From an uncultured Burkholderiales bacterium (lineage in GTDB: Bacteria > Pseudomonadota > Gammaproteobacteria > Burkholderiales > Burkholderiaceae_C), in the NCBI GenBank assembly GCA_903871545.1, contig CAIQHG010000068.1, positions 1-64,000 on the forward strand: a stretch of DNA of 64,000 nucleotides, read 5' to 3'. Numbering within the stretch: the first letter of the stretch is position 1; every line of letters begins with the position of its first letter. Both the position numbers and the translations under genes were made by a program. A model generated the notes under the pieces. The model ran no database searches and was not told the DNA's origin. It worked only from the letters and a program-made list of their open reading frames with translations. Positions 1 to 64,000 of the stretch are shown here, in pieces.

Positions 1-314
1 TTGGGTAATTTATCGAAGATTAACTGCTTGTCTATTGAGCTCTTGTTTTCAAGCTTTGTAACCATCCAATACTGATTGCTGGTCTTTAAAAAATTTATCG
101 AAGAAAGCGGTTTAAATAACGATCTATCGTTTTTTAGCTGTTCAAAATTTATATTACCTTCAGTATCTTCTACACCGCTTATTTCTCCACTGGGTATTTT
201 GAAAGAAACTTGAGATGAATCAGTAATCGTATAGGCGGACGATGGCAAAGAAACTACACTGATGGATACCAGCCAGATACTCAAAATTAGGAATTTTTTT
301 AAAAATTTGAGCAT
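1..314 (-). CDS. N-terminus of a secreted or membrane sensor, 7TMR-DISM-like (partial)
   Basis: Reading the minus strand from the ATG at 314 gives 104 open codons that run off the window start. Residues 1-26 form a clear signal peptide: Lys-rich start (MLKFLKK), hydrophobic core, SSA before the likely cleavage site. After it comes a soluble segment whose end (QYWMVTKLENKSS) resembles the beta-strand pattern 'W-x-x-x-x-L-x-N-x-S' of the 7TMR-DISM extracellular domain 2. Such sensors usually continue into seven membrane helices and an output domain (histidine kinase, GGDEF or adenylate/guanylate cyclase). The output domain lies outside the window. The same-strand cyclic-nucleotide genes upstream would fit a cyclase, but that is inference. 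The family call is tentative; the signal peptide and open frame are seen directly. Confidence 0.5.
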   Translation of the reverse strand, partial: MLKFLKKFLILSIWLVSISVVSLPSSAYTITDSSQVSFKIPSGEISGVEDTEGNINFEQLKNDRSLFKPLSSINFLKTSNQYWMVTKLENKSSIDKQLIFDKLP

Positions 315-731
315 GAAATGCAGTAACTTGAAGTGTTAATTTGCACAGTCTAATCCACTTAACGCTTGGAATGCAATGAATTAAGAAAAAATTTCTAAAA
401 AGTTAACGATGACGCGCTCAGGCGACGAAATAAGAACTTGCTTGCCGCGTTAACTGCCTTGGAAATATCCTCGGCGTGTCAGCGTGATCACGCGGACAAA
501 GAAGGAACTGATAAATCTGTTACTAAGACCCTGCACCGTATTGAGCTAGCGTCTGTTCTCTTTGATTTTGAGTAAGTAGGATTCAAAAAGATAAATGCTT
601 TTGACGATTTTTTTTCAAACAACACACACGACAATAAAGAAATTCACTTAAATCAAATGCAAGGCTCTTAACCCGAGGGTTTTATTTACAAATCCCAAGT
701 GTTTTATTTGTAAATTTATAAACGTTTAATT
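315..731. other. Gene-free stretch, 417 bases
   Basis: No convincing open frame on either strand. It separates the phosphodiesterase gene from the downstream sensor gene on the same strand, so it may hold the sensor's own promoter. I see no clear hairpin, repeat or sigma-70 pair. Confidence 0.5.
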
Positions 732-1604
732 TTAAACGGACAATTGTGTAATTTGCTTATCTATTTCCTCGGAGATTTTTAACTTTTGGCTTGCAGGGGA
801 TGAAAATTTGGCTGACTCTAAGAAGCTTCTTCTGCCCTTGGGAGTAGCAATAAAAGCTTGCTTCTGAATTCCTTTGATTCGCCATTCCTCTGCCAACTGA
901 TTGCTTAAATCCGCTCCGTATTTAGAGGTGCAACTTGCCAATATATCAGCCTCATTTAGAATAACTGTCGCCCAAAGCTTGTCAAGTTTGAACTCTAAAT
1001 TTTCTACTAATCTGTGATTGAGATTAACCACTTCGGGGTCCGTATTTTGAATTAAATAAATCATATCTAGCTGGTTTTTCATCTCAACCGAACACTCATT
1101 CCAAATTTCTTTTAGATGTGAGATCGTTAGATTTTCAATTTCCATGACCGTGTTATTGATCCCGCCCGGATGTCTGTAGTCATGGCAAATAACAGTTAAC
1201 AATAGCAAAGCAGTCCAATACTCATCAATGACCCCTTTTTTCTCCTTTTCTATCAAGAGTAATATACTCATACAAGTAAGTACATCTGAGAAATGTAGTC
1301 GGTTGTGGTACGGAGGTTCCCAAGTCAGAGCTACATTTTTTTCGATTTTTAGTGCAACTTCACGAGCACAATTTAATAAATTTAATACACTATTACTCAG
1401 ATGAGTATCTGAAAATACTGCGTCAATACATTCTTCTAAGACTTGGTCTAATCCTATCCAACTGCTGCGCCAAGAGTCCCTTAAAAACCCCAAAGAGGTA
1501 TTTAAAATATTGTTCCAATTATTATTTGTTGAAACGTTTAGATACTTGGACCGATCAATCAGGTGCGTCATCGATATTTGTTTTTCTACATTTAGCCAGT
1601 TCAT
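732..1604 (-). CDS. Class I (metazoan-type) 3',5'-cyclic nucleotide phosphodiesterase
   Basis: The 290-residue product carries the two signature blocks of class I cyclic nucleotide phosphodiesterases. YHNRLHFSDV at residues 99-108 supplies the catalytic and metal-binding histidines (H100, H104). HDYRHPGGIN at 141-150 is close to the family's HDxDHPGxxN (H141, D142 as metal ligands). NEAD at 217-220 provides a candidate last metal-ligand aspartate. It should hydrolyse cAMP and/or cGMP to the 5'-monophosphate in the cytoplasm, since no signal peptide or membrane segment is seen. The domain is shorter than the roughly 330-residue eukaryotic catalytic domain. The annotated start overlaps the preceding cNMP-binding gene by 50 bases; a second ATG at 1571 would cut the overlap to 17. 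Either way translation is probably coupled. Class I enzymes are uncommon in bacteria, where CpdA-type (class III) enzymes are usual. Confidence 0.8.
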   Translation of the reverse strand: MNWLNVEKQISMTHLIDRSKYLNVSTNNNWNNILNTSLGFLRDSWRSSWIGLDQVLEECIDAVFSDTHLSNSVLNLLNCAREVALKIEKNVALTWEPPYHNRLHFSDVLTCMSILLLIEKEKKGVIDEYWTALLLLTVICHDYRHPGGINNTVMEIENLTISHLKEIWNECSVEMKNQLDMIYLIQNTDPEVVNLNHRLVENLEFKLDKLWATVILNEADILASCTSKYGADLSNQLAEEWRIKGIQKQAFIATPKGRRSFLESAKFSSPASQKLKISEEIDKQITQLSV

Positions 1605-1929
1605 TGGTCATATTTTGTTGCAACAGTAGTGCTTCAAAAATTGGTATCAATAGATTTGATGTAGCACCAAGCAAAGAATTTGCGTCTTCGCTTGATATTT
1701 CTATACAAATAGCCTCGTCTACCGCTTTGACAGTTGCACCCCTGATACCGCCTATTAGAAAGGCTTGTTCTCCAAAAGATTGCCCTTTACTGATAGTGGA
1801 AATCAATCCACCACTTTCATCTAAAATCTGCAACTTTCCTTGTTTAACAAAGTACAGTTTGTCAGCTAGCTCACCAACCGTAAACACGATATGACCGGGT
1901 TGAAAACTGTTTTCTTTAAAGGTAGCCAT
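1555..1929 (-). CDS. Stand-alone cyclic nucleotide-binding domain protein
   Basis: This 124-residue protein is essentially one CRP-type cNMP-binding beta-roll with a short C-terminal helix. The beta-roll start (FQPGHIVFTVGELADKLYFV, about residues 9-28) and the phosphate-binding cassette with FGEQAF followed by an Arg (GGIRGATVKA) retain the Glu and Arg that contact ribose and cyclic phosphate. Ligand binding therefore looks intact. There is no helix-turn-helix, kinase or channel domain, so it is not a CRP/FNR transcription factor. It lies 10 bases after another cNMP-binding gene and its 3' end overlaps the phosphodiesterase gene. A role as regulatory subunit, sensor or sink in that circuit is inferred. 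Confidence 0.8.
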   Translation of the reverse strand: MATFKENSFQPGHIVFTVGELADKLYFVKQGKLQILDESGGLISTISKGQSFGEQAFLIGGIRGATVKAVDEAICIEISSEDANSLLGATSNLLIPIFEALLLQQNMTNELAKCRKTNIDDAPD

Positions 1930-1939
1930 TGTTAATGAA

Positions 1940-2413
1940 TTAAATGGGTAAATTAAGTGATCTATTTGCTAAATTCATAATAATTTTTTGGATAACACTC
2001 GGTAGCTTAGGTATAGCATGGATGATCTTGTTGATCGGCAATATACGAGCTTGGATAGGGGTCACGCAGATTATAGTTTTACTTGCACTAATTCCAATAA
2101 TTCCCTCTGCTAATCCAATAATTGATCCAGGTCCTAAGCGTTCTACTAAACGTCCATCCAAGCCTAGTGCGGTCCCAGAAACAATGAAGTAAGCGGACGT
2201 AATATCGTCGCCCTTTTGTATTATTTTCTGCTTTGAATCAAACATAGTTGAATTGAGATCCTTACACCCCCACAAGCTGAAATATAGTCTTTCATTGCTG
2301 TTTAATTTTCCAGATCGATAAATTTCCAAACTCTGGCTTGAGTTTGGATCAACTACACCGAGTCTGTGTAGATGCTCAATGTCTACTTGAAAACTACCGT
2401 TTATTTCTTCCAT
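1940..2413 (-). CDS. Divergent cyclic nucleotide-binding domain protein, first gene of the cassette
   Basis: The product is 157 residues. About 50 N-terminal residues without a recognised domain precede a cNMP-binding-like beta-roll beginning near FDSKQKIIQKGDDITSAYF. The phosphate cassette is degenerate. GLAEG keeps a Glu, but the expected Arg is missing (ISASKTII), so cyclic nucleotide binding may be weak, altered or lost. The C-terminus is helical (IPKLPSVIQKIIMNLANRS), like the dimerisation helix of CRP-family proteins, but no DNA-binding domain follows. It opens a run of three minus-strand genes with a 10-base gap to the next. Two tandem cNMP-binding proteins, one with and one without the canonical Arg, suggest division of labour, such as one binder and one structural partner. 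Confidence 0.7.
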   Translation of the reverse strand: MEEINGSFQVDIEHLHRLGVVDPNSSQSLEIYRSGKLNSNERLYFSLWGCKDLNSTMFDSKQKIIQKGDDITSAYFIVSGTALGLDGRLVERLGPGSIIGLAEGIIGISASKTIICVTPIQARILPINKIIHAIPKLPSVIQKIIMNLANRSLNLPI

Positions 2414-3109
2414 TTAATAGTACCTATGTTCTAAATTAACAATCGATTTTTGTTGCGTACTAACTCTCGACTTCATTATGCAACCTTACAGCCCATTTTG
2501 GATCTAATATTGGTCGGTATTTACTTAATTCGTATCAAAAGAGTCTACAAATGTCACCCCTAATGGAGCCACTTTAGCCCCTGAAGGCCCTTGCGAAAAC
2601 AAAAAACACCTGCATCATTCAGTTGGACTAGAAAACAGGTTTTGAGGTTGGGCGTGATAGTCAGTTCACCTCGAGTAAAAACTTTGTTTTGTCAAGTTTG
2701 TATTATTATGATACAAAATAGTTGCCACACAGTTTATTACACAATTTCCATTTATCAACGTAACTATATGATTTTTGAAAATCTTTCTAGAGCCTGGTAA
2801 GCTATTTAATTGCAAAAAGAGGAAAATCTTCAAAATAGCGTATAAAAAATCGCTTGAGATTTTACGCGTAAAAACATTTCTACTAATTGCACAGTTATTG
2901 CGCAGTTATTGCATAGTTAGTCCGCAGAAAATGACAATTTTAAATTTGTATCTTAATGATAAAATTATAGAATTGAAACGAAAACATCTTTGGCAACTGA
3001 CTTTTACAGTGGTTTGATAGCTTTTAGCACTGTGCCAAAAATATTCGTCGCAGTAGTACTGCACCTCCTCATTGTTCTTTTTTTGAAAACACCCGAAGTA
3101 CAATCAACC
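2414..3109. other. Gene-free stretch between divergent genes, about 700 bases
   Basis: A-T rich and without a convincing gene. Short open frames here lack family features and overlap each other. It must contain the promoters of the divergent cNMP cassette and lrgA. Near the lrgA side lies a threefold 11-base tandem repeat (listed separately). Confidence 0.5.
2889..2921. repeat. 11-bp tandem repeat, three copies
   Basis: Three adjoining units GCACAGTTATT, GCGCAGTTATT and GCATAGTTAGT lie about 190 bases upstream of lrgA. Each differs from its neighbour by one to three bases. It could be an activator or repressor binding array or a slippage product. Confidence 0.8.
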
Positions 3110-3454
3110 ATGTTATCAGGATTTATACAAATACTTTTTTTCCAAAGTTTGGGGGAATTGATTTCAAAACTTTTTTTGCAATCATTGCCCGGGCCTGTTA
3201 TTGGGCTAGTTCTTCTTTTATGTTGGTTAATTATTAAGAAGCAAGTCAATCCCTCTTTGGCCTTGGTTAGTGACTCGTTGAGTCAATACTTAGGCTTATT
3301 GTTTGTTCCCGCAGCCGTTGGAGTTGTTTTATTTTTACCTCAATTAAAAGAAAATGCAGCTGCTATTGCCTGCACATTGATTGGAAGTGTTGTTCTTACA
3401 ATAACAGCAAGTGCTTTGGTTTTAAGATTATTGGGTTCAGAAAAAAATGATTAA
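3110..3454 (+). CDS. lrgA: LrgA/CidA family holin-like membrane protein
   Basis: This small hydrophobic protein of 114 residues (from the ATG at 3110) has four predicted membrane segments. The conserved family stretch includes QSLPGPVIGLVLLL near residues 23-36, and LFVPAAVGVV near 60-69. CidA/LrgA proteins are holin-like and act with LrgB/CidB in murein hydrolase control or export of small metabolites. The open frame extends upstream to 2990, but those 40 residues are not part of the family, so the start at 3110 (MLSGFIQ) is preferred. Neither start has a strong ribosome-binding site. The 3' end overlaps lrgB by 8 bases, indicating one operon. Confidence 0.85.
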   Translation: MLSGFIQILFFQSLGELISKLFLQSLPGPVIGLVLLLCWLIIKKQVNPSLALVSDSLSQYLGLLFVPAAVGVVLFLPQLKENAAAIACTLIGSVVLTITASALVLRLLGSEKND

Positions 3455-4172
3455 GCCAAATTCAATCGTTGAAATCTGGGTATATCTTTCAGGCAGTCCA
3501 TTAATTGCCCTATTTACCACTTTGCTCGCTTATCAGATTGGATTAATTGCTTACCAAAAAACCAAACAAAATCCATTAATCAATCCAGTTGCAATAGCCG
3601 TCATCTTGGTGGCTTGCTTTATTCAATTAATTGACATGCCATACGACAAGTATTTTCAAGGAGCCCAGTTCATCCACTTTTTACTAGGCTCAGCTACCGT
3701 AGGCTTGGCAATTCCAATTTATCGTGGACTGGGGAGTTTAAAAAACAGGTTCATCCCACTCATTGCTGCATTACTGACAGGCGCTGCTATGTCAATTGCA
3801 AGCGCAGTTGGTATTTCAACTGTTTTAGGCGCAGATCAAAATATCATTGGTGCTTTTTATTCCAAGTCTGTCACAGCACCGATTGCAATGGGAATAGCGG
3901 AGAGAATTGGAACATCACCTACATTGACAGCTATTTTTGCCGTTTGCACTGGAATACTGGGTGCAATCTTGGCGCCATTTATTCTGAACTTATTGAATAT
4001 CAATCCGTGGTGGCAAAGGGGGTTTCCCATTGGAGTTGCATCTCATGGAATCGGAGCATCAAGGGCGTTCAGCATCAATGCGCAGGCCGGGACTTACGCG
4101 AGTTTAGCTATGGGCCTTCACGGCATACTGGGCTCATTAGCAATCCCATTTATTTATAAAATTTTTAACTGA
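3447..4172 (+). CDS. lrgB: LrgB/CidB family membrane protein
   Basis: The 241-residue product is hydrophobic throughout, with the usual LrgB length and signatures: NPLINPVAIAV near 38-48, AKPSATVGLAIPIY-like LLGSATVGLAIPIY near 79-92, and KSVTAPIAMGIAERIG near 139-154. The C-terminal SHGIGASRAF motif (about 199-208) is characteristic. LrgB partners with LrgA in the inner membrane. Plant and bacterial homologues are linked to export of glycolate, glycerate or pyruvate as well as autolysis control. It follows lrgA with an 8-base overlap. No LysR or LytR regulator is adjacent, so regulation cannot be read from this window. Confidence 0.9.
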   Translation: MIKPNSIVEIWVYLSGSPLIALFTTLLAYQIGLIAYQKTKQNPLINPVAIAVILVACFIQLIDMPYDKYFQGAQFIHFLLGSATVGLAIPIYRGLGSLKNRFIPLIAALLTGAAMSIASAVGISTVLGADQNIIGAFYSKSVTAPIAMGIAERIGTSPTLTAIFAVCTGILGAILAPFILNLLNINPWWQRGFPIGVASHGIGASRAFSINAQAGTYASLAMGLHGILGSLAIPFIYKIFN

Positions 4173-4401
4173 TTTTTACTATAAAAAACTTTAATAAATC
4201 AGCTTTGTCATGGGTTGAATAAAAATCAAACTTCGTAATTTTTATTTTAGTTACGTTTAATTAAAAGACTGGTAATTTCTTAGTTACGAAATGGGTCCCA
4301 ATTTATCTTCTGTTTGTTTGGCCCATTACGATTAGCGGGGGTCTTAAAGGTTAGGCAACGCATGAGCGTCATAAAAATGTCATCCCTGTGATCATTGCAA
4401 G

Positions 4402-4428
4402 TATTGAATATATTGAATGTATTGAATG
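4402..4428. repeat. 9-bp tandem repeat, three copies
   Basis: Units TATTGAATA, TATTGAATG and TATTGAATG are head to tail, about 120 bases before senA. They are followed by a related but irregular TTATTGATTGATGCAT tract. Confidence 0.8.
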
Positions 4429-4493
4429 CATTATTGATTGATGCATATTGGTACAATTAGGCTCTAATAGATCATGTTGTTTTCAGCGCCAGT

Positions 4494-4523
4494 GGATAAC
4501 AACGAACTGGTTAACAACGAACA
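4494..4523. repeat. 15-bp tandem duplication in the senA leader
   Basis: GGATAACAACGAACT is followed directly by GGTTAACAACGAACA, 13 of 15 bases identical, ending 20 bases before the chosen senA ATG at 4544. Confidence 0.7.
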
Positions 4524-4543
4524 GGGCACAGTGCATTCTAAAC

Positions 4544-5686
4544 ATGAGCCTCAGCCATACTGATTATTTAAATTACAAAACCAGGGAATCCCCCGTCTTG
4601 CATGATTGGTTATACGACTCGGTTAAGCAAACCCAGCAAAATATTGATTCTTTATCAGACACGCAGTGGCACACTCCTGTCCTAGACATTGTCAATCTCC
4701 CAACTTGGGAGTTGGGCCATTTGACTTGGTTTCACGAGTTTTGGGTCCACCGACTCGGCCGTGCCTCTACTCCTAGCTGTTTTCAAAATGCGGATGAGCT
4801 ATTTAACTCCTCCCTCATCACGCACTCTGATAGATGGAGAGCGAAAATACCTCCCAAAGAGGATCTGAAGAGATACTTTAACCGGGTCATGCAACTAAGT
4901 TTTGATTTGTTGCAAGCAGACAAACTCAGTGCAGAACAAAAATATTTTTTAGAGCTATCCATTTATCACCAAGATATGCACAACGAGGCCTTCGCCTACA
5001 TGTGTCAAACACTTCAATACCCATGCCCCCAGAATTCTTCGGTGATTGGATACGTTGCAAAAGACTTTTCAGCAACAGGGAAATATCTAAATTTCCCCCA
5101 ACAAACCCTGCAAGTTGGATCTCAAAAAGATGGCTTTTTTATTTTCGACAATGAAAAATGGCAATTTCCGTTAAATATTAAAGCCTTCTCTGTTTCAAAG
5201 TTACCCGTCAGCAATCAAGAGTATTTAGAATACCTGCAGGCAAACTTGGAGGTAGAGAAACCAAAACACTGGAGGCGCGAAAATAATCGTTGGTATTTAT
5301 TTGAATTTCATCAATGGATTGAGCTTCCCCTAGACAATCCGCTTATTCATGTCTCCTTTGAGGAAGCTCAAAAATACTGTGAATGGAGAAACGAGCGCCT
5401 ACCCAGTGAGTTCGAAATGTTAGCGCTCCTAGAGTCAGATCCCGCCGAGTGGCAAGCCTCTGATTTGTGGGAGTGGACAAGTAGTTCGTTTTTACCGTTT
5501 GAGGGATTTCAGCCCGACCCGTACCTTGATTATTCTCAGCCCTGGTTTGGGGGGAGTTACAGGGTATTGAAAGGTTACAGTCGCTTCACCCCCAAGCGAC
5601 TAAGACGTCCTCAATTTAGAAATTTTTATCTACCCACTCGCTCCGATCCGTTTTGTGGGTTTAGAACCTGTCTAAAAGAAATTTAG
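4544..5686 (+). CDS. senA: SenA: selenoneine synthase (EgtB-like nonheme iron enzyme)
   Basis: This EgtB-type two-domain protein has 380 residues from the ATG at 4544. The N-terminal DinB-like domain supplies the iron site: H59 in WELGHLTWFHE and the HX3HXE motif HQDMHNE (H142, H146, E148), matching the spacing of EgtB ligands. The C-terminal formylglycine-enzyme-like domain ends with WEWTSS, a GGSYRV block and CGFRTC. EgtB makes the C-S bond of ergothioneine. The SenA branch instead joins selenium from 1-seleno-beta-D-glucose to hercynine. The SenA call rests on context: selD 51 bases downstream and senB within the same locus. An upstream frame to 4448 exists but lacks family sequence. No EgtD or other ergothioneine gene is in the window, so hercynine must come from elsewhere. 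Confidence 0.85.
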   Translation: MSLSHTDYLNYKTRESPVLHDWLYDSVKQTQQNIDSLSDTQWHTPVLDIVNLPTWELGHLTWFHEFWVHRLGRASTPSCFQNADELFNSSLITHSDRWRAKIPPKEDLKRYFNRVMQLSFDLLQADKLSAEQKYFLELSIYHQDMHNEAFAYMCQTLQYPCPQNSSVIGYVAKDFSATGKYLNFPQQTLQVGSQKDGFFIFDNEKWQFPLNIKAFSVSKLPVSNQEYLEYLQANLEVEKPKHWRRENNRWYLFEFHQWIELPLDNPLIHVSFEEAQKYCEWRNERLPSEFEMLALLESDPAEWQASDLWEWTSSSFLPFEGFQPDPYLDYSQPWFGGSYRVLKGYSRFTPKRLRRPQFRNFYLPTRSDPFCGFRTCLKEI

Positions 5687-5737
5687 TATCGTAAAAGTTA
5701 ATTCCTAAAACCCAGATAAACAAGAAGAAAGCAGACC

Positions 5738-6778
5738 ATGACCTATAACGGAAAACTCACCTCCCTGTCCCACGGCGGGGGATGCGGCTGCAAAATAGCC
5801 CCCGCCATCTTAAGCGATATCTTAAAGTCCACCCCCATTCGCATCATTCCACCAGAATTACTCGCTGGAACCGAAAACAATGAGGACGCCGCGGTTTACC
5901 AAATCAACGAGAACCAAGCAATCGTTGCGACCACTGACTTCTTTATGCCAATCGTGGACGATCCATACGAATTTGGTCGCATCGCTGCAACCAATGCTAT
6001 TTCAGACATTTATGCCATGGGAGCAAAGCCTTTGTTTGCTTTGGCTATTTTGGGTATGCCAATAAATACGTTGCCCCTAGATGTCATCCAAAAAATAACA
6101 ATGGGGGGAGAATCGGTTTGTGCCGAGGCAGGTATCATGATTGCAGGTGGACACTCAATTGATACAGTCGAGCCTATTTACGGGTTGGTTGCGATCGGTA
6201 TCGTGGACCCGAAAAGACTCAAACGCAACAACGCTGCAAAAGCCGGTGACAGCATCATTGTCAGCAAACCTTTGGGGGTCGGTATATTGTCTGCTGCCCT
6301 CAAAAGCGACAAACTCTCAGACAACGGCTACAAACAAATGATTGCTTATACAACCCAACTCAATAAACCCGGTATCGAGTTGTCTCAACTCGGCGGTGTT
6401 CACGCATTAACCGATATCACCGGTTTTGGTTTGGCCGGCCACCTGCTTGAGCTGTGCCGGGGTGCTAAGTTACAAGCCCAAATTGAGTGGTCGCACATAC
6501 CCGTCATTGAAGAGGCGGTAAGGCTAGTTAAAGAGGGTGTTTATACCGGTGCCTCAGCTCGCAATTGGTCAGGCTACGCAGAGGAAATTCAGACATCTGA
6601 GGCAATAGCTGATTGGCAAAAAAATCTTCTCTCGGACCCCCAAACCAGTGGTGGACTCTTGGTGTCCTGCGCGCCTGAGGAAGAGCGCCAAGTGCTAAAA
6701 ATACTGCACGACGCGGGCTTCCCCCATGCACAGAAAATTGGTAGCTTTCGCCCTGGCCAAGGTTTATCGGTTATTTAA
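5738..6778 (+). CDS. selD: Selenide, water dikinase (selenophosphate synthase; SenC role)
   Basis: The 346-residue product has the SelD/AIR-synthase fold. The glycine-rich N-terminus GGGCGCK carries the catalytic Cys16 and Lys19, equivalent to Cys17/Lys20 of the E. coli enzyme; this copy uses Cys, not selenocysteine. Other conserved blocks are DFFMPIVDDPYEFGRIAATN, SDIYAMGAKPLFAL, AGGHSID and DITGFGLAGHL, with TSGGLLVS near the end. It makes selenophosphate from selenide and ATP in the cytoplasm. Next to senA it should supply selenophosphate to SenB for selenosugar formation. No selA, selB, tRNA-Sec or ybbB gene is visible here, so use for Sec or selenouridine cannot be judged. The 51-base gap from senA includes an AAGAAGAAAG ribosome-binding region. 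Confidence 0.95.
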   Translation: MTYNGKLTSLSHGGGCGCKIAPAILSDILKSTPIRIIPPELLAGTENNEDAAVYQINENQAIVATTDFFMPIVDDPYEFGRIAATNAISDIYAMGAKPLFALAILGMPINTLPLDVIQKITMGGESVCAEAGIMIAGGHSIDTVEPIYGLVAIGIVDPKRLKRNNAAKAGDSIIVSKPLGVGILSAALKSDKLSDNGYKQMIAYTTQLNKPGIELSQLGGVHALTDITGFGLAGHLLELCRGAKLQAQIEWSHIPVIEEAVRLVKEGVYTGASARNWSGYAEEIQTSEAIADWQKNLLSDPQTSGGLLVSCAPEEERQVLKILHDAGFPHAQKIGSFRPGQGLSVI

Positions 6779-6818
6779 TTTAATCCTCCAACCCTTTCAC
6801 TCTAATTATCTTTAAATC

Positions 6819-7676
6819 ATGAAAAATACTGTTTTTAAAAACGTGCTCGCGCTCTTGCTAGTTGGGGTATCTTTTTGGGCGCATTCACAAAATGTGTTAC
6901 GCGTCTCCTCTATCCCAGACGAGGCACCCACTGAGCTGCAACGCAAATTTAAACCACTCGGCGAATACTTAACAAAAGAAACCGGCTTAAAAGTAGAGTT
7001 CACCCCCGTCACCGACTACGCCGCAGTCGTAGAGGCACTCGCTACCAGCAAAATTGATATGGCATGGTTGGGTGGATTTACCTACATCCAGGCCAAGCAA
7101 AGAACCAACGGGACAGCCAAACCCATTATTCAGCGCAAAGAGGATGCGACCTTTACATCTAAAATTATCGTTCCGCAAACCAGTTCAATTAAATCTCTCA
7201 GTGATTTAAAAGGCAAAGTATTCGCCTTTGGCTCGCCGTCCTCCACCTCAGGTCATTTAATGCCGCGCTCCTTTATGATGCAAAATGGCTTGAATCCTGA
7301 TGAAGACTTTAAGAATATTGCCTTTTCAGGTGCCCACGACGCAACCATCGCTTTTGTTGCCAGCGGTAAAGCAGAGGCAGGCGCACTCAACGCGTCCGTG
7401 TTGGATAAATTAACCGAAGCCCAAAACCCCAACGCCCTAAAAGTCAGAGTGCTTGCAACAACCCCGCCGTTTTTTGATTACAACTGGACCGTTCGAGGAG
7501 ACCTTGATCCCGCTGTTGTTAAAAAAATTACCGACGCATTCTTAAAGCTAGATGCAAGTAATCCAGAATACAAAGAGTTGATGGACTTACAAAGAACCAC
7601 CAAATACATAGAGACAAAGTCGTCCAACTACGACAATATCGAAAAAGCAGGTAAAGCAGCTGGATTGATTAAATAA
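6819..7676 (+). CDS. PhnD-like periplasmic binding protein, putative selenium-oxyanion ABC importer
   Basis: The product is 285 residues with a signal peptide (MKNTVFKNVLALLLVGVSFWAHS, cleaved near residue 23). The body is a phosphonate/phosphite-type solute-binding fold: LRVSSIPDEAPTELQRKFKP, then MAWLGGFTYIQA, and FGSPSSTSGHLMPRSFM, where Ser/Thr/His residues would hold an oxyanion. A PhnD subfamily adjoining selD is described as a putative selenate-binding component (TIGR04553). Position directly between selD and the ATPase/permease genes supports this. Phosphonate remains an alternative, but no phn lyase or phosphonatase genes are nearby. The stop overlaps the next start by one base. Confidence 0.8.
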   Translation: MKNTVFKNVLALLLVGVSFWAHSQNVLRVSSIPDEAPTELQRKFKPLGEYLTKETGLKVEFTPVTDYAAVVEALATSKIDMAWLGGFTYIQAKQRTNGTAKPIIQRKEDATFTSKIIVPQTSSIKSLSDLKGKVFAFGSPSSTSGHLMPRSFMMQNGLNPDEDFKNIAFSGAHDATIAFVASGKAEAGALNASVLDKLTEAQNPNALKVRVLATTPPFFDYNWTVRGDLDPAVVKKITDAFLKLDASNPEYKELMDLQRTTKYIETKSSNYDNIEKAGKAAGLIK

Positions 7677-8488
7677 TGGGTTTAGGTTTTTCTTTTGAAA
7701 AACTGGGCTATTCGCACTCTAAGGGCAAAGTCGCTCTACAGGGCATTGAACTCAGCGCAAACCCAGGCGAGCAAATGGCCATCGTTGGGCCGTCTGGGGC
7801 TGGGAAAACGACCTTTTTAAATATCCTAGCAACCGGCACCCGGCCCCTGGTTGGCCAAATCGAAATCCTCGGCAAAAGACCCTGGGAGCTCTCCAGCGTG
7901 GAGCTCAAAAAGCTTCGCTCCAAGATCGGCTTAATCCACCAAGCCCCACCACTGCCGCCCAAACAACGCGTGGTCACTGCTGTTCTCGCCGGTAAGCTTG
8001 GACAGTGGTCTACGCTTAAATCCATTATCTCGCTCCTTTATCCAGTGGACATCACAGGTGCCTACAACAGTTTGGCGCAACTCGATTTGGGCGAGCGACT
8101 CTTTGATCGGTGCGATCAGCTATCTGGGGGCCAACTCCAGCGCGTTGGGATTGCAAGAGTCCTATACCAAGAGCCAGAGCTCATGTTGGCAGATGAACCC
8201 GTCTCTGCTATGGACCCCGTGTTATCGGATTTGACGATCAAAAGATTGACACAATACGCGAGCGAAAAAGGGGTAACGTTCTTGGCTAGTTTGCACGATA
8301 TTGAAATAGCCCTTAAGTGGTTTCCTCGAATGATTGGGCTGCGGGAGGGGAAAATCATGTTTGATCTACCAACCCCAAAAGTTACTCAAAAACTCTTGCA
8401 AGAGTTGTACGCCTCAGAGATGGACGCCCCCGATCTTAATAGGTCCGCCCAATCCACGGCCGTGTTACAAAAGTCATCCAAGCTTTGA
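7676..8488 (+). CDS. PhnC-like ABC transporter ATPase
   Basis: The 270-residue ATP-binding subunit has Walker A GPSGAGKTT (about 38-46), Q-loop IHQAPPLPPKQ (about 85-95), signature LSGGQLQRVGIARVL (about 147-161), Walker B LMLADEPVSAMDP and the H-loop LASLHDIE. The overall pattern, including the VSAMDP after Walker B, is the PhnC type. It powers uptake of the ligand held by the preceding binding protein and pairs with two different permeases encoded next. Start ATG at 7676 overlaps the upstream stop (TAATG), so translation is coupled. Confidence 0.85.
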   Translation: MGLGFSFEKLGYSHSKGKVALQGIELSANPGEQMAIVGPSGAGKTTFLNILATGTRPLVGQIEILGKRPWELSSVELKKLRSKIGLIHQAPPLPPKQRVVTAVLAGKLGQWSTLKSIISLLYPVDITGAYNSLAQLDLGERLFDRCDQLSGGQLQRVGIARVLYQEPELMLADEPVSAMDPVLSDLTIKRLTQYASEKGVTFLASLHDIEIALKWFPRMIGLREGKIMFDLPTPKVTQKLLQELYASEMDAPDLNRSAQSTAVLQKSSKL

Positions 8489-8489
8489 C

Positions 8490-9323
8490 ATGCGACAAAC
8501 CATAAACGGCTCCATACACGATCCGGACGCTAAAAAACGGTTCCTCTATTTCGCTTTAGCGTTGACTTGTTTGTGGCCACTGCTGCAACTGGCTCAATTC
8601 AATCCCTTAGCCTTCTTTGATAGGTCTAATCTGGAGGTGATGGGGAACTTTTTGAACCAGTTTTTCCCGCCAAACGTTGAGCCCGGTTTTTTACAACTTG
8701 TTTTCAAAGCAACCCTTGAGACCTTGGCAATGGCAACGGCTGGGACTGCGCTTGCACTCTTGATTGCGGTGCCTCTTGGGCTGGCAATGACGTACAGCTT
8801 ATCGATTTCGCGCCTTGGGCCTGCTGATGGCCACGGGGTGAAGAAATTCGTACGCAGCATTGCCAGGCTCTTGATGGTGGTTTTGCGCGGGATCCCAGAG
8901 ATCGTTTGGGCGTTGCTATTTGTGCGCGTGTTTGGATTAGGGGCTGTCGCCGGGGTCACGGCTATTTCGATTACGTACGGCGGTATGTTAGCTAAAGTGT
9001 ATGCAGAGATTTTAGAGTCAAGCAACAGCCAAGTGTCCCGCGCTTTAATACTCGCGGGGAGTGGGCGAGGCAGTGCATTTTTATACGGACTCTTGCCCGG
9101 CTCGGCGCAGGAGCTTGCGTCCTATACGGTCTACCGCTGGGAGGCGGCTGTTAGGGCCTCCGTTATCATGGGATTTGTGGGAGCAGGGGGTCTTGGCCAA
9201 CTCATGGACCAGTCCATGAAAATGCTCAACGGCAGCGAGGTTTCAACAATCTTGATCGTATTTTTGGTGCTTGTGTTGTTCGCTGATTATTTAAGTTGGT
9301 ACGTGAGAAAGCAACTCGAATGA
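8490..9323 (+). CDS. PhnE-like ABC permease, first of two
   Basis: An integral membrane permease of 277 residues from the ATG at 8490, which follows the ATPase stop by one base. A longer frame from 8334 runs inside the ATPase gene and encodes no family sequence. The phosphonate-type permease domain is clear: FKATLETLAMATAGTALAL, the RGIPEIVWALLFVRVFG block, and the EAA-like loop with ILAGSGRGSAFLYGLLPG. YRWEAAVRASVIMGFVGAGGLGQ marks the C-terminal half. Two consecutive PhnE-type permeases imply a heterodimeric channel. Confidence 0.85.
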   Translation: MRQTINGSIHDPDAKKRFLYFALALTCLWPLLQLAQFNPLAFFDRSNLEVMGNFLNQFFPPNVEPGFLQLVFKATLETLAMATAGTALALLIAVPLGLAMTYSLSISRLGPADGHGVKKFVRSIARLLMVVLRGIPEIVWALLFVRVFGLGAVAGVTAISITYGGMLAKVYAEILESSNSQVSRALILAGSGRGSAFLYGLLPGSAQELASYTVYRWEAAVRASVIMGFVGAGGLGQLMDQSMKMLNGSEVSTILIVFLVLVLFADYLSWYVRKQLE

Positions 9324-10114
9324 ACATTCAACCCGCACGCCAATTTTGTTTCAAATGCCTCATCAATCTTGCCTGTCTGATATTGGCGGTAGGGTGGAGT
9401 TTTGCTTACCTATCATTTAACCCATTTAGTTTTTTTACCCCCGAGTCTGCGTCTCAATTGGCGCTCTATGCAAAACGGTTTTTCCCACCAGATGTTCACA
9501 GTGCATTTTTACTGAAAATTTTAAAAGCAACGTTTGAGACGATTGCCATTTCTGCAATAGCTACTTTGTTGGCAACCGTCATCAGCTTGCTCTTGGCTGT
9601 ACCCGCCGCTGGTAAATACGGCAAAAAGACCAAAGAGGTGACACGCTTTTTCTTTAATTTTTTACGCTCTGTCCCAGAGTTAGTCTTCGCAACCATTTTA
9701 GTGCTCGCAGTCGGGCTCGGCCCTTTTGCTGGCACCTTAGCGTTGATGCTGCACACCACAGGTGTCCTTGGTAGGTTATTTGGGGAGGCCCTAGAAAATC
9801 ATCCCCCCAAAAATGCTCAAGCACTTTTACTCAACGGCTCAAGCGGCGCGCAGGCCTTTTTGTACGGGACCCTACCCGGAGTCACCGCCCAGTTCGTCTC
9901 CTACGCCTTGTACCGCTGGGAGATGAATATCCGTATGGCAACTATCCTCGGTTTTGTAGGGGCGGGTGGGCTGGGTCAAATGCTCTACTACGAACTCTCC
10001 CTACTGCGTGAACCCCGTGCAGCAAGCATAATCATTGCCATGCTCATACTCGTTGTATTGGTAGACTTCATCAGCAATAAGCTGCGTTTGGTGCAAATGC
10101 ACACCCAGGGCTGA
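9320..10114 (+). CDS. PhnE-like ABC permease, second of two
   Basis: This 264-residue permease starts at the ATG at 9320, which overlaps the previous stop in ATGA. It is a divergent paralogue of the preceding gene with the same blocks: LKATFETIAISAIATLLA, RSVPELVFATILVLAVGLG, LLNGSSGAQAFLYGTLPG and YRWEMNIRMATILGFVGAGGLGQ. It ends only 14 bases from the convergent senB gene, closing the transport part of the selenium locus. A longer upstream start (9296) would sit within the neighbouring gene and is less likely. Confidence 0.85.
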   Translation: MNIQPARQFCFKCLINLACLILAVGWSFAYLSFNPFSFFTPESASQLALYAKRFFPPDVHSAFLLKILKATFETIAISAIATLLATVISLLLAVPAAGKYGKKTKEVTRFFFNFLRSVPELVFATILVLAVGLGPFAGTLALMLHTTGVLGRLFGEALENHPPKNAQALLLNGSSGAQAFLYGTLPGVTAQFVSYALYRWEMNIRMATILGFVGAGGLGQMLYYELSLLREPRAASIIIAMLILVVLVDFISNKLRLVQMHTQG

Positions 10115-10128
10115 AAACGCCTTTTCTT

Positions 10129-11085
10129 TTAAACCAGAGTTCTTAGCAGTTCGCCAATGGACTGCATCTCGCGCTCCGGTTGAATCAAACTTGAGCGAGC
10201 GCTCACCTCTTTCACCAACTGATCATAAAAATGAGGCTGCTCTTCTGCCTTTTGAAGAACCTGCTGCAGGGCTGCTGTGTCCCCCACTTCGTAATAACCT
10301 GAATAATCCGCTCCTAAGAGTCCCCGGTTACCCGCAATATTGGACGCAATCACAGGCACACCGATTGCAATGGCCTCGGACACGACGTGGGCACCCCCTT
10401 CCATTAAACTGGAGATCACCATCAACCTTGAGCGCGACAAATACTGCATGGCCACGCTGTGCGAGACTTCCCCGTACCAGTGGTATCTGGGCTCGTTTGC
10501 GTTAAAAAACTCTGCCTGAGCAGTCATCTCTTCGCTCATTGATTTACCCAGGTGAATCACTTTTATGTTGCTCTCTTTTGCAAGCCCTTGGAGTGCCCGC
10601 GCTGCGCGAAAGGGGTCCTTCTCTGGGCGAAGGTGCCCAATCACGCAAACCTCAAAATCTGGCTGCAAAGCAGACTGTCTTTGAGTCGCTTTATGCGACT
10701 GATAGATTACCCGTGTCTTTTTGTGAAATTGCGCTGGTAAATCTTGAACGGCATCTTGTTGCAAAACCACAATCTCGTTTGCAAGTTGCATGGACTCAAT
10801 TACTTGTGCAAACTCACCCTGATCTCTGTATATATCCGTCCCTGTCATGATCAGTACTACGGGGGTAAGAGGGAAAGTTTGTTTAAATTTTTTGATTGAT
10901 GCGTGACTGCGCTTAGCATGAAGAGCAATCAAACAATCTACTGGCTCTGCGGACCACTCTTCATGAATGTGAGCACTGTACCCCAGTTGCTCAATAAAAC
11001 CAGCCCAGCGTAGAGCAGTCATGCGGTTTCCGTGCAAACTCCCCCGCTGGGCGGGCGTAATAATTTGGATTAAAGGTTTACTCAT
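10129..11085 (-). CDS. senB: SenB: selenosugar synthase, GT-B glycosyltransferase (TIGR04348 type)
   Basis: The 318-residue product has the GT-B fold. The N-terminal motif (ITPAQRGSLHGNRMTALRWA, about 9-28) is characteristic of the TIGR04348 family now known as SenB. A GT4-like C-terminal domain shows IGHLRPEKDPFRAARAL (about 169-185) and the donor-binding motif EGGAHVVSEAIAIGVPVIAS. SenB joins selenophosphate to a UDP-sugar, giving 1-seleno-beta-D-glucose for SenA. It is transcribed towards the transporter genes rather than with senA-selD, so the locus consists of two converging units with SenB under its own promoter. No signal peptide; cytoplasmic. Confidence 0.9.
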   Translation of the reverse strand: MSKPLIQIITPAQRGSLHGNRMTALRWAGFIEQLGYSAHIHEEWSAEPVDCLIALHAKRSHASIKKFKQTFPLTPVVLIMTGTDIYRDQGEFAQVIESMQLANEIVVLQQDAVQDLPAQFHKKTRVIYQSHKATQRQSALQPDFEVCVIGHLRPEKDPFRAARALQGLAKESNIKVIHLGKSMSEEMTAQAEFFNANEPRYHWYGEVSHSVAMQYLSRSRLMVISSLMEGGAHVVSEAIAIGVPVIASNIAGNRGLLGADYSGYYEVGDTAALQQVLQKAEEQPHFYDQLVKEVSARSSLIQPEREMQSIGELLRTLV

Positions 11086-11242
11086 AGGGGGCTAAATTTT
11101 ATGACAGATTATCAAATTGTTTGTGGGGCGTCCCAATTTAGGGATACCTCTATGAGGCCTACCAGAGGTCTTGAGCTAACATCTCTTTCAGCATAAGCCT
11201 AGAGATTGGCTTATCACTGAACTAAAGAGCTTAGGCAACTAA

Positions 11243-12220
11243 ATGACTACCAAACCAAATCAAACTCGCAGAGATATGCTTCACGTAATCGGCGCCTCAG
11301 CGGTCGGGGCCGCAGGTCTTCAAAGCCTACAAGGATGTGCAGTTCAGCCCATGGGGCAAGCCACTGAGGTGCGTTACTCCTTGGGCACAGAACCCCCCAA
11401 AACACTGCTTCCGGTGAACGCAACGGACTGTCACCACCACATCTACGATGCACGCTTTCCGGCCGATAAAACTGCGACCCTCAAACCCAAAGACGCTTTT
11501 GTGGCCGATTACAGGGCTTTGCAAAAGCGCCTTGGCCTGACCCGCAACGTCATCGTCCAACCTTCTACGTACGGCACCGACAACCGCGTCACTTTAGAGG
11601 CGATGGCTGTCTTTGGACTGCAAAACTGCAGAGGTGTCGCAGTCGTCAACACCCAGGTCACCGATGAAGAGTTAAAACAAATGCACGCCGCAGGCGTCAG
11701 AGGTATCCGTTTTAACTTAGCACAAGGCGGTGTCACCTCTCCCGATATGGCCCCCTCGCTTGCAAAACGTATTGCCCCGTTGGGATGGCACCTCCAGGTC
11801 AATGCCCCCGCCAAAGTGATACTGGACAACAAATCTATTTGGAGCAACCTCCCCATTTACGTCGTCTTTGACCATTTAGGCCACATGGCTCAACCCAATG
11901 CACTGAATGATCCAACCTATGCACTCATCAAAGACCTAATGCAAAAGGACAAAGCCTATGTCAAGTTGTCGGGTTTTTATATGGAAACAAAAGTCGGCCC
12001 ACCGTCCTACGCGGATAGCGTTCAAGTGGCAAGTGCGTACGCGCAAAGTGCGCCTGAGCGTTGCGTTTGGGGAAGTGATTGGCCTCACCCCACAGAGGGG
12101 TATGAAAATAAACCCAATGATTCCTATTTATTAGACGCATTTGCCCAGGCAGTTCCAAGCGAGCAAATTAGAAATAAGATTTTGGTTGATAACCCCGCTC
12201 GACTTTATCAATTCAGCTGA
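11243..12220 (+). CDS. Tat-exported amidohydrolase-2 family metal-dependent hydrolase
   Basis: The 325-residue product begins with a twin-arginine signal (TRRDMLHVIGAS) ending near GC, which could be a Tat/lipoprotein junction (LQGCAV). The mature part is a TIM-barrel amidohydrolase of the PF04909 type, with NATDCHHHIYD (metal-binding HxH, about 58-68), GIRFNL, VFDHLGHM, KLSGFYM and WGSDWPHP (metal-binding Asp, about 276-283). Relatives hydrolyse lactones or decarboxylate (2-pyrone-4,6-dicarboxylate lactonase, galactarolactone isomerase). The exact substrate cannot be told. It diverges from senB across 157 bases and has no obvious partner gene. Confidence 0.8.
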   Translation: MTTKPNQTRRDMLHVIGASAVGAAGLQSLQGCAVQPMGQATEVRYSLGTEPPKTLLPVNATDCHHHIYDARFPADKTATLKPKDAFVADYRALQKRLGLTRNVIVQPSTYGTDNRVTLEAMAVFGLQNCRGVAVVNTQVTDEELKQMHAAGVRGIRFNLAQGGVTSPDMAPSLAKRIAPLGWHLQVNAPAKVILDNKSIWSNLPIYVVFDHLGHMAQPNALNDPTYALIKDLMQKDKAYVKLSGFYMETKVGPPSYADSVQVASAYAQSAPERCVWGSDWPHPTEGYENKPNDSYLLDAFAQAVPSEQIRNKILVDNPARLYQFS

Positions 12221-12248
12221 CAAGCCGTTAATGCAGCGTCCCGCACGG

Positions 12249-12944
12249 CTATAAAGTCATTGAGACCACTGCATTAATCAGTTCGCTAAAACGGTCTGCG
12301 TCCCCGAGCGTAAACTCGGGGGAAATAATGTAAGTCCCTGTTATTGCAACAGAGGGCGTGCCAATAATTCTAAGTGCCCGTTGAGCCGCCTGGTACTGCT
12401 TAACATCTCGTATCAATATATCTCTATTCTTTGATACCAAAAGAGGTAAGGACTCGGGTAACTGCTTTGACCTTCCAAAGCCAACTGCCGAGCCCACAAT
12501 GTCTATACCGCCCCAACTAAATACGTTGACCCTTTTGTCCTGCGCTGCAATCATGCTCGCATCAATGAAGTTTTGTACGTAATGGGGGTGAAATCTTCCC
12601 ACGGCTGCAAACGCGGTTGCGTAGTTAAGCCCGTCCACGACGTTGGTCGTCGGCGTAAAGAGCGTTTCTTTTGAGGTCTTAGCGCTTAGTGTTGAACCTA
12701 GATTTTTAAAGAAACTTAGGTACTTTCTAGAATAAATGCAATTAGGCGAAAAGAAAATTCTCACCACATTCTCATCCGCTTTGTAGGGAGTTACTTCCAA
12801 ATAAGGCTTTAAAGCGTTTGGAGCGAGGTTGCCTAGGTTTGGTGAGTTACCTGAGTTGCTAAGGTTACTAATGTTAATTGGTTGTGCCACAGCACGCAGT
12901 GCGCAAGCGCTGGTCAGAGCGAGTAAAAAGTTTCTTTTAAGCAT
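12249..12944 (-). CDS. Exported thioredoxin-fold protein with CXXS site (DsbA/DsbC-like)
   Basis: This 231-residue protein has a signal peptide (MLKRNFLLALTSACALRAVA). An Asn/Ser/Gly-rich linker (NLSNSGNSPNLGNLAPN, about 27-43) precedes a thioredoxin-like domain. The active site reads C69-I-Y-S72: the first Cys is kept but the resolving Cys is Ser. The cis-Pro loop GTPSVAITG near residue 198 is intact. A CXXS site cannot run a normal oxidase cycle and suggests a trapping, isomerase-like or glutathione-dependent role. It lies 30 bases downstream of a secretion-type ATPase on the same strand, like the dedicated Dsb proteins in secretion and conjugation loci, but no other apparatus gene is near. 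Confidence 0.7.
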   Translation of the reverse strand: MLKRNFLLALTSACALRAVAQPINISNLSNSGNSPNLGNLAPNALKPYLEVTPYKADENVVRIFFSPNCIYSRKYLSFFKNLGSTLSAKTSKETLFTPTTNVVDGLNYATAFAAVGRFHPHYVQNFIDASMIAAQDKRVNVFSWGGIDIVGSAVGFGRSKQLPESLPLLVSKNRDILIRDVKQYQAAQRALRIIGTPSVAITGTYIISPEFTLGDADRFSELINAVVSMTL

Positions 12945-12974
12945 AGGGGAGGGGGAGTGTTGGTGTTTGCGTTC

Positions 12975-14474
12975 TCACGCAATTCTCAAAAGGGGAGCGC
13001 TGTTGATAGCTCGGTATCCAAACCGGTTGTCCAAAGATTCCTCCAAAGAGAGATCCCGCTCGACTCTGTGCTCACTGTAGTGCTCCTCAATAGCGATTGA
13101 TATTTCACTCAAGTTAACGCCGTATTTACCGGCCATCTCAAGCCTAAATGAGGGGAACTCTTTGGCGTGCGGGTTTTGCTCTAAACTTTGTTGCACTTGG
13201 GAGAGCTTACAGCCGTGCTCAATCACGCACCTCACCCCAAACGAGACCATGGATTCATAAGTGTGTTGGTGTCTAGCTACTTTATAAATGGACAAGGTAT
13301 CGATGCGCTCTGCCGCTCGAATCTGACCCTTGACTGCGGGATCCACCACGATGGCCTCTACTACGGGCACTTTGCCATTTTTAGGGCCTACATTCTCCGT
13401 GATGTGATCCATGTAAATCCCGTTCTTTGAAAGCCACGATCTTTCATCTAAAGTCAACTCTCGTTTGACTGCGGGTCCCTCATACGTGTTGAGTAGTCTT
13501 TGAGCCAGTACAAGGGTCAAACTCTCGGAGAGCCTAAATGCATCCGCTTTTAACTGGCTCATACGTTGAAGCGTATTGTGGGCGTCATTGGCGTGGACGG
13601 TGGCAAAGACCAGATGCCCCGTGTTGGCGGCCTCAATCGCTGCGTCCATCGTCTCCTTGTCCCTGATCTCACCCACCAAGATCAATTGGGGGTCGAGCCG
13701 CAGCGTTGCTCGCAAAGCCGTGGCAAAGGTGATCTCACCCCTGACCTGAATCTGTTTGACGGGAGCCCCTTTCTTGAAGATCTTGAACTCAACCGGGTTT
13801 TCAATAGTGACAACGGATTTGGAGCCATCGTTAAGGCATTGAAAGACCGCGTTGAGAAGGGTTGATTTACCAGATCCCGTAGGTCCGCTAATCACCACAA
13901 AACCGCTCGGCGCCCTGCATATTTGCATAATGGTGCTGCTGAGTAAATGGGGCAGTTTAAGGTTTTCAAATTTTGGTGTGGTTTGTGGGTCAATAAGGCG
14001 ACACGTGAACGCAAGCCCTGAGAAGGTCTCAATATACTCAACCCTAAAATTAACGCAGTAGGGGAGACTGGGCAGGGGCTTTAATCCAAACTCAAGCGCA
14101 AAATCCTCGGGCAACTGCACCTTAAAACCAGCGGACCAGTTGACCCCCTCTACGGCTCCACCCATGAAGTTACACAAACTAAAGACCCGCTCCTTAATTT
14201 CTTTGCCTTTGTCGACCAAGTTCTCAACCGATTGAAAGTCCTCCCCGTCTCGAATGAATATGTGGGTTTCGTGTGCGCCTGCGCACACTTCTATCTCAAT
14301 GTGAATGTCACTGTAGCCTCGGATGATTGTGTAGATAATGATTTTTCGCAGCAACGCCTCATTCTTTCGCGTCACGTTTACCAACAGTATCTTGTTGGCC
14401 TCAACCTCACTGAGCGAATTAAAGTAATCCGAGACCCTCGAGAATAGAGGGTTGTCTATTAGGTTAGTATTCAT
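12975..14474 (-). CDS. GspE/PilB/PilT-superfamily secretion ATPase
   Basis: The 499-residue ATPase has an N-terminal domain with SDIHIE (about 55-60), the mark of the family. Then come Walker A GPTGSGKST (197-205), an Asp box (VTIENPVEF), Walker B LILVGEIRD (264-272) and the His box GHLVFATVHAND (286-297). It lacks the tetracysteine zinc motif of GspE/PilB, so it is closer to PilT or plasmid/ICE PilQ-like ATPases. Such hexamers drive pilus or secretion dynamics at the inner membrane. No pilin, platform, prepilin peptidase or secretin gene is present in the window. It heads a minus-strand pair with the CXXS protein and diverges from the Sel1-repeat gene. Confidence 0.85.
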   Translation of the reverse strand: MNTNLIDNPLFSRVSDYFNSLSEVEANKILLVNVTRKNEALLRKIIIYTIIRGYSDIHIEIEVCAGAHETHIFIRDGEDFQSVENLVDKGKEIKERVFSLCNFMGGAVEGVNWSAGFKVQLPEDFALEFGLKPLPSLPYCVNFRVEYIETFSGLAFTCRLIDPQTTPKFENLKLPHLLSSTIMQICRAPSGFVVISGPTGSGKSTLLNAVFQCLNDGSKSVVTIENPVEFKIFKKGAPVKQIQVRGEITFATALRATLRLDPQLILVGEIRDKETMDAAIEAANTGHLVFATVHANDAHNTLQRMSQLKADAFRLSESLTLVLAQRLLNTYEGPAVKRELTLDERSWLSKNGIYMDHITENVGPKNGKVPVVEAIVVDPAVKGQIRAAERIDTLSIYKVARHQHTYESMVSFGVRCVIEHGCKLSQVQQSLEQNPHAKEFPSFRLEMAGKYGVNLSEISIAIEEHYSEHRVERDLSLEESLDNRFGYRAINSAPLLRIA

Positions 14475-14503
14475 GTAGCATAGTTAATAAATTATGCATA
14501 TTG

Positions 14504-14509
14504 TATAAT
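14504..14509 (+). promoter_or_regulatory. Candidate -10 element of the Sel1-repeat gene
   Basis: TATAAT lies 37 bases before the ATG at 14546 in the narrow divergent gap. It places transcription start near 14516 and argues against the longer frame from the TTG at 14501. A -35 element is not obvious. Confidence 0.45.
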
Positions 14510-14545
14510 ATGATTCATAATACCTATCTCTTTATAGGTTTTTAT

Positions 14546-15853
14546 ATGTCGTGTGTGCAAAAAACGTTACTGCTCTCGTTGCTCTGCCTTGTTTCAGCCT
14601 CTGGGGCGAAAACCGCTATGTCAGATCCCGCATCGAATGCGGTATCGGATGCGGTGTCTGATGCGGTATCGGATGCCACCGTAGACTTTAAAATCAGGGC
14701 CCAGAAAACCCTGAGCGCCTTGCCCTCAACCGTTGGCCCCTTTGTGATGCCGCTGGGCTTGATGACAGAGTCCGCCGCCATCAATGGTGCAATTACTCAA
14801 GAAAGGGATAAATCCAAAGAGACGCTCAAAGTAGTAGAGTTTGGTAATAATTTGATGGATAGAGTGAAAGCTCAGCTACCGCGCATCGTAAACGAGGTAA
14901 AGTTCGGGCCCCACATCACCGTATCAAAAAACGGTGAACAAGTCATTGACCAAATAAGGGCTTTGGCGACCCACACAGGTAAGAGTAGGGCAGAGCTTTT
15001 GAGTTCAATCTCCGAGTCTGCTCGACTAGGCACACCTGAGGCACAAAACTTTATAGGGCTCGCCTATGAGATAGGTCTTTTTGGGACAAGTCGCAATATA
15101 GAGCGGGCAACTGCCTTTTACAAAGCTGCTGCCTCAAAGGACTATCCCCCAGCCGTCTTTAACCTTGGGTTGGTGATGTTTTATGCAAAAGGGGGGGTGG
15201 GGTCTGATCAAAACGCAAGAACGCTTCTAACAAGATCTGCACAGATGAGCAAAGGGGTTGACCATTTGCGCACTTGCGGAATGGCCTCCTTTGTAAACTA
15301 TCAGTCCAACAAAATGGACTTAGCCATTGAGAACTCAATCAACTGCGACAGTCCGCTCTCTAATCTTGCAAAAGTAAGCTCGTTGTCAATGACTACGGCA
15401 GATAAAATCAGAGCACTGCGTTTTTTCTCCGAAACAGGCGCCAACGAGGGGTTTGCTTTACTTGAGAAAGTATCAAAAGAAGCACCCGCAAAAGACGATA
15501 ACTACCCCTACTGTACGTGGCACATATTCAATACGTATTTAGGCCTCGTATCCGAGTCCCCTAAAGGCATAAGGACGGATGCGACTTCTTGTATCGCTAC
15601 TTATTTCAAAGGCAACATGCAGGACCCTCTAACCAAAATGAGGGCCTCTTTGGCAGTGACGAGTGTTATAGCTTCAGTCAACGCAGAGGTCCTCAATCTT
15701 AAGCAGCTCAGAGCTTTAAACCGGGTTCACTACTCTTGGCCAGTTCCCTATTTGCCCTTTAATATTGTGGAATCAGATATCTTTTATCCACTCATGTCCT
15801 CAGCAATAAAGAATTCAAACGCAGTTACTGCCCAGGTAGAAGTTTTGAATTAG
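14546..15853 (+). CDS. Exported Sel1-repeat (TPR-like) protein
   Basis: From the ATG at 14546 (MSCVQKT) the product has 435 residues with a signal peptide (LLLSLLCLVSASGA). Then follows a small Ser-Asp-Ala repeat (AVSDAVSDAVSDA), encoded by a 12-base DNA repeat near 14640-14675. Two or three Sel1 units are visible near residues 150-225: ARLGTPEAQNFIGLAYEIG, then ERATAFYKAAASKDYPPAV and ARTLLTRSAQM. Sel1 repeats form alpha-solenoids that bind proteins or peptidoglycan-linked partners in the periplasm. The C-terminal half is not recognised and contains several Cys residues. It diverges from the secretion ATPase, which may indicate a joint role in an envelope machine (inference). Confidence 0.7.
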   Translation: MSCVQKTLLLSLLCLVSASGAKTAMSDPASNAVSDAVSDAVSDATVDFKIRAQKTLSALPSTVGPFVMPLGLMTESAAINGAITQERDKSKETLKVVEFGNNLMDRVKAQLPRIVNEVKFGPHITVSKNGEQVIDQIRALATHTGKSRAELLSSISESARLGTPEAQNFIGLAYEIGLFGTSRNIERATAFYKAAASKDYPPAVFNLGLVMFYAKGGVGSDQNARTLLTRSAQMSKGVDHLRTCGMASFVNYQSNKMDLAIENSINCDSPLSNLAKVSSLSMTTADKIRALRFFSETGANEGFALLEKVSKEAPAKDDNYPYCTWHIFNTYLGLVSESPKGIRTDATSCIATYFKGNMQDPLTKMRASLAVTSVIASVNAEVLNLKQLRALNRVHYSWPVPYLPFNIVESDIFYPLMSSAIKNSNAVTAQVEVLN

Positions 15854-15920
15854 GAAACTTCCTGACTTTTGTCTAAATAAATAAATCCTTCTCCAGTCGG
15901 CTAATCCCAAGGTCTAAACG

Positions 15921-16898
15921 CTATTTAATAAGCACTTTTAATTCTTCAATTACAGCTTTATGAACTGCATTAGCAGCGCTTGGTTCGTATCCAGTTTTGG
16001 GACCGTACGTTACACACTTGTCGCCATAACTGAATAACTTGTTTTCATCCGTATTCACAAGGGCACCTGATTTCTCACTTATGTGACACTGGCTAGTGCT
16101 TTGAGCCCCTTTGCTAACTACGGGTGAAGCGCTGCCCAGCAAGTTATCAAAACTATGCGGTGCATTTTTGTACTCCACGCTTGTCACGCTCTTTCCAGAT
16201 TTATTTAGACGGTTTAGCCAAGCCTTACATTGCTCTTTAGAGGCGTAGTCGTCAATATCACCGTGAAAAGCATGTATGGGCATCGAGATATCTTCATCTT
16301 GATCTAGCTCATCAAAGCATGACGGGTAGAGTGGAAATGTTGCAAGTGCATGAAACTCAGGCGACCAAGTTTTTTGAAATCTTCGCATGGCTGTATAAAT
16401 GACAGCAGTTCCGCCTCGAGAAGTACCAATTAGAGCAATTCGATTTGGGTCGATTCGGGGGTGACGGGCCAATTCCTCATAAGCCCTAAATGCGTCCAAC
16501 ACGCCAGCAAATCTTCCAAGCTTTGCTTGATCTGAAGCTACTTGTGTTAGGTTTCGTCCAGAAAAGCTGTCAACAACAAATGAGGCCATACCAGCTTTGT
16601 TTAATTCATAAGCCCAACTTTGATTGGCAGCGTTGATGCCTCCAGAGCCGTGCATAATTATTACCGCAGGCAATTTGCCACTACTGCTTTCCCTGGGAAA
16701 TCTCAGCTCTGCGCCAAGCGTTACTGTTGGCCCGTTTTTATCACCACGCAGGAACTGTTCGTCGCTCAACGTTAGGGAAGTAAATGGTCTAATCTCAACC
16801 CTAGACGCAAATGAATCTAATTCTATTTCTGCAGCGTGAGCAATCCCGTTCAATATCAGTAATGACAGGAGACATGTTTTAATAGAAATTTTCATCAT
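15921..16898 (-). CDS. Exported dienelactone-hydrolase-like alpha/beta hydrolase
   Basis: The product is 325 residues with a signal peptide (ISIKTCLLSLLILNGIAHA). The alpha/beta-hydrolase core has the oxyanion segment IIMHGSGG (about 80-87), the nucleophile elbow GTSRGG (Ser near 160), the acid in HGDIDDYA and the His in APHSFDN. It fits the dienelactone hydrolase family and would cleave ester or lactone bonds in the periplasm. The Cys residues in the C-terminal region could form disulfides. Two adjacent ATG codons (16898, 16895) can start it. An inverted repeat lies just upstream (16915-16935). It is longer than the usual 230-270 residue DLH because of the signal and a C-terminal extension. 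Confidence 0.75.
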   Translation of the reverse strand: MMKISIKTCLLSLLILNGIAHAAEIELDSFASRVEIRPFTSLTLSDEQFLRGDKNGPTVTLGAELRFPRESSSGKLPAVIIMHGSGGINAANQSWAYELNKAGMASFVVDSFSGRNLTQVASDQAKLGRFAGVLDAFRAYEELARHPRIDPNRIALIGTSRGGTAVIYTAMRRFQKTWSPEFHALATFPLYPSCFDELDQDEDISMPIHAFHGDIDDYASKEQCKAWLNRLNKSGKSVTSVEYKNAPHSFDNLLGSASPVVSKGAQSTSQCHISEKSGALVNTDENKLFSYGDKCVTYGPKTGYEPSAANAVHKAVIEELKVLIK

Positions 16899-16914
16899 TT
16901 TCGTTCGCGAGATA

Positions 16915-16935
16915 CACCGGCGTTATTGACCGGTG
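16915..16935 (-). promoter_or_regulatory. Inverted repeat in the leader of the hydrolase gene
   Basis: CACCGG and CCGGTG arms flank a 9-base spacer, 17 bases upstream of the first ATG. It may be an operator or a small leader hairpin. The arms are only 6 bases, so chance is possible. Confidence 0.3.
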
Positions 16936-17034
16936 GTGGATAGCGCAACGAGCGTGCAGCTCGTCCCTCTCTCACTTGTTTGCTATCTTTGGTTTAGACT
17001 TCGTAACTCAAGTACCAGTTACAGGGCAAACGCT

Positions 17035-17439
17035 CTAAACAAGAAAAGGATTGTTTTCTTTCTTTAGCTTTAACTTGCGCTCTATATCTAATTGTTTGAG
17101 CTTATCTTCTTGAATCTTCCTAAAACTGATTCCCCGGTGTCTCCAAAGAAGTAAACGGATGGAGTAAGGGGTTACGTTGTAGCTCTCAGCTAACTTCTCG
17201 ATAACGGCGACTACGTCCCCCGCAGACATGACAGCCCGGACCCACGCGTCGTACCTGTTCTCGGAAATAGTCGCTGTTGCAATCCCCATCTCATGGCGGA
17301 ACCGGTGAACGGCTAAGTACTCCGCATTGATCCTAGGGTGTGCAGAAATGAGCTTGTCGTTGTACCCCAAAGCCCAAGCCTTTTGAACGAGGTCCTTTTG
17401 TTTTAAGGTTAAGGGCTTGACTTGGGGAGCACGGGACAT
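17035..17439 (-). CDS. Small basic hypothetical protein, possible DNA-binding
   Basis: The product is 134 residues, basic, with no signal peptide. The segment DVVAVIEKLAESYNVTPYSIRLLLWRHRGI (about 75-104) has the spacing of a helix-turn-helix, and the tail (EDKLKQLDIERKLKLKKE) is a Lys-rich helix. I do not recognise a named family. It lies downstream of, and in the same direction as, a phage-repressor-like gene, 41 bases away, so co-transcription is likely. Function is not assigned. Confidence 0.5.
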   Translation of the reverse strand: MSRAPQVKPLTLKQKDLVQKAWALGYNDKLISAHPRINAEYLAVHRFRHEMGIATATISENRYDAWVRAVMSAGDVVAVIEKLAESYNVTPYSIRLLLWRHRGISFRKIQEDKLKQLDIERKLKLKKENNPFLV

Positions 17440-17480
17440 TTAGGGCGTTGAATCTTAGGGAATTATGCCCATTGTATAGG

Positions 17481-17873
17481 CTATTTACGCCTTTCATACA
17501 CAGCTAAAAGCTTTACTAAAGTTTTCAAAAGTATCGAGGAATCAGGTGCACGGGCTAAATTGGCCAATAAACGCTCCATCTCGGGTCTTTTAGCGTCTGG
17601 TACCTTCATCAATATTTTTGCCAAGTCTGGTATCAGTGTAGACACAATTAACTCCCCCTCAGAGGGGAAATGATGCCAATCTGGATAGGCCTTGATTAAG
17701 CGCTCCCTCACGTCTGAGCCTAAAGTCCTTACACGCCCCGAACTATGTTTGATGCCCTTTATAACTTGGTATAGGGTCATCGGGTGTGCTTGTATTTTGT
17801 CTGCAACCGCCCTGTATCCCCCAGGTACTGAGTTGCAAAGCTTAATGAGTGCCTTTGTATTTGGATCGATCAT
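17481..17873 (-). CDS. Phage-type helix-turn-helix regulator
   Basis: The 130-residue protein has an N-terminal HTH-like region: CNSVPGGYRAVADKIQAHPM (about 13-32) followed by a TLYQVIKGIKHSSGR recognition-helix pattern, like Cro/CI-type repressors. The C-terminal half is helical (LIPDLAKILMKVP, SILLKTLVKLLAVYE) and may dimerise. Its start lies 38 bases from a near-perfect 12-base palindrome in the divergent intergenic region, which is the natural candidate operator for autoregulation and control of the divergent gene. Such regulator pairs are typical of prophage or plasmid remnants, but no phage structural gene is seen. Confidence 0.6.
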   Translation of the reverse strand: MIDPNTKALIKLCNSVPGGYRAVADKIQAHPMTLYQVIKGIKHSSGRVRTLGSDVRERLIKAYPDWHHFPSEGELIVSTLIPDLAKILMKVPDAKRPEMERLLANLARAPDSSILLKTLVKLLAVYERRK

Positions 17874-17910
17874 GGCGGTGGAGGGGTAATATTTATTTAA
17901 TTTAAATTAT

Positions 17911-17942
17911 ACCTTGGGTATATCTATTTTTATACCCAGGGT
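17911..17942. promoter_or_regulatory. Candidate operator: 12-base palindrome in divergent region
   Basis: Left arm ACCTTGGGTATA (17911-17922) and right arm TATACCCAGGGT (17931-17942) match as inverted repeats at 11 of 12 positions around an 8-base A-T rich spacer. Centre-to-centre arm spacing of 20 bases, about two helical turns, suits a dimeric HTH repressor. It sits between the regulator gene and the divergent hypothetical gene. Confidence 0.65.
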
Positions 17943-18053
17943 TTACAATGAGGCACTTCAACAAAGTACAACACTGCGGTTAATAACCATTTACCTTAAT
18001 CCAGTTTTAATCCAGCAGAGTACTCCACGTTTTAACTTAAGAGGGCATCAAAT

Positions 18054-18458
18054 ATGGTCAAACCAAGCTTTCCTCAATATCCAGGCGACATCACCTTGAG
18101 AGAGAAAATCGACTCCGTGGGCGGCACCTCAGCGGCCAACAAATTCAACGACATCGATCTTTGGTTCTTAGAGTGGCTAGGGAACAAAGACAATGATGGT
18201 CTCTTAGGCGAGAGAGTACTTGCAAATCTTTTCAATGAGGATTTGTCCAAGTACGGGGTAAGCTGTAACTTGCTCAACAGTTCCGCTGATGAAATTGAGG
18301 CCGCTGCTTTTTTATCAGGCCTACACCCGATCGATTTAAAGAGATTTCACAAAGAATGGGACGACTTAATCGCAGTCCAGCAACTCCAGTACCCCACGTG
18401 CCTGCAGGCCCAAAAAAAGGACAATTGCCTCATAACGAGTATTGACCAAATAATCTAA
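18054..18458 (+). CDS. Hypothetical acidic protein divergent from the regulator
   Basis: The 134-residue product is acidic with no signal peptide or membrane segment. The N-terminal part (LREKIDSVGGTSAANKFNDI) resembles a short helical DNA-binding or adaptor module, but no family is recognised. The C-terminal part holds two Cys residues. A GAGGG Shine-Dalgarno sequence precedes the ATG. The gene is followed by a strong terminator hairpin, so it is probably monocistronic and controlled from the palindrome upstream. Confidence 0.5.
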   Translation: MVKPSFPQYPGDITLREKIDSVGGTSAANKFNDIDLWFLEWLGNKDNDGLLGERVLANLFNEDLSKYGVSCNLLNSSADEIEAAAFLSGLHPIDLKRFHKEWDDLIAVQQLQYPTCLQAQKKDNCLITSIDQII

Positions 18459-18477
18459 TTAGCCGTATTAACGGGGG

Positions 18478-18503
18478 GGGGTATCTTTGCGTAAAGCTAC
18501 CCC
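18478..18503 (+). terminator. Hairpin terminator after the divergent hypothetical gene
   Basis: GGGGTA pairs with TACCCC, followed inward by CTTT pairing with AAAG around a GCGT loop, with one internal T-C mismatch. A T-rich stretch (GTCTTTGTT) follows. It lies 20 bases after the stop, inside a tract that starts with a run of G bases. Confidence 0.6.
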
Positions 18504-18601
18504 GTCTTTGTTCATCTGCGAGGAGATAAATTTAAGCGATTACCTGAAGCTAGTTTCTCAAGGTTTAAAAATTAAAGACTCAAAAAAAGCTCAGTACCGC
18601 T

Positions 18602-19333
18602 TTATTTGCTTAGGGCTTTAATGATGGGAGATTTGATTTTTTGGCCGTCCTCTTCGTAAATAACAAGTTTGCGAAACAAGTCAATTTGCAAATGAGCATC
18701 GGATTCTTCATTGTATAAATACACAGACCACTCGTCATGTGATTCTTCTAAATAGGTAAGCGTTTCACCCTTCCATTTCTCAGACCATTTCTTGCCGCTA
18801 ACAAATTTAAGTTCGGTCACAACACCTTGGAATTTGTAGGATACGTAATTTACGTTGTCTGCTTTAACTACTGGAGAAGACTTTGAAGGAGGTGGCGGGG
18901 GAGTTTCGGGAGAAGACTTTGGGGGAGGTGGCGGGGAAGTTGCGGGAGAAGTTGCGGGAGAAGTGCCAGAGGGTGCCGAATCAGATGGTGTGATTGCATA
19001 AGCAAGTTGCACTTTGTTTTCATCTTTCATCATCAGCTTGTTAGAAACTAAATTAATTTCTACATCTGTAATAAGTCCTTCCAAAAACACATACGTATTT
19101 GTTCTTTTTTTCTCTAAATACCCTGCTGAAGATCCATCCTCACAATCTTGCTGCCATGCAGTGCCCTCTTTTATTTTCCCCATTAGAAAGAGTTTGCACT
19201 TGACCTTATTCTTGTCTACAAAAGTAATGGATTTAAGATCCTTGGGCTGAACCGTTCCTGCTGATGCAAATAAAGGACCTAAAGTTAGAGAAAGTAATAC
19301 TGTTAGTTTGATTAAAGTATTCATAATGGTCAT
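18602..19333 (-). CDS. Exported two-lobed protein with proline-rich hinge
   Basis: The product is 243 residues with a signal peptide (MNTLIKLTVLLSLTLGPLFASA; a second ATG at 19324 is equally possible). Two similar-sized beta-rich lobes are joined by a Ser/Thr/Pro hinge at about residues 118-152 containing two PPPPP runs. Both lobes show alternating charged and hydrophobic strands. The first has two Cys (C46, C64) that could pair. The hinge DNA is made of imperfect 12- and 36-base duplications. No catalytic motif or family is recognised; a periplasmic binding or spacer role is possible but not shown. Confidence 0.5.
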   Translation of the reverse strand: MTIMNTLIKLTVLLSLTLGPLFASAGTVQPKDLKSITFVDKNKVKCKLFLMGKIKEGTAWQQDCEDGSSAGYLEKKRTNTYVFLEGLITDVEINLVSNKLMMKDENKVQLAYAITPSDSAPSGTSPATSPATSPPPPPKSSPETPPPPPSKSSPVVKADNVNYVSYKFQGVVTELKFVSGKKWSEKWKGETLTYLEESHDEWSVYLYNEESDAHLQIDLFRKLVIYEEDGQKIKSPIIKALSK

Positions 19334-19713
19334 GTTTAAAGAAAAGTTTAATATACAACATTTTAATTGATGTTCTTTTAGTTAACTTATGACAATTTTG
19401 TAATTATTAGTGTTTATATAAATGACCTAAATATGAAAGGGTAGCTATGGGCTTAGTCCTACGGCGCAGACACTTTATATCTAAAGAGATGCTCAGCCAA
19501 GCCGTATCAAGCTTTGATACATATCAACCAAGTTGCGTCTCTTAGCCCTAATCATGACCCAGCGATTGCTCATATGGCCTTGCTTCAGACTATGAAAACT
19601 GTTTCGGTTTACGCGCGAACGGATTGAACGGGAAACAACAACGAGTTACGTAAAAGTAAATTACAAGAGGTGAAAATCTCTCCTAAGGGAATGTATTAAA
19701 GGGAATTTACTAG
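19334..19713. other. Gene-free stretch upstream of the acyl-CoA ligase operon
   Basis: No supported gene. A stop-free stretch of about 60 codons (about 19458-19627) lacks a start and any recognised family, and may be a decayed coding remnant. The operon promoter should be near the right end; I see no clear sigma-70 pair. Confidence 0.4.
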
Positions 19714-21252
19714 TTGACCGTTCGTCTAGTACCCAATACATTGAAACCCAAGAGGTCTAAACACCTGGTTTTTTTAAGTTCTGAAGGGGTAATTTTGAAC
19801 CATAACCTCGGCGCTTCCCTATCAAATGCGTGTCTGAAACACGGGCAACAGATAGCTTTGCGCTCGGCTGAATTCGAAGTCAGTTATCAAGAGCTGTACA
19901 ACAAAGCAATAGTTCTAGCAAACCGCTTAAATGAGCTTGGTATCGAGGCTGATGAGCCCGTAATCGTTTCAGTATCTAATCAAGTAGCCGACGTAATTGC
20001 TGTTTTAGCAGTGTGGCTAGCGCACGCAGTAATTGTCCCCGTCCACAGAAGCTCCCCACCAGACGTGATAAATGGGTTACAACATAAAACAAAAGCACGG
20101 TTTCACATTAACGGGATCGTTCACATTGTGTCTGAAATCATACCCCCTAAAAGAGAGATCTTGGGTGGTGCAGCATTTGTAATTTTCACTTCTGGGTCAA
20201 CTGGAGAGCCCAAAGGGGTCGTAGTTTCACACGCATCCTTTCTCTCTAAAATCACTGAGATTAACCGACTCCTAAACTTTGAAAACCATGAATCCACATT
20301 ACTCGTACTAAATATCAATTTTAGTTTTGGATTGTGGGTGTGTCTTCTTACTTTGCTCACCGGTGGGCGATTGGTAATGCAGGAAAAATTTGAACCCCTG
20401 GCCTTTCTTAACCTCCTACAAGCTCAGCAAATTAATCGTGTAGGGATGGTCCCTACCATGATGAGAACTATATTCTCTAAAGTCGAATTAAGCGAAGAAG
20501 TTGGAAAAATTAACCAACAGAGTTCATTAAAGCAAATATTGATCGGGGGCGAATCTTTAGGTACATCTTTAGCACAATCAATTAGAAAGCAATTCTCAAA
20601 TTCTCATTTGATCGATATTTACGGATCAACAGAGACCGCCACTTGTGATTTTTTTCTATTCCCTAAAGACTTTGTCAATTATCCAGGTTGTATTGGCCGA
20701 CCCTCAGGAGAAGTTCAATTTCGTATAGTTGATAAAAACGAGGAGCCATTAGCTCTTGGGGAAATAGGGGAGCTTCAGATCTATAGTCCATTTTTGATGA
20801 ACGGCTATCTAGACGACCCCCATCTGACAGAAATTGCTTTTAATAACAAATGGTTTAAGACTGGCGATTTAGCCCGAGAAGTTGACAAATCGGTGGTCGA
20901 ATTAATGGGTCGCAGTAAAGAGCTAATAAGTCGGGGTGGAAATAAAATTACGCCCGGCGAAATCGAACAAGTAATTTGCGCTCATCCGGATATCGCCGCC
21001 GCCATGGCTGTTGGCCTTCCTGATGATATTTTGGGCGAACGAATCCATGTGCTCTTAGTACTTAAAGTCGGCGCTAATCAAGAAGCATTGAATATGCGTT
21101 CTTTTTTAAACCAAAAATTAGAGAAATACAAGCAACCCGATGTTTTCTATTTATTGTCTGAGCTACCTTTAGGAAGAACAGGCAAAGCGGATCGAGGCCA
21201 ATTTAAAAATAAAATTCTGTCACATTCCTTAAACCCAATTTCTATTACTTAG
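19714..21252 (+). CDS. AMP-forming acyl-CoA ligase
   Basis: The 512-residue adenylate-forming enzyme has the phosphate loop TSGSTGEPKGVV (about 160-171), the A5 motif YGSTETAT (about 306-313), the A7 motif KTGDLAR, the hinge GRSKELISRGGNKI and the C-terminal catalytic Lys in GRTGKADR. It would activate a free acid as acyl-AMP and then acyl-CoA. The start is a TTG at 19714. It leads a plus-strand run with enoyl-CoA hydratase, MFS permease, AcuR- and AcuI-like genes, so an unsaturated short-chain acid such as acrylate is a likely substrate (inference). The next gene starts 10 bases later. Confidence 0.85.
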   Translation: MTVRLVPNTLKPKRSKHLVFLSSEGVILNHNLGASLSNACLKHGQQIALRSAEFEVSYQELYNKAIVLANRLNELGIEADEPVIVSVSNQVADVIAVLAVWLAHAVIVPVHRSSPPDVINGLQHKTKARFHINGIVHIVSEIIPPKREILGGAAFVIFTSGSTGEPKGVVVSHASFLSKITEINRLLNFENHESTLLVLNINFSFGLWVCLLTLLTGGRLVMQEKFEPLAFLNLLQAQQINRVGMVPTMMRTIFSKVELSEEVGKINQQSSLKQILIGGESLGTSLAQSIRKQFSNSHLIDIYGSTETATCDFFLFPKDFVNYPGCIGRPSGEVQFRIVDKNEEPLALGEIGELQIYSPFLMNGYLDDPHLTEIAFNNKWFKTGDLAREVDKSVVELMGRSKELISRGGNKITPGEIEQVICAHPDIAAAMAVGLPDDILGERIHVLLVLKVGANQEALNMRSFLNQKLEKYKQPDVFYLLSELPLGRTGKADRGQFKNKILSHSLNPISIT

Positions 21253-21262
21253 AAATAAAAAA

Positions 21263-22093
21263 ATGCAAAACTTTAAATCAATCTTGTTTCAATATGAAAA
21301 TAATATAGCTCATATAACTTTGAATAGACCTGAGCGGTTAAACGCTTTAGATAAAGACACTTTAATCGAAATAAATACAGCCATGGATTTGGCAGAGGCA
21401 GATCAAAACGTTCGTGTCATCGTTTTAAGTGGCTCAGGGCGCGCCTTCTCCTCAGGTTTTGATCTTAAAGCCCAAATGCAGGCCAATCCATCGGGAGAGA
21501 AAGCCTGGCGTGAAATTTTAGATCTTGATTTCAATACCACCATGAGATTTTGGAATAGTCCAAAGCCCACTGTAGCTGCCGTCCACGGAGCCTGTATGGC
21601 TGGCGCATTTGAGTTTGCTCTATCCTGTGATATTGCAATCGCAAGTGAAGAGGCGATTTTTGGCGAGCCCGAACTTAAATTTGGGGCAGGAATTGTGACC
21701 CTATTACTGCCCTGGATCGTTGGCCCTAAAAAGGCTAAAGACATTATCTTTACGGGTCAAGACAGGATAGATGCTACAAGCGCTCTTCAAATGGGAATTA
21801 TCAGTAGAGTTGTAAAAACAGGCTCACATATTGAAGTAGCAATGCAAATAGCCAGATCGATTGCCTTAGTGGATCCTAAGGTTGTTATGGGAACTAAAAA
21901 GGCTATGAACGGTACCTATGAGATTCAAGGAATCCACAAAGCCCTTAAGCTTGCATTAGATATTGATCACCAAATTGAGTCGATTGGGTCACCCGATAAA
22001 AAACAATTCATGCAGGTTGCCCGGGAGCGAGGTATGCGAGAGGCAATAGCTTGGCGTGACGCCCGTTTTGCAGGTACCCAAGTCAATGGTTAA
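21263..22093 (+). CDS. Enoyl-CoA hydratase/isomerase family protein
   Basis: This crotonase-fold protein has 276 residues. LNRPERLNALD opens the fold, SGRAFSSGFDLK forms part of the first oxyanion hole, and GACMAGAFEFALSCDIAIA the second. A Glu in FGEPELKFGAG occupies a position used for catalysis in hydratases. It would hydrate a 2-enoyl-CoA. In this context acryloyl-CoA to 3-hydroxypropionyl-CoA is possible, as for AcuK/AcuH of acrylate pathways. It ends 8 bases inside the MFS gene, so translation is coupled. Confidence 0.85.
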   Translation: MQNFKSILFQYENNIAHITLNRPERLNALDKDTLIEINTAMDLAEADQNVRVIVLSGSGRAFSSGFDLKAQMQANPSGEKAWREILDLDFNTTMRFWNSPKPTVAAVHGACMAGAFEFALSCDIAIASEEAIFGEPELKFGAGIVTLLLPWIVGPKKAKDIIFTGQDRIDATSALQMGIISRVVKTGSHIEVAMQIARSIALVDPKVVMGTKKAMNGTYEIQGIHKALKLALDIDHQIESIGSPDKKQFMQVARERGMREAIAWRDARFAGTQVNG

Positions 22094-23264
22094 GCAAATT
22101 TGGGTTGTGGTTATTGCAGAACTCTTCTCTACTTCGTTGTGGTTTAGTGCGAACAGCGCGTCCGACAGTCTAACCAAACTATGGGGATTGACGCCCTCTG
22201 ATATTGGGTTTTTAACCAATTCTGTTCAAATTGGGTTTATTGTTGGAACTCTATTTTTTTCGCTTAGTGGCTGGGCAGATAAATATTCTTCAAGCAAGAT
22301 TTTTGCCCTCAGCAGTATTTTGGGTGCAGTATTTAATGCTTTATTTGCTATCTTTAGTGAAGGGCTTACTTCGGCGAGTGCATTTCGATTTGTTGTTGGC
22401 CTGTCATTGGCGGGTATCTACCCCTTAGGGATGAAACTAATAGTAAGCTGGGATCCAAAGACTGCGGGTAAGAGTTTAGGGCTTTTAGTAGGTATGCTCA
22501 CTCTTGGCACAGCTTTGCCCCACGGCGTTCGTTGGTTAGGTGCTGATTTATCCTGGCAATTGATAATCCTAAGCTCCTCTTGTCTTGCGCTACTGGCTGC
22601 ATTAGCCGTCTCACTTTTAGGCGATGGACCACATTTAAAAAGTCTCACCAACCGACCCCGCATTGCGTTTTCCAATGTACTCCAAGCTTTTAGGGTTCGT
22701 GAGTTTAGACTATCAGCAATGGGCTACTTCGGACATATGTGGGAGTTGTATGCATTTTGGACGATACTACCGTTACTGTTGTTGCCCATTGTTTCCTCCG
22801 ATGACCTTTTACCTGCGTCTTACGTTTCTGGCCTTGCATTTGTAATTATTGGGGTCGGTGCCTTAGGTTGCATACTCGGTGGAGTGGCAAGTCAACGCCT
22901 AGGAAGTGCTCGAGTGGCTTGGACTGCGTTATTAACCTCCGGATTGATTTGTTTTATTTATCCCTTTCTTGAACAAGCATCACCATTTTTTAAATTGATC
23001 AGTTTATTGGTGTGGGGATTCGCTGTTGTTGCAGACTCGCCTCAATTTTCTGCAATGTCGGCCAAAGCATGTCCACCAGAGTTAGTTGGGACAGCCTTAA
23101 CGATTCAAAATAGCATCGGATTTTTAATTACTGTATTGTCGATCTCAATTGTCACCTTTGCACTCCCCTACGTAGGAGATAAGGTTGCTTGGATATTGTT
23201 GCCGGGGCCGATTTTTGGACTGTCGTTTATGAGAACACTTTTGTCATCAAAATCAGCTCAGTAA
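22086..23264 (+). CDS. Major facilitator superfamily permease
   Basis: The 392-residue permease (from the ATG at 22086, overlapping the hydratase stop) has about 12 hydrophobic segments. An MFS loop motif GWADKYSSSK lies between helices 2 and 3, and FSTSLWFSANSASDSL sits in helix 1. Family members export or import small organic acids and ions. Within this operon it probably moves the acid activated by the ligase (inference). An earlier in-frame ATG at 22056 lies inside the hydratase gene and is less likely. Confidence 0.8.
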   Translation: MVKQIWVVVIAELFSTSLWFSANSASDSLTKLWGLTPSDIGFLTNSVQIGFIVGTLFFSLSGWADKYSSSKIFALSSILGAVFNALFAIFSEGLTSASAFRFVVGLSLAGIYPLGMKLIVSWDPKTAGKSLGLLVGMLTLGTALPHGVRWLGADLSWQLIILSSSCLALLAALAVSLLGDGPHLKSLTNRPRIAFSNVLQAFRVREFRLSAMGYFGHMWELYAFWTILPLLLLPIVSSDDLLPASYVSGLAFVIIGVGALGCILGGVASQRLGSARVAWTALLTSGLICFIYPFLEQASPFFKLISLLVWGFAVVADSPQFSAMSAKACPPELVGTALTIQNSIGFLITVLSISIVTFALPYVGDKVAWILLPGPIFGLSFMRTLLSSKSAQ

Positions 23265-23291
23265 CCCATTTAAATATAAGGAAACAATGAC

Positions 23292-23921
23292 GTGACTAAA
23301 GTTGTTCAATCTGCGCTACGCCCCAAAGAGAGAAATGAAAAAAGGGCTGCTTTAATAAATATTGGAACGGTAATTTTTACTCAAAAGGGATTCAGCATCA
23401 CGAGTCTAGATGAAATCGTTGCAATTGCTGAGGTCCCTAAGGGTTCTTTTTATTATTACTTTAAAAGTAAAGATGATTACGCCATGGAGGTTATAAAAAA
23501 CTACGGCATTTATTTTTCAAATAAATTACAAAGAATTTTAAATAACACCAATAAATCACCCTTAGAACGTTTAAAGAACTTTACCCAAGAAGCACAAAAG
23601 GGGGTCGAGAGGTACAACTTTAAACGTGGCTGTTTAATTGGCAACTTAGGCCAAGAGATGGCCAGCTTAGAGGAAAACTTTAGGGTAGAACTTTTAAATG
23701 TTTTTACCGATTGGCGAACACAAGTTAAAAATTGCATTGATCTGGCTAAGTTAGCCGGGGAAATTAAAACTAAAGTAGATTCCACCGATTTATCAAATTT
23801 CTTTTGGTGCGCATGGGAAGGTGCCGTTTTATGCGCAAAACTAGAACTATCAACTCAACCCATGAAGACGGTTGGAAAATTGTTTATCTCAGAGTTACTT
23901 CAACCAGTAAATAAAAATTAA
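23292..23921 (+). CDS. acuR: TetR-family repressor, AcuR-like
   Basis: The 209-residue protein starts at GTG 23292, 6 bases after an AAGGA ribosome-binding site. The N-terminal TetR HTH is clear: FTQKGFSITSLDEIVAIAEVPKGSFYYYFKSKDDY (about 28-63). The C-terminal domain (FKRGCLIGNLGQEMA) matches the TetR_C subfamily of AcuR, which represses acuI and is released by acrylate. It lies 16 bases upstream of an acuI homologue, the known genomic pairing. Unusually it sits inside the operon rather than at its head, so autoregulation would feed through to acuI and the binding-protein gene. Confidence 0.75.
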   Translation: MTKVVQSALRPKERNEKRAALINIGTVIFTQKGFSITSLDEIVAIAEVPKGSFYYYFKSKDDYAMEVIKNYGIYFSNKLQRILNNTNKSPLERLKNFTQEAQKGVERYNFKRGCLIGNLGQEMASLEENFRVELLNVFTDWRTQVKNCIDLAKLAGEIKTKVDSTDLSNFFWCAWEGAVLCAKLELSTQPMKTVGKLFISELLQPVNKN

Positions 23922-23937
23922 CAAAGGAAATTTTACG

Positions 23938-24930
23938 ATGCGTGCTATTTATTTAACAAAATCTGTAGACGGGAAAACTGAGGCAGTTATTAAAAAATTG
24001 GACCCCTCTGATTTGCCAACATTTGAGCAAAATGGAGTAACCGTTGATATCGATTATTCAACGATTAACTATAAGGATGGATTGGCAATTACGGGTAAGT
24101 CTCCGGTGGTCAGAAAATTCCCAATGGTACCGGGGATTGACTTTTGTGGGATCGTCAAATCAAGTCTCGATGCCCGCTGGAAGAACGGCGACAAGGTGAT
24201 ATTAAATGGATGGGGAGTGGGGGAGTCCCACTGGGGTGGGCTTGCTCAAATGGCTTGTGTATCAGGGGATTGGTTAATCAAAAAACCAGATTCGTTCACT
24301 CCTTTGGACTGTATGTCAATAGGCACGGCAGGATACACCGCAATGCTTTGCGTGATGGCACTTGAGAAAGCCGGTGTGACACCACAAATGGGGGAAATTT
24401 TAGTTACGGGTGCCAGTGGTGGAGTTGGCTCCTTTGCTGTACTGTTGTTATCCAAATTAGGATACAGGATTACAGCTTCGACTGGTAAAACCTCACAACA
24501 CGAGTACCTTAAGAGTTTGGGTGCCCATGAAGTCATCACCCGAGAGTCTTTGTCAGAGCCTGGCAAACCCATGCAAAAAGAGCGGTGGGGCGGGGTCGTA
24601 GATTCAGTGGGATCACACACCCTCGCAAACGCTTGTGCTAGCACTAAGTACGGCGGGGTCGTCACCGCCTGTGGCTTAGCCCAGGGCATGGATCTACCTT
24701 TGTCCGTTGCGCCGTTCATTTTGCGGGGAATTAGTTTGATCGGAATTGATAGCGTTATGGCTAACCGAGCCGTTAGGGAGGCAGCGTGGAAGCGCTTAGC
24801 CGACGCCTTACCTACATCTGCGATTAGCTCGATTGTTCAAGTCGTTAATTTGGAGAACGCGATTAACGAAGGCGGTCGTATTTTGAGAGGTGAGGTTCGT
24901 GGACGGGTGGTTGTCGATGTCAATACCTAA
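23938..24930 (+). CDS. acuI: Acrylyl-CoA reductase (NADPH), AcuI/YhdH family
   Basis: This medium-chain dehydrogenase/reductase has 330 residues. Family features are YSTINYKDGLAITGK near the N-terminus, PGIDFCGIV, the NADPH Rossmann motif GASGGVGSFAV (about 159-169) and WGGVVDSVGS. It lacks zinc ligands, as expected for the YhdH/AcuI group. It reduces acryloyl-CoA to propionyl-CoA, protecting the cell from a strongly electrophilic thioester. Together with the ligase and hydratase it offers reductive and hydrating routes from an enoyl-CoA. An AAAGGAAA ribosome-binding site precedes the ATG. Confidence 0.85.
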   Translation: MRAIYLTKSVDGKTEAVIKKLDPSDLPTFEQNGVTVDIDYSTINYKDGLAITGKSPVVRKFPMVPGIDFCGIVKSSLDARWKNGDKVILNGWGVGESHWGGLAQMACVSGDWLIKKPDSFTPLDCMSIGTAGYTAMLCVMALEKAGVTPQMGEILVTGASGGVGSFAVLLLSKLGYRITASTGKTSQHEYLKSLGAHEVITRESLSEPGKPMQKERWGGVVDSVGSHTLANACASTKYGGVVTACGLAQGMDLPLSVAPFILRGISLIGIDSVMANRAVREAAWKRLADALPTSAISSIVQVVNLENAINEGGRILRGEVRGRVVVDVNT

Positions 24931-24955
24931 GAATTTAATTATTAAGGAGACGAGT

Positions 24956-26170
24956 ATGGGAAAAATTATTATGTCAGTGCTTAAATTTTCTGTTGCTTTT
25001 GTTACCCTCGCTTTTACAGTGGGCAGCCATGCGCAAATATCGGGCGATACAGTCAAGATTGGCTTCATAACCGACATCTCTGGTTTATACGGCGACATAG
25101 ATGGGCAGGGGGGTATTGAGGCTATCAAAATGGCTATTGCTGACTTTGGCGGATCGGTGAATGGTAAAAAAATTGAGCTACTAACGGCAGACCACCAAAA
25201 TAAGCCAGAAGTTGCTGCTGCTAAAGCGCGTGAGTGGATTGACCAACAAGAAGTTGATATGCTCATTGGGGGCACAAATTCAGGAGTTGTTTTGGCTATG
25301 AATAAAATAGCATCAGAGAAAAAACGACCCATCATAGCTGTTTCTGCGGGGTCATCACGGTTGACCAATGAGGATTGCACGCCCTATACAGTGCACTATT
25401 CGTATGACACGATTGCTTTATCAAAAGTAGCTGGTTCTGCCATTGTGAAGCAAGGCGGAGATACTTGGTTTTTCTTAACAGCTGACTACGCCTTTGGCAC
25501 TGCTTTGCAAAATGATGCGACATCGGTTATCAATGCTGAAGGAGGCAAAGTCTTGGGCAGTGTGCGGGCACCTTTAGGCTCATCAGATTTTTCTTCTTTT
25601 TTACTGCAGGCCCAGACCTCTAAAGCTAAAATTCTCGGCTTAGCCAATTCTGGCGGGGACACCATCAACTCGATAAAAGCCGCTAATGAATTTGGAATCA
25701 CTAAAACGATGCAATTAGCAGGATTACTTTTGTTCATAACAGACATTCATGCGTTGGGTCTAGATTTAACGAAAAACATGTACCTTGCCGACGCATGGTA
25801 TTGGGATACAAACGCAGAAACTCGGGCGTGGGCTAAACGTTATTTTCAAATCATGAAAAAAGAGCCTTCCTCCACTCAAGCAGCGGATTATTCTGCAACA
25901 CTAACCTATCTTAAGGCCGTTAAAGCAACGGGCACTGATAATCCAGACAAAGTGATGGCGGAACTAAAATCTGCCAAGATTAATGATATGTTCGCGAAAG
26001 GGGGGTACATACGAGCTGATGGTCGAATGATCCACGATATGTATTTGATGCAAGTAAAACAACCATCAGAGTCTAAGTATCCCTGGGATTATTACAAACT
26101 TGTTGAGACTGTTGGCGGAGATCAGGCCTTCGCAAATAAATCCCAATCTAAATGTACTTTGTGGAAATGA
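24956..26170 (+). CDS. Periplasmic branched-chain-type ABC solute-binding protein
   Basis: The 404-residue protein (start at 24956, 6 bases after AAGGAG) has a signal peptide ending AFTVGSHA. The body is a type I solute-binding fold: VKIGFITDISGLYGDIDGQG, TADHQNKPEVAAAKAREWI, and ADYAFGTALQNDA. It is a LivJ-like family used for many amino acids, aromatic acids and amides. No permease or ATPase is adjacent, so it must share subunits encoded elsewhere, or the Liv-type transporter at 34.8-38.2 kb. Its place 25 bases after acuI suggests a ligand related to that operon's substrate. Confidence 0.8.
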   Translation: MGKIIMSVLKFSVAFVTLAFTVGSHAQISGDTVKIGFITDISGLYGDIDGQGGIEAIKMAIADFGGSVNGKKIELLTADHQNKPEVAAAKAREWIDQQEVDMLIGGTNSGVVLAMNKIASEKKRPIIAVSAGSSRLTNEDCTPYTVHYSYDTIALSKVAGSAIVKQGGDTWFFLTADYAFGTALQNDATSVINAEGGKVLGSVRAPLGSSDFSSFLLQAQTSKAKILGLANSGGDTINSIKAANEFGITKTMQLAGLLLFITDIHALGLDLTKNMYLADAWYWDTNAETRAWAKRYFQIMKKEPSSTQAADYSATLTYLKAVKATGTDNPDKVMAELKSAKINDMFAKGGYIRADGRMIHDMYLMQVKQPSESKYPWDYYKLVETVGGDQAFANKSQSKCTLWK

Positions 26171-26387
26171 TTCAACAGAAACCTTTCATGCTTAAAAGTT
26201 GCTCCAAATCAATGTCTTTTGGATAAAAAAGTCACTGTGTAGTTGTTCGTGCAATTGCGCGTTTATATCATCCTTGTTCAAACTGGAGGAGGGAAGTGAT
26301 TTGAATCTGAGCAAAAAGTAAATTATTTTCCCCAAAGAAGATATTTTGTAGAAAATTAAATTAAGGACATCCTAAGAACGTTAATTA

Positions 26388-26599
26388 TTAAACAAACTTT
26401 TGAAATTCGTCAGGACTGAGATTTGCCTGACGAAGTATTCCATTGATTGTTCCCGCTTTGAAATCTTTGTGATTCGGTACCTATGCACCCATATCTCTCA
26501 CGTTTCATCACGATGTGACTTCCTTGCCGAGTTACTGTAAATTCTAATTGCTGTAAAACTTTGATAATATTATTTCTGGCAGTCCAGCAAACTTAAGGA
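26388..26599 (-). pseudogene. hicA: Remnant of a HicA-family mRNA interferase toxin
   Basis: Two reading frames on the minus strand together spell a HicA protein. The upstream one gives IIKVLQQLEFTVTRQGSHIV, with the catalytic-type His after GS. The downstream one gives VPNHKDFKAGTINGILRQAN and a normal C-terminus ending in a stop at 26388. A frameshift near 26475-26485 separates them, and the start region is also lost. No hicB antitoxin frame is visible. The flanking 26171-26387 holds nothing recognisable. Confidence 0.7.
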
Positions 26600-26623
26600 T
26601 GCGCAGATTTATTCGCATTTAGT

Positions 26624-28147
26624 TTAGGTTACTGGCGCTGGGTTAAAGAGCACTAATGCATTGTGCAATTTCCAGTGTTCTGCCCATGTTTTTTTACGAC
26701 CACTTGCGACTTCAAGCATTAGCTGGAACATTTGCATGCCCACCTCCTCAATCGTTTTGGTCCCATCGGCGATAGTGCCAGCATTGATGTCCATAATGTC
26801 GTGCCAACGTCGTGCTAAGTCTGAGCGCGTTGCTACTTTGATGACAGGAACTTCGGCTAAGCCGTAAGGAGTGCCGCGACCAGTAGTGAAAACGTGAAGG
26901 TTCATTCCCGCAGCCAATTGAAGCGTGCCGCAAATAAAGTCACTGGCCGGTGTAGCTGCGTAGATCAGGCCTTTTTGTTTTAGCTTTTCGCCTGGCGATA
27001 AGACACCGGAAATAGGAGCCGAACCGGATTTTACGATTGAGCCCATTGCTTTTTCAACAATGTTGGAAAGCCCACCTTTTTTGTTACCTGGGGTGGTGTT
27101 TGCGCTTCGATCAGCTCGGCCACGCGCAAGGTATGCGTCATACCAAGCCATCTCACGAATCATGGCTTCAGCAACTTCTGGTGTAGTTGCGCGCGAAGTA
27201 AGTTGATCAATGCCGTCTCGAACTTCCGTAACTTCGGAGAACATCACGCTCGCACCAGCTCGCACTAATAAATCTGTGCAATAGCCCACAGCTGGATTTG
27301 CAGTTACACCTGAGAAAGCATCACTGCCGCCGCACTGAACGCCAACGACTAGCTCGCTTGCAGGAACTGTTTCCCGACGTCGTTGGTTGAGTCGTTTCAG
27401 GTGTTGCTCTGCTGTCTTCATGATGGAATCAATCATGGACATGAAGCCAACGTGAGCTTCATCTTGAAGGCAAACAACGTCAAGAGCTTCACCGCGTTGA
27501 TCGTTGATGGGTATAGCCCCTGGGGGCATCAGGCGCTCGGGTTGCAATTTTTCGCAACCTAAGCTAACAACCATCACCTCACCCCCAAAGTTAGGGTTGA
27601 GGCTGATATTGCGAAGTGTGCGAATTGGAATTTCCGCCCCATCTGCATCAATGGCAACTCCACAGCCATAGGTGTGCTCCAGACCCACTACATCGTCCAC
27701 ATTAGGAAACTTTGGCAGCAATTCTGATTTGATGCGTTCAACGGCGAATTCAACAACACCCGATACGCATTGCACTGTTGTTGTAATTGCCAAGATATTT
27801 CTTGTTCCTACTGAGCCATCTGCATTGCGGTAGCCCTCGAAGGTGTAGCCCTCAAGTGGGGGTAGGGGGCTGGGTTTAACTGTTGCTATAGGTAAGTTGT
27901 CGAGTTCGCGAGCAGATGGCATTTTTATGAGTCGCTCATGCACCCAGCTACCCGCCGCAATGTCTTTTAGCGCAAACCCAATCGGAATTCCATAACGCAC
28001 AATAGGTCCGTCAGTTGGAATGTCGATCAAAGCAACCTTGTGCCCCTGCGGCACTTGATCTCGTAAAATTAAACCGCTGGAAAGTTCTGTGCCTACAGAA
28101 AGGCCGCCATTGTTGGCGACAATCGCGACGTTGTCTCGAGTGTTCAT
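26624..28147 (-). CDS. garD: Galactarate dehydratase (GarD/UxaA family)
   Basis: The product has 507 residues from the ATG at 28147; an upstream ATG at 28168 adds seven. The N-terminal SAF-like domain ([19 protein letters not shown]) is followed by the dehydratase body with [46 protein letters not shown] and [16 protein letters not shown]. Length and blocks match galactarate dehydratase more closely than two-domain altronate dehydratase. It converts galactarate to 5-keto-4-deoxy-glucarate. No garL, garR or transporter gene is beside it; the enolase-superfamily enzymes and Liv transporter 11 kb away could be functionally related. Confidence 0.85.
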
Positions 28148-28426
28148 TATGATAGTCAATGGCTTCACAAATGTTTCCTATCTAGTTAGTGTTCAACTGT
28201 TTTGTATAAGGTGTCGTTGGCCATATGATAGCGGTACAAGACAGTTCATGCAAGGTTTTGTATTGTCTGTGATAAACCACTCGTTATTGACAAAACCATT
28301 TAGATTTCTTGTTAAGTATAAATTTACTTAATATAAATTTATAACTATAATTTTTAATTAAATAGGATTGAAAGATTTCTTTCAAAACGGAAATAGGTCT
28401 GATAATTGACTCAAGGTATTGAATAG

Positions 28427-28630
28427 CGCATCTCTAAAATTTCAGCAACCATGGCTGTTTATGTAGACCTAAAACAGAAAACAGTTGTCGTTTAGCCTTT
28501 AGAGGGAATGACTTTGAATCAAAAAACCATCAATGAAGAACTCAAAGATACAGGCTATGAAATTGTAAAAGTAGAGTCAGTCCCAAAAAGTGTTGCCGAA
28601 CCTAAAGCAGAATTGACGTCAAACAAATGA
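28427..28630 (+). pseudogene. Decayed heavy-metal-associated (HMA) domain protein
   Basis: One frame reads ISATMAVYVDLKQKTVVV, then a TAG stop (28493-28495), then PLEGMTLNQKTINEELKDTG and a tail to the TGA at 28628. This is the second half of a MerP/CopZ-type HMA domain; the metal-binding CXXC half is missing. An ATG at 28508 could still make a 40-residue fragment whose stop overlaps the next gene's start (ATGA). The 28169-28426 stretch upstream holds no gene. Confidence 0.55.
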
Positions 28631-28800
28631 TCTTAGAAAAAATCATTGCGCCTAAGAGTAATTTACTAACCAGCGTTGTCGCTCTATTTGCCAGTTCCAG
28701 CACTTTAATCTGTTGCGCCATCCCTGCTTTATTGATCACTTTGTGTGCGGGTGCTTCTTTATCCACCTTTATCTCCCTCTTTCCAAAGATCGAGTGGATT
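28561..28800 (+). repeat. 240-bp direct repeat, left copy
   Basis: Matches 33605-33844 over 240 bases with 11 substitutions and no gaps (about 95 percent). It covers the end of the HMA fragment and the first half of the small membrane-protein gene. The pair brackets chrA and copA. Confidence 0.95.
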
Positions 28801-28977
28801 AATGAGCACAAGGTTGAAGTGTTTATTTTTTCTGGAGTGATGCTGAGCATTAGTGGCTATATGCAATGGCGCGGAAGATTTGCGCCATGCCCAACCGATC
28901 CAGTATCAAGAAATGCCTGTATGAGGACTCGTAAAGTTTCTTCAATGGTTTATGGTCTTAGCTTATTACTTTATTAA
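28627..28977 (+). CDS. Small membrane protein of a metal-resistance type, 3' frameshift
   Basis: The 116-residue product has two or three membrane segments. The first helix carries a Cys pair in SSTLICCAIPALLITLCAGA, as in MerT/MerC-like metal transport proteins, and a later loop has FAPCPTDP and RNACMRTRK. The natural end appears frameshifted. The current frame stops at LLLY, while the next frame continues LIGAGFLLFSQF before a stop, a plausible last helix. Family assignment is loose. Pairing with an HMA-domain gene upstream is the usual context for mercury- or copper-related uptake. Confidence 0.55.
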   Translation: MILEKIIAPKSNLLTSVVALFASSSTLICCAIPALLITLCAGASLSTFISLFPKIEWINEHKVEVFIFSGVMLSISGYMQWRGRFAPCPTDPVSRNACMRTRKVSSMVYGLSLLLY

Positions 28978-29145
28978 TAGGGGCTGGTTTCCTTTTGTTC
29001 AGCCAATTTTAACGAATTGATAAGGCTTAATTTTATATGAGCGTCTATTTAAGCGTCGGTTATTGAAGCCTCTTAACTTGTAATGCCGTTTAAAAAGACA
29101 AAAAAATGGCGTATGATGTTTGATTAAAAAGCCCGAAAGATAATT

Positions 29146-30324
29146 ATGGAGAAAATCCAGTTTAATTCGAAGCCCTCTTATAGTCTTTGGCAGTTAGTTA
29201 TCTATATGCTCAAGTTAGGCACTTGGGGCTTTGGTGGTCCTGTAGCATTAGCTGGATATATGAATCGTGATCTAGTTGAAAAACAACACTGGATTACTGA
29301 AGCGGACTACAAAGAAGGCATGGCCCTAGCCCAAATGGCTCCGGGCCCAATGGCGGCCCAGTTAGCCATCTATCTTGGTTATGTTCATTATCGAGTTCTT
29401 GGAGCTAGTTTAGCGGGCATTGCTTTTGTCGTTCCATCCTTTTTAATGGTTGTTGCTCTTGGCTGGGCTTATGTCGCTTATGGGGACTTGGCTTGGATGC
29501 AGGCAGTCTTTTACGGAGTGGGTGCGGCAGTCATTGGTATTATTGCAATCAGTGCTCAAAAACTCACTAAGAAAACCATTGGCAAAGACAAGTTGCTTTG
29601 GGCAATATTCTTAGTAATGGTGGTGAGTACCGTTATCACTCAATCTGAAATTGCTTCACTGGTATTTGCCGCGGGCTTTATTACTTTGTTTGTTAAGGCA
29701 CCGCCAAACTGGTTTAAGAGTGGTGGATTGAATAGTCTTGCTATTGCTCAAGTACCAGCATTTTCGAGCATTTGGGGTAGCTTTGACTTATCCTTACTTA
29801 GTCAAATAGCCATTTTCTTTACTAAAGCAGGCGCCTTTGTATTTGGTTCGGGATTGGCCATCGTTCCATTCTTATATGGTGGTGTAGTGGCAGAGCATCA
29901 ATGGCTAACGGAGAAACAGTTTGTAGATGCTGTAGCTGTTGCGATGATTACTCCCGGGCCTGTGGTGATTACAGTTGGCTTTATTGGCTATCTGATTGCT
30001 GGCTTTACTGGTGCCAGTGTAGCCTCATTGGCCACCTTTATTCCTTGTTATCTTTTTACAATAATTCCTGCACCTTACTTTAAGAAATACGGCAAGAACC
30101 CTAGTCTTATTGCCTTCATTGATGGAGTAACATCCGCCGCAGTTGGAGCAATTACAGGTTCAGTTATTGTGATTGCTCAGCGTTCGATTGTGGATATTCC
30201 AACGGCTACATTAGCGATTGTGACTACAGCCTTGTTATGGAAATATAAAAAGCTGACTGAACCAGTCGTTGTAGTAGCGGCCGCTCTTTTAGGGTTATTG
30301 TTGTATCCAATTTTTCATAATTGA
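29146..30324 (+). CDS. chrA: Chromate transporter ChrA
   Basis: This two-domain CHR-family permease has 392 residues. The N-terminal half starts with TWGFGGPVALAGYMNRDLVE and has MAPGPMAAQLAIYLGY. The C-terminal half repeats the pattern with FGSGLAIVPFLYGG and MITPGPVVITVGFIGY. The duplicated GGP and PGP motifs are diagnostic. Long-chain ChrA expels chromate from the cytoplasm. It has its own 168-base upstream region without a chrB regulator, and lies inside the direct-repeat-bracketed segment with copA. Confidence 0.9.
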   Translation: MEKIQFNSKPSYSLWQLVIYMLKLGTWGFGGPVALAGYMNRDLVEKQHWITEADYKEGMALAQMAPGPMAAQLAIYLGYVHYRVLGASLAGIAFVVPSFLMVVALGWAYVAYGDLAWMQAVFYGVGAAVIGIIAISAQKLTKKTIGKDKLLWAIFLVMVVSTVITQSEIASLVFAAGFITLFVKAPPNWFKSGGLNSLAIAQVPAFSSIWGSFDLSLLSQIAIFFTKAGAFVFGSGLAIVPFLYGGVVAEHQWLTEKQFVDAVAVAMITPGPVVITVGFIGYLIAGFTGASVASLATFIPCYLFTIIPAPYFKKYGKNPSLIAFIDGVTSAAVGAITGSVIVIAQRSIVDIPTATLAIVTTALLWKYKKLTEPVVVVAAALLGLLLYPIFHN

Positions 30325-30751
30325 TACGAAAATACAAGCATTATTCTTATCCCTTGTATTGGTAGTAATAACTTCTAGTAGTAAAGAACTCCTGAGGCAG
30401 TGGCTCGTTTCCACCCCGAGCCACCAAAATCAAATAATGCCCTGCTTTGTGGGGGTACATTTTCTCTTGGATTGGCAGGATATTTTATATCCTTGCTTTT
30501 AACTTAGCTTGTCTAGTTTAAGAGTGCTGCCCTTACACTCGGCGATGACGGTTCCAGATGAACCATTTCTACTATGCAAGTGGTCGTGCTTAGGGTACCC
30601 ATCGCATGAAATATCCTTTTCATAAATGATAAGAATATTTGATCTATATCAATAGATATTTTCTAAATTAGCGCTAGATTAGAAGCTCTAAATAAAGCAA
30701 GTGTTTCTTTCCTATGGAGTTAATGCTTAACAAATGATAGGTGGTTTAATA
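30325..30751. other. Gene-free stretch between chrA and the copper genes
   Basis: No supported gene in 427 bases. I looked for CueR- or CopR-type dyads before copA and saw none. Confidence 0.4.
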
Positions 30752-30847
30752 ATGGGTAGCATGAGTCTAATTGAGATTTTGGTTTTAGTAGTCCTAGTTC
30801 TTTCAATTATTGCTTTGAGTAAAAAAATATTTCACAGCTCAAATTAA
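30752..30847 (+). CDS. Candidate 31-residue membrane micropeptide before copA
   Basis: The frame encodes a short N-terminus (MGSMSLIE), one strongly hydrophobic helix (ILVLVVLVLSIIAL) and a basic tail (SKKIFHSSN). A GATAGGTGG ribosome-binding region precedes the ATG, and copA starts 57 bases after its stop. Single-helix peptides next to P-type ATPases can be regulators or stabilisers, but no homology is recognised. It could also be a chance frame. Confidence 0.4.
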   Translation: MGSMSLIEILVLVVLVLSIIALSKKIFHSSN

Positions 30848-30904
30848 TCACTCAAATATTTGTGATTGTTAAAGTATCTTTCAAATTGGAAAATAAGGAT
30901 GTAT

Positions 30905-33220
30905 ATGAGTGATAGTTGTTGCCAAAATGCCGAAGTGCCCAGTAAGTTAAAAGATCTTGTATGCGGCATGACCGTAACAACAGCGTCAAACCATACCTGC
31001 TCTCTTAATGGGGTATCGTATTATTTTTGTAGCTCTGGATGTAAAGAAAAATTTATTAGCTCGCCTAACAAATACCTTGATAAGCACTCAAGCGATACAG
31101 TAACGGCAACTCTTGCAGCAGGAGTAATTTATACGTGTCCTATGCATCCTCAAATTGAGCAAGATCATCCTGGCCCTTGTCCACTTTGTGGCATGTCTTT
31201 GGAGCCATTAATGCCTCAATTAGTGGAGGAGGAGGAAGAAAACCCTGAGCTATTGAGTTTTCAAAGGCGCTTTTGGTGGACTCTGCCGTTTACAGTAGTA
31301 GTCACAACATTAGCCATGTTTGGCCATGAACTCCATTTGATGGATATTAGATCCCAAACTTGGTTAGAGTTATTTCTTTCTTTGCCAATTGTGCTTTGGG
31401 CGGGATGGCCATTTTTCCAGCGCGGCGTTGAATCTGTTATCAACCGTAGTCCCAATATGTGGACTTTGATTGGACTTGGCACCAGTGCCGCGTTTATTTA
31501 TAGTTTAGCGGCAACTATTGCACCACAACTCTTTCCCGTATCATTTATGTCGATGGGCAGAGTTAGCGTTTACTTTGAAGCTTCAGCAGGAATTATTTCT
31601 TTAACGCTACTTGGGCAATTATTGGAACTTAAAGCGCGTTCGCAAACGTCTGGGGCAATCAAATTATTATTAGGATTGGCGCCTAGGACCGTCAGAAGAA
31701 TTAATGATGGTGGCACTGAGGAAGACACTCCATTAGCCAATGTCCACATCGGCGATTTGCTCCGAGTACGTCCGGGAGAAAAGGTTCCTGTTGATGGAGT
31801 GGTTATTGAGGGATCTAGTGCAATCGATGAGTCGATGCTCACTGGCGAGTCATTGCCTGTGAGTAAAAAGCTGGGTGATAAAGTAATTGGCGCAACAATC
31901 AATACCAACGGTGCATTAATTATTCGGGCAGAGCATGTGGGTTCTTCGACAATTTTGGCACAAATTGTTCAGATGGTTGCACAAGCACAGCGTTCAAGGG
32001 CTCCGATGCAAAGAATGGCTGATGTGGTTGCTGGATATTTTGTCCTTGCTGTCGTTTCAGTAGCCTTGATTTCATTTTTTACATGGGGATTTTTTGGCCC
32101 TCAGCCTAGCTGGGTATTTGGCTTAATCAACGCCGTGTCCGTTTTGATTATTGCTTGTCCATGTGCTTTAGGGCTGGCTACGCCGATGTCCATTATGGTT
32201 GCCACGGGCAAAGGAGCAAGGAAAGGCATCTTATTTCGTAATGCCACGGCAATTGAAAACTTACACAAAGTCAACACCTTAATTATTGATAAAACTGGCA
32301 CTTTGACTGAAGGCAAGCCTGTATTTGATAAAGCTATAGCAACCGTAGGTTTTGAGGTTGATGAGATTTTGCGATTGGCGGCAAGCCTTGATCAAGGAAG
32401 CGAACATCCACTCGCCGATGCTATTGTGTATGCGGCAAGAGTACGACATCTAACACTAGATAAACCAGAGCACTTTGAAGCCATTTCAGGTATGGGAGTG
32501 AAAGGTAATATTGGCACACTTCATTTAACTCTGGGTAATACGACTTTAATGGAGAAACTGGGCATATCGGTTGATAGCTTAAGAGTGCAAGCCGAACAAT
32601 TACGATCTGAAAGTGCTAGCGTAATGTATTTGGCAGTTAATCAAAAATTAGCTGGATTATTGGCAGTCTCTGATCCTATTAAAGCTACGAGTTCCGAGGC
32701 CCTGCAAAGGCTAAGAGATTTGGGTTTACGAATTGTTATGGCTACGGGTGATGGTTTGACAACTGCGAAATCAGTGGGACAACGCCTTGGAATCGAAGAA
32801 GTTTACGGCGAAGTGAAACCTATTGATAAGTTAGAGTTAGTCACTCGGTTACAAAATGAAGGTTGTATTGTGGCAATGGCAGGCGATGGCATTAATGATG
32901 CACCGGCTTTAGCTAAGGCAAATATCGGCATTGCTATGGGAACCGGCACTGATGTTGCCATGAATAGCGCCCAGATTACTTTAGTCAAGGGGGATTTGAG
33001 AGGTATCGCAATTGCTTTTTCAATATCTAAAGCTACAGTTGACAATATGAAGCAGAATTTAGCATTTGCATTTCTCTACAACTCGCTGGGCATTCCTATT
33101 GCTGCTGGAGTTCTTTATCCACTAACAGGTTGGCTGCTATCGCCATTAATTGCCGCATTGGCTATGAGCTTTAGCTCAGTCTCTGTAATCACCAATGCAT
33201 TGCGTTTAAGAAATAAATGA
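30905..33220 (+). CDS. copA: Copper-exporting P1B-type ATPase with YHS and metal-binding N-domains
   Basis: The product has 771 residues from the ATG at 30905, 6 bases after AAGG. N-terminal modules are a YHS domain (CGMTV to [12 protein letters not shown], about 18-50) and a [17 protein letters not shown] metal-binding domain (about 78-103), instead of classical HMA repeats. The core has the TGES loop ([10 protein letters not shown]), the CPC metal site [11 protein letters not shown], the phosphorylation motif DKTGTLTEG, the SEHPLA motif, and [10 protein letters not shown]. It pumps Cu(I) outward across the inner membrane. The CPC plus [11 protein letters not shown] and [12 protein letters not shown] in the last helices support copper/silver specificity. 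A longer TTG start (30866) is unlikely. Confidence 0.95.
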
Positions 33221-33260
33221 TGTTGGTAGAGTCGAATTTAGCGACACTGATCATTCAGGA

Positions 33261-33353
33261 ATGATTAACCCAAGTATTTTGGGATATAAAGCTCCGCAAT
33301 CAATGGAAATGAATCATGAAATGTCAGTAGATCATGCGGAACATATGAAGTAA
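33261..33353 (+). CDS. Candidate 30-residue Met/His-rich peptide
   Basis: The short frame after copA contains SMEMNHEMSVDHAEHMK, a cluster of Met, His and acidic residues like those in copper-binding periplasmic proteins and multicopper oxidases. In the same frame upstream it reads FSDTDHSGM, so it could be the tail of a lost copper protein rather than an independent gene. No signal peptide or ribosome-binding site is clear. Confidence 0.3.
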   Translation: MINPSILGYKAPQSMEMNHEMSVDHAEHMK

Positions 33354-33417
33354 GTATTTGAAATGGATGATTCATCTAAGGCTCTGGTAGAGTCCGTCCC
33401 TAGCCACCAAGATTCAC

Positions 33418-33448
33418 AATAGCCTACATGCTGGGCTATTTTCTTTTC
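33418..33448 (+). terminator. Rho-independent terminator downstream of copA
   Basis: AATAGCC and GGCTATT form a 7-base stem around a 9-base loop, followed by TTCTTTTC. It ends the copA transcript about 200 bases after the stop. Confidence 0.7.
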
Positions 33449-33604
33449 AGTTTATCTAAAAGTAATTGATGGCTTTTCTCACCTAAAGCCAGCGTTGCTA
33501 GTCTACTCCCAGAACTTCTAATCTAAATATCAGGATGCCAAATCCTGTTTTACCGTTTCCGCTATTTAAGTGGCACTGTGCTCGGGGAACTCATGAGAAA
33601 TTTT

Positions 33605-33844
33605 AATTGTAAAAGTAGAGTCAGACCCAAAAAGTGTTGCCGAACCTAAAGCAGAATTGGCGTCAAACAAATGACCTTAGAAAAAATCATTGCGCCTAAG
33701 AGTAATTTACTAACCAGCGTTTTCACTCTATTTGCCAGTTCCAGCACTTTAATCTGTTACGCCATCCCTGCTTTATTGGTCACTTTGGGTGCGGGTGCTA
33801 CTTTATCCACCTTTATCTCCATCTTTCCAAAGATCGTGTGGATT
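33605..33844 (+). repeat. 240-bp direct repeat, right copy
   Basis: Right-hand partner of 28561-28800, same orientation and length. Similarity stops abruptly after the codons for WI, where this copy's frame runs into a stop. Confidence 0.95.
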
Positions 33845-33856
33845 CTAGATGGCTAA
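33671..33856 (+). pseudogene. Truncated second copy of the small membrane-protein gene
   Basis: The first 58 codons match the gene at 28627 within the direct repeat. After PKIVWI the frame ends in unrelated LDG and a stop, so the loop and second half are missing. The second Cys of the CC pair is Tyr here (LICYAIP), which would remove the metal site. The frame is otherwise open and may still be translated. Confidence 0.7.
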
Positions 33857-33930
33857 ACGTTGAGTCAATGTAAATTGGAAAGATCCTAATTTTGGTACAA
33901 TATTATTAAAGTAGTTATATAATAAGAGAA

Positions 33931-34185
33931 ATGACAATCACTTACACACAACATGCTCTAGCGCGCATGGCTGAAAGAGGTATTGGTCAACAGGAAGTTG
34001 AGGCGACGCTGAAAAATCCTTTTCGTCAAATACCTGTCGATCATGGTCGAATTGAGTCGCAAGGTTTCATTGAAAGATCTGGCAACAAACAGTTACTTCG
34101 AGTTATAAGTGAAGGTCACGTCGTTGTGTTGGTCGTCACTGTAATAGCAACTAGCAAATTTCAAAAGTATGGAGTTTCAATATGA
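33931..34185 (+). CDS. DUF4258 domain protein, probable toxin-like component
   Basis: The 84-residue protein begins TYTQHALARMAERGIGQQEV, the N-terminal signature of DUF4258 (H-A-x-x-R-M-x-x-R-G-I). It ends in a compact strand pair (VVVLVVTVIATSK). DUF4258 has a RelE-like size and is usually found in small operons with DUF2283 and HTH proteins. It overlaps the next gene by 4 bases (ATGA). RNase activity is suspected for the family but is not shown by the sequence. Confidence 0.8.
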   Translation: MTITYTQHALARMAERGIGQQEVEATLKNPFRQIPVDHGRIESQGFIERSGNKQLLRVISEGHVVVLVVTVIATSKFQKYGVSI

Positions 34186-34382
34186 AAATTGAATACGATC
34201 AGCAAGCCGATGCCATGTATATACGCTTACGTGCAGGCAATGTGGCAGAGAGTGAAGAAATTCGACCCGGTGTTGTGTTTGACTATGACGTCGAAGGCAA
34301 AGTGCTTGGCATTGAAATGCTAGATGTGAGCGAACGCACGGATAACCCACGCGAGTTGGCTATGGAGTTGGTGGGTGGGTGA
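34182..34382 (+). CDS. DUF2283 domain protein
   Basis: The 66-residue protein has the DUF2283 pattern: YDQQADAMYIRLRAG near the start, then VVFDYDVEGKVLGIEMLDVS. It overlaps both neighbours (4 and 8 bases), so the three are translated as one unit. It is likely the partner or antitoxin-like element of the DUF4258 protein; function is inferred from context. Confidence 0.8.
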   Translation: MKIEYDQQADAMYIRLRAGNVAESEEIRPGVVFDYDVEGKVLGIEMLDVSERTDNPRELAMELVGG

Positions 34383-34608
34383 TTTAGCGCATGCCAAGGT
34401 TATGGAGATGCGAGCAGAGTTGATAGACCACGTTCGCCTTGTTGTCCAATCTGAAGGTTGGACTCAAGCTGAAGTTGCTGAACGCTTTGGCGTAGCTCAA
34501 AGCAGGGTGAGTGATCTTTTGAGCGGTAAGACCGAAAAGTTCAGCCTCGATATGCTCATCACTTTGGCCTCGCGCGTAGGGTGCAAAGTTGAACTGGCTG
34601 TTGAGTGA
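34375..34608 (+). CDS. XRE-family HTH antitoxin-like regulator
   Basis: The 77-residue protein starts at GTG 34375 inside the DUF2283 gene. Its HTH reads WTQAEVAERFGVAQSRVSDLLSGK (about 29-52), followed by FSLDMLITLASRVGCKVEL, as in HigA/HTH_37 antitoxins. It should bind the operon promoter and complete the three-gene toxin-antitoxin-like unit. Confidence 0.8.
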   Translation: MGDLAHAKVMEMRAELIDHVRLVVQSEGWTQAEVAERFGVAQSRVSDLLSGKTEKFSLDMLITLASRVGCKVELAVE

Positions 34609-34829
34609 CTTGACATGTGCGCGAACTGATGCTTGGTATGTTTACATCTTGTGCTTATCTTTGAAATGAAAGTTTGATGCACAAAAATATTTACAAGCTC
34701 TGAAAATCAAATCAAGAATATCTTAAAAATCTGTTTGAGCCGACTCTTAATTATGAGGGTCTCATGGTGCAAATTCATGTTTGGTGGCTAGAAGATGCTG
34801 GTTCTTCAGGAGGGGGAGATAAGGCAGTT

Positions 34830-35567
34830 TTAATTTGATGCTCGAGCACCTAAATAAGCGGCCTCAAGTTTAGCGACTAAACCCTCCTCCTGTGCATCCG
34901 CTTCTAGTACGATTTTTCCCTGCGTGAGTGCATAAACTCGGTTTGAGACAGAAAGTGCCTTCTCAATTAATTGCTCAACCAACAAAATGGCTACGCCTTT
35001 ATTTTTTAACTCACTCAGCACACCCAGCACGCGGTCTACTAAGACGGGAGATAGGCCAGCGGAGGGCTCATCTAACATCATAAGCTTTGGGCTTCTAACC
35101 AACCCCTGTGCAACGGCGAGCATTTGACGTTGCCCACCGCTGAGAGAGCCTCCCAACTCTGATTTTTTTTCTGCTATTTCAGGGAAGAAATGAAGCGCTT
35201 CCTCAACTTTTTCGCGTCTAACAATGGGGGCCAAGTTATATCCTGCCAACAGCAAATTATCATAAACTGATATTTGAGTAAATATCCGGTGTCCATCAAT
35301 CACGTGGACTAATCCTGCGCGCACAAAATTTCGAGCCGATTGAGAACCCATGGATTGCCCTGCAAATTCAATCTCACCCGATTGCAATGATATAAGTCCA
35401 GAGAGGGATTTGAGCAGTGTGGTTTTCCCCGCGCCGTTGGGTCCCAGTAAAGAGACTATTTCACCCGCCCCAACTCGGATAGAGATATCCTTCAGCACAT
35501 TTAATTTGCCGTAACCTGCACAAACGCCTTTGACTTGCAATAAATTTTCAGGAACCCAGGTATGCAC
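34830..35567 (-). CDS. livF: Branched-chain-type ABC transporter ATPase, LivF
   Basis: The ATPase has 245 residues from the GTG at 35567, which has an excellent AAGGAGG site 6 bases upstream; the longer frame to 35609 lies inside the preceding gene. Motifs are LLGPNGAGKTT (Walker A), LSGGQRQMLAVAQGL (signature) and LMMLDEPSAGLSP (Walker B). LivF is one of two ATPases of the hydrophobic amino-acid uptake family. It overlaps the livM-livG gene by 20 bases and ends the transporter operon. Confidence 0.9.
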   Translation of the reverse strand: MHTWVPENLLQVKGVCAGYGKLNVLKDISIRVGAGEIVSLLGPNGAGKTTLLKSLSGLISLQSGEIEFAGQSMGSQSARNFVRAGLVHVIDGHRIFTQISVYDNLLLAGYNLAPIVRREKVEEALHFFPEIAEKKSELGGSLSGGQRQMLAVAQGLVRSPKLMMLDEPSAGLSPVLVDRVLGVLSELKNKGVAILLVEQLIEKALSVSNRVYALTQGKIVLEADAQEEGLVAKLEAAYLGARASN

Positions 35568-37362
35568 TGACGACCTCCTTGTTAGAGCGAACGGCGTCGG
35601 GAGAACCACTGGCTAAAGCTTTACCAAAATTTAGCACTGTTACATAGTCACAAATATCGAAAATTAGATCTGCATGATGTTCAACAAGTAAAACCGCAAC
35701 TCCCGTCTTAGAGATCGCTTTGATCATTTCCCCCAACCGACCAATCTCAGCCACGGATAATCCCGCAGCCGGCTCATCTAGCATCAACAATTTAGGCCTG
35801 CTAATCAAAGCCCGTGCAATCTCCACAAACCGCAACTCACTGTGCTGCAATCGGTCTGCTCTGACATATGCTAATTCTCTTAAACCCACCGCGCTCAATA
35901 TGTCCAAAGCCATGGCGCGCAACCTCGCCTCGTCTCTTTTGTGTCTAGGGAGTGCTAAGGCAACTTCAATAAAACTTGCCTCATTGAATTTAACCGCTCC
36001 GATCATCACATTATCAATAACCGAAGCTTCTCCAACGATTTTAGGGGTCTGAAAAGTTCGAGCAATCCCAGAGCCGGTTCTAAGGTGCGACAGACCTGGC
36101 ACTAATTCAGCCCCCCAAAATTTCATCTCTCCTTTGTTGGGCGCGTAATAACCAGAAATAGCGTTTAGAGTGGTTGTTTTCCCACTTCCGTTAGGACCAA
36201 TCAATCCGTGTACTTGCCCGCTATGTACCTCCAAACTCAAACCATTGATGGCATACAAAGCACCAAACCGGAGATCTATATCTTTTAAAACCAAAGAGCC
36301 TTTGCTTGACAAGCTCAGTCCAAGATTATTCAAAAAATTGATTTGGGGAACAATTTCACGATCTGAACCAAGGGGTCTTTTATTTTTAAAATCAATCAAC
36401 GCCCCAATTCCACCCGGAACGACTAAAACAATAATAAGAAGTAAAACCGCGTATAAGAAATTAGACCAAGCAGCAAGAGGAGCGGCTACCTCTGGTAGTA
36501 GTGTCAAAATAATAGTCCCCAGCATTGGACCTAAGATGGAGCCTCTGCCGCCAATCAATATGGATATAAAAAATAGTACGGATAACTCAAACGTAAAGGC
36601 ATCTGGGGTGATGTAGGTTTGTAAAGTGGCAAACAACCCACCCGATACCCCGGCCAGCATTCCAGCAACGATGAAAACTTTTATCAACGCATACGGTTTG
36701 TAAATTCCACAAGCCTCTGCCGCCACCTCCGCGTCCCGGATAGCCACTAAAGCTCTTCCGTGTTGACTATGTGCAATATTGTGCGTGACCCACGTGCTAA
36801 AAATAGCGATCAATATACATAGCGCGTAAAACCCCCACGGCGTATTAAATGGTGCGGGAAACTCGGGGCCAACAATCCCAATACCTCCACCCGTCACATT
36901 TTGCCAAGCCAATGCGATCTGAGTCACGATGGTGGCAAACCCCAGAGTGCTCATCGCAAAATAAAATGTTCTTAGCCGTAGCGCAGGTAAACCTACGATG
37001 ACCCCAAACACAGAGCCCACACCCCCGGCAATGAGGAGCGCAATAAATGAGGGCAGCGCAGGTAAGACGTTGCCTGCTGCTAAAACACTGGTGGTGTAAG
37101 CGCCAAGCGTTAAAAGGGCGACATAACCAATGGCCAACTGACCCGCGTACCCCACAACCAGATTTAGTCCCGATACCAATACCCAGTAAATAGCAGCCCT
37201 CGTTGCAATTAACGCCCAGTAGTCATTGCTCACAAAGGGTAGCACCCCGCATAAGACGAGTATGGCGATAAATCCCGTATTACCAAACTGAGCGAATCGA
37301 CTTACATAATCCTCAACGATTGACGTCCTTCTCTTACCCTCAGATGCCACGTTTTGCATCAC
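35548..37362 (-). CDS. Fused LivM permease and LivG ATPase
   Basis: The 604-residue fusion has about ten membrane helices in residues 20-325 of LivM type (VSGLNLVVGYAGQLAIGYVA, MSTLGFATIV, GGRGSILGPMLGT). An ATPase domain from about 345 onward has Walker A GPNGSGKTTTLN, ARTFQTPKI, and LLMLDEPAAGLS. The signature region (LQHSELRFVEIARAL) departs from LSGGQ in the way usual for LivG. Such fusions are common in Burkholderiales. It overlaps livH by 4 bases. Confidence 0.9.
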   Translation of the reverse strand: MMQNVASEGKRRTSIVEDYVSRFAQFGNTGFIAILVLCGVLPFVSNDYWALIATRAAIYWVLVSGLNLVVGYAGQLAIGYVALLTLGAYTTSVLAAGNVLPALPSFIALLIAGGVGSVFGVIVGLPALRLRTFYFAMSTLGFATIVTQIALAWQNVTGGGIGIVGPEFPAPFNTPWGFYALCILIAIFSTWVTHNIAHSQHGRALVAIRDAEVAAEACGIYKPYALIKVFIVAGMLAGVSGGLFATLQTYITPDAFTFELSVLFFISILIGGRGSILGPMLGTIILTLLPEVAAPLAAWSNFLYAVLLLIIVLVVPGGIGALIDFKNKRPLGSDREIVPQINFLNNLGLSLSSKGSLVLKDIDLRFGALYAINGLSLEVHSGQVHGLIGPNGSGKTTTLNAISGYYAPNKGEMKFWGAELVPGLSHLRTGSGIARTFQTPKIVGEASVIDNVMIGAVKFNEASFIEVALALPRHKRDEARLRAMALDILSAVGLRELAYVRADRLQHSELRFVEIARALISRPKLLMLDEPAAGLSVAEIGRLGEMIKAISKTGVAVLLVEHHADLIFDICDYVTVLNFGKALASGSPDAVRSNKEVVSAYLGS

Positions 37363-38216
37363 ACTCTCCTCATTAAAGTGGAGCTAAATAGACCCTGGGG
37401 GGCAAAAAGTAAGACCACAATAAAAAGTGTAAAAACAGCCACTGACGCAAAAATTCCGCCCACTAAGAAATTAGCCGCTTGTTGAAACAATCCCAGAGCC
37501 AGTCCACCCAATACGGCGCCCTTGTTGTTTCCCAGCCCCCCCAAAGCAACGGGCACAAAACCGTAAAAATTTAGCAGCGCTCCGTTTGCAAAAAAGGCGA
37601 GCATAAGCTCACCCCCAGAAAACCCTGCCATACCCCCTATTGCGCCCGCCAAGGCATAGCTTGCGATTCGCAAATTACGCTCCGGAAGTCCAAGCGCCTG
37701 AGCAGCCATATTATCTTCCGCAATAGCCACAAAGGCTCTTCCCACCAATGTGTAGCGATACACATACTCAAGCGCTGCGATAGTCAAGCCACAGGCTATG
37801 ACGGGAATCCAAAACTTTTCATCCCAAATATCCGAGCCTACGTTAAATAGACGAGGAAACGCTTTGGGCTCAGTTCCCCATTTAATTGCAGTGACTTGTT
37901 GGATCATCAAGGCCAACGCCAAAGTCGAGAGAACATATAGATGCTGATCCAAACTCTTTAAGACTGGGCGAACCGCTACATACTCAGTGACAACGCCAAT
38001 CAATGCGCAACTCAAAAGCACCAACGGCAGACCAACCCAAAGTGGCAAGCCCCATGCGATCATGTACAAAGATCCCAACACCCCGCCCAACATCCCCACT
38101 TGGCCAGCAGTAAAGCTCATCACCCGGGAGGTTGAAAACATGGTGTTGTAGGAAATGCCTACGAGTGCATATATAGCGCCCATAGCAAGACCAGAAACAA
38201 AAATAGTTCCAAACAT
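37359..38216 (-). CDS. livH: Branched-chain-type ABC permease, LivH
   Basis: The 285-residue permease has about eight helices and LivH landmarks: GAIYALVGISYNTMFSTSR, AVRPVLKSLDQHLYVLSTLA, GLPERNLRIASYALAGAIGG and VALGGLGNNKGAVLGGLALG. It forms the transmembrane channel with the LivM domain. It starts 12 bases after the binding-protein gene and overlaps the fusion gene, so all four transporter genes form one operon. Confidence 0.9.
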   Translation of the reverse strand: MFGTIFVSGLAMGAIYALVGISYNTMFSTSRVMSFTAGQVGMLGGVLGSLYMIAWGLPLWVGLPLVLLSCALIGVVTEYVAVRPVLKSLDQHLYVLSTLALALMIQQVTAIKWGTEPKAFPRLFNVGSDIWDEKFWIPVIACGLTIAALEYVYRYTLVGRAFVAIAEDNMAAQALGLPERNLRIASYALAGAIGGMAGFSGGELMLAFFANGALLNFYGFVPVALGGLGNNKGAVLGGLALGLFQQAANFLVGGIFASVAVFTLFIVVLLFAPQGLFSSTLMRRV

Positions 38217-38228
38217 GGGGGGCGGATC

Positions 38229-39437
38229 TTAAATATAGCCGGGAGCTAACGCAAAAGTCCCGTCCTTAGCAGAACTGGCGATTGACATAACCACCTCCTC
38301 TGTTTGGTAGCCGTTGTGTTCAGTCTCACTGTAGGTGTAGGTGCCGAAATAGCCGGGGTATTTCTTTTGACTATTCAAGTAACCCGTAATTGCAGCACTC
38401 TCAGTCGAGCCCGTGCTTTCAATGGCTTTTGTGAACAAAGTAATGGCGTCTACGCCTGCTGCAACCCACCAAAGCAAGGTGTCTTTCAACTCAACTTTCC
38501 CCTTTAAACGCGCCATCAATTCCTGAGACCGAGCGGGCAACTTGCCCGCAGAGTCGTAGGAACAGCTTTTATACCCAACTGCGTAAACCTTCTCCCAATT
38601 GGCAGGTTTATCCACCAAGCTTGCAATTTCTCCAGAGGACATTGAGGGGTGACCTACAAACGGCACGTCCCAGCCCATCGAGCCGCGTGTATTAAAGAGC
38701 CTAGCCAACATCCCGGTTGAAACAGTCCAACACACAATTGCCTGTGCGCCCGCACTTTTTGCGCGCAGCATATCAGGGTTCATATCGGGCTGAGTTGAAT
38801 CGATATTGGCTGAGTACACGACATCAATTCCCTCTTTCTTAAAAGCGGCGACAGAGGCATTAAGAGCCGAGACACCGTAGCCTGTTGTGTCACCCAAAAC
38901 TGCAACTTTTTTAGCCTTTAAGACATTCACACAATAGTGGCGCACCGCATCATCCCACTGCGAGTTGGAGGGAGCTATACGAAAAGAGGTAGGGTATTTG
39001 GTCGTATCAATCAATGAATCAACGACACAGGGATGCAAATTAGGCATCTTCGCCCTAGCCATCAGCGGAGTCACCGCCAAAGACTCCCCCGAATTGGTCG
39101 GCCCCCACACTGCGCTGACCTTGACCTGACTGATCATCTCTTGCACGGCGTTCACCGCTTTTGTGGGGTCACCCTGTGTATCCCTGGTAATGATCTCAAT
39201 TTTGCGACCCTTCACCCCTCCGCTTGCGTTGATGGCATCGACTGCAAAGAGAACTCCGCGGTTAAAACCGATAGCAGGCGCGGAGCTGGGGCCAGTCAGG
39301 GCCGCCAACCAACCAATCTTAATTGGCTCGTTTTGGGCAGCAGCGATACCGGGAAACCCAAGCACGCTAGCACCTACGGCGGATACGCCTAAACCAGAGG
39401 CAGAGTTAACAAGAAGTTGACGTCGTGAAATTTTCAT
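38229..39437 (-). CDS. Liv-type periplasmic solute-binding protein
   Basis: The 402-residue protein has a twin-arginine-like start (KISRRQLLVNSASGLGVSAVG) and cleavage after AAA. The type I binding fold is shown by IKIGWLAALTGPSSAPAIGF, GRKIEIITRDTQGDPTKAVN and WGPTNSGESLAVTPLM. It belongs to the amide/urea/amino-acid group, but the ligand may be a carboxylic acid, since two enolase-superfamily enzymes lie immediately upstream on the same strand. It is the first gene of the transporter operon and should be its most abundant product. Confidence 0.85.
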   Translation of the reverse strand: MKISRRQLLVNSASGLGVSAVGASVLGFPGIAAAQNEPIKIGWLAALTGPSSAPAIGFNRGVLFAVDAINASGGVKGRKIEIITRDTQGDPTKAVNAVQEMISQVKVSAVWGPTNSGESLAVTPLMARAKMPNLHPCVVDSLIDTTKYPTSFRIAPSNSQWDDAVRHYCVNVLKAKKVAVLGDTTGYGVSALNASVAAFKKEGIDVVYSANIDSTQPDMNPDMLRAKSAGAQAIVCWTVSTGMLARLFNTRGSMGWDVPFVGHPSMSSGEIASLVDKPANWEKVYAVGYKSCSYDSAGKLPARSQELMARLKGKVELKDTLLWWVAAGVDAITLFTKAIESTGSTESAAITGYLNSQKKYPGYFGTYTYSETEHNGYQTEEVVMSIASSAKDGTFALAPGYI

Positions 39438-39509
39438 GAGGGAGTCTCCGTTTATTTTAAATAAGGGGGAAATTAGAAGTTGACGAAATACGGGGTACGT
39501 AACTAAAAA

Positions 39510-39536
39510 AGAGTTGAAAGAGTTGAAAGAGTTTTC
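39510..39536. repeat. 9-bp tandem repeat, about three copies
   Basis: AGAGTTGAA occurs twice, followed by AGAGTTTTC, between the binding-protein gene and the first enolase-superfamily gene. Confidence 0.75.
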
Positions 39537-39597
39537 TTGTGGGTAGGAGGGGGGATGTTGCGCAACTTATCCGAAGTTGAAAGTCTAGATTAAGGAG

Positions 39598-40689
39598 TTA
39601 GTGACTCGAGTGCTTTAGATGCTTGATGTAATCTTGATTGAATGTGAAGCCCCATCCTGCGCGCTCTGGGACAACGGCTTGGCCATTATAAAAATCTATT
39701 TTTTCGTTATATATGGGGGAAAACCAAGGCATATACTCCAAAAAGATTGAATTATTTAAGCCCCCTAGAACTTGGAGACTCGTCTCTGAGAACAAGTGAC
39801 TGGAGACTGGGATGTCAAAGCTCTCAGCCAAGTGAGCTACTTTTACAAACTCACTCACCCCGCCCACTCTTTGCAAATCTGGCATCAAAATATCCGCTGA
39901 ACGCAACTCAAGCATTCTTTTAAATCCATACCTCGTGTACTCGGTCTCACCACTGGCAATTGGCGTGTCCAATTGCTCAGCAACTCTAGCGAGCCCCTCC
40001 ACATCCCAAGCAGGTAAGGGCTCCTCAAACCATGTGAGGTCGTACTCCTCAAGCATCCTTCCTAATCGAATCGCTTTGGACTCGGTTTGTCCTTGATTGG
40101 CGTCGGCCATGAGTTTAATACCCGGGCCAATCGCGCGCCTTACGGCTTTCACGCGCTCAATATCATCTCTTGGATTGTCAAGTCCGAGTCTCATTTTGAT
40201 CGCTTTAAATCCCATATCCACGAACGACTCAGCCTCTTCAACGAGCTCTGGAATTGACCTGGATAACCAAAGTCCCCCGCTGTGATACGCGGGCACATGG
40301 GTTTTAGCGCCACCCAATAAACGGTAAAGAGGCGCGTTAAGGCTTTTCCCAAAAGCATCCCAAAGTGCGCCATCAAGCGCAGAGATACCCATAATGGAGA
40401 TCCCTTTATGACCAAAGAAGTTAATGTCCTTCCAAGCCTTTGCCCAAAAATGAGCAATGTGTCCTGCGTCGCATCCAATCACTAAATCGCTCAACTCATT
40501 CACCATTTGACAAAGCACTTGAGTTCTTCGGTTATTGAGCGTGAAAATTAGGTTCTCCCCCGTAACCCCAGACTCAGTGGTTAGAGTGACGAGCACACAG
40601 CCAAAATCCCTAATTTCTCCAAGCGCGCTACCGATTGGTTTGTCTAACGGTATTCGAATCACATCGGTATCTACTTTGGTAATTTTCAT
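39598..40689 (-). CDS. Enolase-superfamily enzyme (mandelate racemase/muconate lactonizing type)
   Basis: The product has 363 residues from the ATG at 40689 (MKITKVDTDV). The capping domain is followed by the barrel with the catalytic Lys pair region AIKMRLG (K-x-R rather than K-x-K). Metal ligands lie in MADANQG, WFEEPLP and ASGETEY. The His-Asp dyad is present in MPDLQRVGG and SSHLF. This is the mandelate racemase subgroup, mostly acid-sugar dehydratases or racemases. The substrate cannot be read from sequence. A longer start at 40704 is possible. Confidence 0.85.
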   Translation of the reverse strand: MKITKVDTDVIRIPLDKPIGSALGEIRDFGCVLVTLTTESGVTGENLIFTLNNRRTQVLCQMVNELSDLVIGCDAGHIAHFWAKAWKDINFFGHKGISIMGISALDGALWDAFGKSLNAPLYRLLGGAKTHVPAYHSGGLWLSRSIPELVEEAESFVDMGFKAIKMRLGLDNPRDDIERVKAVRRAIGPGIKLMADANQGQTESKAIRLGRMLEEYDLTWFEEPLPAWDVEGLARVAEQLDTPIASGETEYTRYGFKRMLELRSADILMPDLQRVGGVSEFVKVAHLAESFDIPVSSHLFSETSLQVLGGLNNSIFLEYMPWFSPIYNEKIDFYNGQAVVPERAGWGFTFNQDYIKHLKHSSH

Positions 40690-40770
40690 TAAACAGCCTG
40701 ACAATTATGGAAAAATCATTAAAAAAGTGGTTTAAAACTTGGGACAAGAAAGAAGTTCATCGTTACTGAG

Positions 40771-41883
40771 TCAACTTACTTTGACTACCTCTCCCCTTGT
40801 GTACTGGGCTAGGATTTTCTCATCCGGCTCAACTCCAAGGCCGCCAAGTTTTGGCACCCTTATACGCCCGTCCTCAGCCCGTACCCAAGGATCAAACGGG
40901 TTGGCGCTCATTTGCATCCACAAGATTTCAATCAAAGGGTCCTCTATCAGGGCTGCCGCTATGTGAATACTTGCAATTAATCCGGGACCAAAATAAGGAC
41001 AATGCAGTTGCACTTTGATGCCCCGCGCTTTGGCCAATTGAATGACCTGCACAACCTCGCCAATGCCGCCAATCTTTGTCACACTGGGCTGGGCAATATC
41101 AATAGCCCCCGCATCTATTAAGGATTCAAACCCGTGCACACCAGCGACGTTTTCTCCCGCTGCAATGGGTATGCCAATGCGCCTGACCCCTGCAAGTCCA
41201 CTCAAGTCCTCAGGCGGCCATACAGGCTCCTCTAACCATAAAAGGCCATCCTCTTTAAGAGAGTTTGCGACCTCACGGGCCTGCGCAGGCGCCCAAGCAC
41301 AGTTGACATCCAACATGATCTTTGCGCCCTGTGCGCCCGCCGCGTTGAGCGCTGCTTGGGTAGCTTCACGCGTTGTTTCGTGTAATTTAATGTACCGGTA
41401 TCCCTCTTGAGCTGCTTGTGCCACGTTTTGACTCACCAAACTTGGATCGGTGTAGGTCAGCAAACTTGCGTAGGCTGTAAGGGACGCCTGCTCAACGCCG
41501 CCGAGTAACTTCCAAATCGGTTGCTGAGCTCTTTTACCAGCTAAATCCCATAACGCAATCTCAATTCCTGAATAAGCAAAGACATGCGCTCCGTTGCGCC
41601 CAAGCAGGTGAGTGCTGCGCAGTACGCGCTGGCTGAGCTCTTTAATTTCTCTTGCATCTTGGCCCATCACCAATGGGGCAACAATCCTCTCCAAAGCCAC
41701 CCGAGTTGAATCAATGCAGGCGTGTCCAAATGCCTCCCCCCAACCAACCAAGCCGTCCTCGGTTTGAACTTTGACGAGTAAGATTTCTAAGTGATCCCAT
41801 TTTTGTCCAGCAAAATAGTTATACGGCCCCCCCATCGTAAAGGGTAGGCTGACAACGCGGGTTTCAACACTGGTTATTTTCAT
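40771..41883 (-). CDS. Second enolase-superfamily enzyme, with altered dyad
   Basis: The 370-residue product has the expected metal ligands (MLDVNCAW, WLEEPVWP, AAGENVAG) and the barrel Lys in IKLHE (K-x-H). The dyad region reads AQPSVTKIGG, with Ser where the mandelate racemase subgroup usually has Asp, while a candidate His is kept in QLHCPYFGPG. The chemistry may therefore differ from the neighbouring paralogue, for example a cycloisomerase or one-base dehydratase. It lies 81 bases upstream of the other enzyme on the same strand and probably shares its operon and pathway. Confidence 0.85.
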   Translation of the reverse strand: MKITSVETRVVSLPFTMGGPYNYFAGQKWDHLEILLVKVQTEDGLVGWGEAFGHACIDSTRVALERIVAPLVMGQDAREIKELSQRVLRSTHLLGRNGAHVFAYSGIEIALWDLAGKRAQQPIWKLLGGVEQASLTAYASLLTYTDPSLVSQNVAQAAQEGYRYIKLHETTREATQAALNAAGAQGAKIMLDVNCAWAPAQAREVANSLKEDGLLWLEEPVWPPEDLSGLAGVRRIGIPIAAGENVAGVHGFESLIDAGAIDIAQPSVTKIGGIGEVVQVIQLAKARGIKVQLHCPYFGPGLIASIHIAAALIEDPLIEILWMQMSANPFDPWVRAEDGRIRVPKLGGLGVEPDEKILAQYTRGEVVKVS

Positions 41884-41957
41884 TTGAAATTTTTTAACAG
41901 CACTAAATTTTTACTGACTAAGGCATTGGCTGACTAAGGTAGAGTCTTGTTGGAGAT

Positions 41958-41995
41958 GTACTTGTAGTTGAACTTGTAGTTGAACTTGTACTTGG
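41958..41995. repeat. 12-bp tandem repeat upstream of the enolase-family operon
   Basis: GTAGTTGAACTT occurs twice head to tail, flanked on both sides by partial units GTACTT. It lies 75 bases upstream of the second enolase-family gene's start, in its promoter region. Confidence 0.75.
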
Positions 41996-42050
41996 CAGGG
42001 CATTAACTGGGCAACCACGGTATTTACTCAAGGCGCGGGATGATCAATAT

Positions 42051-43415
42051 TTAGTGCTCAATAGATGCGCTAACCAATTGCTTAATCATCCTTCTGTAGT
42101 AGGGGCGAATGGGGCCGGGTACTTGAGTCATTAAAACGACTCCAAGTTTTTCTTTTGGATCAACCCAGAAAAACGTGCCCGCAGCACCTGCCCACATATA
42201 TTCTCCCTCTGAGCCAGAAACCTCGGAGAGTCCAGGACCTTGGCGAACCATGAATCCAAGTCCGAAGGTGTATCCATTCACGCCCATGAGTAATTGTCCA
42301 GGATTAAGGGGGATAGCGGCGCGTGTGCCCAACTGATCTGAGGTCATCAGGCTGAGTGTTGTGGGAGATATTATTCTTTGTCCGTTGAGTTCGCCGCCGT
42401 TTAAGAGCATTGAGACAAAATTCATGTAGTCTGCTGCAGTCGAGACGCCCCCGGCGCCACCAGAGTCGTTAGCTGGGTCAATGGTTACGTCTAAGAGTTT
42501 AATGGGCTGTTGAGTGTTTGGATCAATGCTAAAGGGCTGAGCCAAGCGAGATACTTTCTCAGCAGGGACTTTAAAGCCTGTGTCCTTCATATTCAAAGGC
42601 TTAAAGAGGCGGGCTTGCAGGTACTCGCCAAGCCTTTGTCCCGAAACTGCTTCAATGACACGCCCGAGCACATCAACTGACATACTGTATTCCCAGTTTG
42701 TGCCGGGTTGGGTGGATAAAGGCGAGCTTGCCACAGCCGCCACGAACTCTTTAGGAGAAAGCCTCCTTTGGTCGTAGTCTGTGCCCTCTGCAACGTACAA
42801 CCCGCCGTTTATGTAGGCTTTCTTGATGATTGGGTTTTTTGTGATCTCTGGGTAGGCAATGCCTGAGGTGTGTCTGAGTAAGTCTTGAACAGTAATGGGT
42901 TTTAAAGCCGGTACTGTGTCGTAGCTAATCTCACCCTTGCTATCTGTTTTAGGAACGCTGACCTGCATATCCTTAAATTCGGGCAAGAATTTAGAGATGG
43001 GATCGGTCAATTGCATCCGACCCTCCTCAACCAATTGCATCGCAGCGATAGAAGCCAAGGGCTTTGTCATGGAATAAATTCTAAATATGGAGTCTTTGGT
43101 GAGCGGCTCGTTTTTGCTCTTGTCTTTAAATCCCACAACAGAGGTATAAACTAATTTACCGTTGCGGTTGATTTGAATGATGGCCCCAGGTATTGCTCCC
43201 TTGTCAACCTCCATTTGAAACATCTTGGTGATGTGCTGCAGTTTCTTGGAGGACATGCCAACGCTTTCGGGCTTGGCAGTGGGTATGTTTTGTGCGTAAA
43301 CAAATTGGGCAGAAATAAAAGCACTAAGTAACGCACTCACAAAGATAGATCTTTGTAGTAAAGATCTTTTAGTGATTTGCTCTTGATAAGATTTCATCGT
43401 GGTGTCCATCATCAA
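42051..43415 (-). CDS. Exported beta-lactamase-fold serine hydrolase (class C/esterase type)
   Basis: The 454-residue protein has a signal peptide (SIFVSALLSAFISAQFVYA, cleaved near 41). The class C-like fold has the nucleophile motif SMTK (in RIYSMTKPLAS, about 89-99), YSMSVDVLG in place of YxN, and GAAGTFFWVDP near the KTG-equivalent region. Such proteins are mostly esterases, lactonases or D-peptidases rather than true beta-lactamases. It could open lactones for the adjacent sugar-acid enzymes (inference). Three early ATG codons are possible; the signal peptide is kept in all. Confidence 0.8.
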   Translation of the reverse strand: MMMDTTMKSYQEQITKRSLLQRSIFVSALLSAFISAQFVYAQNIPTAKPESVGMSSKKLQHITKMFQMEVDKGAIPGAIIQINRNGKLVYTSVVGFKDKSKNEPLTKDSIFRIYSMTKPLASIAAMQLVEEGRMQLTDPISKFLPEFKDMQVSVPKTDSKGEISYDTVPALKPITVQDLLRHTSGIAYPEITKNPIIKKAYINGGLYVAEGTDYDQRRLSPKEFVAAVASSPLSTQPGTNWEYSMSVDVLGRVIEAVSGQRLGEYLQARLFKPLNMKDTGFKVPAEKVSRLAQPFSIDPNTQQPIKLLDVTIDPANDSGGAGGVSTAADYMNFVSMLLNGGELNGQRIISPTTLSLMTSDQLGTRAAIPLNPGQLLMGVNGYTFGLGFMVRQGPGLSEVSGSEGEYMWAGAAGTFFWVDPKEKLGVVLMTQVPGPIRPYYRRMIKQLVSASIEH

Positions 43416-43933
43416 TTGAATTAAAACCCCACTATAAATGCAAGCGATTTAAAAAAAGTAAGGGTAATCCCAGTTCAAATCATGCAAATTTAAAAGCTCA
43501 AAAGCACTGGCTTTACAAGGCCAAGCCCTCTTCAAAACTGCATAGTTAAAGACGCCCTAAGGGGAAACCCTGTCGTAAATTTTAAAATGACTCAACTATT
43601 GCGCTCATTCGTAACTCGTTGCTGTTAATAGCAACCATTAGATTGCATACAGATCCAATACAGATGCCCTACAGATGCAAAGAGGGTTGGTTTTTTGATT
43701 AAATTAGATTTGATTTTGGCGCGCTTACAAAAAGCAAACAACCAATGCTACAGTCCCCCTTTACTCGTGCGCAGACCCCACAACCCGTATCCCTTGCCCC
43801 GTGTTCGTCTGTCAAACCCATACGCGGCGTCCACGCGCACGATTTTTTTGCAATCAAGACTTTACCCCCAAAGCTTAGGAAATGACCACGTCAGCACCGA
43901 AAAAGCCTTTCATTTTTCTTAGGAGCAGTTTGA
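43416..43933. other. Gene-free divergent region, 518 bases
   Basis: Between the serine hydrolase and the dehydrogenase gene. The one longer frame (43695-43922) is rich in Pro/Arg/Ser and looks like non-coding sequence. An 11-base triple repeat lies at 43647-43679. A TAGGAGCAG ribosome-binding site for the next gene is at its end. Confidence 0.5.
43647..43679. repeat. 11-bp tandem repeat, three copies
   Basis: Units ATACAGATCCA, ATACAGATGCC and CTACAGATGCA share the core TACAGAT, which could serve as a repeated protein-binding site. Confidence 0.75.
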
Positions 43934-44914
43934 ATGATCCGTATTTTGCTAACCCATCCCGTCCCAGTTAAACCTAATTACTTCCCCGCGTCTTCAGAGA
44001 AAGCCTTATCCGAGTTGGGTCAACTCACCTGCAACGAAGGCGCAAGCGAATGGTCAAGCGCGGAAATCATCAAGCGCGCACAAGACTGCGACATCATCGT
44101 AAATTACCGTGAAACACCCGCAGACGGTCTTATCTTTGACTCCTTGCCCAAGTTGAAAGCTTGGGTCAGAGTTGCCGTTGATATTCGAAACATCGATCTA
44201 CAAGCCGCTAGCAAAAACGGGGTACTTGTAACCAACGCCAGTGGTGTGTTTGTCTCCTCGGTCGCTGAGTGGAGCGTTGCGGCAATGATCGATATTGGCC
44301 GAAAATTCTCGCATTACGTATCTGAATACCACAACGGGCGTGTCCCACCTCCCGTAATGGGCCCAGAGCTTAAGGGGGCCACAATCGGGATCATCGGCTA
44401 CGGCGCCATCAGCCGTTACTTGGTCGATTTGGTGCGCGCCTTTGGGATGCGCGTTCTCGTCACCGATCCGTACGCCCGAGTTGAACGCGAAGATGTGCAA
44501 CAAGTATCCATGGACCGATTACTCCAAGAGTCTGATCACGTTGTGTGTCTCGCCGTTGCCAACCGTGAGACAGAAAACCTGATCAACGCAGACGTGTTTA
44601 GCAAAATGAAGCCCTCCGCTTTTTTTATCAACCCATCGCGTGGTAACTTGGTAGATGAAGTAGCGCTTTTGGCTGCTCTGGAGAAAGGATTGATTGCGGG
44701 TTGTGCGATGGACGTGGGCCGTGAGGAGGACCAGATGCCTAACCGCCTCATTGCCAAACACCCCAGAGTGATCGCAACCCCTCACATCGCAGGCCTCACC
44801 CCGTCCCTGCACCAACAGTCGGTTGAGGCAATCGAGCAGGTCCGCGACATCATTGCCGGGCGCATGCCGCACAACGCGCTAAACGGCAAAGACGCACGAA
44901 GAATTTTCTCTTGA
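43934..44914 (+). CDS. D-2-hydroxyacid dehydrogenase, phosphoglycerate-dehydrogenase type
   Basis: The 326-residue enzyme has the NAD-binding motif GATIGIIGYGAISRYL (about 143-158) followed by VLVTDPYA. The catalytic Arg lies in NPSRGNLVDE, and the Glu/His pair in the CAMDVGREEDQMP and TPHIAGLTP segments. It oxidises or reduces a 2-hydroxy acid with NAD(P)H in the cytoplasm. It diverges from the enolase-family/serine hydrolase group, and the pair may act on the same compound. Phosphoglycerate itself is less likely because no ACT domain is present. Confidence 0.85.
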   Translation: MIRILLTHPVPVKPNYFPASSEKALSELGQLTCNEGASEWSSAEIIKRAQDCDIIVNYRETPADGLIFDSLPKLKAWVRVAVDIRNIDLQAASKNGVLVTNASGVFVSSVAEWSVAAMIDIGRKFSHYVSEYHNGRVPPPVMGPELKGATIGIIGYGAISRYLVDLVRAFGMRVLVTDPYARVEREDVQQVSMDRLLQESDHVVCLAVANRETENLINADVFSKMKPSAFFINPSRGNLVDEVALLAALEKGLIAGCAMDVGREEDQMPNRLIAKHPRVIATPHIAGLTPSLHQQSVEAIEQVRDIIAGRMPHNALNGKDARRIFS

Positions 44915-44978
44915 TGGTTGATTAGAAATAGGAAATGAAATAAGGTTTAAATTGATTTTCTATAATTAAAGAAAAAAT

Positions 44979-45653
44979 ATGAATACACTAGTTGATATGA
45001 AACCATTAATCAAAATTGACTTTGTATCTGATGTTGCCTGTCCTTGGTGTGCGGTAGGCTTAGGTAATCTTGATAAAGCAATGTTGGAGTTCAAAAACAC
45101 TGCGGACTTTGAGGTGCATTTTCGTGCTTTTGAGCTCAACCCCAATATGCCAATAGGTGGTCAAGACACTATAGAGCACCTTACCCAGAAGTACCAGATG
45201 GATGAGACGCAAATAAAAGCGAATCAAAACCGCATAAGAGATAAAGCACTAGAAGCTGGTTTTCAATTTCACCCCGAACTGCGGAAAAAAGTTTCCAACA
45301 CCTTCAATTGCCATCGTCTACTTTACTGGGCGGGCAAAGCATTGGGTCTAGACAAACAAGCTTCCTTAAAAAAAGAACTCCTAAACACATATTTTTGCCT
45401 AGATCAAGACCTAGAAGATATAACCAATTTGCTTGACGCCGTTAAGAGAGCTGGAATTGATACAGAAGAAGCTAAAAAGATATTACATAGCAATTCTTAC
45501 GAAAAAGACGTCAGACAAGAGGAAACCCAGTTTACGGATATGGGCATACATGCAGTTCCGTCTATTATTATTAACAATCAATTTTTGTTGCAAGGCGCTC
45601 AACCTGCAGAACAATTCGCTCATGCATTTGAGAAAATACTGAAAACAAATTAG
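44979..45653 (+). CDS. DsbA-family FrnE-like thiol oxidoreductase
   Basis: The 224-residue cytoplasmic protein has the FrnE/DsbA layout. A CPWC active site (VACPWCAVG, about residues 19-27) is followed by a helical insert with FELNP and GFQFHPELRKKVSNTF, then the cis-Pro loop HAVPSIIINNQ. FrnE-type enzymes act as disulfide isomerases or as glutathione-linked isomerases. A TATAAT at 44961-44966 lies just before the first ATG, so transcripts would be nearly leaderless unless translation starts at the second ATG (44997). Confidence 0.8.
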   Translation: MNTLVDMKPLIKIDFVSDVACPWCAVGLGNLDKAMLEFKNTADFEVHFRAFELNPNMPIGGQDTIEHLTQKYQMDETQIKANQNRIRDKALEAGFQFHPELRKKVSNTFNCHRLLYWAGKALGLDKQASLKKELLNTYFCLDQDLEDITNLLDAVKRAGIDTEEAKKILHSNSYEKDVRQEETQFTDMGIHAVPSIIINNQFLLQGAQPAEQFAHAFEKILKTN

Positions 45654-45672
45654 ATTCAAAATAGTTGGGACA

Positions 45673-45903
45673 TTAGCGATTGCTTTGGGGAATGGAGGGT
45701 GTGGCTAAAGATTTACCTTCACCTTTTGCAATCATTAGATCGCGTACAAAGTCGATAGGTAGGTCTGGGTTATCTAAAGCTGCTTTGCCAATAGTTGCCC
45801 AAAATTCAATTTATCCAGAAATAGTCCTGCGCTCAGCCTGAGCGTTAGCGTGAGATTTTGCTTGATCGTAAAGATCGCTGTCGATTCGAACGGGTAGTCC
45901 CAT
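45673..45903 (-). pseudogene. ParD-like antitoxin gene with one in-frame stop
   Basis: Reading from the ATG at 45903 gives GLPVRIDSDLYDQAKSHANA, a ribbon-helix-helix-like start. It reaches a TAA at 45811-45813, then continues in the same frame (IEFWATIGKAALDNPDLPID) to a normal stop at 45673. The whole is 76 sense-or-stop codons, the size of ParD-like antitoxins with the typical IEFWATIGKAA block. A CAA to TAA change would explain the stop. No toxin gene is adjacent. The rest of 45904-46139 holds nothing recognisable. Confidence 0.65.
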
Positions 45904-46139
45904 AAATTCTCCCAAATTAAAATCCTGCTACAAATGTTCAAGAAGAAGCAAATTTGTACATGAATTGGATAGTTTTTTTAAAACACAAAAATCCAAGGCT
46001 TAACAGTCCAGGTTTTTAAGGATTCAAAGTTTACACTTGAGATAAAGAAGTGCGTAACCGCTTTAATCGAAATAGCAACCAAGATCGATTTGAGTACTGT
46101 TTATAAAGCCGTAATCCTACATTTTTTAAAGAGGTCTTT

Positions 46140-46685
46140 ATGAGTCAATTATTATCCCCCATTAGACGATTGATTACAGGAGAGAACGAACAGGGGAGGG
46201 CCGTATTTATTGAAGATGGTCCCTCGCCTGCAGTAAAAGTCGTGCCAGAGCGGCCTGGCTACAGAGTCACCAATATTTGGCGTACGCATGCCACGCCCTC
46301 AGGGATTTACGCATCTGATAGCATCAGCCATCAAAAAGGAGTTCTGCCTCCAGAGCACGGAACCGTAATTCGTGTGATTGATTATCCACCCGAGCCCAAA
46401 GATCCAAAAGAGATAGCTGCTATGCAAGCAGCTACGTTTGCAAGCCTATACCCAGATGCTGATCACACCTTAAAGGACGGGGACCATCCAGGGATGCATA
46501 AAACAGACACAATCGACTACGCAATCATGTTGGAGGGAGAGATCACAGCAATCCTTGAGGGAGAAGAAAAAGTTATTAGAGCTGGTGATATCCTGATTCA
46601 GCGCGGGACCAATCACGCATGGGCAAATCGCTCAGACAAACCCGCAAGAATTGCATTCGTGCTCATTGATGCCAGAAGAAATTGA
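46140..46685 (+). CDS. Cupin-domain protein
   Basis: The 181-residue protein has a single C-terminal cupin barrel at about 115-175. Motif 1 is reduced to HKTDTIDYAIMLEGE, and motif 2 reads GDILIQRGTNHAWANRS with a likely metal His. The N-terminal half (RVTNIWRTHATP, GTVIRVIDYPPEP) is typical of a subfamily found in aromatic and hydroxyacid catabolism loci. Function could be dioxygenase-like or regulatory. It is monocistronic, with an AAGAGG site before the ATG. Confidence 0.75.
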   Translation: MSQLLSPIRRLITGENEQGRAVFIEDGPSPAVKVVPERPGYRVTNIWRTHATPSGIYASDSISHQKGVLPPEHGTVIRVIDYPPEPKDPKEIAAMQAATFASLYPDADHTLKDGDHPGMHKTDTIDYAIMLEGEITAILEGEEKVIRAGDILIQRGTNHAWANRSDKPARIAFVLIDARRN

Positions 46686-46776
46686 TAAACTCGCCGCTTT
46701 GAGTTTTATGCGTGCGCGAGGCGCCTGCGTTGCAAGGACACAACCCCTAAAGGGCTATTCTTTTTTTGGGGCGTCT

Positions 46777-48606
46777 TTAACTGCCTAGGTGCTCTTGAAT
46801 CACCTCAATAAAGTAGTCCGCGTAACGCTCCAACTTCACTTTACCCACCCCCGCAACGTCCTTAAAATCATCTAAACTGGTCGGCTCTGTTTTAAGGATC
46901 TCTTGCAACGTGCTATCATGAAAAATGACGTACGGGGGCACACCCTGCTCAAGGGCTAATTTCCTGCGCATCTCCTTAAGCGCGTTCCAAAGAGCCTCCT
47001 CACCCGGATCCGTAAATTTTGGACTCGTCTTCTTAAAAGCATGGGGCTTGGGCATGTCTTTCTTTGCCTGCCCGATGTCCCGGCGCAACCACACCTGCTC
47101 CTCGCCTTTGAGCACCGCGCGAGCTTTCTCAGCTAACTTTAAACCCCCATACATCTTGATATCCGCATCTAAGTATCCCCCGGCCACGAGTTGTCGGTAG
47201 ATGCTGCTCCACTGGGAAACGTCCAGCTGCGCACCCACCCCGTACGTTTTAAGTTTGTCGTGGTTAAATTTAGAAATCCTGGGCGTTAATTTACCCATCA
47301 GTACGTCAATTAAATGGGCAACACCAAACATCTGACCCGTGCGGTACACGCAAGAAAGCGCTTTTTGTGCCTCTAGCGTCGCGTCCCAAGCCTCAACAGG
47401 CTCCAAACAGTTATCACAGTTAGCGCAGCCTCCTGGGTGCTCCTCTCCAAAGTACCTGAGTATGGTTTGGTGTCTGCACCCAGTAGATTCGCAAAAGCCG
47501 AGTAATGCGTTAAGTTTTTGGAGTTCCACGCGTTTTCTGTCCTCCGGTGCATCCCCCGCATTAACCATTTGCCGCAGGTTAACAACGTCCCCAAGGCTGT
47601 ACGCCATCCACGCATCTGCTGCCAACCCGTCCCTTCCCGCTCTACCCGTCTCTTGGTAATAGCCCTCCATGCTTTTGGGTAAATCTAAGTGCGCTACAAA
47701 CCTCACGTTGGGCTTATCAATCCCCATCCCAAAAGCAACGGTCGCCACCATAATGACGCCTTCTTCCCTTAAAAATCGACGTTGATTTTTGTTGCGCGTC
47801 TCAGCCGTAAGCCCCGCGTGATAAGGCAATGCATCCCATCCCCTGCCTTTTAGCCACTCTGCTGTAGTCTCCACGCTTTTGCGCGAGAGACAATACACAA
47901 TCCCGGCATCATTAGGGTGCTCGGATTTTAGAAATTCTTCGAGTTGATTTTTAGCACCATCTTTAAGTACGATTTTGTACTTGATGTTGACTCGGTCAAA
48001 GCTTGAGACAAACTCTTTAGCGGACTCTAGGGACAAACGCTCAATAATCTCCACTCGAGTTGCAGCGTCTGCAGTCGCAGTCAAAGCAATACGGGGCACA
48101 CTCGGAAACCTCTCATGCAGCTGAGTTAATTGGCGGTATTCGGGGCGAAAGTCATGCCCCCACTGTGACACACAGTGGGCTTCATCAATTGCAAAAAGCG
48201 CTATCTGAGACTGAGCGTACAGCCTCTCCAGTACCCCTAAAAAACTGGGGCTCAGTAAACGCTCGGGCGCTACATACATTAAACTCAGTTTGCCAGCGAG
48301 TAGCTGTTGAATTGTCTGCTGTGCTTGGTCCGCATCCATACTAGAGTTTAAGAAGGCCGCCTTCACGCCTAACTGGGTCAAAGTATCGACCTGGTCTTGC
48401 ATCAACGCAATAAGCGGTGACACAACGATTCCACCCCCCGCGCGCACAAGACAGGGTATTTGATAGCACAAAGATTTTCCCGCACCAGTTGGCATCAGTA
48501 CCAAGGCGTCTCCACCTAAGACCACCTCGTTAACGATAGCCTCTTGTAAGCCTCGAAACTCACTGAATCCAAATATATCTTTGAGAATTTTTTTGCTTGA
48601 TTGCAT
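46777..48606 (-). CDS. recQ: ATP-dependent DNA helicase RecQ
   Basis: The 609-residue helicase has Walker [13 protein letters not shown] (about 38-49), the DEAH box [18 protein letters not shown] (about 138-155), motif [24 protein letters not shown], the RQC zinc cysteines ([11 protein letters not shown] through CANCDNC) and a C-terminal HRDC domain ([20 protein letters not shown]). It unwinds recombination and stalled-fork intermediates in the RecFOR pathway. Length and domain order are those of the E. coli protein. It is a housekeeping gene placed between accessory segments. Confidence 0.97.
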
Positions 48607-48761
48607 CTTTAAAATTCTTTTTTTATTTCAAGTAACCCTCTTTTTGAGGTGACTTGACTGCGCCTAGTGGCTCTAATAATTCAATTATGTATTGGAAGTA
48701 CGTGTAGTTTATTGAAAAAAGACTTCTTAATTACGTAGGTGACACCTATCCCCTGTAGCTT

Positions 48762-49385
48762 TTATGCCTTTGGCGCTAGCTCTGGTTTTACCCCCTCTGG
48801 CAAAGGATAGTCATCCACATTTAGAGACATGCAAACCAAGGTGTAATAGCTCAGCGTGGCCATGAGATCGACTGCGCCGCGTTCCCCAAATAGGGTCCGA
48901 ATTCTCTCAAAGTTAAAATCACTCACTGCTCGACGCTGTATTAATTCGCTGCAAAAATGATAAACAGCCTCGAATTCCTTGCTTAAATTAACCGGGGGTG
49001 TTGATTGGGTTGCAATGGCATTTACTAAATCAACAGGCACACCTTCCTCTTCAGCTATCCTCCTGTGTGCCCACCAAACAAATTGTGAAGTCCAGTCCCG
49101 CGCGACTATCAAAATGGCTAACTCATTAAACGCGAGGGGAAGCGATGAATTAAAACGTGTGTGCGCGCCAAACTCTTGGGCCAGTTGCCCAACCTCTGGG
49201 CTATGTAAGAGGACGTTATAGGGGCCTTGCATATTTGCGCGCTTGCCGCACAAAATAGAGCGAGTCATCTCCCTTTGTTGCTGACTCATTGTTTCCCAAA
49301 TCAACGGCTTGAAACGATTTCCCCGAAGTACAAAATTTGGCGCATCCTCGCTCGGTTCAAGCTGAGTCTTTGGGAGAATGGCCAT
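48762..49385 (-). CDS. Carboxymuconolactone decarboxylase-like (CMD/AhpD fold) protein
   Basis: The 207-residue protein is all-helical with the CMD pattern: NVLLHSPEVGQLAQEFGAH, then ELAILIVARDWTSQFVWWAHRRIAEE. The AhpD-type CXXC is replaced by QFVW, so peroxidase chemistry is unlikely. Relatives often accompany aromatic or amide degradation genes. It starts 7 bases after the TauD-type gene, so the two are co-transcribed, together with the Bug receptor upstream. Confidence 0.8.
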   Translation of the reverse strand: MAILPKTQLEPSEDAPNFVLRGNRFKPLIWETMSQQQREMTRSILCGKRANMQGPYNVLLHSPEVGQLAQEFGAHTRFNSSLPLAFNELAILIVARDWTSQFVWWAHRRIAEEEGVPVDLVNAIATQSTPPVNLSKEFEAVYHFCSELIQRRAVSDFNFERIRTLFGERGAVDLMATLSYYTLVCMSLNVDDYPLPEGVKPELAPKA

Positions 49386-49392
49386 CTAATCC

Positions 49393-50217
49393 TTAAAAGG
49401 GCTTGTCGCCTTGAAGTGTGATGCGGTGCAGCACTCTTTTAAAACCGTGATAGTCATTGACCGGGTTGTGCTGTGTGCACCGGTTATCCCAAAAAGCCAA
49501 GGTATTTGGCTCCCATGCCCAGCGGCAAGTCATTTCAGGCTTTACTTGGTGTTCAAATAGAAAAGACAATAAAGGGGTACTCTCTGCTTGTGTCAGCCCT
49601 TCAATGCCCGTTGTGTGAGCTACATTCACATAAAGGGCTTTACGACCCGTTTCTGGATGTGTTCTGATGACTGGGTGTGAAGAAGTGAAGTTTTGGGGCG
49701 CTGACTCTTTGCCGTCCGATTTGATGCGGTCTTCGCGTGTTTTAGAGACATCCGCTTTTGCAGAGGAGCTGACGCCCCGCAAACCCTCTAGCATGCGCTT
49801 CATGGTGTCTGACAAAGCTTCATAGGCCGCATATTGACAGGCAAATAATGTATCCCCACCGTAGGGCGGGATTTCCTTGGACAGCAACATAGACCCCATG
49901 GGTGGGTGCTCAAGGTAAGTTGTGTCCGAGTGCCAAACGCCGCCAAAGTTGGACTTCTCGTGCTCTAGTTTTTTTACCTCTATGATTTCTGGGAAACTAT
50001 CAAATCCTTTGACAAATGGGTACTCCACGGGTTTACCCATTGCTCTTGCAAAATTCATAAACTGTTGTGATGTAAGAGGCTGATTTCGCAGGAAAATTAC
50101 ATTGTGATTTAAAAATATCTCTCGAATACCCTTTACTAAATCCACCGAGAGCTCTTGCGTTAAATCGACATCCGTAATCTCCGCGCCCAGTGCGCCTGAA
50201 ATTTTTCTTATTTTCAT
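49393..50217 (-). CDS. TauD/TfdA-family Fe(II)/2-oxoglutarate dioxygenase
   Basis: The product has 274 residues from the ATG at 50217; an upstream frame to 50283 lies in the neighbouring gene. The facial triad is in WHSDTTY (His and Asp, about 93-99) and TQHNPVNDY (distal His). The 2-oxoglutarate-binding Arg is in RVLHRITL. These enzymes hydroxylate sulfonates, sulfates, phenoxyacids or other carboxylates. The substrate is open. Neighbouring Bug receptors and the CMD protein point to catabolism of an imported organic acid. Confidence 0.88.
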   Translation of the reverse strand: MKIRKISGALGAEITDVDLTQELSVDLVKGIREIFLNHNVIFLRNQPLTSQQFMNFARAMGKPVEYPFVKGFDSFPEIIEVKKLEHEKSNFGGVWHSDTTYLEHPPMGSMLLSKEIPPYGGDTLFACQYAAYEALSDTMKRMLEGLRGVSSSAKADVSKTREDRIKSDGKESAPQNFTSSHPVIRTHPETGRKALYVNVAHTTGIEGLTQAESTPLLSFLFEHQVKPEMTCRWAWEPNTLAFWDNRCTQHNPVNDYHGFKRVLHRITLQGDKPF

Positions 50218-50240
50218 GTTGGTAACTCTAAAATTTTTTA

Positions 50241-51245
50241 TTAATCTGCAGTAGCGCCCGAGCTCTTCACAACGGCTGCCCACGTCTTGATGTCAGCGTG
50301 AAGCATCGCTTGTAGCTCCTGCGGTGTGCTCTCAAAAGGCTCTGCCCCTATGGCTGAAAATTTCTCGAGAACTTCTTTGTCATCTAAGATTTTTTTCACG
50401 TCCGCATTGATCTGCTTTACCACGCTTGCAGGGGTTCCCTTAGAGGCGAACAAACCAAACCATGTGTTGATCACAAAACCCGGATAACCTGACTCAGAAA
50501 TAGTTGGGATATCTTTAAAAGCAACAGCCCTTTTAGAACCAGTCACACCTAATGCCCTCACTGTTCCCGAGCGAATGTGCTGAGCAACGGAGGGCAAACT
50601 CGTAAATACCACTTGTATCTGCCCTGAGATTAAATCGGTTAGTGCTGGGGAGGCACCCTTATAAGGCACATGCTGCATCTTAGCGCCACTTGCAGTGTTG
50701 AACATCTCGCCCAACAAATGGTTCACAGATCCGTTGCCTGCAGATCCAAATGAAACGGGTTTTTGGGCTGCGTAAGCCACCAGTCCTTTCATGTTGAGCG
50801 CAGGCACAGACGCGTTGACCGCAGCCACAAAAGGCACGTTTGCCAAGGTCGCAACAGCGACGAAATCCGCCTCAGGATCAAAGGGTAATTTACTGTAGAT
50901 GCTGGGGTTAATGGCGTGGGAGCCCACATAAGACATCAGCAACGTATAACCGTCCCCCGGTGCATTTGCAACAGCCTCCATTCCAATGTTGCCACCTGCA
51001 CCGGGGCGATTTTCAATAACAACGGGTTGTCCCCATTTTTCTGAAAGCTTTTGCCCAACAATGCGCGCCAATGCATCTGAGGCACCTCCAGGAGTTTGTG
51101 GCACGATGATACGAACAGTTTTGACAGGAAAATTAGTCGTAGCGGTCTGTGCATTAACAGTCCACAGTAAATTGGCAGCTACTAAAAAGAAGCTAAAGAC
51201 CCTGACGCTCAAGGCATTGATCGCAAATAATTTATAAAGGGACAT
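50241..51245 (-). CDS. Bug (TctC-family) periplasmic receptor
   Basis: The 334-residue protein has a signal peptide ending TVNAQ. The Bug fold is clear: VRIIVPQTPGGASDALARIV (about 46-65), VIENRPGAGGNIG, HVPYKGASPALTDLISGQ, and a C-terminal helical cap. Bug receptors bind carboxylates such as dicarboxylates, nicotinate or aromatic acids. Most lack dedicated membrane partners in Burkholderiales, as here. It lies 23 bases upstream of the dioxygenase gene, so it likely delivers that enzyme's substrate or related compounds. Confidence 0.9.
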   Translation of the reverse strand: MSLYKLFAINALSVRVFSFFLVAANLLWTVNAQTATTNFPVKTVRIIVPQTPGGASDALARIVGQKLSEKWGQPVVIENRPGAGGNIGMEAVANAPGDGYTLLMSYVGSHAINPSIYSKLPFDPEADFVAVATLANVPFVAAVNASVPALNMKGLVAYAAQKPVSFGSAGNGSVNHLLGEMFNTASGAKMQHVPYKGASPALTDLISGQIQVVFTSLPSVAQHIRSGTVRALGVTGSKRAVAFKDIPTISESGYPGFVINTWFGLFASKGTPASVVKQINADVKKILDDKEVLEKFSAIGAEPFESTPQELQAMLHADIKTWAAVVKSSGATAD

Positions 51246-51611
51246 ATTAAAAATAAAAAAATCAAACCAGGGTATTTTGCACTTTGTTGATAAAAGTTGT
51301 CAAGGAGTATGCGGGAGGAGTGTGCGGGAATAGTGTGCGGGAAGAGTGTGGGTGGCGAAGTAGTAGGGGGGGGAGTCCCCTCTCATTTTAATTCAGGTGA
51401 TCTTACGCAATTTGCATGGGTTCCTCAAAGCCGTAGGTCGCCAAGTTCAAATAGTGATGAGCAGGTCAAAATTTAAACTCTAATTGGTGTAGGGACATCA
51501 ATTTCAAAGAATTGATTCTCTACAGCATGATCAATTGCGGTAACTTTTTTTTAAACAGTTACATTTTGAAAGAGCACCCCGTTATTTGGACCGCATATTC
51601 ACTGTTGATTT
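51246..51611. other. Gene-free stretch between two Bug receptor genes
   Basis: 366 bases without a gene. It contains a G-rich 13-base tandem repeat (51306-51355) next to the promoter of the dioxygenase operon. Confidence 0.5.
51306..51355. repeat. 13-bp tandem repeat, nearly four copies
   Basis: Units AGTATGCGGGAGG, AGTGTGCGGGAAT, AGTGTGCGGGAAG and a final partial AGTGTGGGTGG run head to tail. It sits 61 bases upstream of the Bug gene start. Confidence 0.85.
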
Positions 51612-52598
51612 TCATTCAATATAACCGCCGGCTGCTTTAATAATTGGAGCCCATTTTTTCACCTCAGCTTCGACTTTTGATTTGAGCGCGGAGGGAGTTT
51701 GCTCCTCCGGCTTGGCAATTTCTACATTTAATTCATTAAGTCTTGCCTTAACATCTGGATCCATCAAAGCAAAATGCAACGCTTTATTGATCTTTTCAAC
51801 GACCGGGCTAGGGGTTCCTTTAGGTGCATAAAGCCCGTGCCAAGCAACTATTTCAAAACCCTTTAAGCCTTGCTCACCGAGGGTGGGTACGTTGGGTAAG
51901 GTGGATAAACGTTTGGATGTGGTTACACCAAACAATTTAACTTTGTCTGAGCGTATGTAGGTCAGTGTATTGGTCGTTTGATCGCACAGCAAATCAACCT
52001 GTCCGCCTAGTAAATCTGTAATAGCTGGTCCAGTTCCTTTATAAGGTACCTGAGTAAGTGGTATGCCAACTTGGCTCGTAAAAAGCATTCCACAAAGTTG
52101 TGACACAGCACCAGGTCCCGCATTGGCAAGGGTTACTTTATCCTTGTTTTTTTGAATATAGACTAACAACTCTTGCATGTTGTTTGGGGGGAAATTTTTG
52201 CTCCCAATAAGGGTCATGGGTACGTTTACGATCTCGCCGATGTACTCAAAATCATTCAACGTGTCGTAATTTAACTTTGCATACAGTGCAGGTGCTGTTG
52301 ATATACCTATATGATGAATTAAAAGCGTATATCCATCTTTGGGCGATTTAGCAACCTTGTTAGCGGCAATCGTGCCTCCAGCGCCCACCGAATTTTCTAC
52401 CAACACTGTTTGGCCTAAGTACTTGCCCATTGGTACAGCCAATAAACGAGCCACAGAGTCAGTTGGACCACCCGCAGAAAAGGGCACAATCATTGTTAAA
52501 GGTTTTGTCGGGAAATCTTGTGCGACACAAAGATTTGACAATACAGAAATTAGTACAAATAATATTTTTAAATACTTCTTATTTTGTAATATCAACAT
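51612..52598 (-). CDS. Second Bug (TctC-family) periplasmic receptor
   Basis: The 328-residue protein has a signal peptide (LKILFVLISVLSNLCVAQ) and the family blocks LTMIVPFSAGGPTDSVARLL, VENSVGAGGTIAANKVA and QVPYKGTGPAITDLLGGQ. It is clearly paralogous to, but diverged from, the neighbouring receptor, so the ligand may differ. It appears monocistronic with a 366-base gap on its 3' side. Confidence 0.9.
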   Translation of the reverse strand: MLILQNKKYLKILFVLISVLSNLCVAQDFPTKPLTMIVPFSAGGPTDSVARLLAVPMGKYLGQTVLVENSVGAGGTIAANKVAKSPKDGYTLLIHHIGISTAPALYAKLNYDTLNDFEYIGEIVNVPMTLIGSKNFPPNNMQELLVYIQKNKDKVTLANAGPGAVSQLCGMLFTSQVGIPLTQVPYKGTGPAITDLLGGQVDLLCDQTTNTLTYIRSDKVKLFGVTTSKRLSTLPNVPTLGEQGLKGFEIVAWHGLYAPKGTPSPVVEKINKALHFALMDPDVKARLNELNVEIAKPEEQTPSALKSKVEAEVKKWAPIIKAAGGYIE

Positions 52599-52681
52599 AA
52601 TTTTTTAAACCTCTACGCTTTTAGGAAAATATACATACATTTTAGGACATTATCCTGAGAGTTTCTTCTGAGCCAAAGGGG

Positions 52682-53170
52682 CTAAGGGTTAACCTTTTGC
52701 AGTATGAATTCAATCAGGCCTTCGCTTGCCTCCTCAATTAAGTCCAGCACGTTCTCAAAACCTTGATCACCGCCGTAGTAGGGATCTAGAATAACGCTCG
52801 CCTGAGTTGTTTGCAAAAATTCGGTGAGTCCACGAATTTTATGCAGATATGTTGGGGGGCATCTTTGCTCCAAAAGTGCCCGATTGTCTCAATCCATTGT
52901 CAAAAGCAGATCAAACTCTACAAAATCATTTTTAACAACTGATCTAGCCCTTAAATCGGAGAGGTCATAGCCCCTTTTAGACGCGTGCAGTTGACTGCGT
53001 TCATCGGGCGGCGAATTAGGATGGAAATTGTGTGTTCCAGCGGAGTCCACCCTTACTTTGTGCAAGAGGTCTAGATTGGCCAGTTTTTTACAAAAAACGG
53101 CTTGTGCTGTAGGACTACGGCATATGTTGCCCATGCAGACAAATAGGATTTTGAATTCGTGATCTTTCAT
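52682..53170 (-). pseudogene. Low-molecular-weight protein tyrosine phosphatase with an in-frame TGA
   Basis: Reading from the ATG at 53170, 93 codons contain the phosphatase P-loop CMGNICRS (Cys and Arg intact, about 12-19) and SAGTHNFHPN. A TGA at 52889-52891 follows LLLTMD. The same frame then continues DNRALLEQRCPP, DPYYGGDQGF (the catalytic Asp loop) and a normal C-terminus to 52682. The total of 162 residues is the normal family length, and Trp is common at the stop position. Nonsense mutation or sequence error is most likely. The truncated form lacks the general-acid Asp and should be inactive. Confidence 0.8.
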
Positions 53171-53220
53171 TGATTTCTTACGATTTTGCGGGTCTGTGCG
53201 CTAAAGTTATGAGTAACAGT

Positions 53221-54078
53221 TTATTTTTTGATCTGCTTTTTTTGGAAAACAAGACATTGATCCTCCCGCTCAATTGTTGGCACAACATGCACATAATCGA
53301 ACCAATTCGGATCCCTCTTGTCCTGTGCCTCAACGTATCCGTGCACCTGAGTTTGAGCCTTATTCTCGGGGGATAACCACTGGAAAACACCCGCGTCTTT
53401 GCGCACATGGCCGTTTCCTGCGATAAGAATAACTGTCTGGTTTTGCACACCACTCATCACACTAGCCATCCAAACATCACGGGCTATTTGAGCTTTAGCC
53501 ATGGGGCCGATGGCCTGTGTGGGCAGCATGTTGCAGTGCCCTTCTTGGATCGATTGTTGTTGAGCGCTTAGCAACTGAGCGGGGATTTGGTCGAGCTTGT
53601 GCTCAGCGATGACTTGTGGGCTATAGACTGCGGAAAAGCCGTTGGCCATAACCCGGCGCATATCCGCGTTTGACAAATTGGCTGCTATTAAAGTAATCTT
53701 TTTCTCCAACGCGAGTTGTACTAATGGTTTGTAAAAACGCCACTCCCAGCCTGGTGGACCCGTTTTGTCCAAAACGCACTCAACATCTGCGCAGCTGTCC
53801 AGCGCAAGATCCAAGGCTGGTTGATTTTCACGGTCAAACTGCTCCATCGCAACAACTGGCTTTGGCCGCTCGGAGATCAATTGCCTCACAAGCTCCATTC
53901 GCAAACTGTGACTATTAGGGTTGTCATGAATCTCACCCAATAAAAAAATTCTCGCCCCCTTTGGCAAAATTTGACTCTCAAGGCTTTGTCCGTGCGACGC
54001 AAAGCACAAGCACACGAAAAAGTACAAGACTACAGTAGAGATCAAAGAAAAGCGGCTGCGGTAATTAATAATTTGCAT
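53221..54078 (-). CDS. chaN: ChaN-family haem-binding lipoprotein-like protein
   Basis: The product has 285 residues from the ATG at 54078 with a signal peptide (FSLISTVVLYFFVCLCFASHG). The ChaN/DUF399 domain shows FLLGEIHDNPNSHSLRMEL (about 45-63), VVAMEQFDRENQPALD, and AGNGHVRKDAG near the end, whose His and Tyr residues bind haem in characterised homologues. It is expected in the periplasm or anchored in the outer membrane, linked to iron or haem use. Upstream ATG at 54132 adds 18 residues before the signal peptide and is less likely. Confidence 0.85.
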   Translation of the reverse strand: MQIINYRSRFSLISTVVLYFFVCLCFASHGQSLESQILPKGARIFLLGEIHDNPNSHSLRMELVRQLISERPKPVVAMEQFDRENQPALDLALDSCADVECVLDKTGPPGWEWRFYKPLVQLALEKKITLIAANLSNADMRRVMANGFSAVYSPQVIAEHKLDQIPAQLLSAQQQSIQEGHCNMLPTQAIGPMAKAQIARDVWMASVMSGVQNQTVILIAGNGHVRKDAGVFQWLSPENKAQTQVHGYVEAQDKRDPNWFDYVHVVPTIEREDQCLVFQKKQIKK

Positions 54079-54360
54079 TGGTATGCTGAGTGCTGAGTGT
54101 TGGGCGGCAATAACGATCAAAGGGCACAACAAACTTGCCCTCTCACCCCCCTACTGAAGAAAATAGTCATCTACCCATAATCAATGATAAACCAACTTCA
54201 CGATTGAGAAAATAACCTGTAAGTCTCACGGAAATAAACCCATACAAGCACAAGCACAAACACTGCAAACATACCAAAAGAGAAGAACCAACCACCTAAA
54301 TCTGGGATTGGAATAGATGAGAAAAAATTAAAATAAACTATATTAAAAATGAGGGGTCGG

Positions 54361-54504
54361 GATAGTTGGATAGTTGGATAGTTGGATAGTTGGATAGTTG
54401 GATAGTTGGATAGTTGGATAGTGGGATAGTGGGATAGTGGGATAGTGGGATAGTGGGATAGTGGGATAGTGGGGTAGTGGGGTAGTGGGGTAGTGGGGTA
54501 GAGG
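54361..54504. repeat. 8-bp minisatellite, 18 units in three blocks
   Basis: Seven units GATAGTTG are followed by seven units GATAGTGG, then three GGTAGTGG and one GGTAGAGG. Each block differs from the last by one base, so the array is a stepwise, locally homogenised series. The unit length is not a multiple of three; the Pro/Tyr/Ser-rich frames across it are not genes. It lies between chaN and the DUF1330 gene; 54079-54360 holds no gene. Confidence 0.95.
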
Positions 54505-54553
54505 GTGTAGTCTTATGAACCACCCCCTACGCTGATTGGGCACGTATTAACGC

Positions 54554-54907
54554 TTATTTGCCCTCAACAATGTACGTCCGTGTTGTACCGTATTTAGCAC
54601 GTGATTTTTGTAATTCCTTACGCTCAGGAGAGTTAATCATAGCCTGGGCTTTCTCAAAACTATCAAACTTGGCTATCGTTACACGGGTCACGGTTTTATC
54701 CATATTGGAAACCCCTTCAATCTTATCTGTTCCCACAATGAAAGTTCCCCCGTATTTTGCATAGATCTCACGCGCCTTTGGAGCGAAGTCTTTCATATAG
54801 GCTTCAGTATTTATTAGGGAAGATTCTGAAATCACAAAGGCAGGTGCCGTTTGAGCGTAAACGCAGGCAGTCCAACAGAGCAGAAAAAGCGTAAGGAATT
54901 TTTTCAT
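54554..54907 (-). CDS. Exported DUF1330 (stress-responsive ferredoxin-like barrel) protein
   Basis: The 117-residue protein has a signal peptide (MKKFLTLFLLCWTACVYAQ). The mature part is a DUF1330 dimeric alpha-beta barrel: AYMKDFAPKAREIYAKYGG, TRVTIAKFDSFEKAQAMINS and KSRAKYGTTRTYIVEGK. Export is less common for this family. Function is unknown; members may bind small metabolites. Confidence 0.8.
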   Translation of the reverse strand: MKKFLTLFLLCWTACVYAQTAPAFVISESSLINTEAYMKDFAPKAREIYAKYGGTFIVGTDKIEGVSNMDKTVTRVTIAKFDSFEKAQAMINSPERKELQKSRAKYGTTRTYIVEGK

Positions 54908-55074
54908 TTTTCATCCTAGATATAGGAGAGGCGTTACATCAAGCTCGAAAATGAGGTTGATGTGCTAGTTATTAAATTTATAATAATTTGCTTATCAAAT
55001 GTAACATAAGGGAAAGTTATGCAAACCCCTACTCAAGTCAGAGCCTTACGGGCTCATAATCTGAAATGCTTGAC

Positions 55075-56172
55075 TCAAATGTGCAAAGGCGCGCCGTATC
55101 CCGTCAGCTCCAAATAGCCACGACCAAGCAAGCGTTCTTCTTGCATCAAACTAACGGCCCCCTCCCAGTAAAAGCCGCCCGTGCTTGCGCGCGCGTCAAT
55201 CTCCTGAGACAGCATCAACGGCACAAGGCGAAAGCTTTGATTGCCTACAACTAAATCCATATGCACGGGGTATTCGGTCAATGACTTTGAGCGCCAAGTT
55301 GCGCGCGGTTGCCACCTCAGTCCACTCCACCCTTGGGCGGGCAGACCCTCTTTGTCTCGCGCATCGACATGCGAGTACAGGGGCTGTGATTTATTGTTGC
55401 GCATTTGAAAAGCCATCAGCGTGCCCCCGTCCAACAAATTGATACCCACCCAGTCCCATCCAACCGCCCCTGGCATCAACACCTGGCTTGACCATTCATG
55501 ATCTAACCACGCTTTACCAACAAGGGTTTGAGTTTGCTTGCCAATTTGCACCCGCGCATCCACGCTCAATGGAGCACGACTGTAATAGTAGCTCGCCTCC
55601 TCGGCTAGTGGACCTTTTTGCGATAAACCCTCTCGCCCACGCAAAATGACGGGCTGCTCGGTGCTAGCTTGAAATGAGACCTCAAATCCTTCGCCTGCAA
55701 AATGCCCCTCGTAAACCTCCCCCCTAGAGAGTTGCACGCGGCGCAAATACCAATCCTCAAACTGTAAGTTCGTGTCCGACGTATCAGCTCGCAACAACTC
55801 ACTACTCATACGCCCAGAGCGGTCTGCATTTGCAAAAATATCTTGCTTTGCATCTGCAACCGCAGCATGTGCAAAAAGCAACTGCTTAGGAGCAAGGCGG
55901 CTGGGGTTTTCACTTGCGTGCTGGGTTCGGCTGCGAAAAAAGGTAAGCTGAAATCCGATCGCCGCCGGCCCTTGCCCCAACCACCCCGTTAAATACCACC
56001 ACTCGGTGCGGTACTGCGGATGCGCGCCGTAGTCCCTTGGAAAGACCAAGCGTCGGGGGTTAGCTTGTGGATAAAAGTCAGTCTCCTTGGTCGCAAGAGA
56101 GGACGACGACTCAAACAAACCTGCCAACAAAAAGGCAGCCGTTTTGATGGCGTTGCGCCGCAGCATCATCAT
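55075..56172 (-). CDS. AttH/CrtC-like lipocalin-fold exported protein
   Basis: The product has 365 residues, starting at one of three ATG codons at 56172-56164 right after the permease stop. Signal peptide (RRNAIKTAAFLLAGLFESSSSLA) with a twin-Arg-like start. The body matches the AttH/hydroxyneurosporene-synthase-like fold: FPRDYGAHPQYRTEWWYLTGWL (about 49-70), QLTFFRSR, WLDHEWSSQVL and WDWVGINLLDGG. In AttEFGH clusters this protein works with an ABC exporter of the MacB/Lol type, probably as a periplasmic lipid- or metabolite-binding partner. The three-gene order ATPase, permease, AttH is intact here. Confidence 0.8.
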   Translation of the reverse strand: MMMLRRNAIKTAAFLLAGLFESSSSLATKETDFYPQANPRRLVFPRDYGAHPQYRTEWWYLTGWLGQGPAAIGFQLTFFRSRTQHASENPSRLAPKQLLFAHAAVADAKQDIFANADRSGRMSSELLRADTSDTNLQFEDWYLRRVQLSRGEVYEGHFAGEGFEVSFQASTEQPVILRGREGLSQKGPLAEEASYYYSRAPLSVDARVQIGKQTQTLVGKAWLDHEWSSQVLMPGAVGWDWVGINLLDGGTLMAFQMRNNKSQPLYSHVDARDKEGLPAQGWSGLRWQPRATWRSKSLTEYPVHMDLVVGNQSFRLVPLMLSQEIDARASTGGFYWEGAVSLMQEERLLGRGYLELTGYGAPLHI

Positions 56173-56174
56173 CC

Positions 56175-58712
56175 CTACCAATCCGCCCGCAGGCTCTCTG
56201 CTAAGCGCTTGGGGTCCAGTCCTTGACTGGCCGCCCACCGCGCTGTCAACACGCCAATGATCAACAACAATCCACTAATCAGCGTCCACTGCCCAAAAGC
56301 AAAATGGGTGCTCATGGTCCAGTGAAAAGACTCTGGATTGACTTTATGAATCAAAATCTGACTGATCAAGCCCCCCAAAAGACTGGCCCATATCACTGCC
56401 ACCAAAAGCAACAAACCCACCTCCAATGACACCAAACGCGAGCGGTCCTCCTGAGACATGCCCAAATGCGCAAGCACACCAAACTCGCGGCGGCGCAAAA
56501 TCAACTGGCCCGTAACCCCCGCGCCCACTGAGAACAAAGCAACAAACAAGGCTGCCGCCTCCAGCGCGTAAGTCATCGCAAAACTGCGGTCAAAAATCTT
56601 AAGCGAAAGCTCACGCACATCGCCCGCACTGATCCACTTCAGATGCGATAACTCGGGTAACTTTGATTGAATTTGCGCCGCAACTAAAGCCGGGTCCGCG
56701 CCTTTTGTCGTCCACACCGAGACACCCGAGCGGGATCGATCCCCTGTAAGTCGCTCGTAATCGGGGATGGATATCATCACCGTCCCGTGTTGGCGACCGT
56801 AGTCTCTAAAAAGACCACCAACCCAGACCTTTTGCGCGCCCTCAGTCGTCAAGGGCAGTGTAGTCTCTTGCCCAGCATGCCATCCGTACAAATCTGCCAT
56901 CGCCTCGGAGCCGAACACCACCACCTTGTGTTGACCATCTTTGGGGGGTAACTGAGCCAACCCCACCAAAGCCACTGACTGTATCGGATCCTCTAAATTC
57001 AAAGTCTTAGCGATCAACGCGACTTCGGGGCGATCATACGACAAACGCAGGCTCACCTGACGGTTGGTCTCCACCCTTTGGACAAGAGGCACAGCGGCGA
57101 TCACGCCTTGCACCGCCGCATCAAACCCGGGCTGATCGGCCACGGATTGGCTGCTGGTGTACAGATCAGCTGGCAACACTAGCCCCAACCAATCTGAGAC
57201 CGAAGTGCGAAAGCTGCTGACCATCACCATCATCGCAACTGTTAACGAAAACGCGGCCACCGTACCTGTGATCAAAGGCGTGGCAGCAGAGGGCGCTTGC
57301 TCAAGCCGCCAAAGCGCCAACTGCAAAACAGCAGGAACTCGCGAATGTGCCAAAGCTTTGCAAAGTCCACCCCAAAGCTTGGATAGCACCCAAGGCAAGG
57401 CCAACAATCCCGCACAAAGCAACGCAGCAATCGCACCATAAGCTGCCCAAGGTAATTCGTTAAAAGCAGGCAACAACAACAAGCCCACCGAGAGGCTCAA
57501 CCCCAGTAAACTCCATTTAAGAGTCGGCGCCGTGAACACCAGCGTCTCAGCTTGGCCCGCTCGCAAGAGCGCCATGGGTTGACGCCAATTGATCTGCAAC
57601 AAAGGAAGCCAGGCTGAGCCCAGACCCATCAACGTTGCAGCTAGAACCAAAAAAGCCATCACCGTCCAGTCAATCACCATGGGGGGTTGACTGTTGGCAA
57701 AGTAATTCCCCCCCAAGTCGCCTCCAAACCAGTGCATCAAAACCCCCGCCAGCACAAGGCCCATACCCACACCGCACAGCCCGCCCAAAGCACCTATCAA
57801 AGCACCCTGCGCCCAAACGAAGCGGCCAAGCCAAGACTCACCTGCGCCCAATACGCCAAGCAACGCAAGCTCCGAGCGCTGACGAACAATCGATAAATTG
57901 ACCGCCGTGGAGACTAAAAACCCGCCCGTCAGCAAGGCCACCATGGCTAAAACCGAGAGGTTGACGCGGTAGGCCCGCGAGAGCAAAGACATGCGGCGGT
58001 CACGGTCTTGAGTGGCGACGACCTGCAGCCCCCCAGACTGATCTTTTAGCGCGGCTCTTAGTCCCTGCGGGGTTTGTCCCTCTTCGAGTCGAAGGTCTAG
58101 TCGCGAGACGACGCCCAAGCGCTTAAACGCCCACTGGGCACTCCCAACATCCATCACACCAATCACCTGCGTAGAAACGCCCGGCACCTCTCCAGCCACA
58201 AACAGTGAAACCGAGTTGGCCCCGTTTTGTAAAACAATCTTCTCGCCAACGCGCACTCTTAAAGCTGTTAGGGCGGCGGTGGATAAAAACAATGCCTTAG
58301 CATTAAAGAGATCCGTACCCCTATTGGCTAAGTCTGGTAGTAAGGAGGGGGAGACCACAGCAGCTTTAAAAAAATCTAGCCCCAACACTGTCAAACGGTC
58401 CGTGCGCACGACCAGCACCGGACTTATGCTACGAATTCCCAAAGCCCCCCGGCGACGATCCCAGACTTCGATCTGCCCGTCATCAATGTCCCCTAAGGGC
58501 GCCACCAACTGCGCCGATGCTTGTCCATTGACTGTATCCAAAGCCTGCCCAAAAGAGGCTAGTGCAGAGTGATTAACAGTGTGAATGGCAACGGCTAGCA
58601 TCACCCCTATGGCCACCATGGTGAGCGCGACCAACCACCGAACCCACGCTTGAATAAAGGCGCCTTGGAGGAGCCACACAAACAGCAGTTGATGGCCCCT
58701 TAAGTTCAGCAA
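56175..58712 (-). CDS. FtsX-family ABC transporter permease, AttFG-like
   Basis: The 845-residue permease has an N-terminal helix and a large periplasmic domain, then three helices near 255-365 (first FtsX domain). A central hydrophobic pair near 395-440, a second periplasmic domain and three C-terminal helices near 720-830 (AALFVALFSVGAGVTGQLIL, LLLLVAVIWASLLGGLI) follow. The double FtsX layout fits single-chain LolC/E- or AttFG-like permeases that move lipids or envelope molecules by mechanotransmission. It overlaps the ATPase gene by 7 bases. Confidence 0.85.
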   Translation of the reverse strand: MLNLRGHQLLFVWLLQGAFIQAWVRWLVALTMVAIGVMLAVAIHTVNHSALASFGQALDTVNGQASAQLVAPLGDIDDGQIEVWDRRRGALGIRSISPVLVVRTDRLTVLGLDFFKAAVVSPSLLPDLANRGTDLFNAKALFLSTAALTALRVRVGEKIVLQNGANSVSLFVAGEVPGVSTQVIGVMDVGSAQWAFKRLGVVSRLDLRLEEGQTPQGLRAALKDQSGGLQVVATQDRDRRMSLLSRAYRVNLSVLAMVALLTGGFLVSTAVNLSIVRQRSELALLGVLGAGESWLGRFVWAQGALIGALGGLCGVGMGLVLAGVLMHWFGGDLGGNYFANSQPPMVIDWTVMAFLVLAATLMGLGSAWLPLLQINWRQPMALLRAGQAETLVFTAPTLKWSLLGLSLSVGLLLLPAFNELPWAAYGAIAALLCAGLLALPWVLSKLWGGLCKALAHSRVPAVLQLALWRLEQAPSAATPLITGTVAAFSLTVAMMVMVSSFRTSVSDWLGLVLPADLYTSSQSVADQPGFDAAVQGVIAAVPLVQRVETNRQVSLRLSYDRPEVALIAKTLNLEDPIQSVALVGLAQLPPKDGQHKVVVFGSEAMADLYGWHAGQETTLPLTTEGAQKVWVGGLFRDYGRQHGTVMISIPDYERLTGDRSRSGVSVWTTKGADPALVAAQIQSKLPELSHLKWISAGDVRELSLKIFDRSFAMTYALEAAALFVALFSVGAGVTGQLILRRREFGVLAHLGMSQEDRSRLVSLEVGLLLLVAVIWASLLGGLISQILIHKVNPESFHWTMSTHFAFGQWTLISGLLLIIGVLTARWAASQGLDPKRLAESLRADW

Positions 58713-59368
58713 ACTAAGCCCTTGGGGGTCAAACGCAGGGTCCTGCCCATGGCCCTTGCTGCCTCATCAGAGTGGGTTACCACAACCAGGCTGGTACCCC
58801 GAGCCTTACACAGCTCAATCAACAAGGCCAAGGTGCTGACAGCAGTCGTGGTGTCCAAGTTTCCCGTAGGCTCATCAGCAAATACCACTTTGGGGTGATG
58901 CACCAAGGCACGAGCCAAGGCCACGCGTTGTTGTTCACCACCCGACAAACTGCTGGGGACGGCGTCCAAGCGTCTTTGCATCCCAAGGTCGCACAACAGC
59001 GCACGCGCAGGTGCCTCGCAGGCTTGGCCAAATTGCCCGCCGAGCAAACACGGCACCATGACGTTTTGTAGCGCTGAGAGATGGGGTAATAAATGAAACG
59101 CTTGGAAAACAAACCCCATCTCTAACTGTCGACACGTCTGGCGCCTCTTAACTGACCACGACGAGGTGGGCTGATCAGACCAGTAAACTTCGCCGTTTGT
59201 GGGCACTTCCAAGCCCGCCATGATGTTGAGTAAAGTGGACTTGCCACAGCCAGACGTGCCTTGTATTGCAACATGCTCGCCCTGCGTGAGCTCAAAGTTC
59301 AGACCCTGGAAAAGCCACTCCCCAGGGATGTAAGCATGACCTACACTGAGTAAACTTAGAACGGCCAT
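58706..59368 (-). CDS. MacB/LolD-type ABC transporter ATPase
   Basis: The 220-residue ATPase has Walker A GTSGCGKST (about 37-45), signature LSGGEQQRVALARAL (about 140-154), Walker B VVFADEPTGNLDT and the H-loop VVVTHSD. The GNLDT after Walker B marks the LolD/MacB/FtsE group that partners FtsX-type permeases. It is the first gene of a three-gene operon. The Walker A Cys (SGCGKS) is typical for the group. Confidence 0.9.
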   Translation of the reverse strand: MAVLSLLSVGHAYIPGEWLFQGLNFELTQGEHVAIQGTSGCGKSTLLNIMAGLEVPTNGEVYWSDQPTSSWSVKRRQTCRQLEMGFVFQAFHLLPHLSALQNVMVPCLLGGQFGQACEAPARALLCDLGMQRRLDAVPSSLSGGEQQRVALARALVHHPKVVFADEPTGNLDTTTAVSTLALLIELCKARGTSLVVVTHSDEAARAMGRTLRLTPKGLVC

Positions 59369-59798
59369 ATATCAGAGCTGCAGCGCAGGGTTAGGGGGAT
59401 GAAAGTTGATAGATAAACCTTATTATCGCTTGGGGGTCTATCAATGCTCGAGAGGACCGAAAAATAACCACACCCCCCACCCATGAACCCCGCCCAAACT
59501 CCTCACCCATCACCGTTATGTATCACCCGTATGCATAATCTGTATGCATAACCTGTATGCATAGCCCTCATATTTTTGCAGTTGCCAATACTCCTACTTT
59601 TACTCCTACTCCTGTACCTACCCAACTTGTACATAAGTTAATACAAACCTCAAGCCACCAAGAATAACTGCTTCAATTGATCTAATCCCTTTAAATTAAT
59701 TAGATGCAACCCTAACCCCACAGACAGACCGCTTTTAATCACCTATAAAGGATTTGTTGGATTGGGTTTGTGCCCGTCCCGTTTTTGGATAAATCAAA
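59369..59798. other. Gene-free divergent region with iteron-like repeats
   Basis: 430 bases between divergent genes without a coding frame. It holds three GTATGCATA repeats (59529-59563) and a pyrimidine-rich ACTCCT tract (about 59588-59618). Confidence 0.5.
59529..59563. repeat. Three iteron-like repeats at 13-bp spacing
   Basis: GTATGCATA occurs at 59529-59537, 59542-59550 and 59555-59563, each separated by ATCT or ACCT. The core TATGCATA is self-complementary, so each unit is a possible dimer site. Confidence 0.85.
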
Positions 59799-60389
59799 AT
59801 GACAGAAGTTGAAGTTGCGTTTGATCAAATAATGAGTGCTATCAACTCAGTTGATTGGAGACTTAAATATTTTGACACCACAGACAGCCCATTCGTGCCC
59901 CCCGAGCACGCGGTCATCTATTTTGTAAACACAAACACAAGCATGCTTGCCCATGCTTACGTACCGGTCTCTGGGCTTAGGGAGCTCTACACCGCGTTTG
60001 AGAGAACGGGTCTTAACCACCCAGAGGTGGTCGAGTCCGCAACAGAGTTAGTCCTCAGCTACGCCAGACGCTCAGTACCTGAGGACGAAGTCCAGGATTT
60101 TTTGGCTGCAATGACTTTTTGGCTCATTGGGACCGGTACCTATAAAACCCTCTTAATAAAAGGCAACTTATCCTCGCACGTTTTCATTAATGTCTATAGC
60201 ACTCGCTCCAATACCGTATTCCTGCGCCCAAGCACCGCGTACGGTGAAGTCTCTCCTTTACTGACTGACCACGAAATACTAGAATTTACTAAACGTTTGG
60301 TTTGGCATGACTCAACTCATTTGGGCAACTCGTCTTCCAAGCGCTTACGCTGTGAAGGAGGTGCTTTGATTTCTTCTGCCTTCTTTTGA
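59799..60389 (+). CDS. Hypothetical protein
   Basis: The 196-residue protein has no signal peptide or membrane helix. It has mixed alpha-beta character with segments HAVIYFVNTNTSMLAHAYVP and EDEVQDFLAAMTFWLIGTGT. I do not recognise a family. Base use is similar to neighbouring chromosomal genes, and length plus good codon structure support a real gene. It is alone, divergent from the ABC exporter operon, with its promoter next to the iteron-like repeats. Confidence 0.55.
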   Translation: MTEVEVAFDQIMSAINSVDWRLKYFDTTDSPFVPPEHAVIYFVNTNTSMLAHAYVPVSGLRELYTAFERTGLNHPEVVESATELVLSYARRSVPEDEVQDFLAAMTFWLIGTGTYKTLLIKGNLSSHVFINVYSTRSNTVFLRPSTAYGEVSPLLTDHEILEFTKRLVWHDSTHLGNSSSKRLRCEGGALISSAFF

Positions 60390-60535
60390 ATTAGACCCAA
60401 AACCCGGCGACACCAATTACAGGCGAGATGGAGGTCCAGGTCTTTTGTGCGTGATCCATTAGCTCTCTAATATTTCTTTACAAACTATTTTGTGAAGACG
60501 GGACCGTTAATTCCTTCTCCTTCTTTTTCATTGCT

Positions 60536-62437
60536 TTAGTTGGTTTTAACCACTTTCTTAGAATGAACTTTAGGATGATTGTGCCGAATTTTCTCTACCC
60601 GTTTATAAAGCTCAGTATCAGGCCTATCAATCACCGATAGGCTACCAAAATAGACCTGCCCATCATTGCCGTCCAAGGTAACAATATCTCCTTCCGACAA
60701 ATTAGATTGACCAATAATTACTCTACGATTGACAAGATTTATCTTTAAATGTTGACAACCCACCAAACAAACTTTCCCTAGTTGTCGGGCGACAACTGCG
60801 GCGTGCGATGTACGGGCCCCACGAGCGGTTAAGAGGCCCGAGGAATACTCAAGTGCGGCAATATCATTGGTCTGCGTATCTTGTCGCATAAGTATGACCT
60901 TTACTCCCAAAGCGTGCCTGGCTTTGGCAAACGCCTCATCAAGCGCAATCTCTCCAGACGCAATGCCACTGCACGCTGTTGTAGCAGCGCTCAAAGGAGA
61001 GGAAATCTTTGCTGCATCGGAGTTATTTGAAAGTACTTGAAGAACCAAGCTAGCCTGGGTGAAGTCGAGCGTTCTTTCAATAACCTCTCGTTTGTCGATA
61101 ATCCCCTCATCAAACAAATCTAGCGCGATTTTTGCAGCCGCCAATTTAGTCCGTTTGCCTGAACGTGTTTGAAGCATGAACAATTGTCCACTTTCAACTG
61201 TAAACTCAAAATCCTGCATATCCAAGAACTCCAACTCCAGTGCGAGGGTGTATTTCTGCAGTAATAGCCAAACCTCTGGCATCAGATTTTCTAATGTTTC
61301 GTGTCCATGCACATTACGCCGACCAGAAACTACGTCTTCGCCCTGAGCATTAAGTAAAAAATCAATCCACAGCCTTTTCTCCCCATTGGTTGGGTTTCTT
61401 GTAAACCCAACACCCGATCCTGCATGCGTTCCGCTGTTACCAAATACCATTCTTTGCAAAGTCACTGCAGTGCCAAGCGTGTTAGATAGATGATTTGTTT
61501 CACGGAATTGGAAAGCTCTTTTGGAGTGCCAGGAGTCAAATACGGCTTTTATAGCCCCTTTAAGCTGCTCTTTTGTGTCTTGAGGAAAAGGCTCTAGAGC
61601 ATGAGCCTCATACAGGGACAAAAAGGTGGAGGACAAAGCTCGTAATTCGTCGAAACCAAGATTTCGTTCATCCGTCCCATTGCAAAGAGTGTCCAAAGCG
61701 TCCTCAAAGAAATTAGGAGCAATCCCTGCAACAACCTCCCCGTAAGTTGCGATCAAACGACGATATGAGTCCCATACTAAACGTGGATTGCCTGTTTGCC
61801 GAAGAAAGCCCCCCAACGTGCTCTCGCACAATCCAATGTTAAGCAAGGTCTCCATCATCCCGGGCATGGATACGGGCGCACCAGACCTGACAGACAAGAT
61901 CAAAGGATTCTTAGGGTCGCCAAGTCGCATCTTAGCGGTAAGCTCAAGTGCCGGTAAACCCACAGAAAAGAGTTCTTTAAAACAACTCTTGGGCTCCTTT
62001 GTATAGTGTGTACCAATGACCAAAGCTGCAGGGACAGGCATACCCAATTTAGACATCCGTAGAAGATTGAAGGCCTTAGTCCCCATAGCACAGGCGTTAG
62101 AGTTCAGGTATTTATCCAGTGATAACTTGCCCTGCTTCGTAAGTTCGTTTAAAAATGCTTCCCAGTAGACACAGCGCTTCACTAAACTTTTATCACCGAC
62201 ACCCTTCGTTGCAATCACCGGACGGGACATCAGCGTCAGATTGTTTTTTAAATTTCCTAAAAGCTCTTGTAGATTAGGCGCGACCAAATTATTTTTATCT
62301 AGATTAGCGCCTTTTACAAAGTCGTCAATCCAATCAGATATGTCGAAACCCGCGTTTTTAAAATCTTGAATGAAATCAATTTGCTTGGCTTTTGGATCAG
62401 TTGCATGTTGCTCAGCGGATTGCAAAAGTGTTAGCAA
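60536..62437 (-). CDS. PPDK-like ATP-grasp and phosphohistidine protein lacking the PEP domain
   Basis: The 633-residue product has about 110 N-terminal residues of no known domain. A pyruvate phosphate dikinase-type ATP-grasp domain follows (MGTKAFNLLRMSKLGMPVPA, SVRSGAPVSMPGMMETLLNI, GSGVGFTRNPTNGEK), then the swivelling domain with the phospho-acceptor His545 in TSHAAVVARQLGK. It ends about 90 residues later, without the PEP/pyruvate TIM barrel of the roughly 880-residue enzyme. It may phosphorylate another acceptor or pass phosphate to a separate partner. The frame extends upstream to an ATG at 62536 but is cut by a TAG at 62477-62479; RANDRLKLLLTLLQSAEQHA across the new start looks like conserved coding sequence. 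Confidence 0.8.
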   Translation of the reverse strand: MLTLLQSAEQHATDPKAKQIDFIQDFKNAGFDISDWIDDFVKGANLDKNNLVAPNLQELLGNLKNNLTLMSRPVIATKGVGDKSLVKRCVYWEAFLNELTKQGKLSLDKYLNSNACAMGTKAFNLLRMSKLGMPVPAALVIGTHYTKEPKSCFKELFSVGLPALELTAKMRLGDPKNPLILSVRSGAPVSMPGMMETLLNIGLCESTLGGFLRQTGNPRLVWDSYRRLIATYGEVVAGIAPNFFEDALDTLCNGTDERNLGFDELRALSSTFLSLYEAHALEPFPQDTKEQLKGAIKAVFDSWHSKRAFQFRETNHLSNTLGTAVTLQRMVFGNSGTHAGSGVGFTRNPTNGEKRLWIDFLLNAQGEDVVSGRRNVHGHETLENLMPEVWLLLQKYTLALELEFLDMQDFEFTVESGQLFMLQTRSGKRTKLAAAKIALDLFDEGIIDKREVIERTLDFTQASLVLQVLSNNSDAAKISSPLSAATTACSGIASGEIALDEAFAKARHALGVKVILMRQDTQTNDIAALEYSSGLLTARGARTSHAAVVARQLGKVCLVGCQHLKINLVNRRVIIGQSNLSEGDIVTLDGNDGQVYFGSLSVIDRPDTELYKRVEKIRHNHPKVHSKKVVKTN

Positions 62438-62566
62438 TAACTTTAGCCGGTCGTTTGCTCTGAGTGCTTCCGTAATCTAAGCAGGGATGAGCAACGTGTC
62501 CTCACCAAGAGATTCAATTGCTTTGTCTTTTAGCATTTAATATTCATGAAACGTATTTTGATTAAG

Positions 62567-62740
62567 CTATTCTGAGTCATGATTTTTGTAAAGATCGCGC
62601 AGCATAAAGTCGTCCTCATATATTTCATCTGTCTCATCAAAATCTGGGTCCCCCTGAGTGCTCAAATCGCTGTCTTCACCATCTTTTAACATATAGATAT
62701 CGAAAGCTTGTTTTTTTGTTTTGAGAGTATTTGGATCCAT
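62567..62740 (-). CDS. Small acidic protein upstream of the PPDK-like gene
   Basis: The 57-residue frame has a short Lys-rich start (MDPNTLKTKKQAFDIYMLK) and a strongly acidic remainder (DPDFDETDEIYEDDF). Its stop lies 31 bases before the ATG at 62536, on the same strand. No family is recognised. It could be a regulatory peptide of the PPDK-like protein, or a chance frame, though composition is unlike random A-T rich sequence. Confidence 0.45.
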   Translation of the reverse strand: MDPNTLKTKKQAFDIYMLKDGEDSDLSTQGDPDFDETDEIYEDDFMLRDLYKNHDSE

Positions 62741-63248
62741 AGGTTCTTTCGTTATTTGTAGTTCAGTAGAGCACCGTCCGGTATTTAAATAGTGATATTG
62801 GTCAAGGGGATGAATAATTTTTTTGAATTAAATTAAATTTTTTTAGGGACACACCGCACTCAGTCAGTTACTAACTGTTGCTTTTTTCTAATTACCCCCT
62901 TGCTCACTCCAAGCTCACTGAAGTCGCCATTTACCGCAAATTAGACCTTTTAAAAAACAGGTTTATTGCACCTAAACGCGACCCAAGAGAGCTGATCTGT
63001 CGAACGCAATTTTTACTTAAATTGTGGGCACGACCCGTGTCGATAAGACAAACCCCAATAACGTTAGAGTATGCTGATCAAAAGTGAGGTTTACCTCTAA
63101 ACCGTACAACACCCATTACAATCAATTTTGCTTTAGGCTATCAAAAAATTAAGCCCTAGCTGAGAAGTACTTTGGCTGCATTCACCAAGGAGCATCCAAA
63201 GCACAGCAACCTGAGCCACTCAATAATTTACAAACGGAGAGTTACCCA
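62741..63248. other. Gene-free divergent region upstream of frmA
   Basis: 508 bases between divergent genes. A 69-codon frame (62878-63087) has no family features. No FrmR-like gene or inverted repeat operator is evident. Confidence 0.45.
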
Positions 63249-64000
63249 ATGGACGTCCGAGCAGCCGTGGCCTATGAAGCAGGCAAACCCCTTGTGATTG
63301 AAACCGTACAACTAGAGGGGCCCAGGTACGGTGAAGTCTTAGTTGAAATAAAGGCAACCGGCGTCTGCCACACAGACGAGTACACCCGCTCGGGAAACGA
63401 TCCTGAGGGGATATTCCCCTCCATACTCGGCCACGAAGGTGCAGGCATCGTCGTAGACATCGGCCCAGGGGTTCAGAGCTTAAAAAAGGGCGATCACGTG
63501 ATACCTCTGTACACACCAGAGTGCCGTCAGTGCAAGTCCTGCCTGTCCCAGAAAACAAACCTTTGTACCGCAATCAGAGCCACCCAGGGGAGAGGTTTGA
63601 TGCCCGATGGCACTAGCCGATTCTCCATCGGCGGCAAACCCATACACCACTATATGGGGTGTTCAACATTTGCAAACTTTACTGTGCTACCCGAAATAGC
63701 TCTTGCTAAGATCAGGGAGGACGCCCCGTTTGATAAGGTCTGCTACATCGGCTGCGGAGTTACGACGGGTCTAGGCGCCGTTATCCACACCGCCAAAGTA
63801 GAGCCTGGCGCTAATGTGGTCATCTTCGGATTGGGAGGTATTGGATTGAATGTGGTCCAAGGTGCTCGAATCGCGGGTGCCGATAAGATTATTGGCGTGG
63901 ACCTGAATAACGCTCGCAGACCTTTGGCACATAAATTTGGAGCAACTCACTTTGTCAATCCGAATGAGTTAAAAGAAGATCTCGTACCCTACTTGGTTGA
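63249..64000 (+). CDS. frmA: S-(hydroxymethyl)glutathione dehydrogenase, class III alcohol dehydrogenase (partial)
   Basis: From the ATG at 63249 the frame is open for 250 codons to the window end, about two thirds of the usual 370-residue enzyme. Catalytic zinc ligands lie in GVCHTDEYTRSGNDPEG and LGHEGAG. The four structural-zinc Cys are in CRQCKSCLSQKTNLC, followed by GRGLMPDGTSRFS, CGVTTGLGAV and the NAD-binding GLGGIGLNVVQGARIAGA. It oxidises the glutathione-formaldehyde adduct, the main formaldehyde detoxification route in proteobacteria. An fghA esterase gene commonly follows and would lie beyond the window. Confidence 0.95.
   Translation, partial: MDVRAAVAYEAGKPLVIETVQLEGPRYGEVLVEIKATGVCHTDEYTRSGNDPEGIFPSILGHEGAGIVVDIGPGVQSLKKGDHVIPLYTPECRQCKSCLSQKTNLCTAIRATQGRGLMPDGTSRFSIGGKPIHHYMGCSTFANFTVLPEIALAKIREDAPFDKVCYIGCGVTTGLGAVIHTAKVEPGANVVIFGLGGIGLNVVQGARIAGADKIIGVDLNNARRPLAHKFGATHFVNPNELKEDLVPYLV

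Follow-up and report, generated by a model that had tools for sequence, protein, structure and literature searches.

A selenoneine-type gene cluster with a putative selenite importer in an uncultured Burkholderiales bacterium

Within the 64,000-nucleotide stretch of DNA analysed here (the window), seven open reading frames (ORFs) at 4544-11085 make up a selenium-related block of six plus-strand genes followed by one gene facing them. The plus-strand series starts with senA (4544-5686), encoding a 380-aa non-haem iron enzyme homologous to selenoneine synthase, and selD (5738-6778), encoding a 346-aa selenophosphate synthetase that would fill the senC role. These are followed by the genes of an ABC importer: a 285-aa periplasmic binding protein of the TIGR04553 family (6819-7676), a 270-aa ATPase (7676-8488; PF00005; TIGR02315 208 bits, below the cut-off of 266), and two PhnE-like permeases, A (8490-9323; PF00528; TIGR01097 196 bits, below the cut-off of 216.7) and B (9320-10114; TIGR01097 245 bits, above the same cut-off). 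On the minus strand, senB (10129-11085) encodes a 318-aa selenosugar synthase. A sequence-only reading of this DNA had placed senA, selD and a convergent senB in one 6.5-kb block, with an ABC importer with two permeases between selD and senB, and both the ORFs and their profile matches agree with it, senB lying 14 bases from the end of permease B. Distances between the six plus-strand genes range from a 4-base overlap, as between the two permeases, to a 51-base gap, and the permease A ATG at 8490 is one base past the ATPase stop; this operon-like spacing suggests that the six are co-transcribed. An Rfam scan of the whole window gave no match at gathering score, so no known riboswitch was found there. 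Two permeases are usual for such loci, with a permease A match at 77 and a permease B match at 74 of the best 80 of 566 relatives. Clustering of neighbouring ORFs returned one formate dehydrogenase-like cluster besides numerous antisense ORFs that overlap.

The window SenA scores 357.1 bits against the NCBIfam equivalog NF041186, below its cut-off of 420, as do other senB-adjacent SenA homologues (G211, 359.7 bits; G120, 351.7 bits). Phylogenetic analysis places it inside a 57-row SenA/OvsA clade (support 100/99), with L121, L163 and L072 as its neighbours, and away from a 21-row EgtB clade (100/100). The latter clade holds the other homologue of this genome, on contig C21, which passes the EgtB cut-off (470 against 360). 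This tree covers only homologues from the loci retrieved. Six of its initial 90 rows were removed beforehand, one as a duplicate of the window gene and five as overlapping ORFs from loci that were already represented; the EgtB of C21 appears twice. Moreover, the window SenA agrees with the SenA/OvsA clade at all 19 columns that separate this clade from EgtB. On the grounds of clade and columns, EgtB identity was rejected. The iron ligands H59, H142 and H146 are at the positions named in the sequence-only reading, and the three-His site (HHH) is found in 84/84 aligned rows, indicating that it is common to SenA and EgtB.

A hercynine-type triad, Y330/N360/F361, is found in the window SenA where wild-type OvsA has M/Q/A, and the same Y/N/F triad occurs in 46 of the 57 SenA/OvsA-clade rows and in all 21 EgtB rows. 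Triad and clade together make selenoneine the expected product of the locus. It is very unlikely that the product is instead ovoselenol or another selenohistidine. The best PDB sequence match is an OvsA chain (8ux5, 175 bits), above SenA (168 bits), but 8ux5 is an engineered hercynine-binding OvsA, with a title that ties the triad to hercynine binding and selenoneine activity, and wild-type OvsA (8u41, 166.6 bits) falls below SenA. The same engineered chain, unlike wild type at three positions, provided an OvsA query and the single OvsA row of the tree, which is placed elsewhere within the 57-row clade. The window SenA does sit on a long branch, and the Foldseek TM-scores of its AF2 model are similar for OvsA (up to 0.87) and SenA (0.85); however, the first match by E-value is a SenA (8ryz), and egtD lies within the same cluster at loci L195, L197, L198 and L121. 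An ovoselenol product was rejected on the triad and the engineered, hercynine-binding nature of 8ux5.

The other two enzymes of the pathway are clear profile matches. SelD reaches 420 bits against TIGR00476 (cut-off 125); the assembly contains no second full match to SelD, just a single further one with an E-value of 4e-4 and 27% identity. SenB reaches 385 bits against TIGR04348 (cut-off 300) and, in an alignment, matches Variovorax paradoxus SenB at N20, T23, K158, E231 and the EGGAHV motif, key residues with roles described in the accessible text of PMC10891094. The egtD gene of this genome, as the source of hercynine, is on another contig, outside the window cluster. A selenouridine synthase in the genome is a second likely client of SelD, and part of the SelD pool probably goes to tRNA 2-selenouridine as well. 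For these two reasons, the description of the locus as a "self-contained" import-to-product module in the sequence-only reading is too strong.

The binding protein scores 350 bits against TIGR04553 (cut-off 250), which NCBIfam names "putative selenate ABC transporter substrate-binding protein", and 195.8 bits against the PhnD equivalog TIGR03431, below its cut-off of 261.1; a search of the accessible literature under TIGR04553 found no paper naming the family. The best fold matches of its AF2 model (pLDDT 93.9) are PhnD1 5lq8, 7s6g and 5lq5. At 35% identity to Prochlorococcus PhnD1 (Pm_PhnD), the window protein keeps all ten published phosphite-contact or cap residues of the latter (as Y67, F112, S142, T143, S144, H173, D220, Y221, D34 and N191). 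Across a 12-residue pocket string, the only differences from the phosphite-specific Pm_PhnD are at two positions, E35 and N222, and the replacements I86 to E108 and H207 to N222 separate the two proteins. Pocket counts were made over 38 rows, the window protein plus 37 of 52 extracted proteins.

Selenite is pyramidal like phosphite, whereas phosphate is tetrahedral. Since the ten phosphite-contact or cap residues are kept and selenite shares the shape of phosphite, we predict selenite as the ligand over the annotated selenate. In the accessible part of the published work, Pm_PhnD binds phosphate at 182 uM vs phosphite at 0.051 uM, suggesting that pockets of this kind disfavour a fourth oxygen. 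Uptake of selenate, which the cell would then activate and reduce, has the family name in its favour, as well as the close relative 7s6g, solved with phosphate, a tetrahedral ion, but is unlikely given the kept contact residues, the capping Tyr and this preference of Pm_PhnD. Thus, the earlier expectation that this PhnD subfamily binds selenate shifts to selenate as the less likely ligand by pocket. Import of an organic selenium compound, of selenoneine or ergothioneine itself, or of hercynine is more improbable still. Only the location among product genes and the precedent of an ergothioneine-specific bacterial ABC transporter, as given in the accessible text of PMC9732360, speak for it, whereas the capping Tyr221 and STS-H pocket are of the type that, in the available descriptions of PtxB and Pm_PhnD, shuts out groups larger than H. 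A bulky organic ligand was rejected on this pocket type.

By itself, the pocket would suit phosphite equally well as selenite, and the solved structures nearest in fold belong to PhnD1 and PtxB and contain methylphosphonate, phosphate or phosphite. Even so, it is improbable that an importer of phosphite (or phosphate) merely happens to lie in the cluster, considering the co-occurrence of TIGR04553 with selenium use and its repeated linkage, within and beyond the order and in several gene arrangements, to senB, selD, selU and selA. In 250 genomes, all from one order and non-independent, a selenium-use marker (SenB, SelA or SelU) was found in 52 of the 54 with TIGR04553 vs 134 of the 196 without it (p 6e-6, uncorrected for kinship), and TIGR04553 was found in 2 of the 64 genomes without such a marker. 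The SelU count comprises 183 genomes at E 1e-40, including two that score under the cut-off. At 34 of 80 named loci, the stretch examined includes a selenium gene; these loci, the best 80 of 566 relatives, are weighted towards close kin. For the other 46 of these best 80, the stretch, often a short one, holds no selenium gene, and 41 of the 53 loci from the order, again with many short stretches, have none of selD, senB, selU and selA; loci ending at contig edges can be wrongly labelled "none" in the quick binding-protein tree, so that the number of changes counted on this tree is too high. As a small control in the same survey, a selenium gene was found within the stretch at 0 of 7 PhnD/PtxB-like loci scoring below the cut-off (7 of 8 such matches, fragment G101 being omitted). 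Phosphonate import via C-P lyase was rejected, as PhnJ (PF06007) has no match in the genome of the window and matches in 7 of the 54 TIGR04553 genomes.

The survey of ABC and selenoneine genes supports recurrent linkage to selenium genes but not an exclusive tie to selenoneine. SenB, variants counted, is absent from 21 of the 54 TIGR04553 genomes, and TIGR04553 is absent from 43 of the 73 SenB genomes, indicating that the importer is not linked exclusively to selenoneine. Outside the order, SenB is found in 3 of 4 TIGR04553 genomes vs 11 of 182 overall (p 6.5e-4; G414, at 239.7 bits just under the TIGR04553 cut-off, was excluded), and senB adjoins TIGR04553 at 2 of 4 loci. Because these other-order proteins (L282, L283 and L285) are 32-34% identical to that of the window, no closer than Pm_PhnD at 35%, their linkage speaks for the family at large and not for the window protein.

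Taken together, the locus is probably a selenoneine cluster equipped with a selenium supply of its own, in which a putative importer most likely brings in selenite. The import-to-product part of the sequence-only reading is well founded at the level of sequence, since senA groups with SenA and the importer genes, which are of TIGR04553 type, recur close to selenium genes in several arrangements. We propose that the ABC importer binds one of the small inorganic oxyanions of selenium, most likely selenite, on the periplasmic side and moves it to the cytoplasm, where cellular reduction would yield selenide. SelD would then make selenophosphate, SenB would form a selenosugar from the selenium and a UDP-sugar, and SenA would combine this selenosugar with hercynine, from the EgtD encoded elsewhere in the genome, into selenoneine. 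Genes and order, SenA clade and triad, SenB key residues, recurrent linkage and phosphite-type pocket are shown by sequence, whereas co-transcription, transport, ligand and product are what we infer.

In their accessible text, two reviews (PMC9312934, PMC13188914) hold that prokaryotes have no known high-affinity importer for selenium. There is an even chance that in many Burkholderiales-type bacteria and some wider relatives this missing dedicated importer consists of TIGR04553, its ATPase and the two permeases, with a phosphite-type pocket reused for selenite and repeatedly wired into selenoneine, selenouridine and selenocysteine clusters. The locus would make the long-open question of bacterial selenium import directly testable, with a sharp ligand prediction (selenite, not selenate) and a compact candidate with a function readable from the product: loss of the importer would lower selenoneine at low selenite. 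It also bears on how bacteria supply selenium for the antioxidant selenoneine.

Compared to known systems, the locus is expected to provide the same three enzyme activities as the V. paradoxus selenoneine pathway (SenA, SenB, SenC/SelD), with the SenB key residues shared and a SenA fold matching 8ryz and 8k5j. It differs in having an ABC importer between selD and a convergent senB, and in its SenA, which shows ~28% identity when aligned by fold and scores under the NCBIfam cut-off. As a member of the "putative selenate" family TIGR04553, its binding protein is above cut-off and encoded beside selD; however, it lies within a putative sen operon, and its pocket argues for selenite over selenate. 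With Prochlorococcus PhnD1 (5lq5, 5lq8) and PtxB it shares the fold, and with Pm_PhnD the ten contact or cap residues, but it differs in the replacements at E108 and N222, its position near selenium genes and the lack of PhnJ in its genome. The closest parallels are Polynucleobacter loci L197 and L198, L195 (a Burkholderiaceae MAG) and L121, with the order senA-selD-ABC-egtD, a convergent senB and binding proteins 73-76% identical to that of the window; in these four, egtD lies between permease B and senB, whereas the window genome carries its egtD on another contig.

We found that the stretch from 4544 to 11085 is occupied by seven genes, all named by profile searches: six on the forward strand, in the order senA, selD, binding protein (6819-7676), ATPase, permease A, and permease B, spaced by -4 to 51 bases, and a convergent senB 14 bases from them. 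SelD, SenB, and permease B pass their curated cut-offs, as does the binding protein against TIGR04553, a family proposed for checking in the sequence-only reading; permease A and the ATPase miss theirs. The source assembly comprises 3.56 Mb in 93 contigs (completeness rating 100%), with the window on contig C68, and among the best 80 of 566 relatives the nearest named ones at the sen locus are Polynucleobacter and Burkholderiaceae, a group to which the source bacterium probably belongs. An LrgA/CidA and LrgB/CidB pair (2990-4172; PF03788, PF04172), encoded on the senA strand, immediately precedes that gene at a distance of about 370 bases. Farther out, 732-2413 on the reverse strand holds a PDEase_I-like ORF and two ORFs with a cyclic-nucleotide-binding domain, one slightly below the Pfam cut-off, at a GC content of about 37% versus 48% in the sen locus; downstream, a type II/IV secretion system ATPase (T2SSE, PF00437) is encoded at 12975-14474 on the reverse strand.

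The genome encodes two SenA/EgtB-type enzymes, the window protein and one on contig C21. The latter gene overlaps egtD by 11 bases, and both products pass their profiles (EgtD, TIGR03438, 327/290.9 bits; EgtB, TIGR03440, 470/360 bits); this EgtB scores 353 bits against the solved Chloracidobacterium EgtB and belongs to the EgtB clade (21 rows, support 100/100). The window SenA misses the NCBIfam SenA cut-off and sits on a long branch (0.84), in the SenA/OvsA clade (57 rows, support 100/99), where it groups with relative L121 (100/99) and then with L163 and L072, senB being present in all these loci. It carries the clade letter in 19/19 columns separating SenA/OvsA from EgtB and matches 58/64 columns that are 90% conserved within the clade, bearing out its earlier assignment to SenA rather than ergothioneine EgtB.

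By sequence, the window SenA scores 175.1 against OvsA chain 8ux5, 168.1 against SenA, and 166.6 against wild-type OvsA (8u41). Chain 8ux5 is an OvsA variant whose PDB title credits it with hercynine binding and selenoneine-biosynthetic activity. At three sites where wild-type OvsA carries M, Q, and A, this variant carries Y, N, and F, as does the window protein (Y330, N360, F361). Its AlphaFold model (pLDDT 86.7) matches V. paradoxus SenA, then OvsA, then EgtB by E-value, with TM-scores for OvsA equal to or slightly above those for SenA. In addition, egtD lies inside the cluster in relatives L121 (profile-confirmed, 340/290.9 bits), L195, L197, and L198. Selenoneine is the expected product of the locus. 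In four loci of other orders with senB (L175, L180, L184, L185), SenA-clade enzymes have Y/T/Y instead of the hercynine triad Y/N/F, and their acceptor may differ.

Aligned with V. paradoxus SenB, the window's SenB retains the key residues N20, T23, and K158 and the EGGAHV motif, whose roles are described in PMC10891094. A divergent SenB form in one family, f17 (loci L148 and L149; genomes G016, G227, G199, G138, G063, G105, and G170), scores 173-229 bits, under the TIGR04348 cut-off, and in L149 adjoins senA, selD, and egtD. SelA had no match in the window's genome at E 1e-60 and selenouridine synthase was matched (E 4e-103); thus, the predicted destinations of selenium are selenoneine and tRNA selenouridine, and nothing points to selenocysteine.

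The 53 further TIGR04553 loci of Burkholderiales were all retrieved, many stretches being cut by contig ends; within these limits, matches comprise selD in 11, senB in 6, egtD in 5, selU in 2, and selA in 1, with at least one of selD, senB, selU, and selA in 12/53. L121 has the window's gene order plus egtD. Among 80 named loci, the best 80 of 566 relatives, with up to 10 kb fetched on each side, a selenium gene occurs in 34/80 (selD 28, senB 18, selU 10, selA 9; egtD 3). Writing ABC for the four importer genes, the orders in these 80 loci include selD- senB- senA+ ABC+ (10 loci), senA+ selD+ ABC+ egtD+ senB- (3), senA- senB+ ABC+ (3), senA- senB+ selD+ ABC+ (2), and selD- ABC+ selU+ with selA+ upstream or absent (8). 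None of seven PtxB/PhnD-like control loci scoring below the TIGR04553 cut-off has a selenium gene. Outside the order, the ABC genes adjoin senB in G357 and G385 (loci L282 and L283; 390 and 381 bits against TIGR04553) and lie 114 kb from it in G368; the TIGR04553 proteins of these genomes share just 32-34% identity with the window's. A quick tree of 145 binding proteins puts the number of changes in senB linkage at 15, of which starred branches force no fewer than 11, and the link therefore seems to have been gained or lost many times. A formate dehydrogenase alpha-like ORF (TIGR01591, 468 bits, under the cut-off of 666) lies near the TIGR04553 operon in 10 loci, e.g., L225:15509-18505.

In a survey of 250 Burkholderiales genomes, the number passing the respective cut-off is 54 for TIGR04553, 73 for SenB, 72 for SelA, and 181 for SelU. 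SenB accompanies the importer in 30/54 genomes (33/54 counting seven sub-cut-off variants), SelU in 51, SelA in 27, and at least one of the three in 52/54, against 134/196 among genomes lacking TIGR04553, with p 6e-6 uncorrected for relatedness; among the 64 genomes with none of them, TIGR04553 occurs in 2. In one of these marker-free genomes (G190, locus L147), the TIGR04553-scoring protein has pocket STS replaced by SAA and F112 by H, a possible sign of a changed ligand. Conversely, 43/73 SenB genomes have no TIGR04553, and the importer is therefore not required. In 182 further gammaproteobacterial genomes, TIGR04553 is over cut-off in 4, SenB in 11, and both in 3 (p 6.5e-4, uncorrected for relatedness).

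For the binding-protein model (pLDDT 93.9), the best fold matches are PhnD1 proteins of Prochlorococcus and Synechococcus, followed by PtxB. According to Bisson et al. 2017 (PMC5700983), Prochlorococcus PhnD1 contacts phosphite through Y46, S126, T127, S128, H158, and D205, with F90 nearby and a cap, Y206, held in place by D13 and N176, and binds phosphate and methylphosphonate at least 2,000-fold more weakly. The window protein has Y67, S142, T143, S144, H173, and D220 at the contact places, F112 for F90, and Y221 for the cap with braces D34 and N191; Y67, S142, H173, and Y221 are invariant in 38/38 aligned family rows. A coupled swap divides the family into two subfamilies, D34/N191/D220 (23 rows) and E34/D191/N220 (13 rows), with 2 rows fitting neither. 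At two sites the selenium-linked proteins depart from Prochlorococcus PhnD1: E108 replaces I86, and residue 222 is an amide, N or Q, instead of H207. E108 occurs in 38/38 family rows and in L282, L283, and L285, all from SenB genomes; L284 has Q there (G393, SenB absent, no selenium gene in the 10-kb stretch). For a pocket that favours pyramidal ions and leaves room for a hydrogen on the fourth side, a place that the lone pair of selenite would occupy, we infer that selenite is a better-fitting candidate than tetrahedral selenate. By shape alone phosphite and sulfite would also fit, and it is genomic context, not pocket shape, that points to selenium.

None of the papers searched names TIGR04553, and no ABC importer is tied to selenoneine biosynthesis in the titles and abstract openings searched; an earlier mention, above all in the primary selenoneine papers, may exist. 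In two reviews, a high-affinity selenium transport system is said never to have been identified (PMC13188914, PMC9312934). Already known are the pathway enzymes and the NCBIfam naming of TIGR04553 as a putative selenate binder, and the ligand predicted here for the importer is directly testable.
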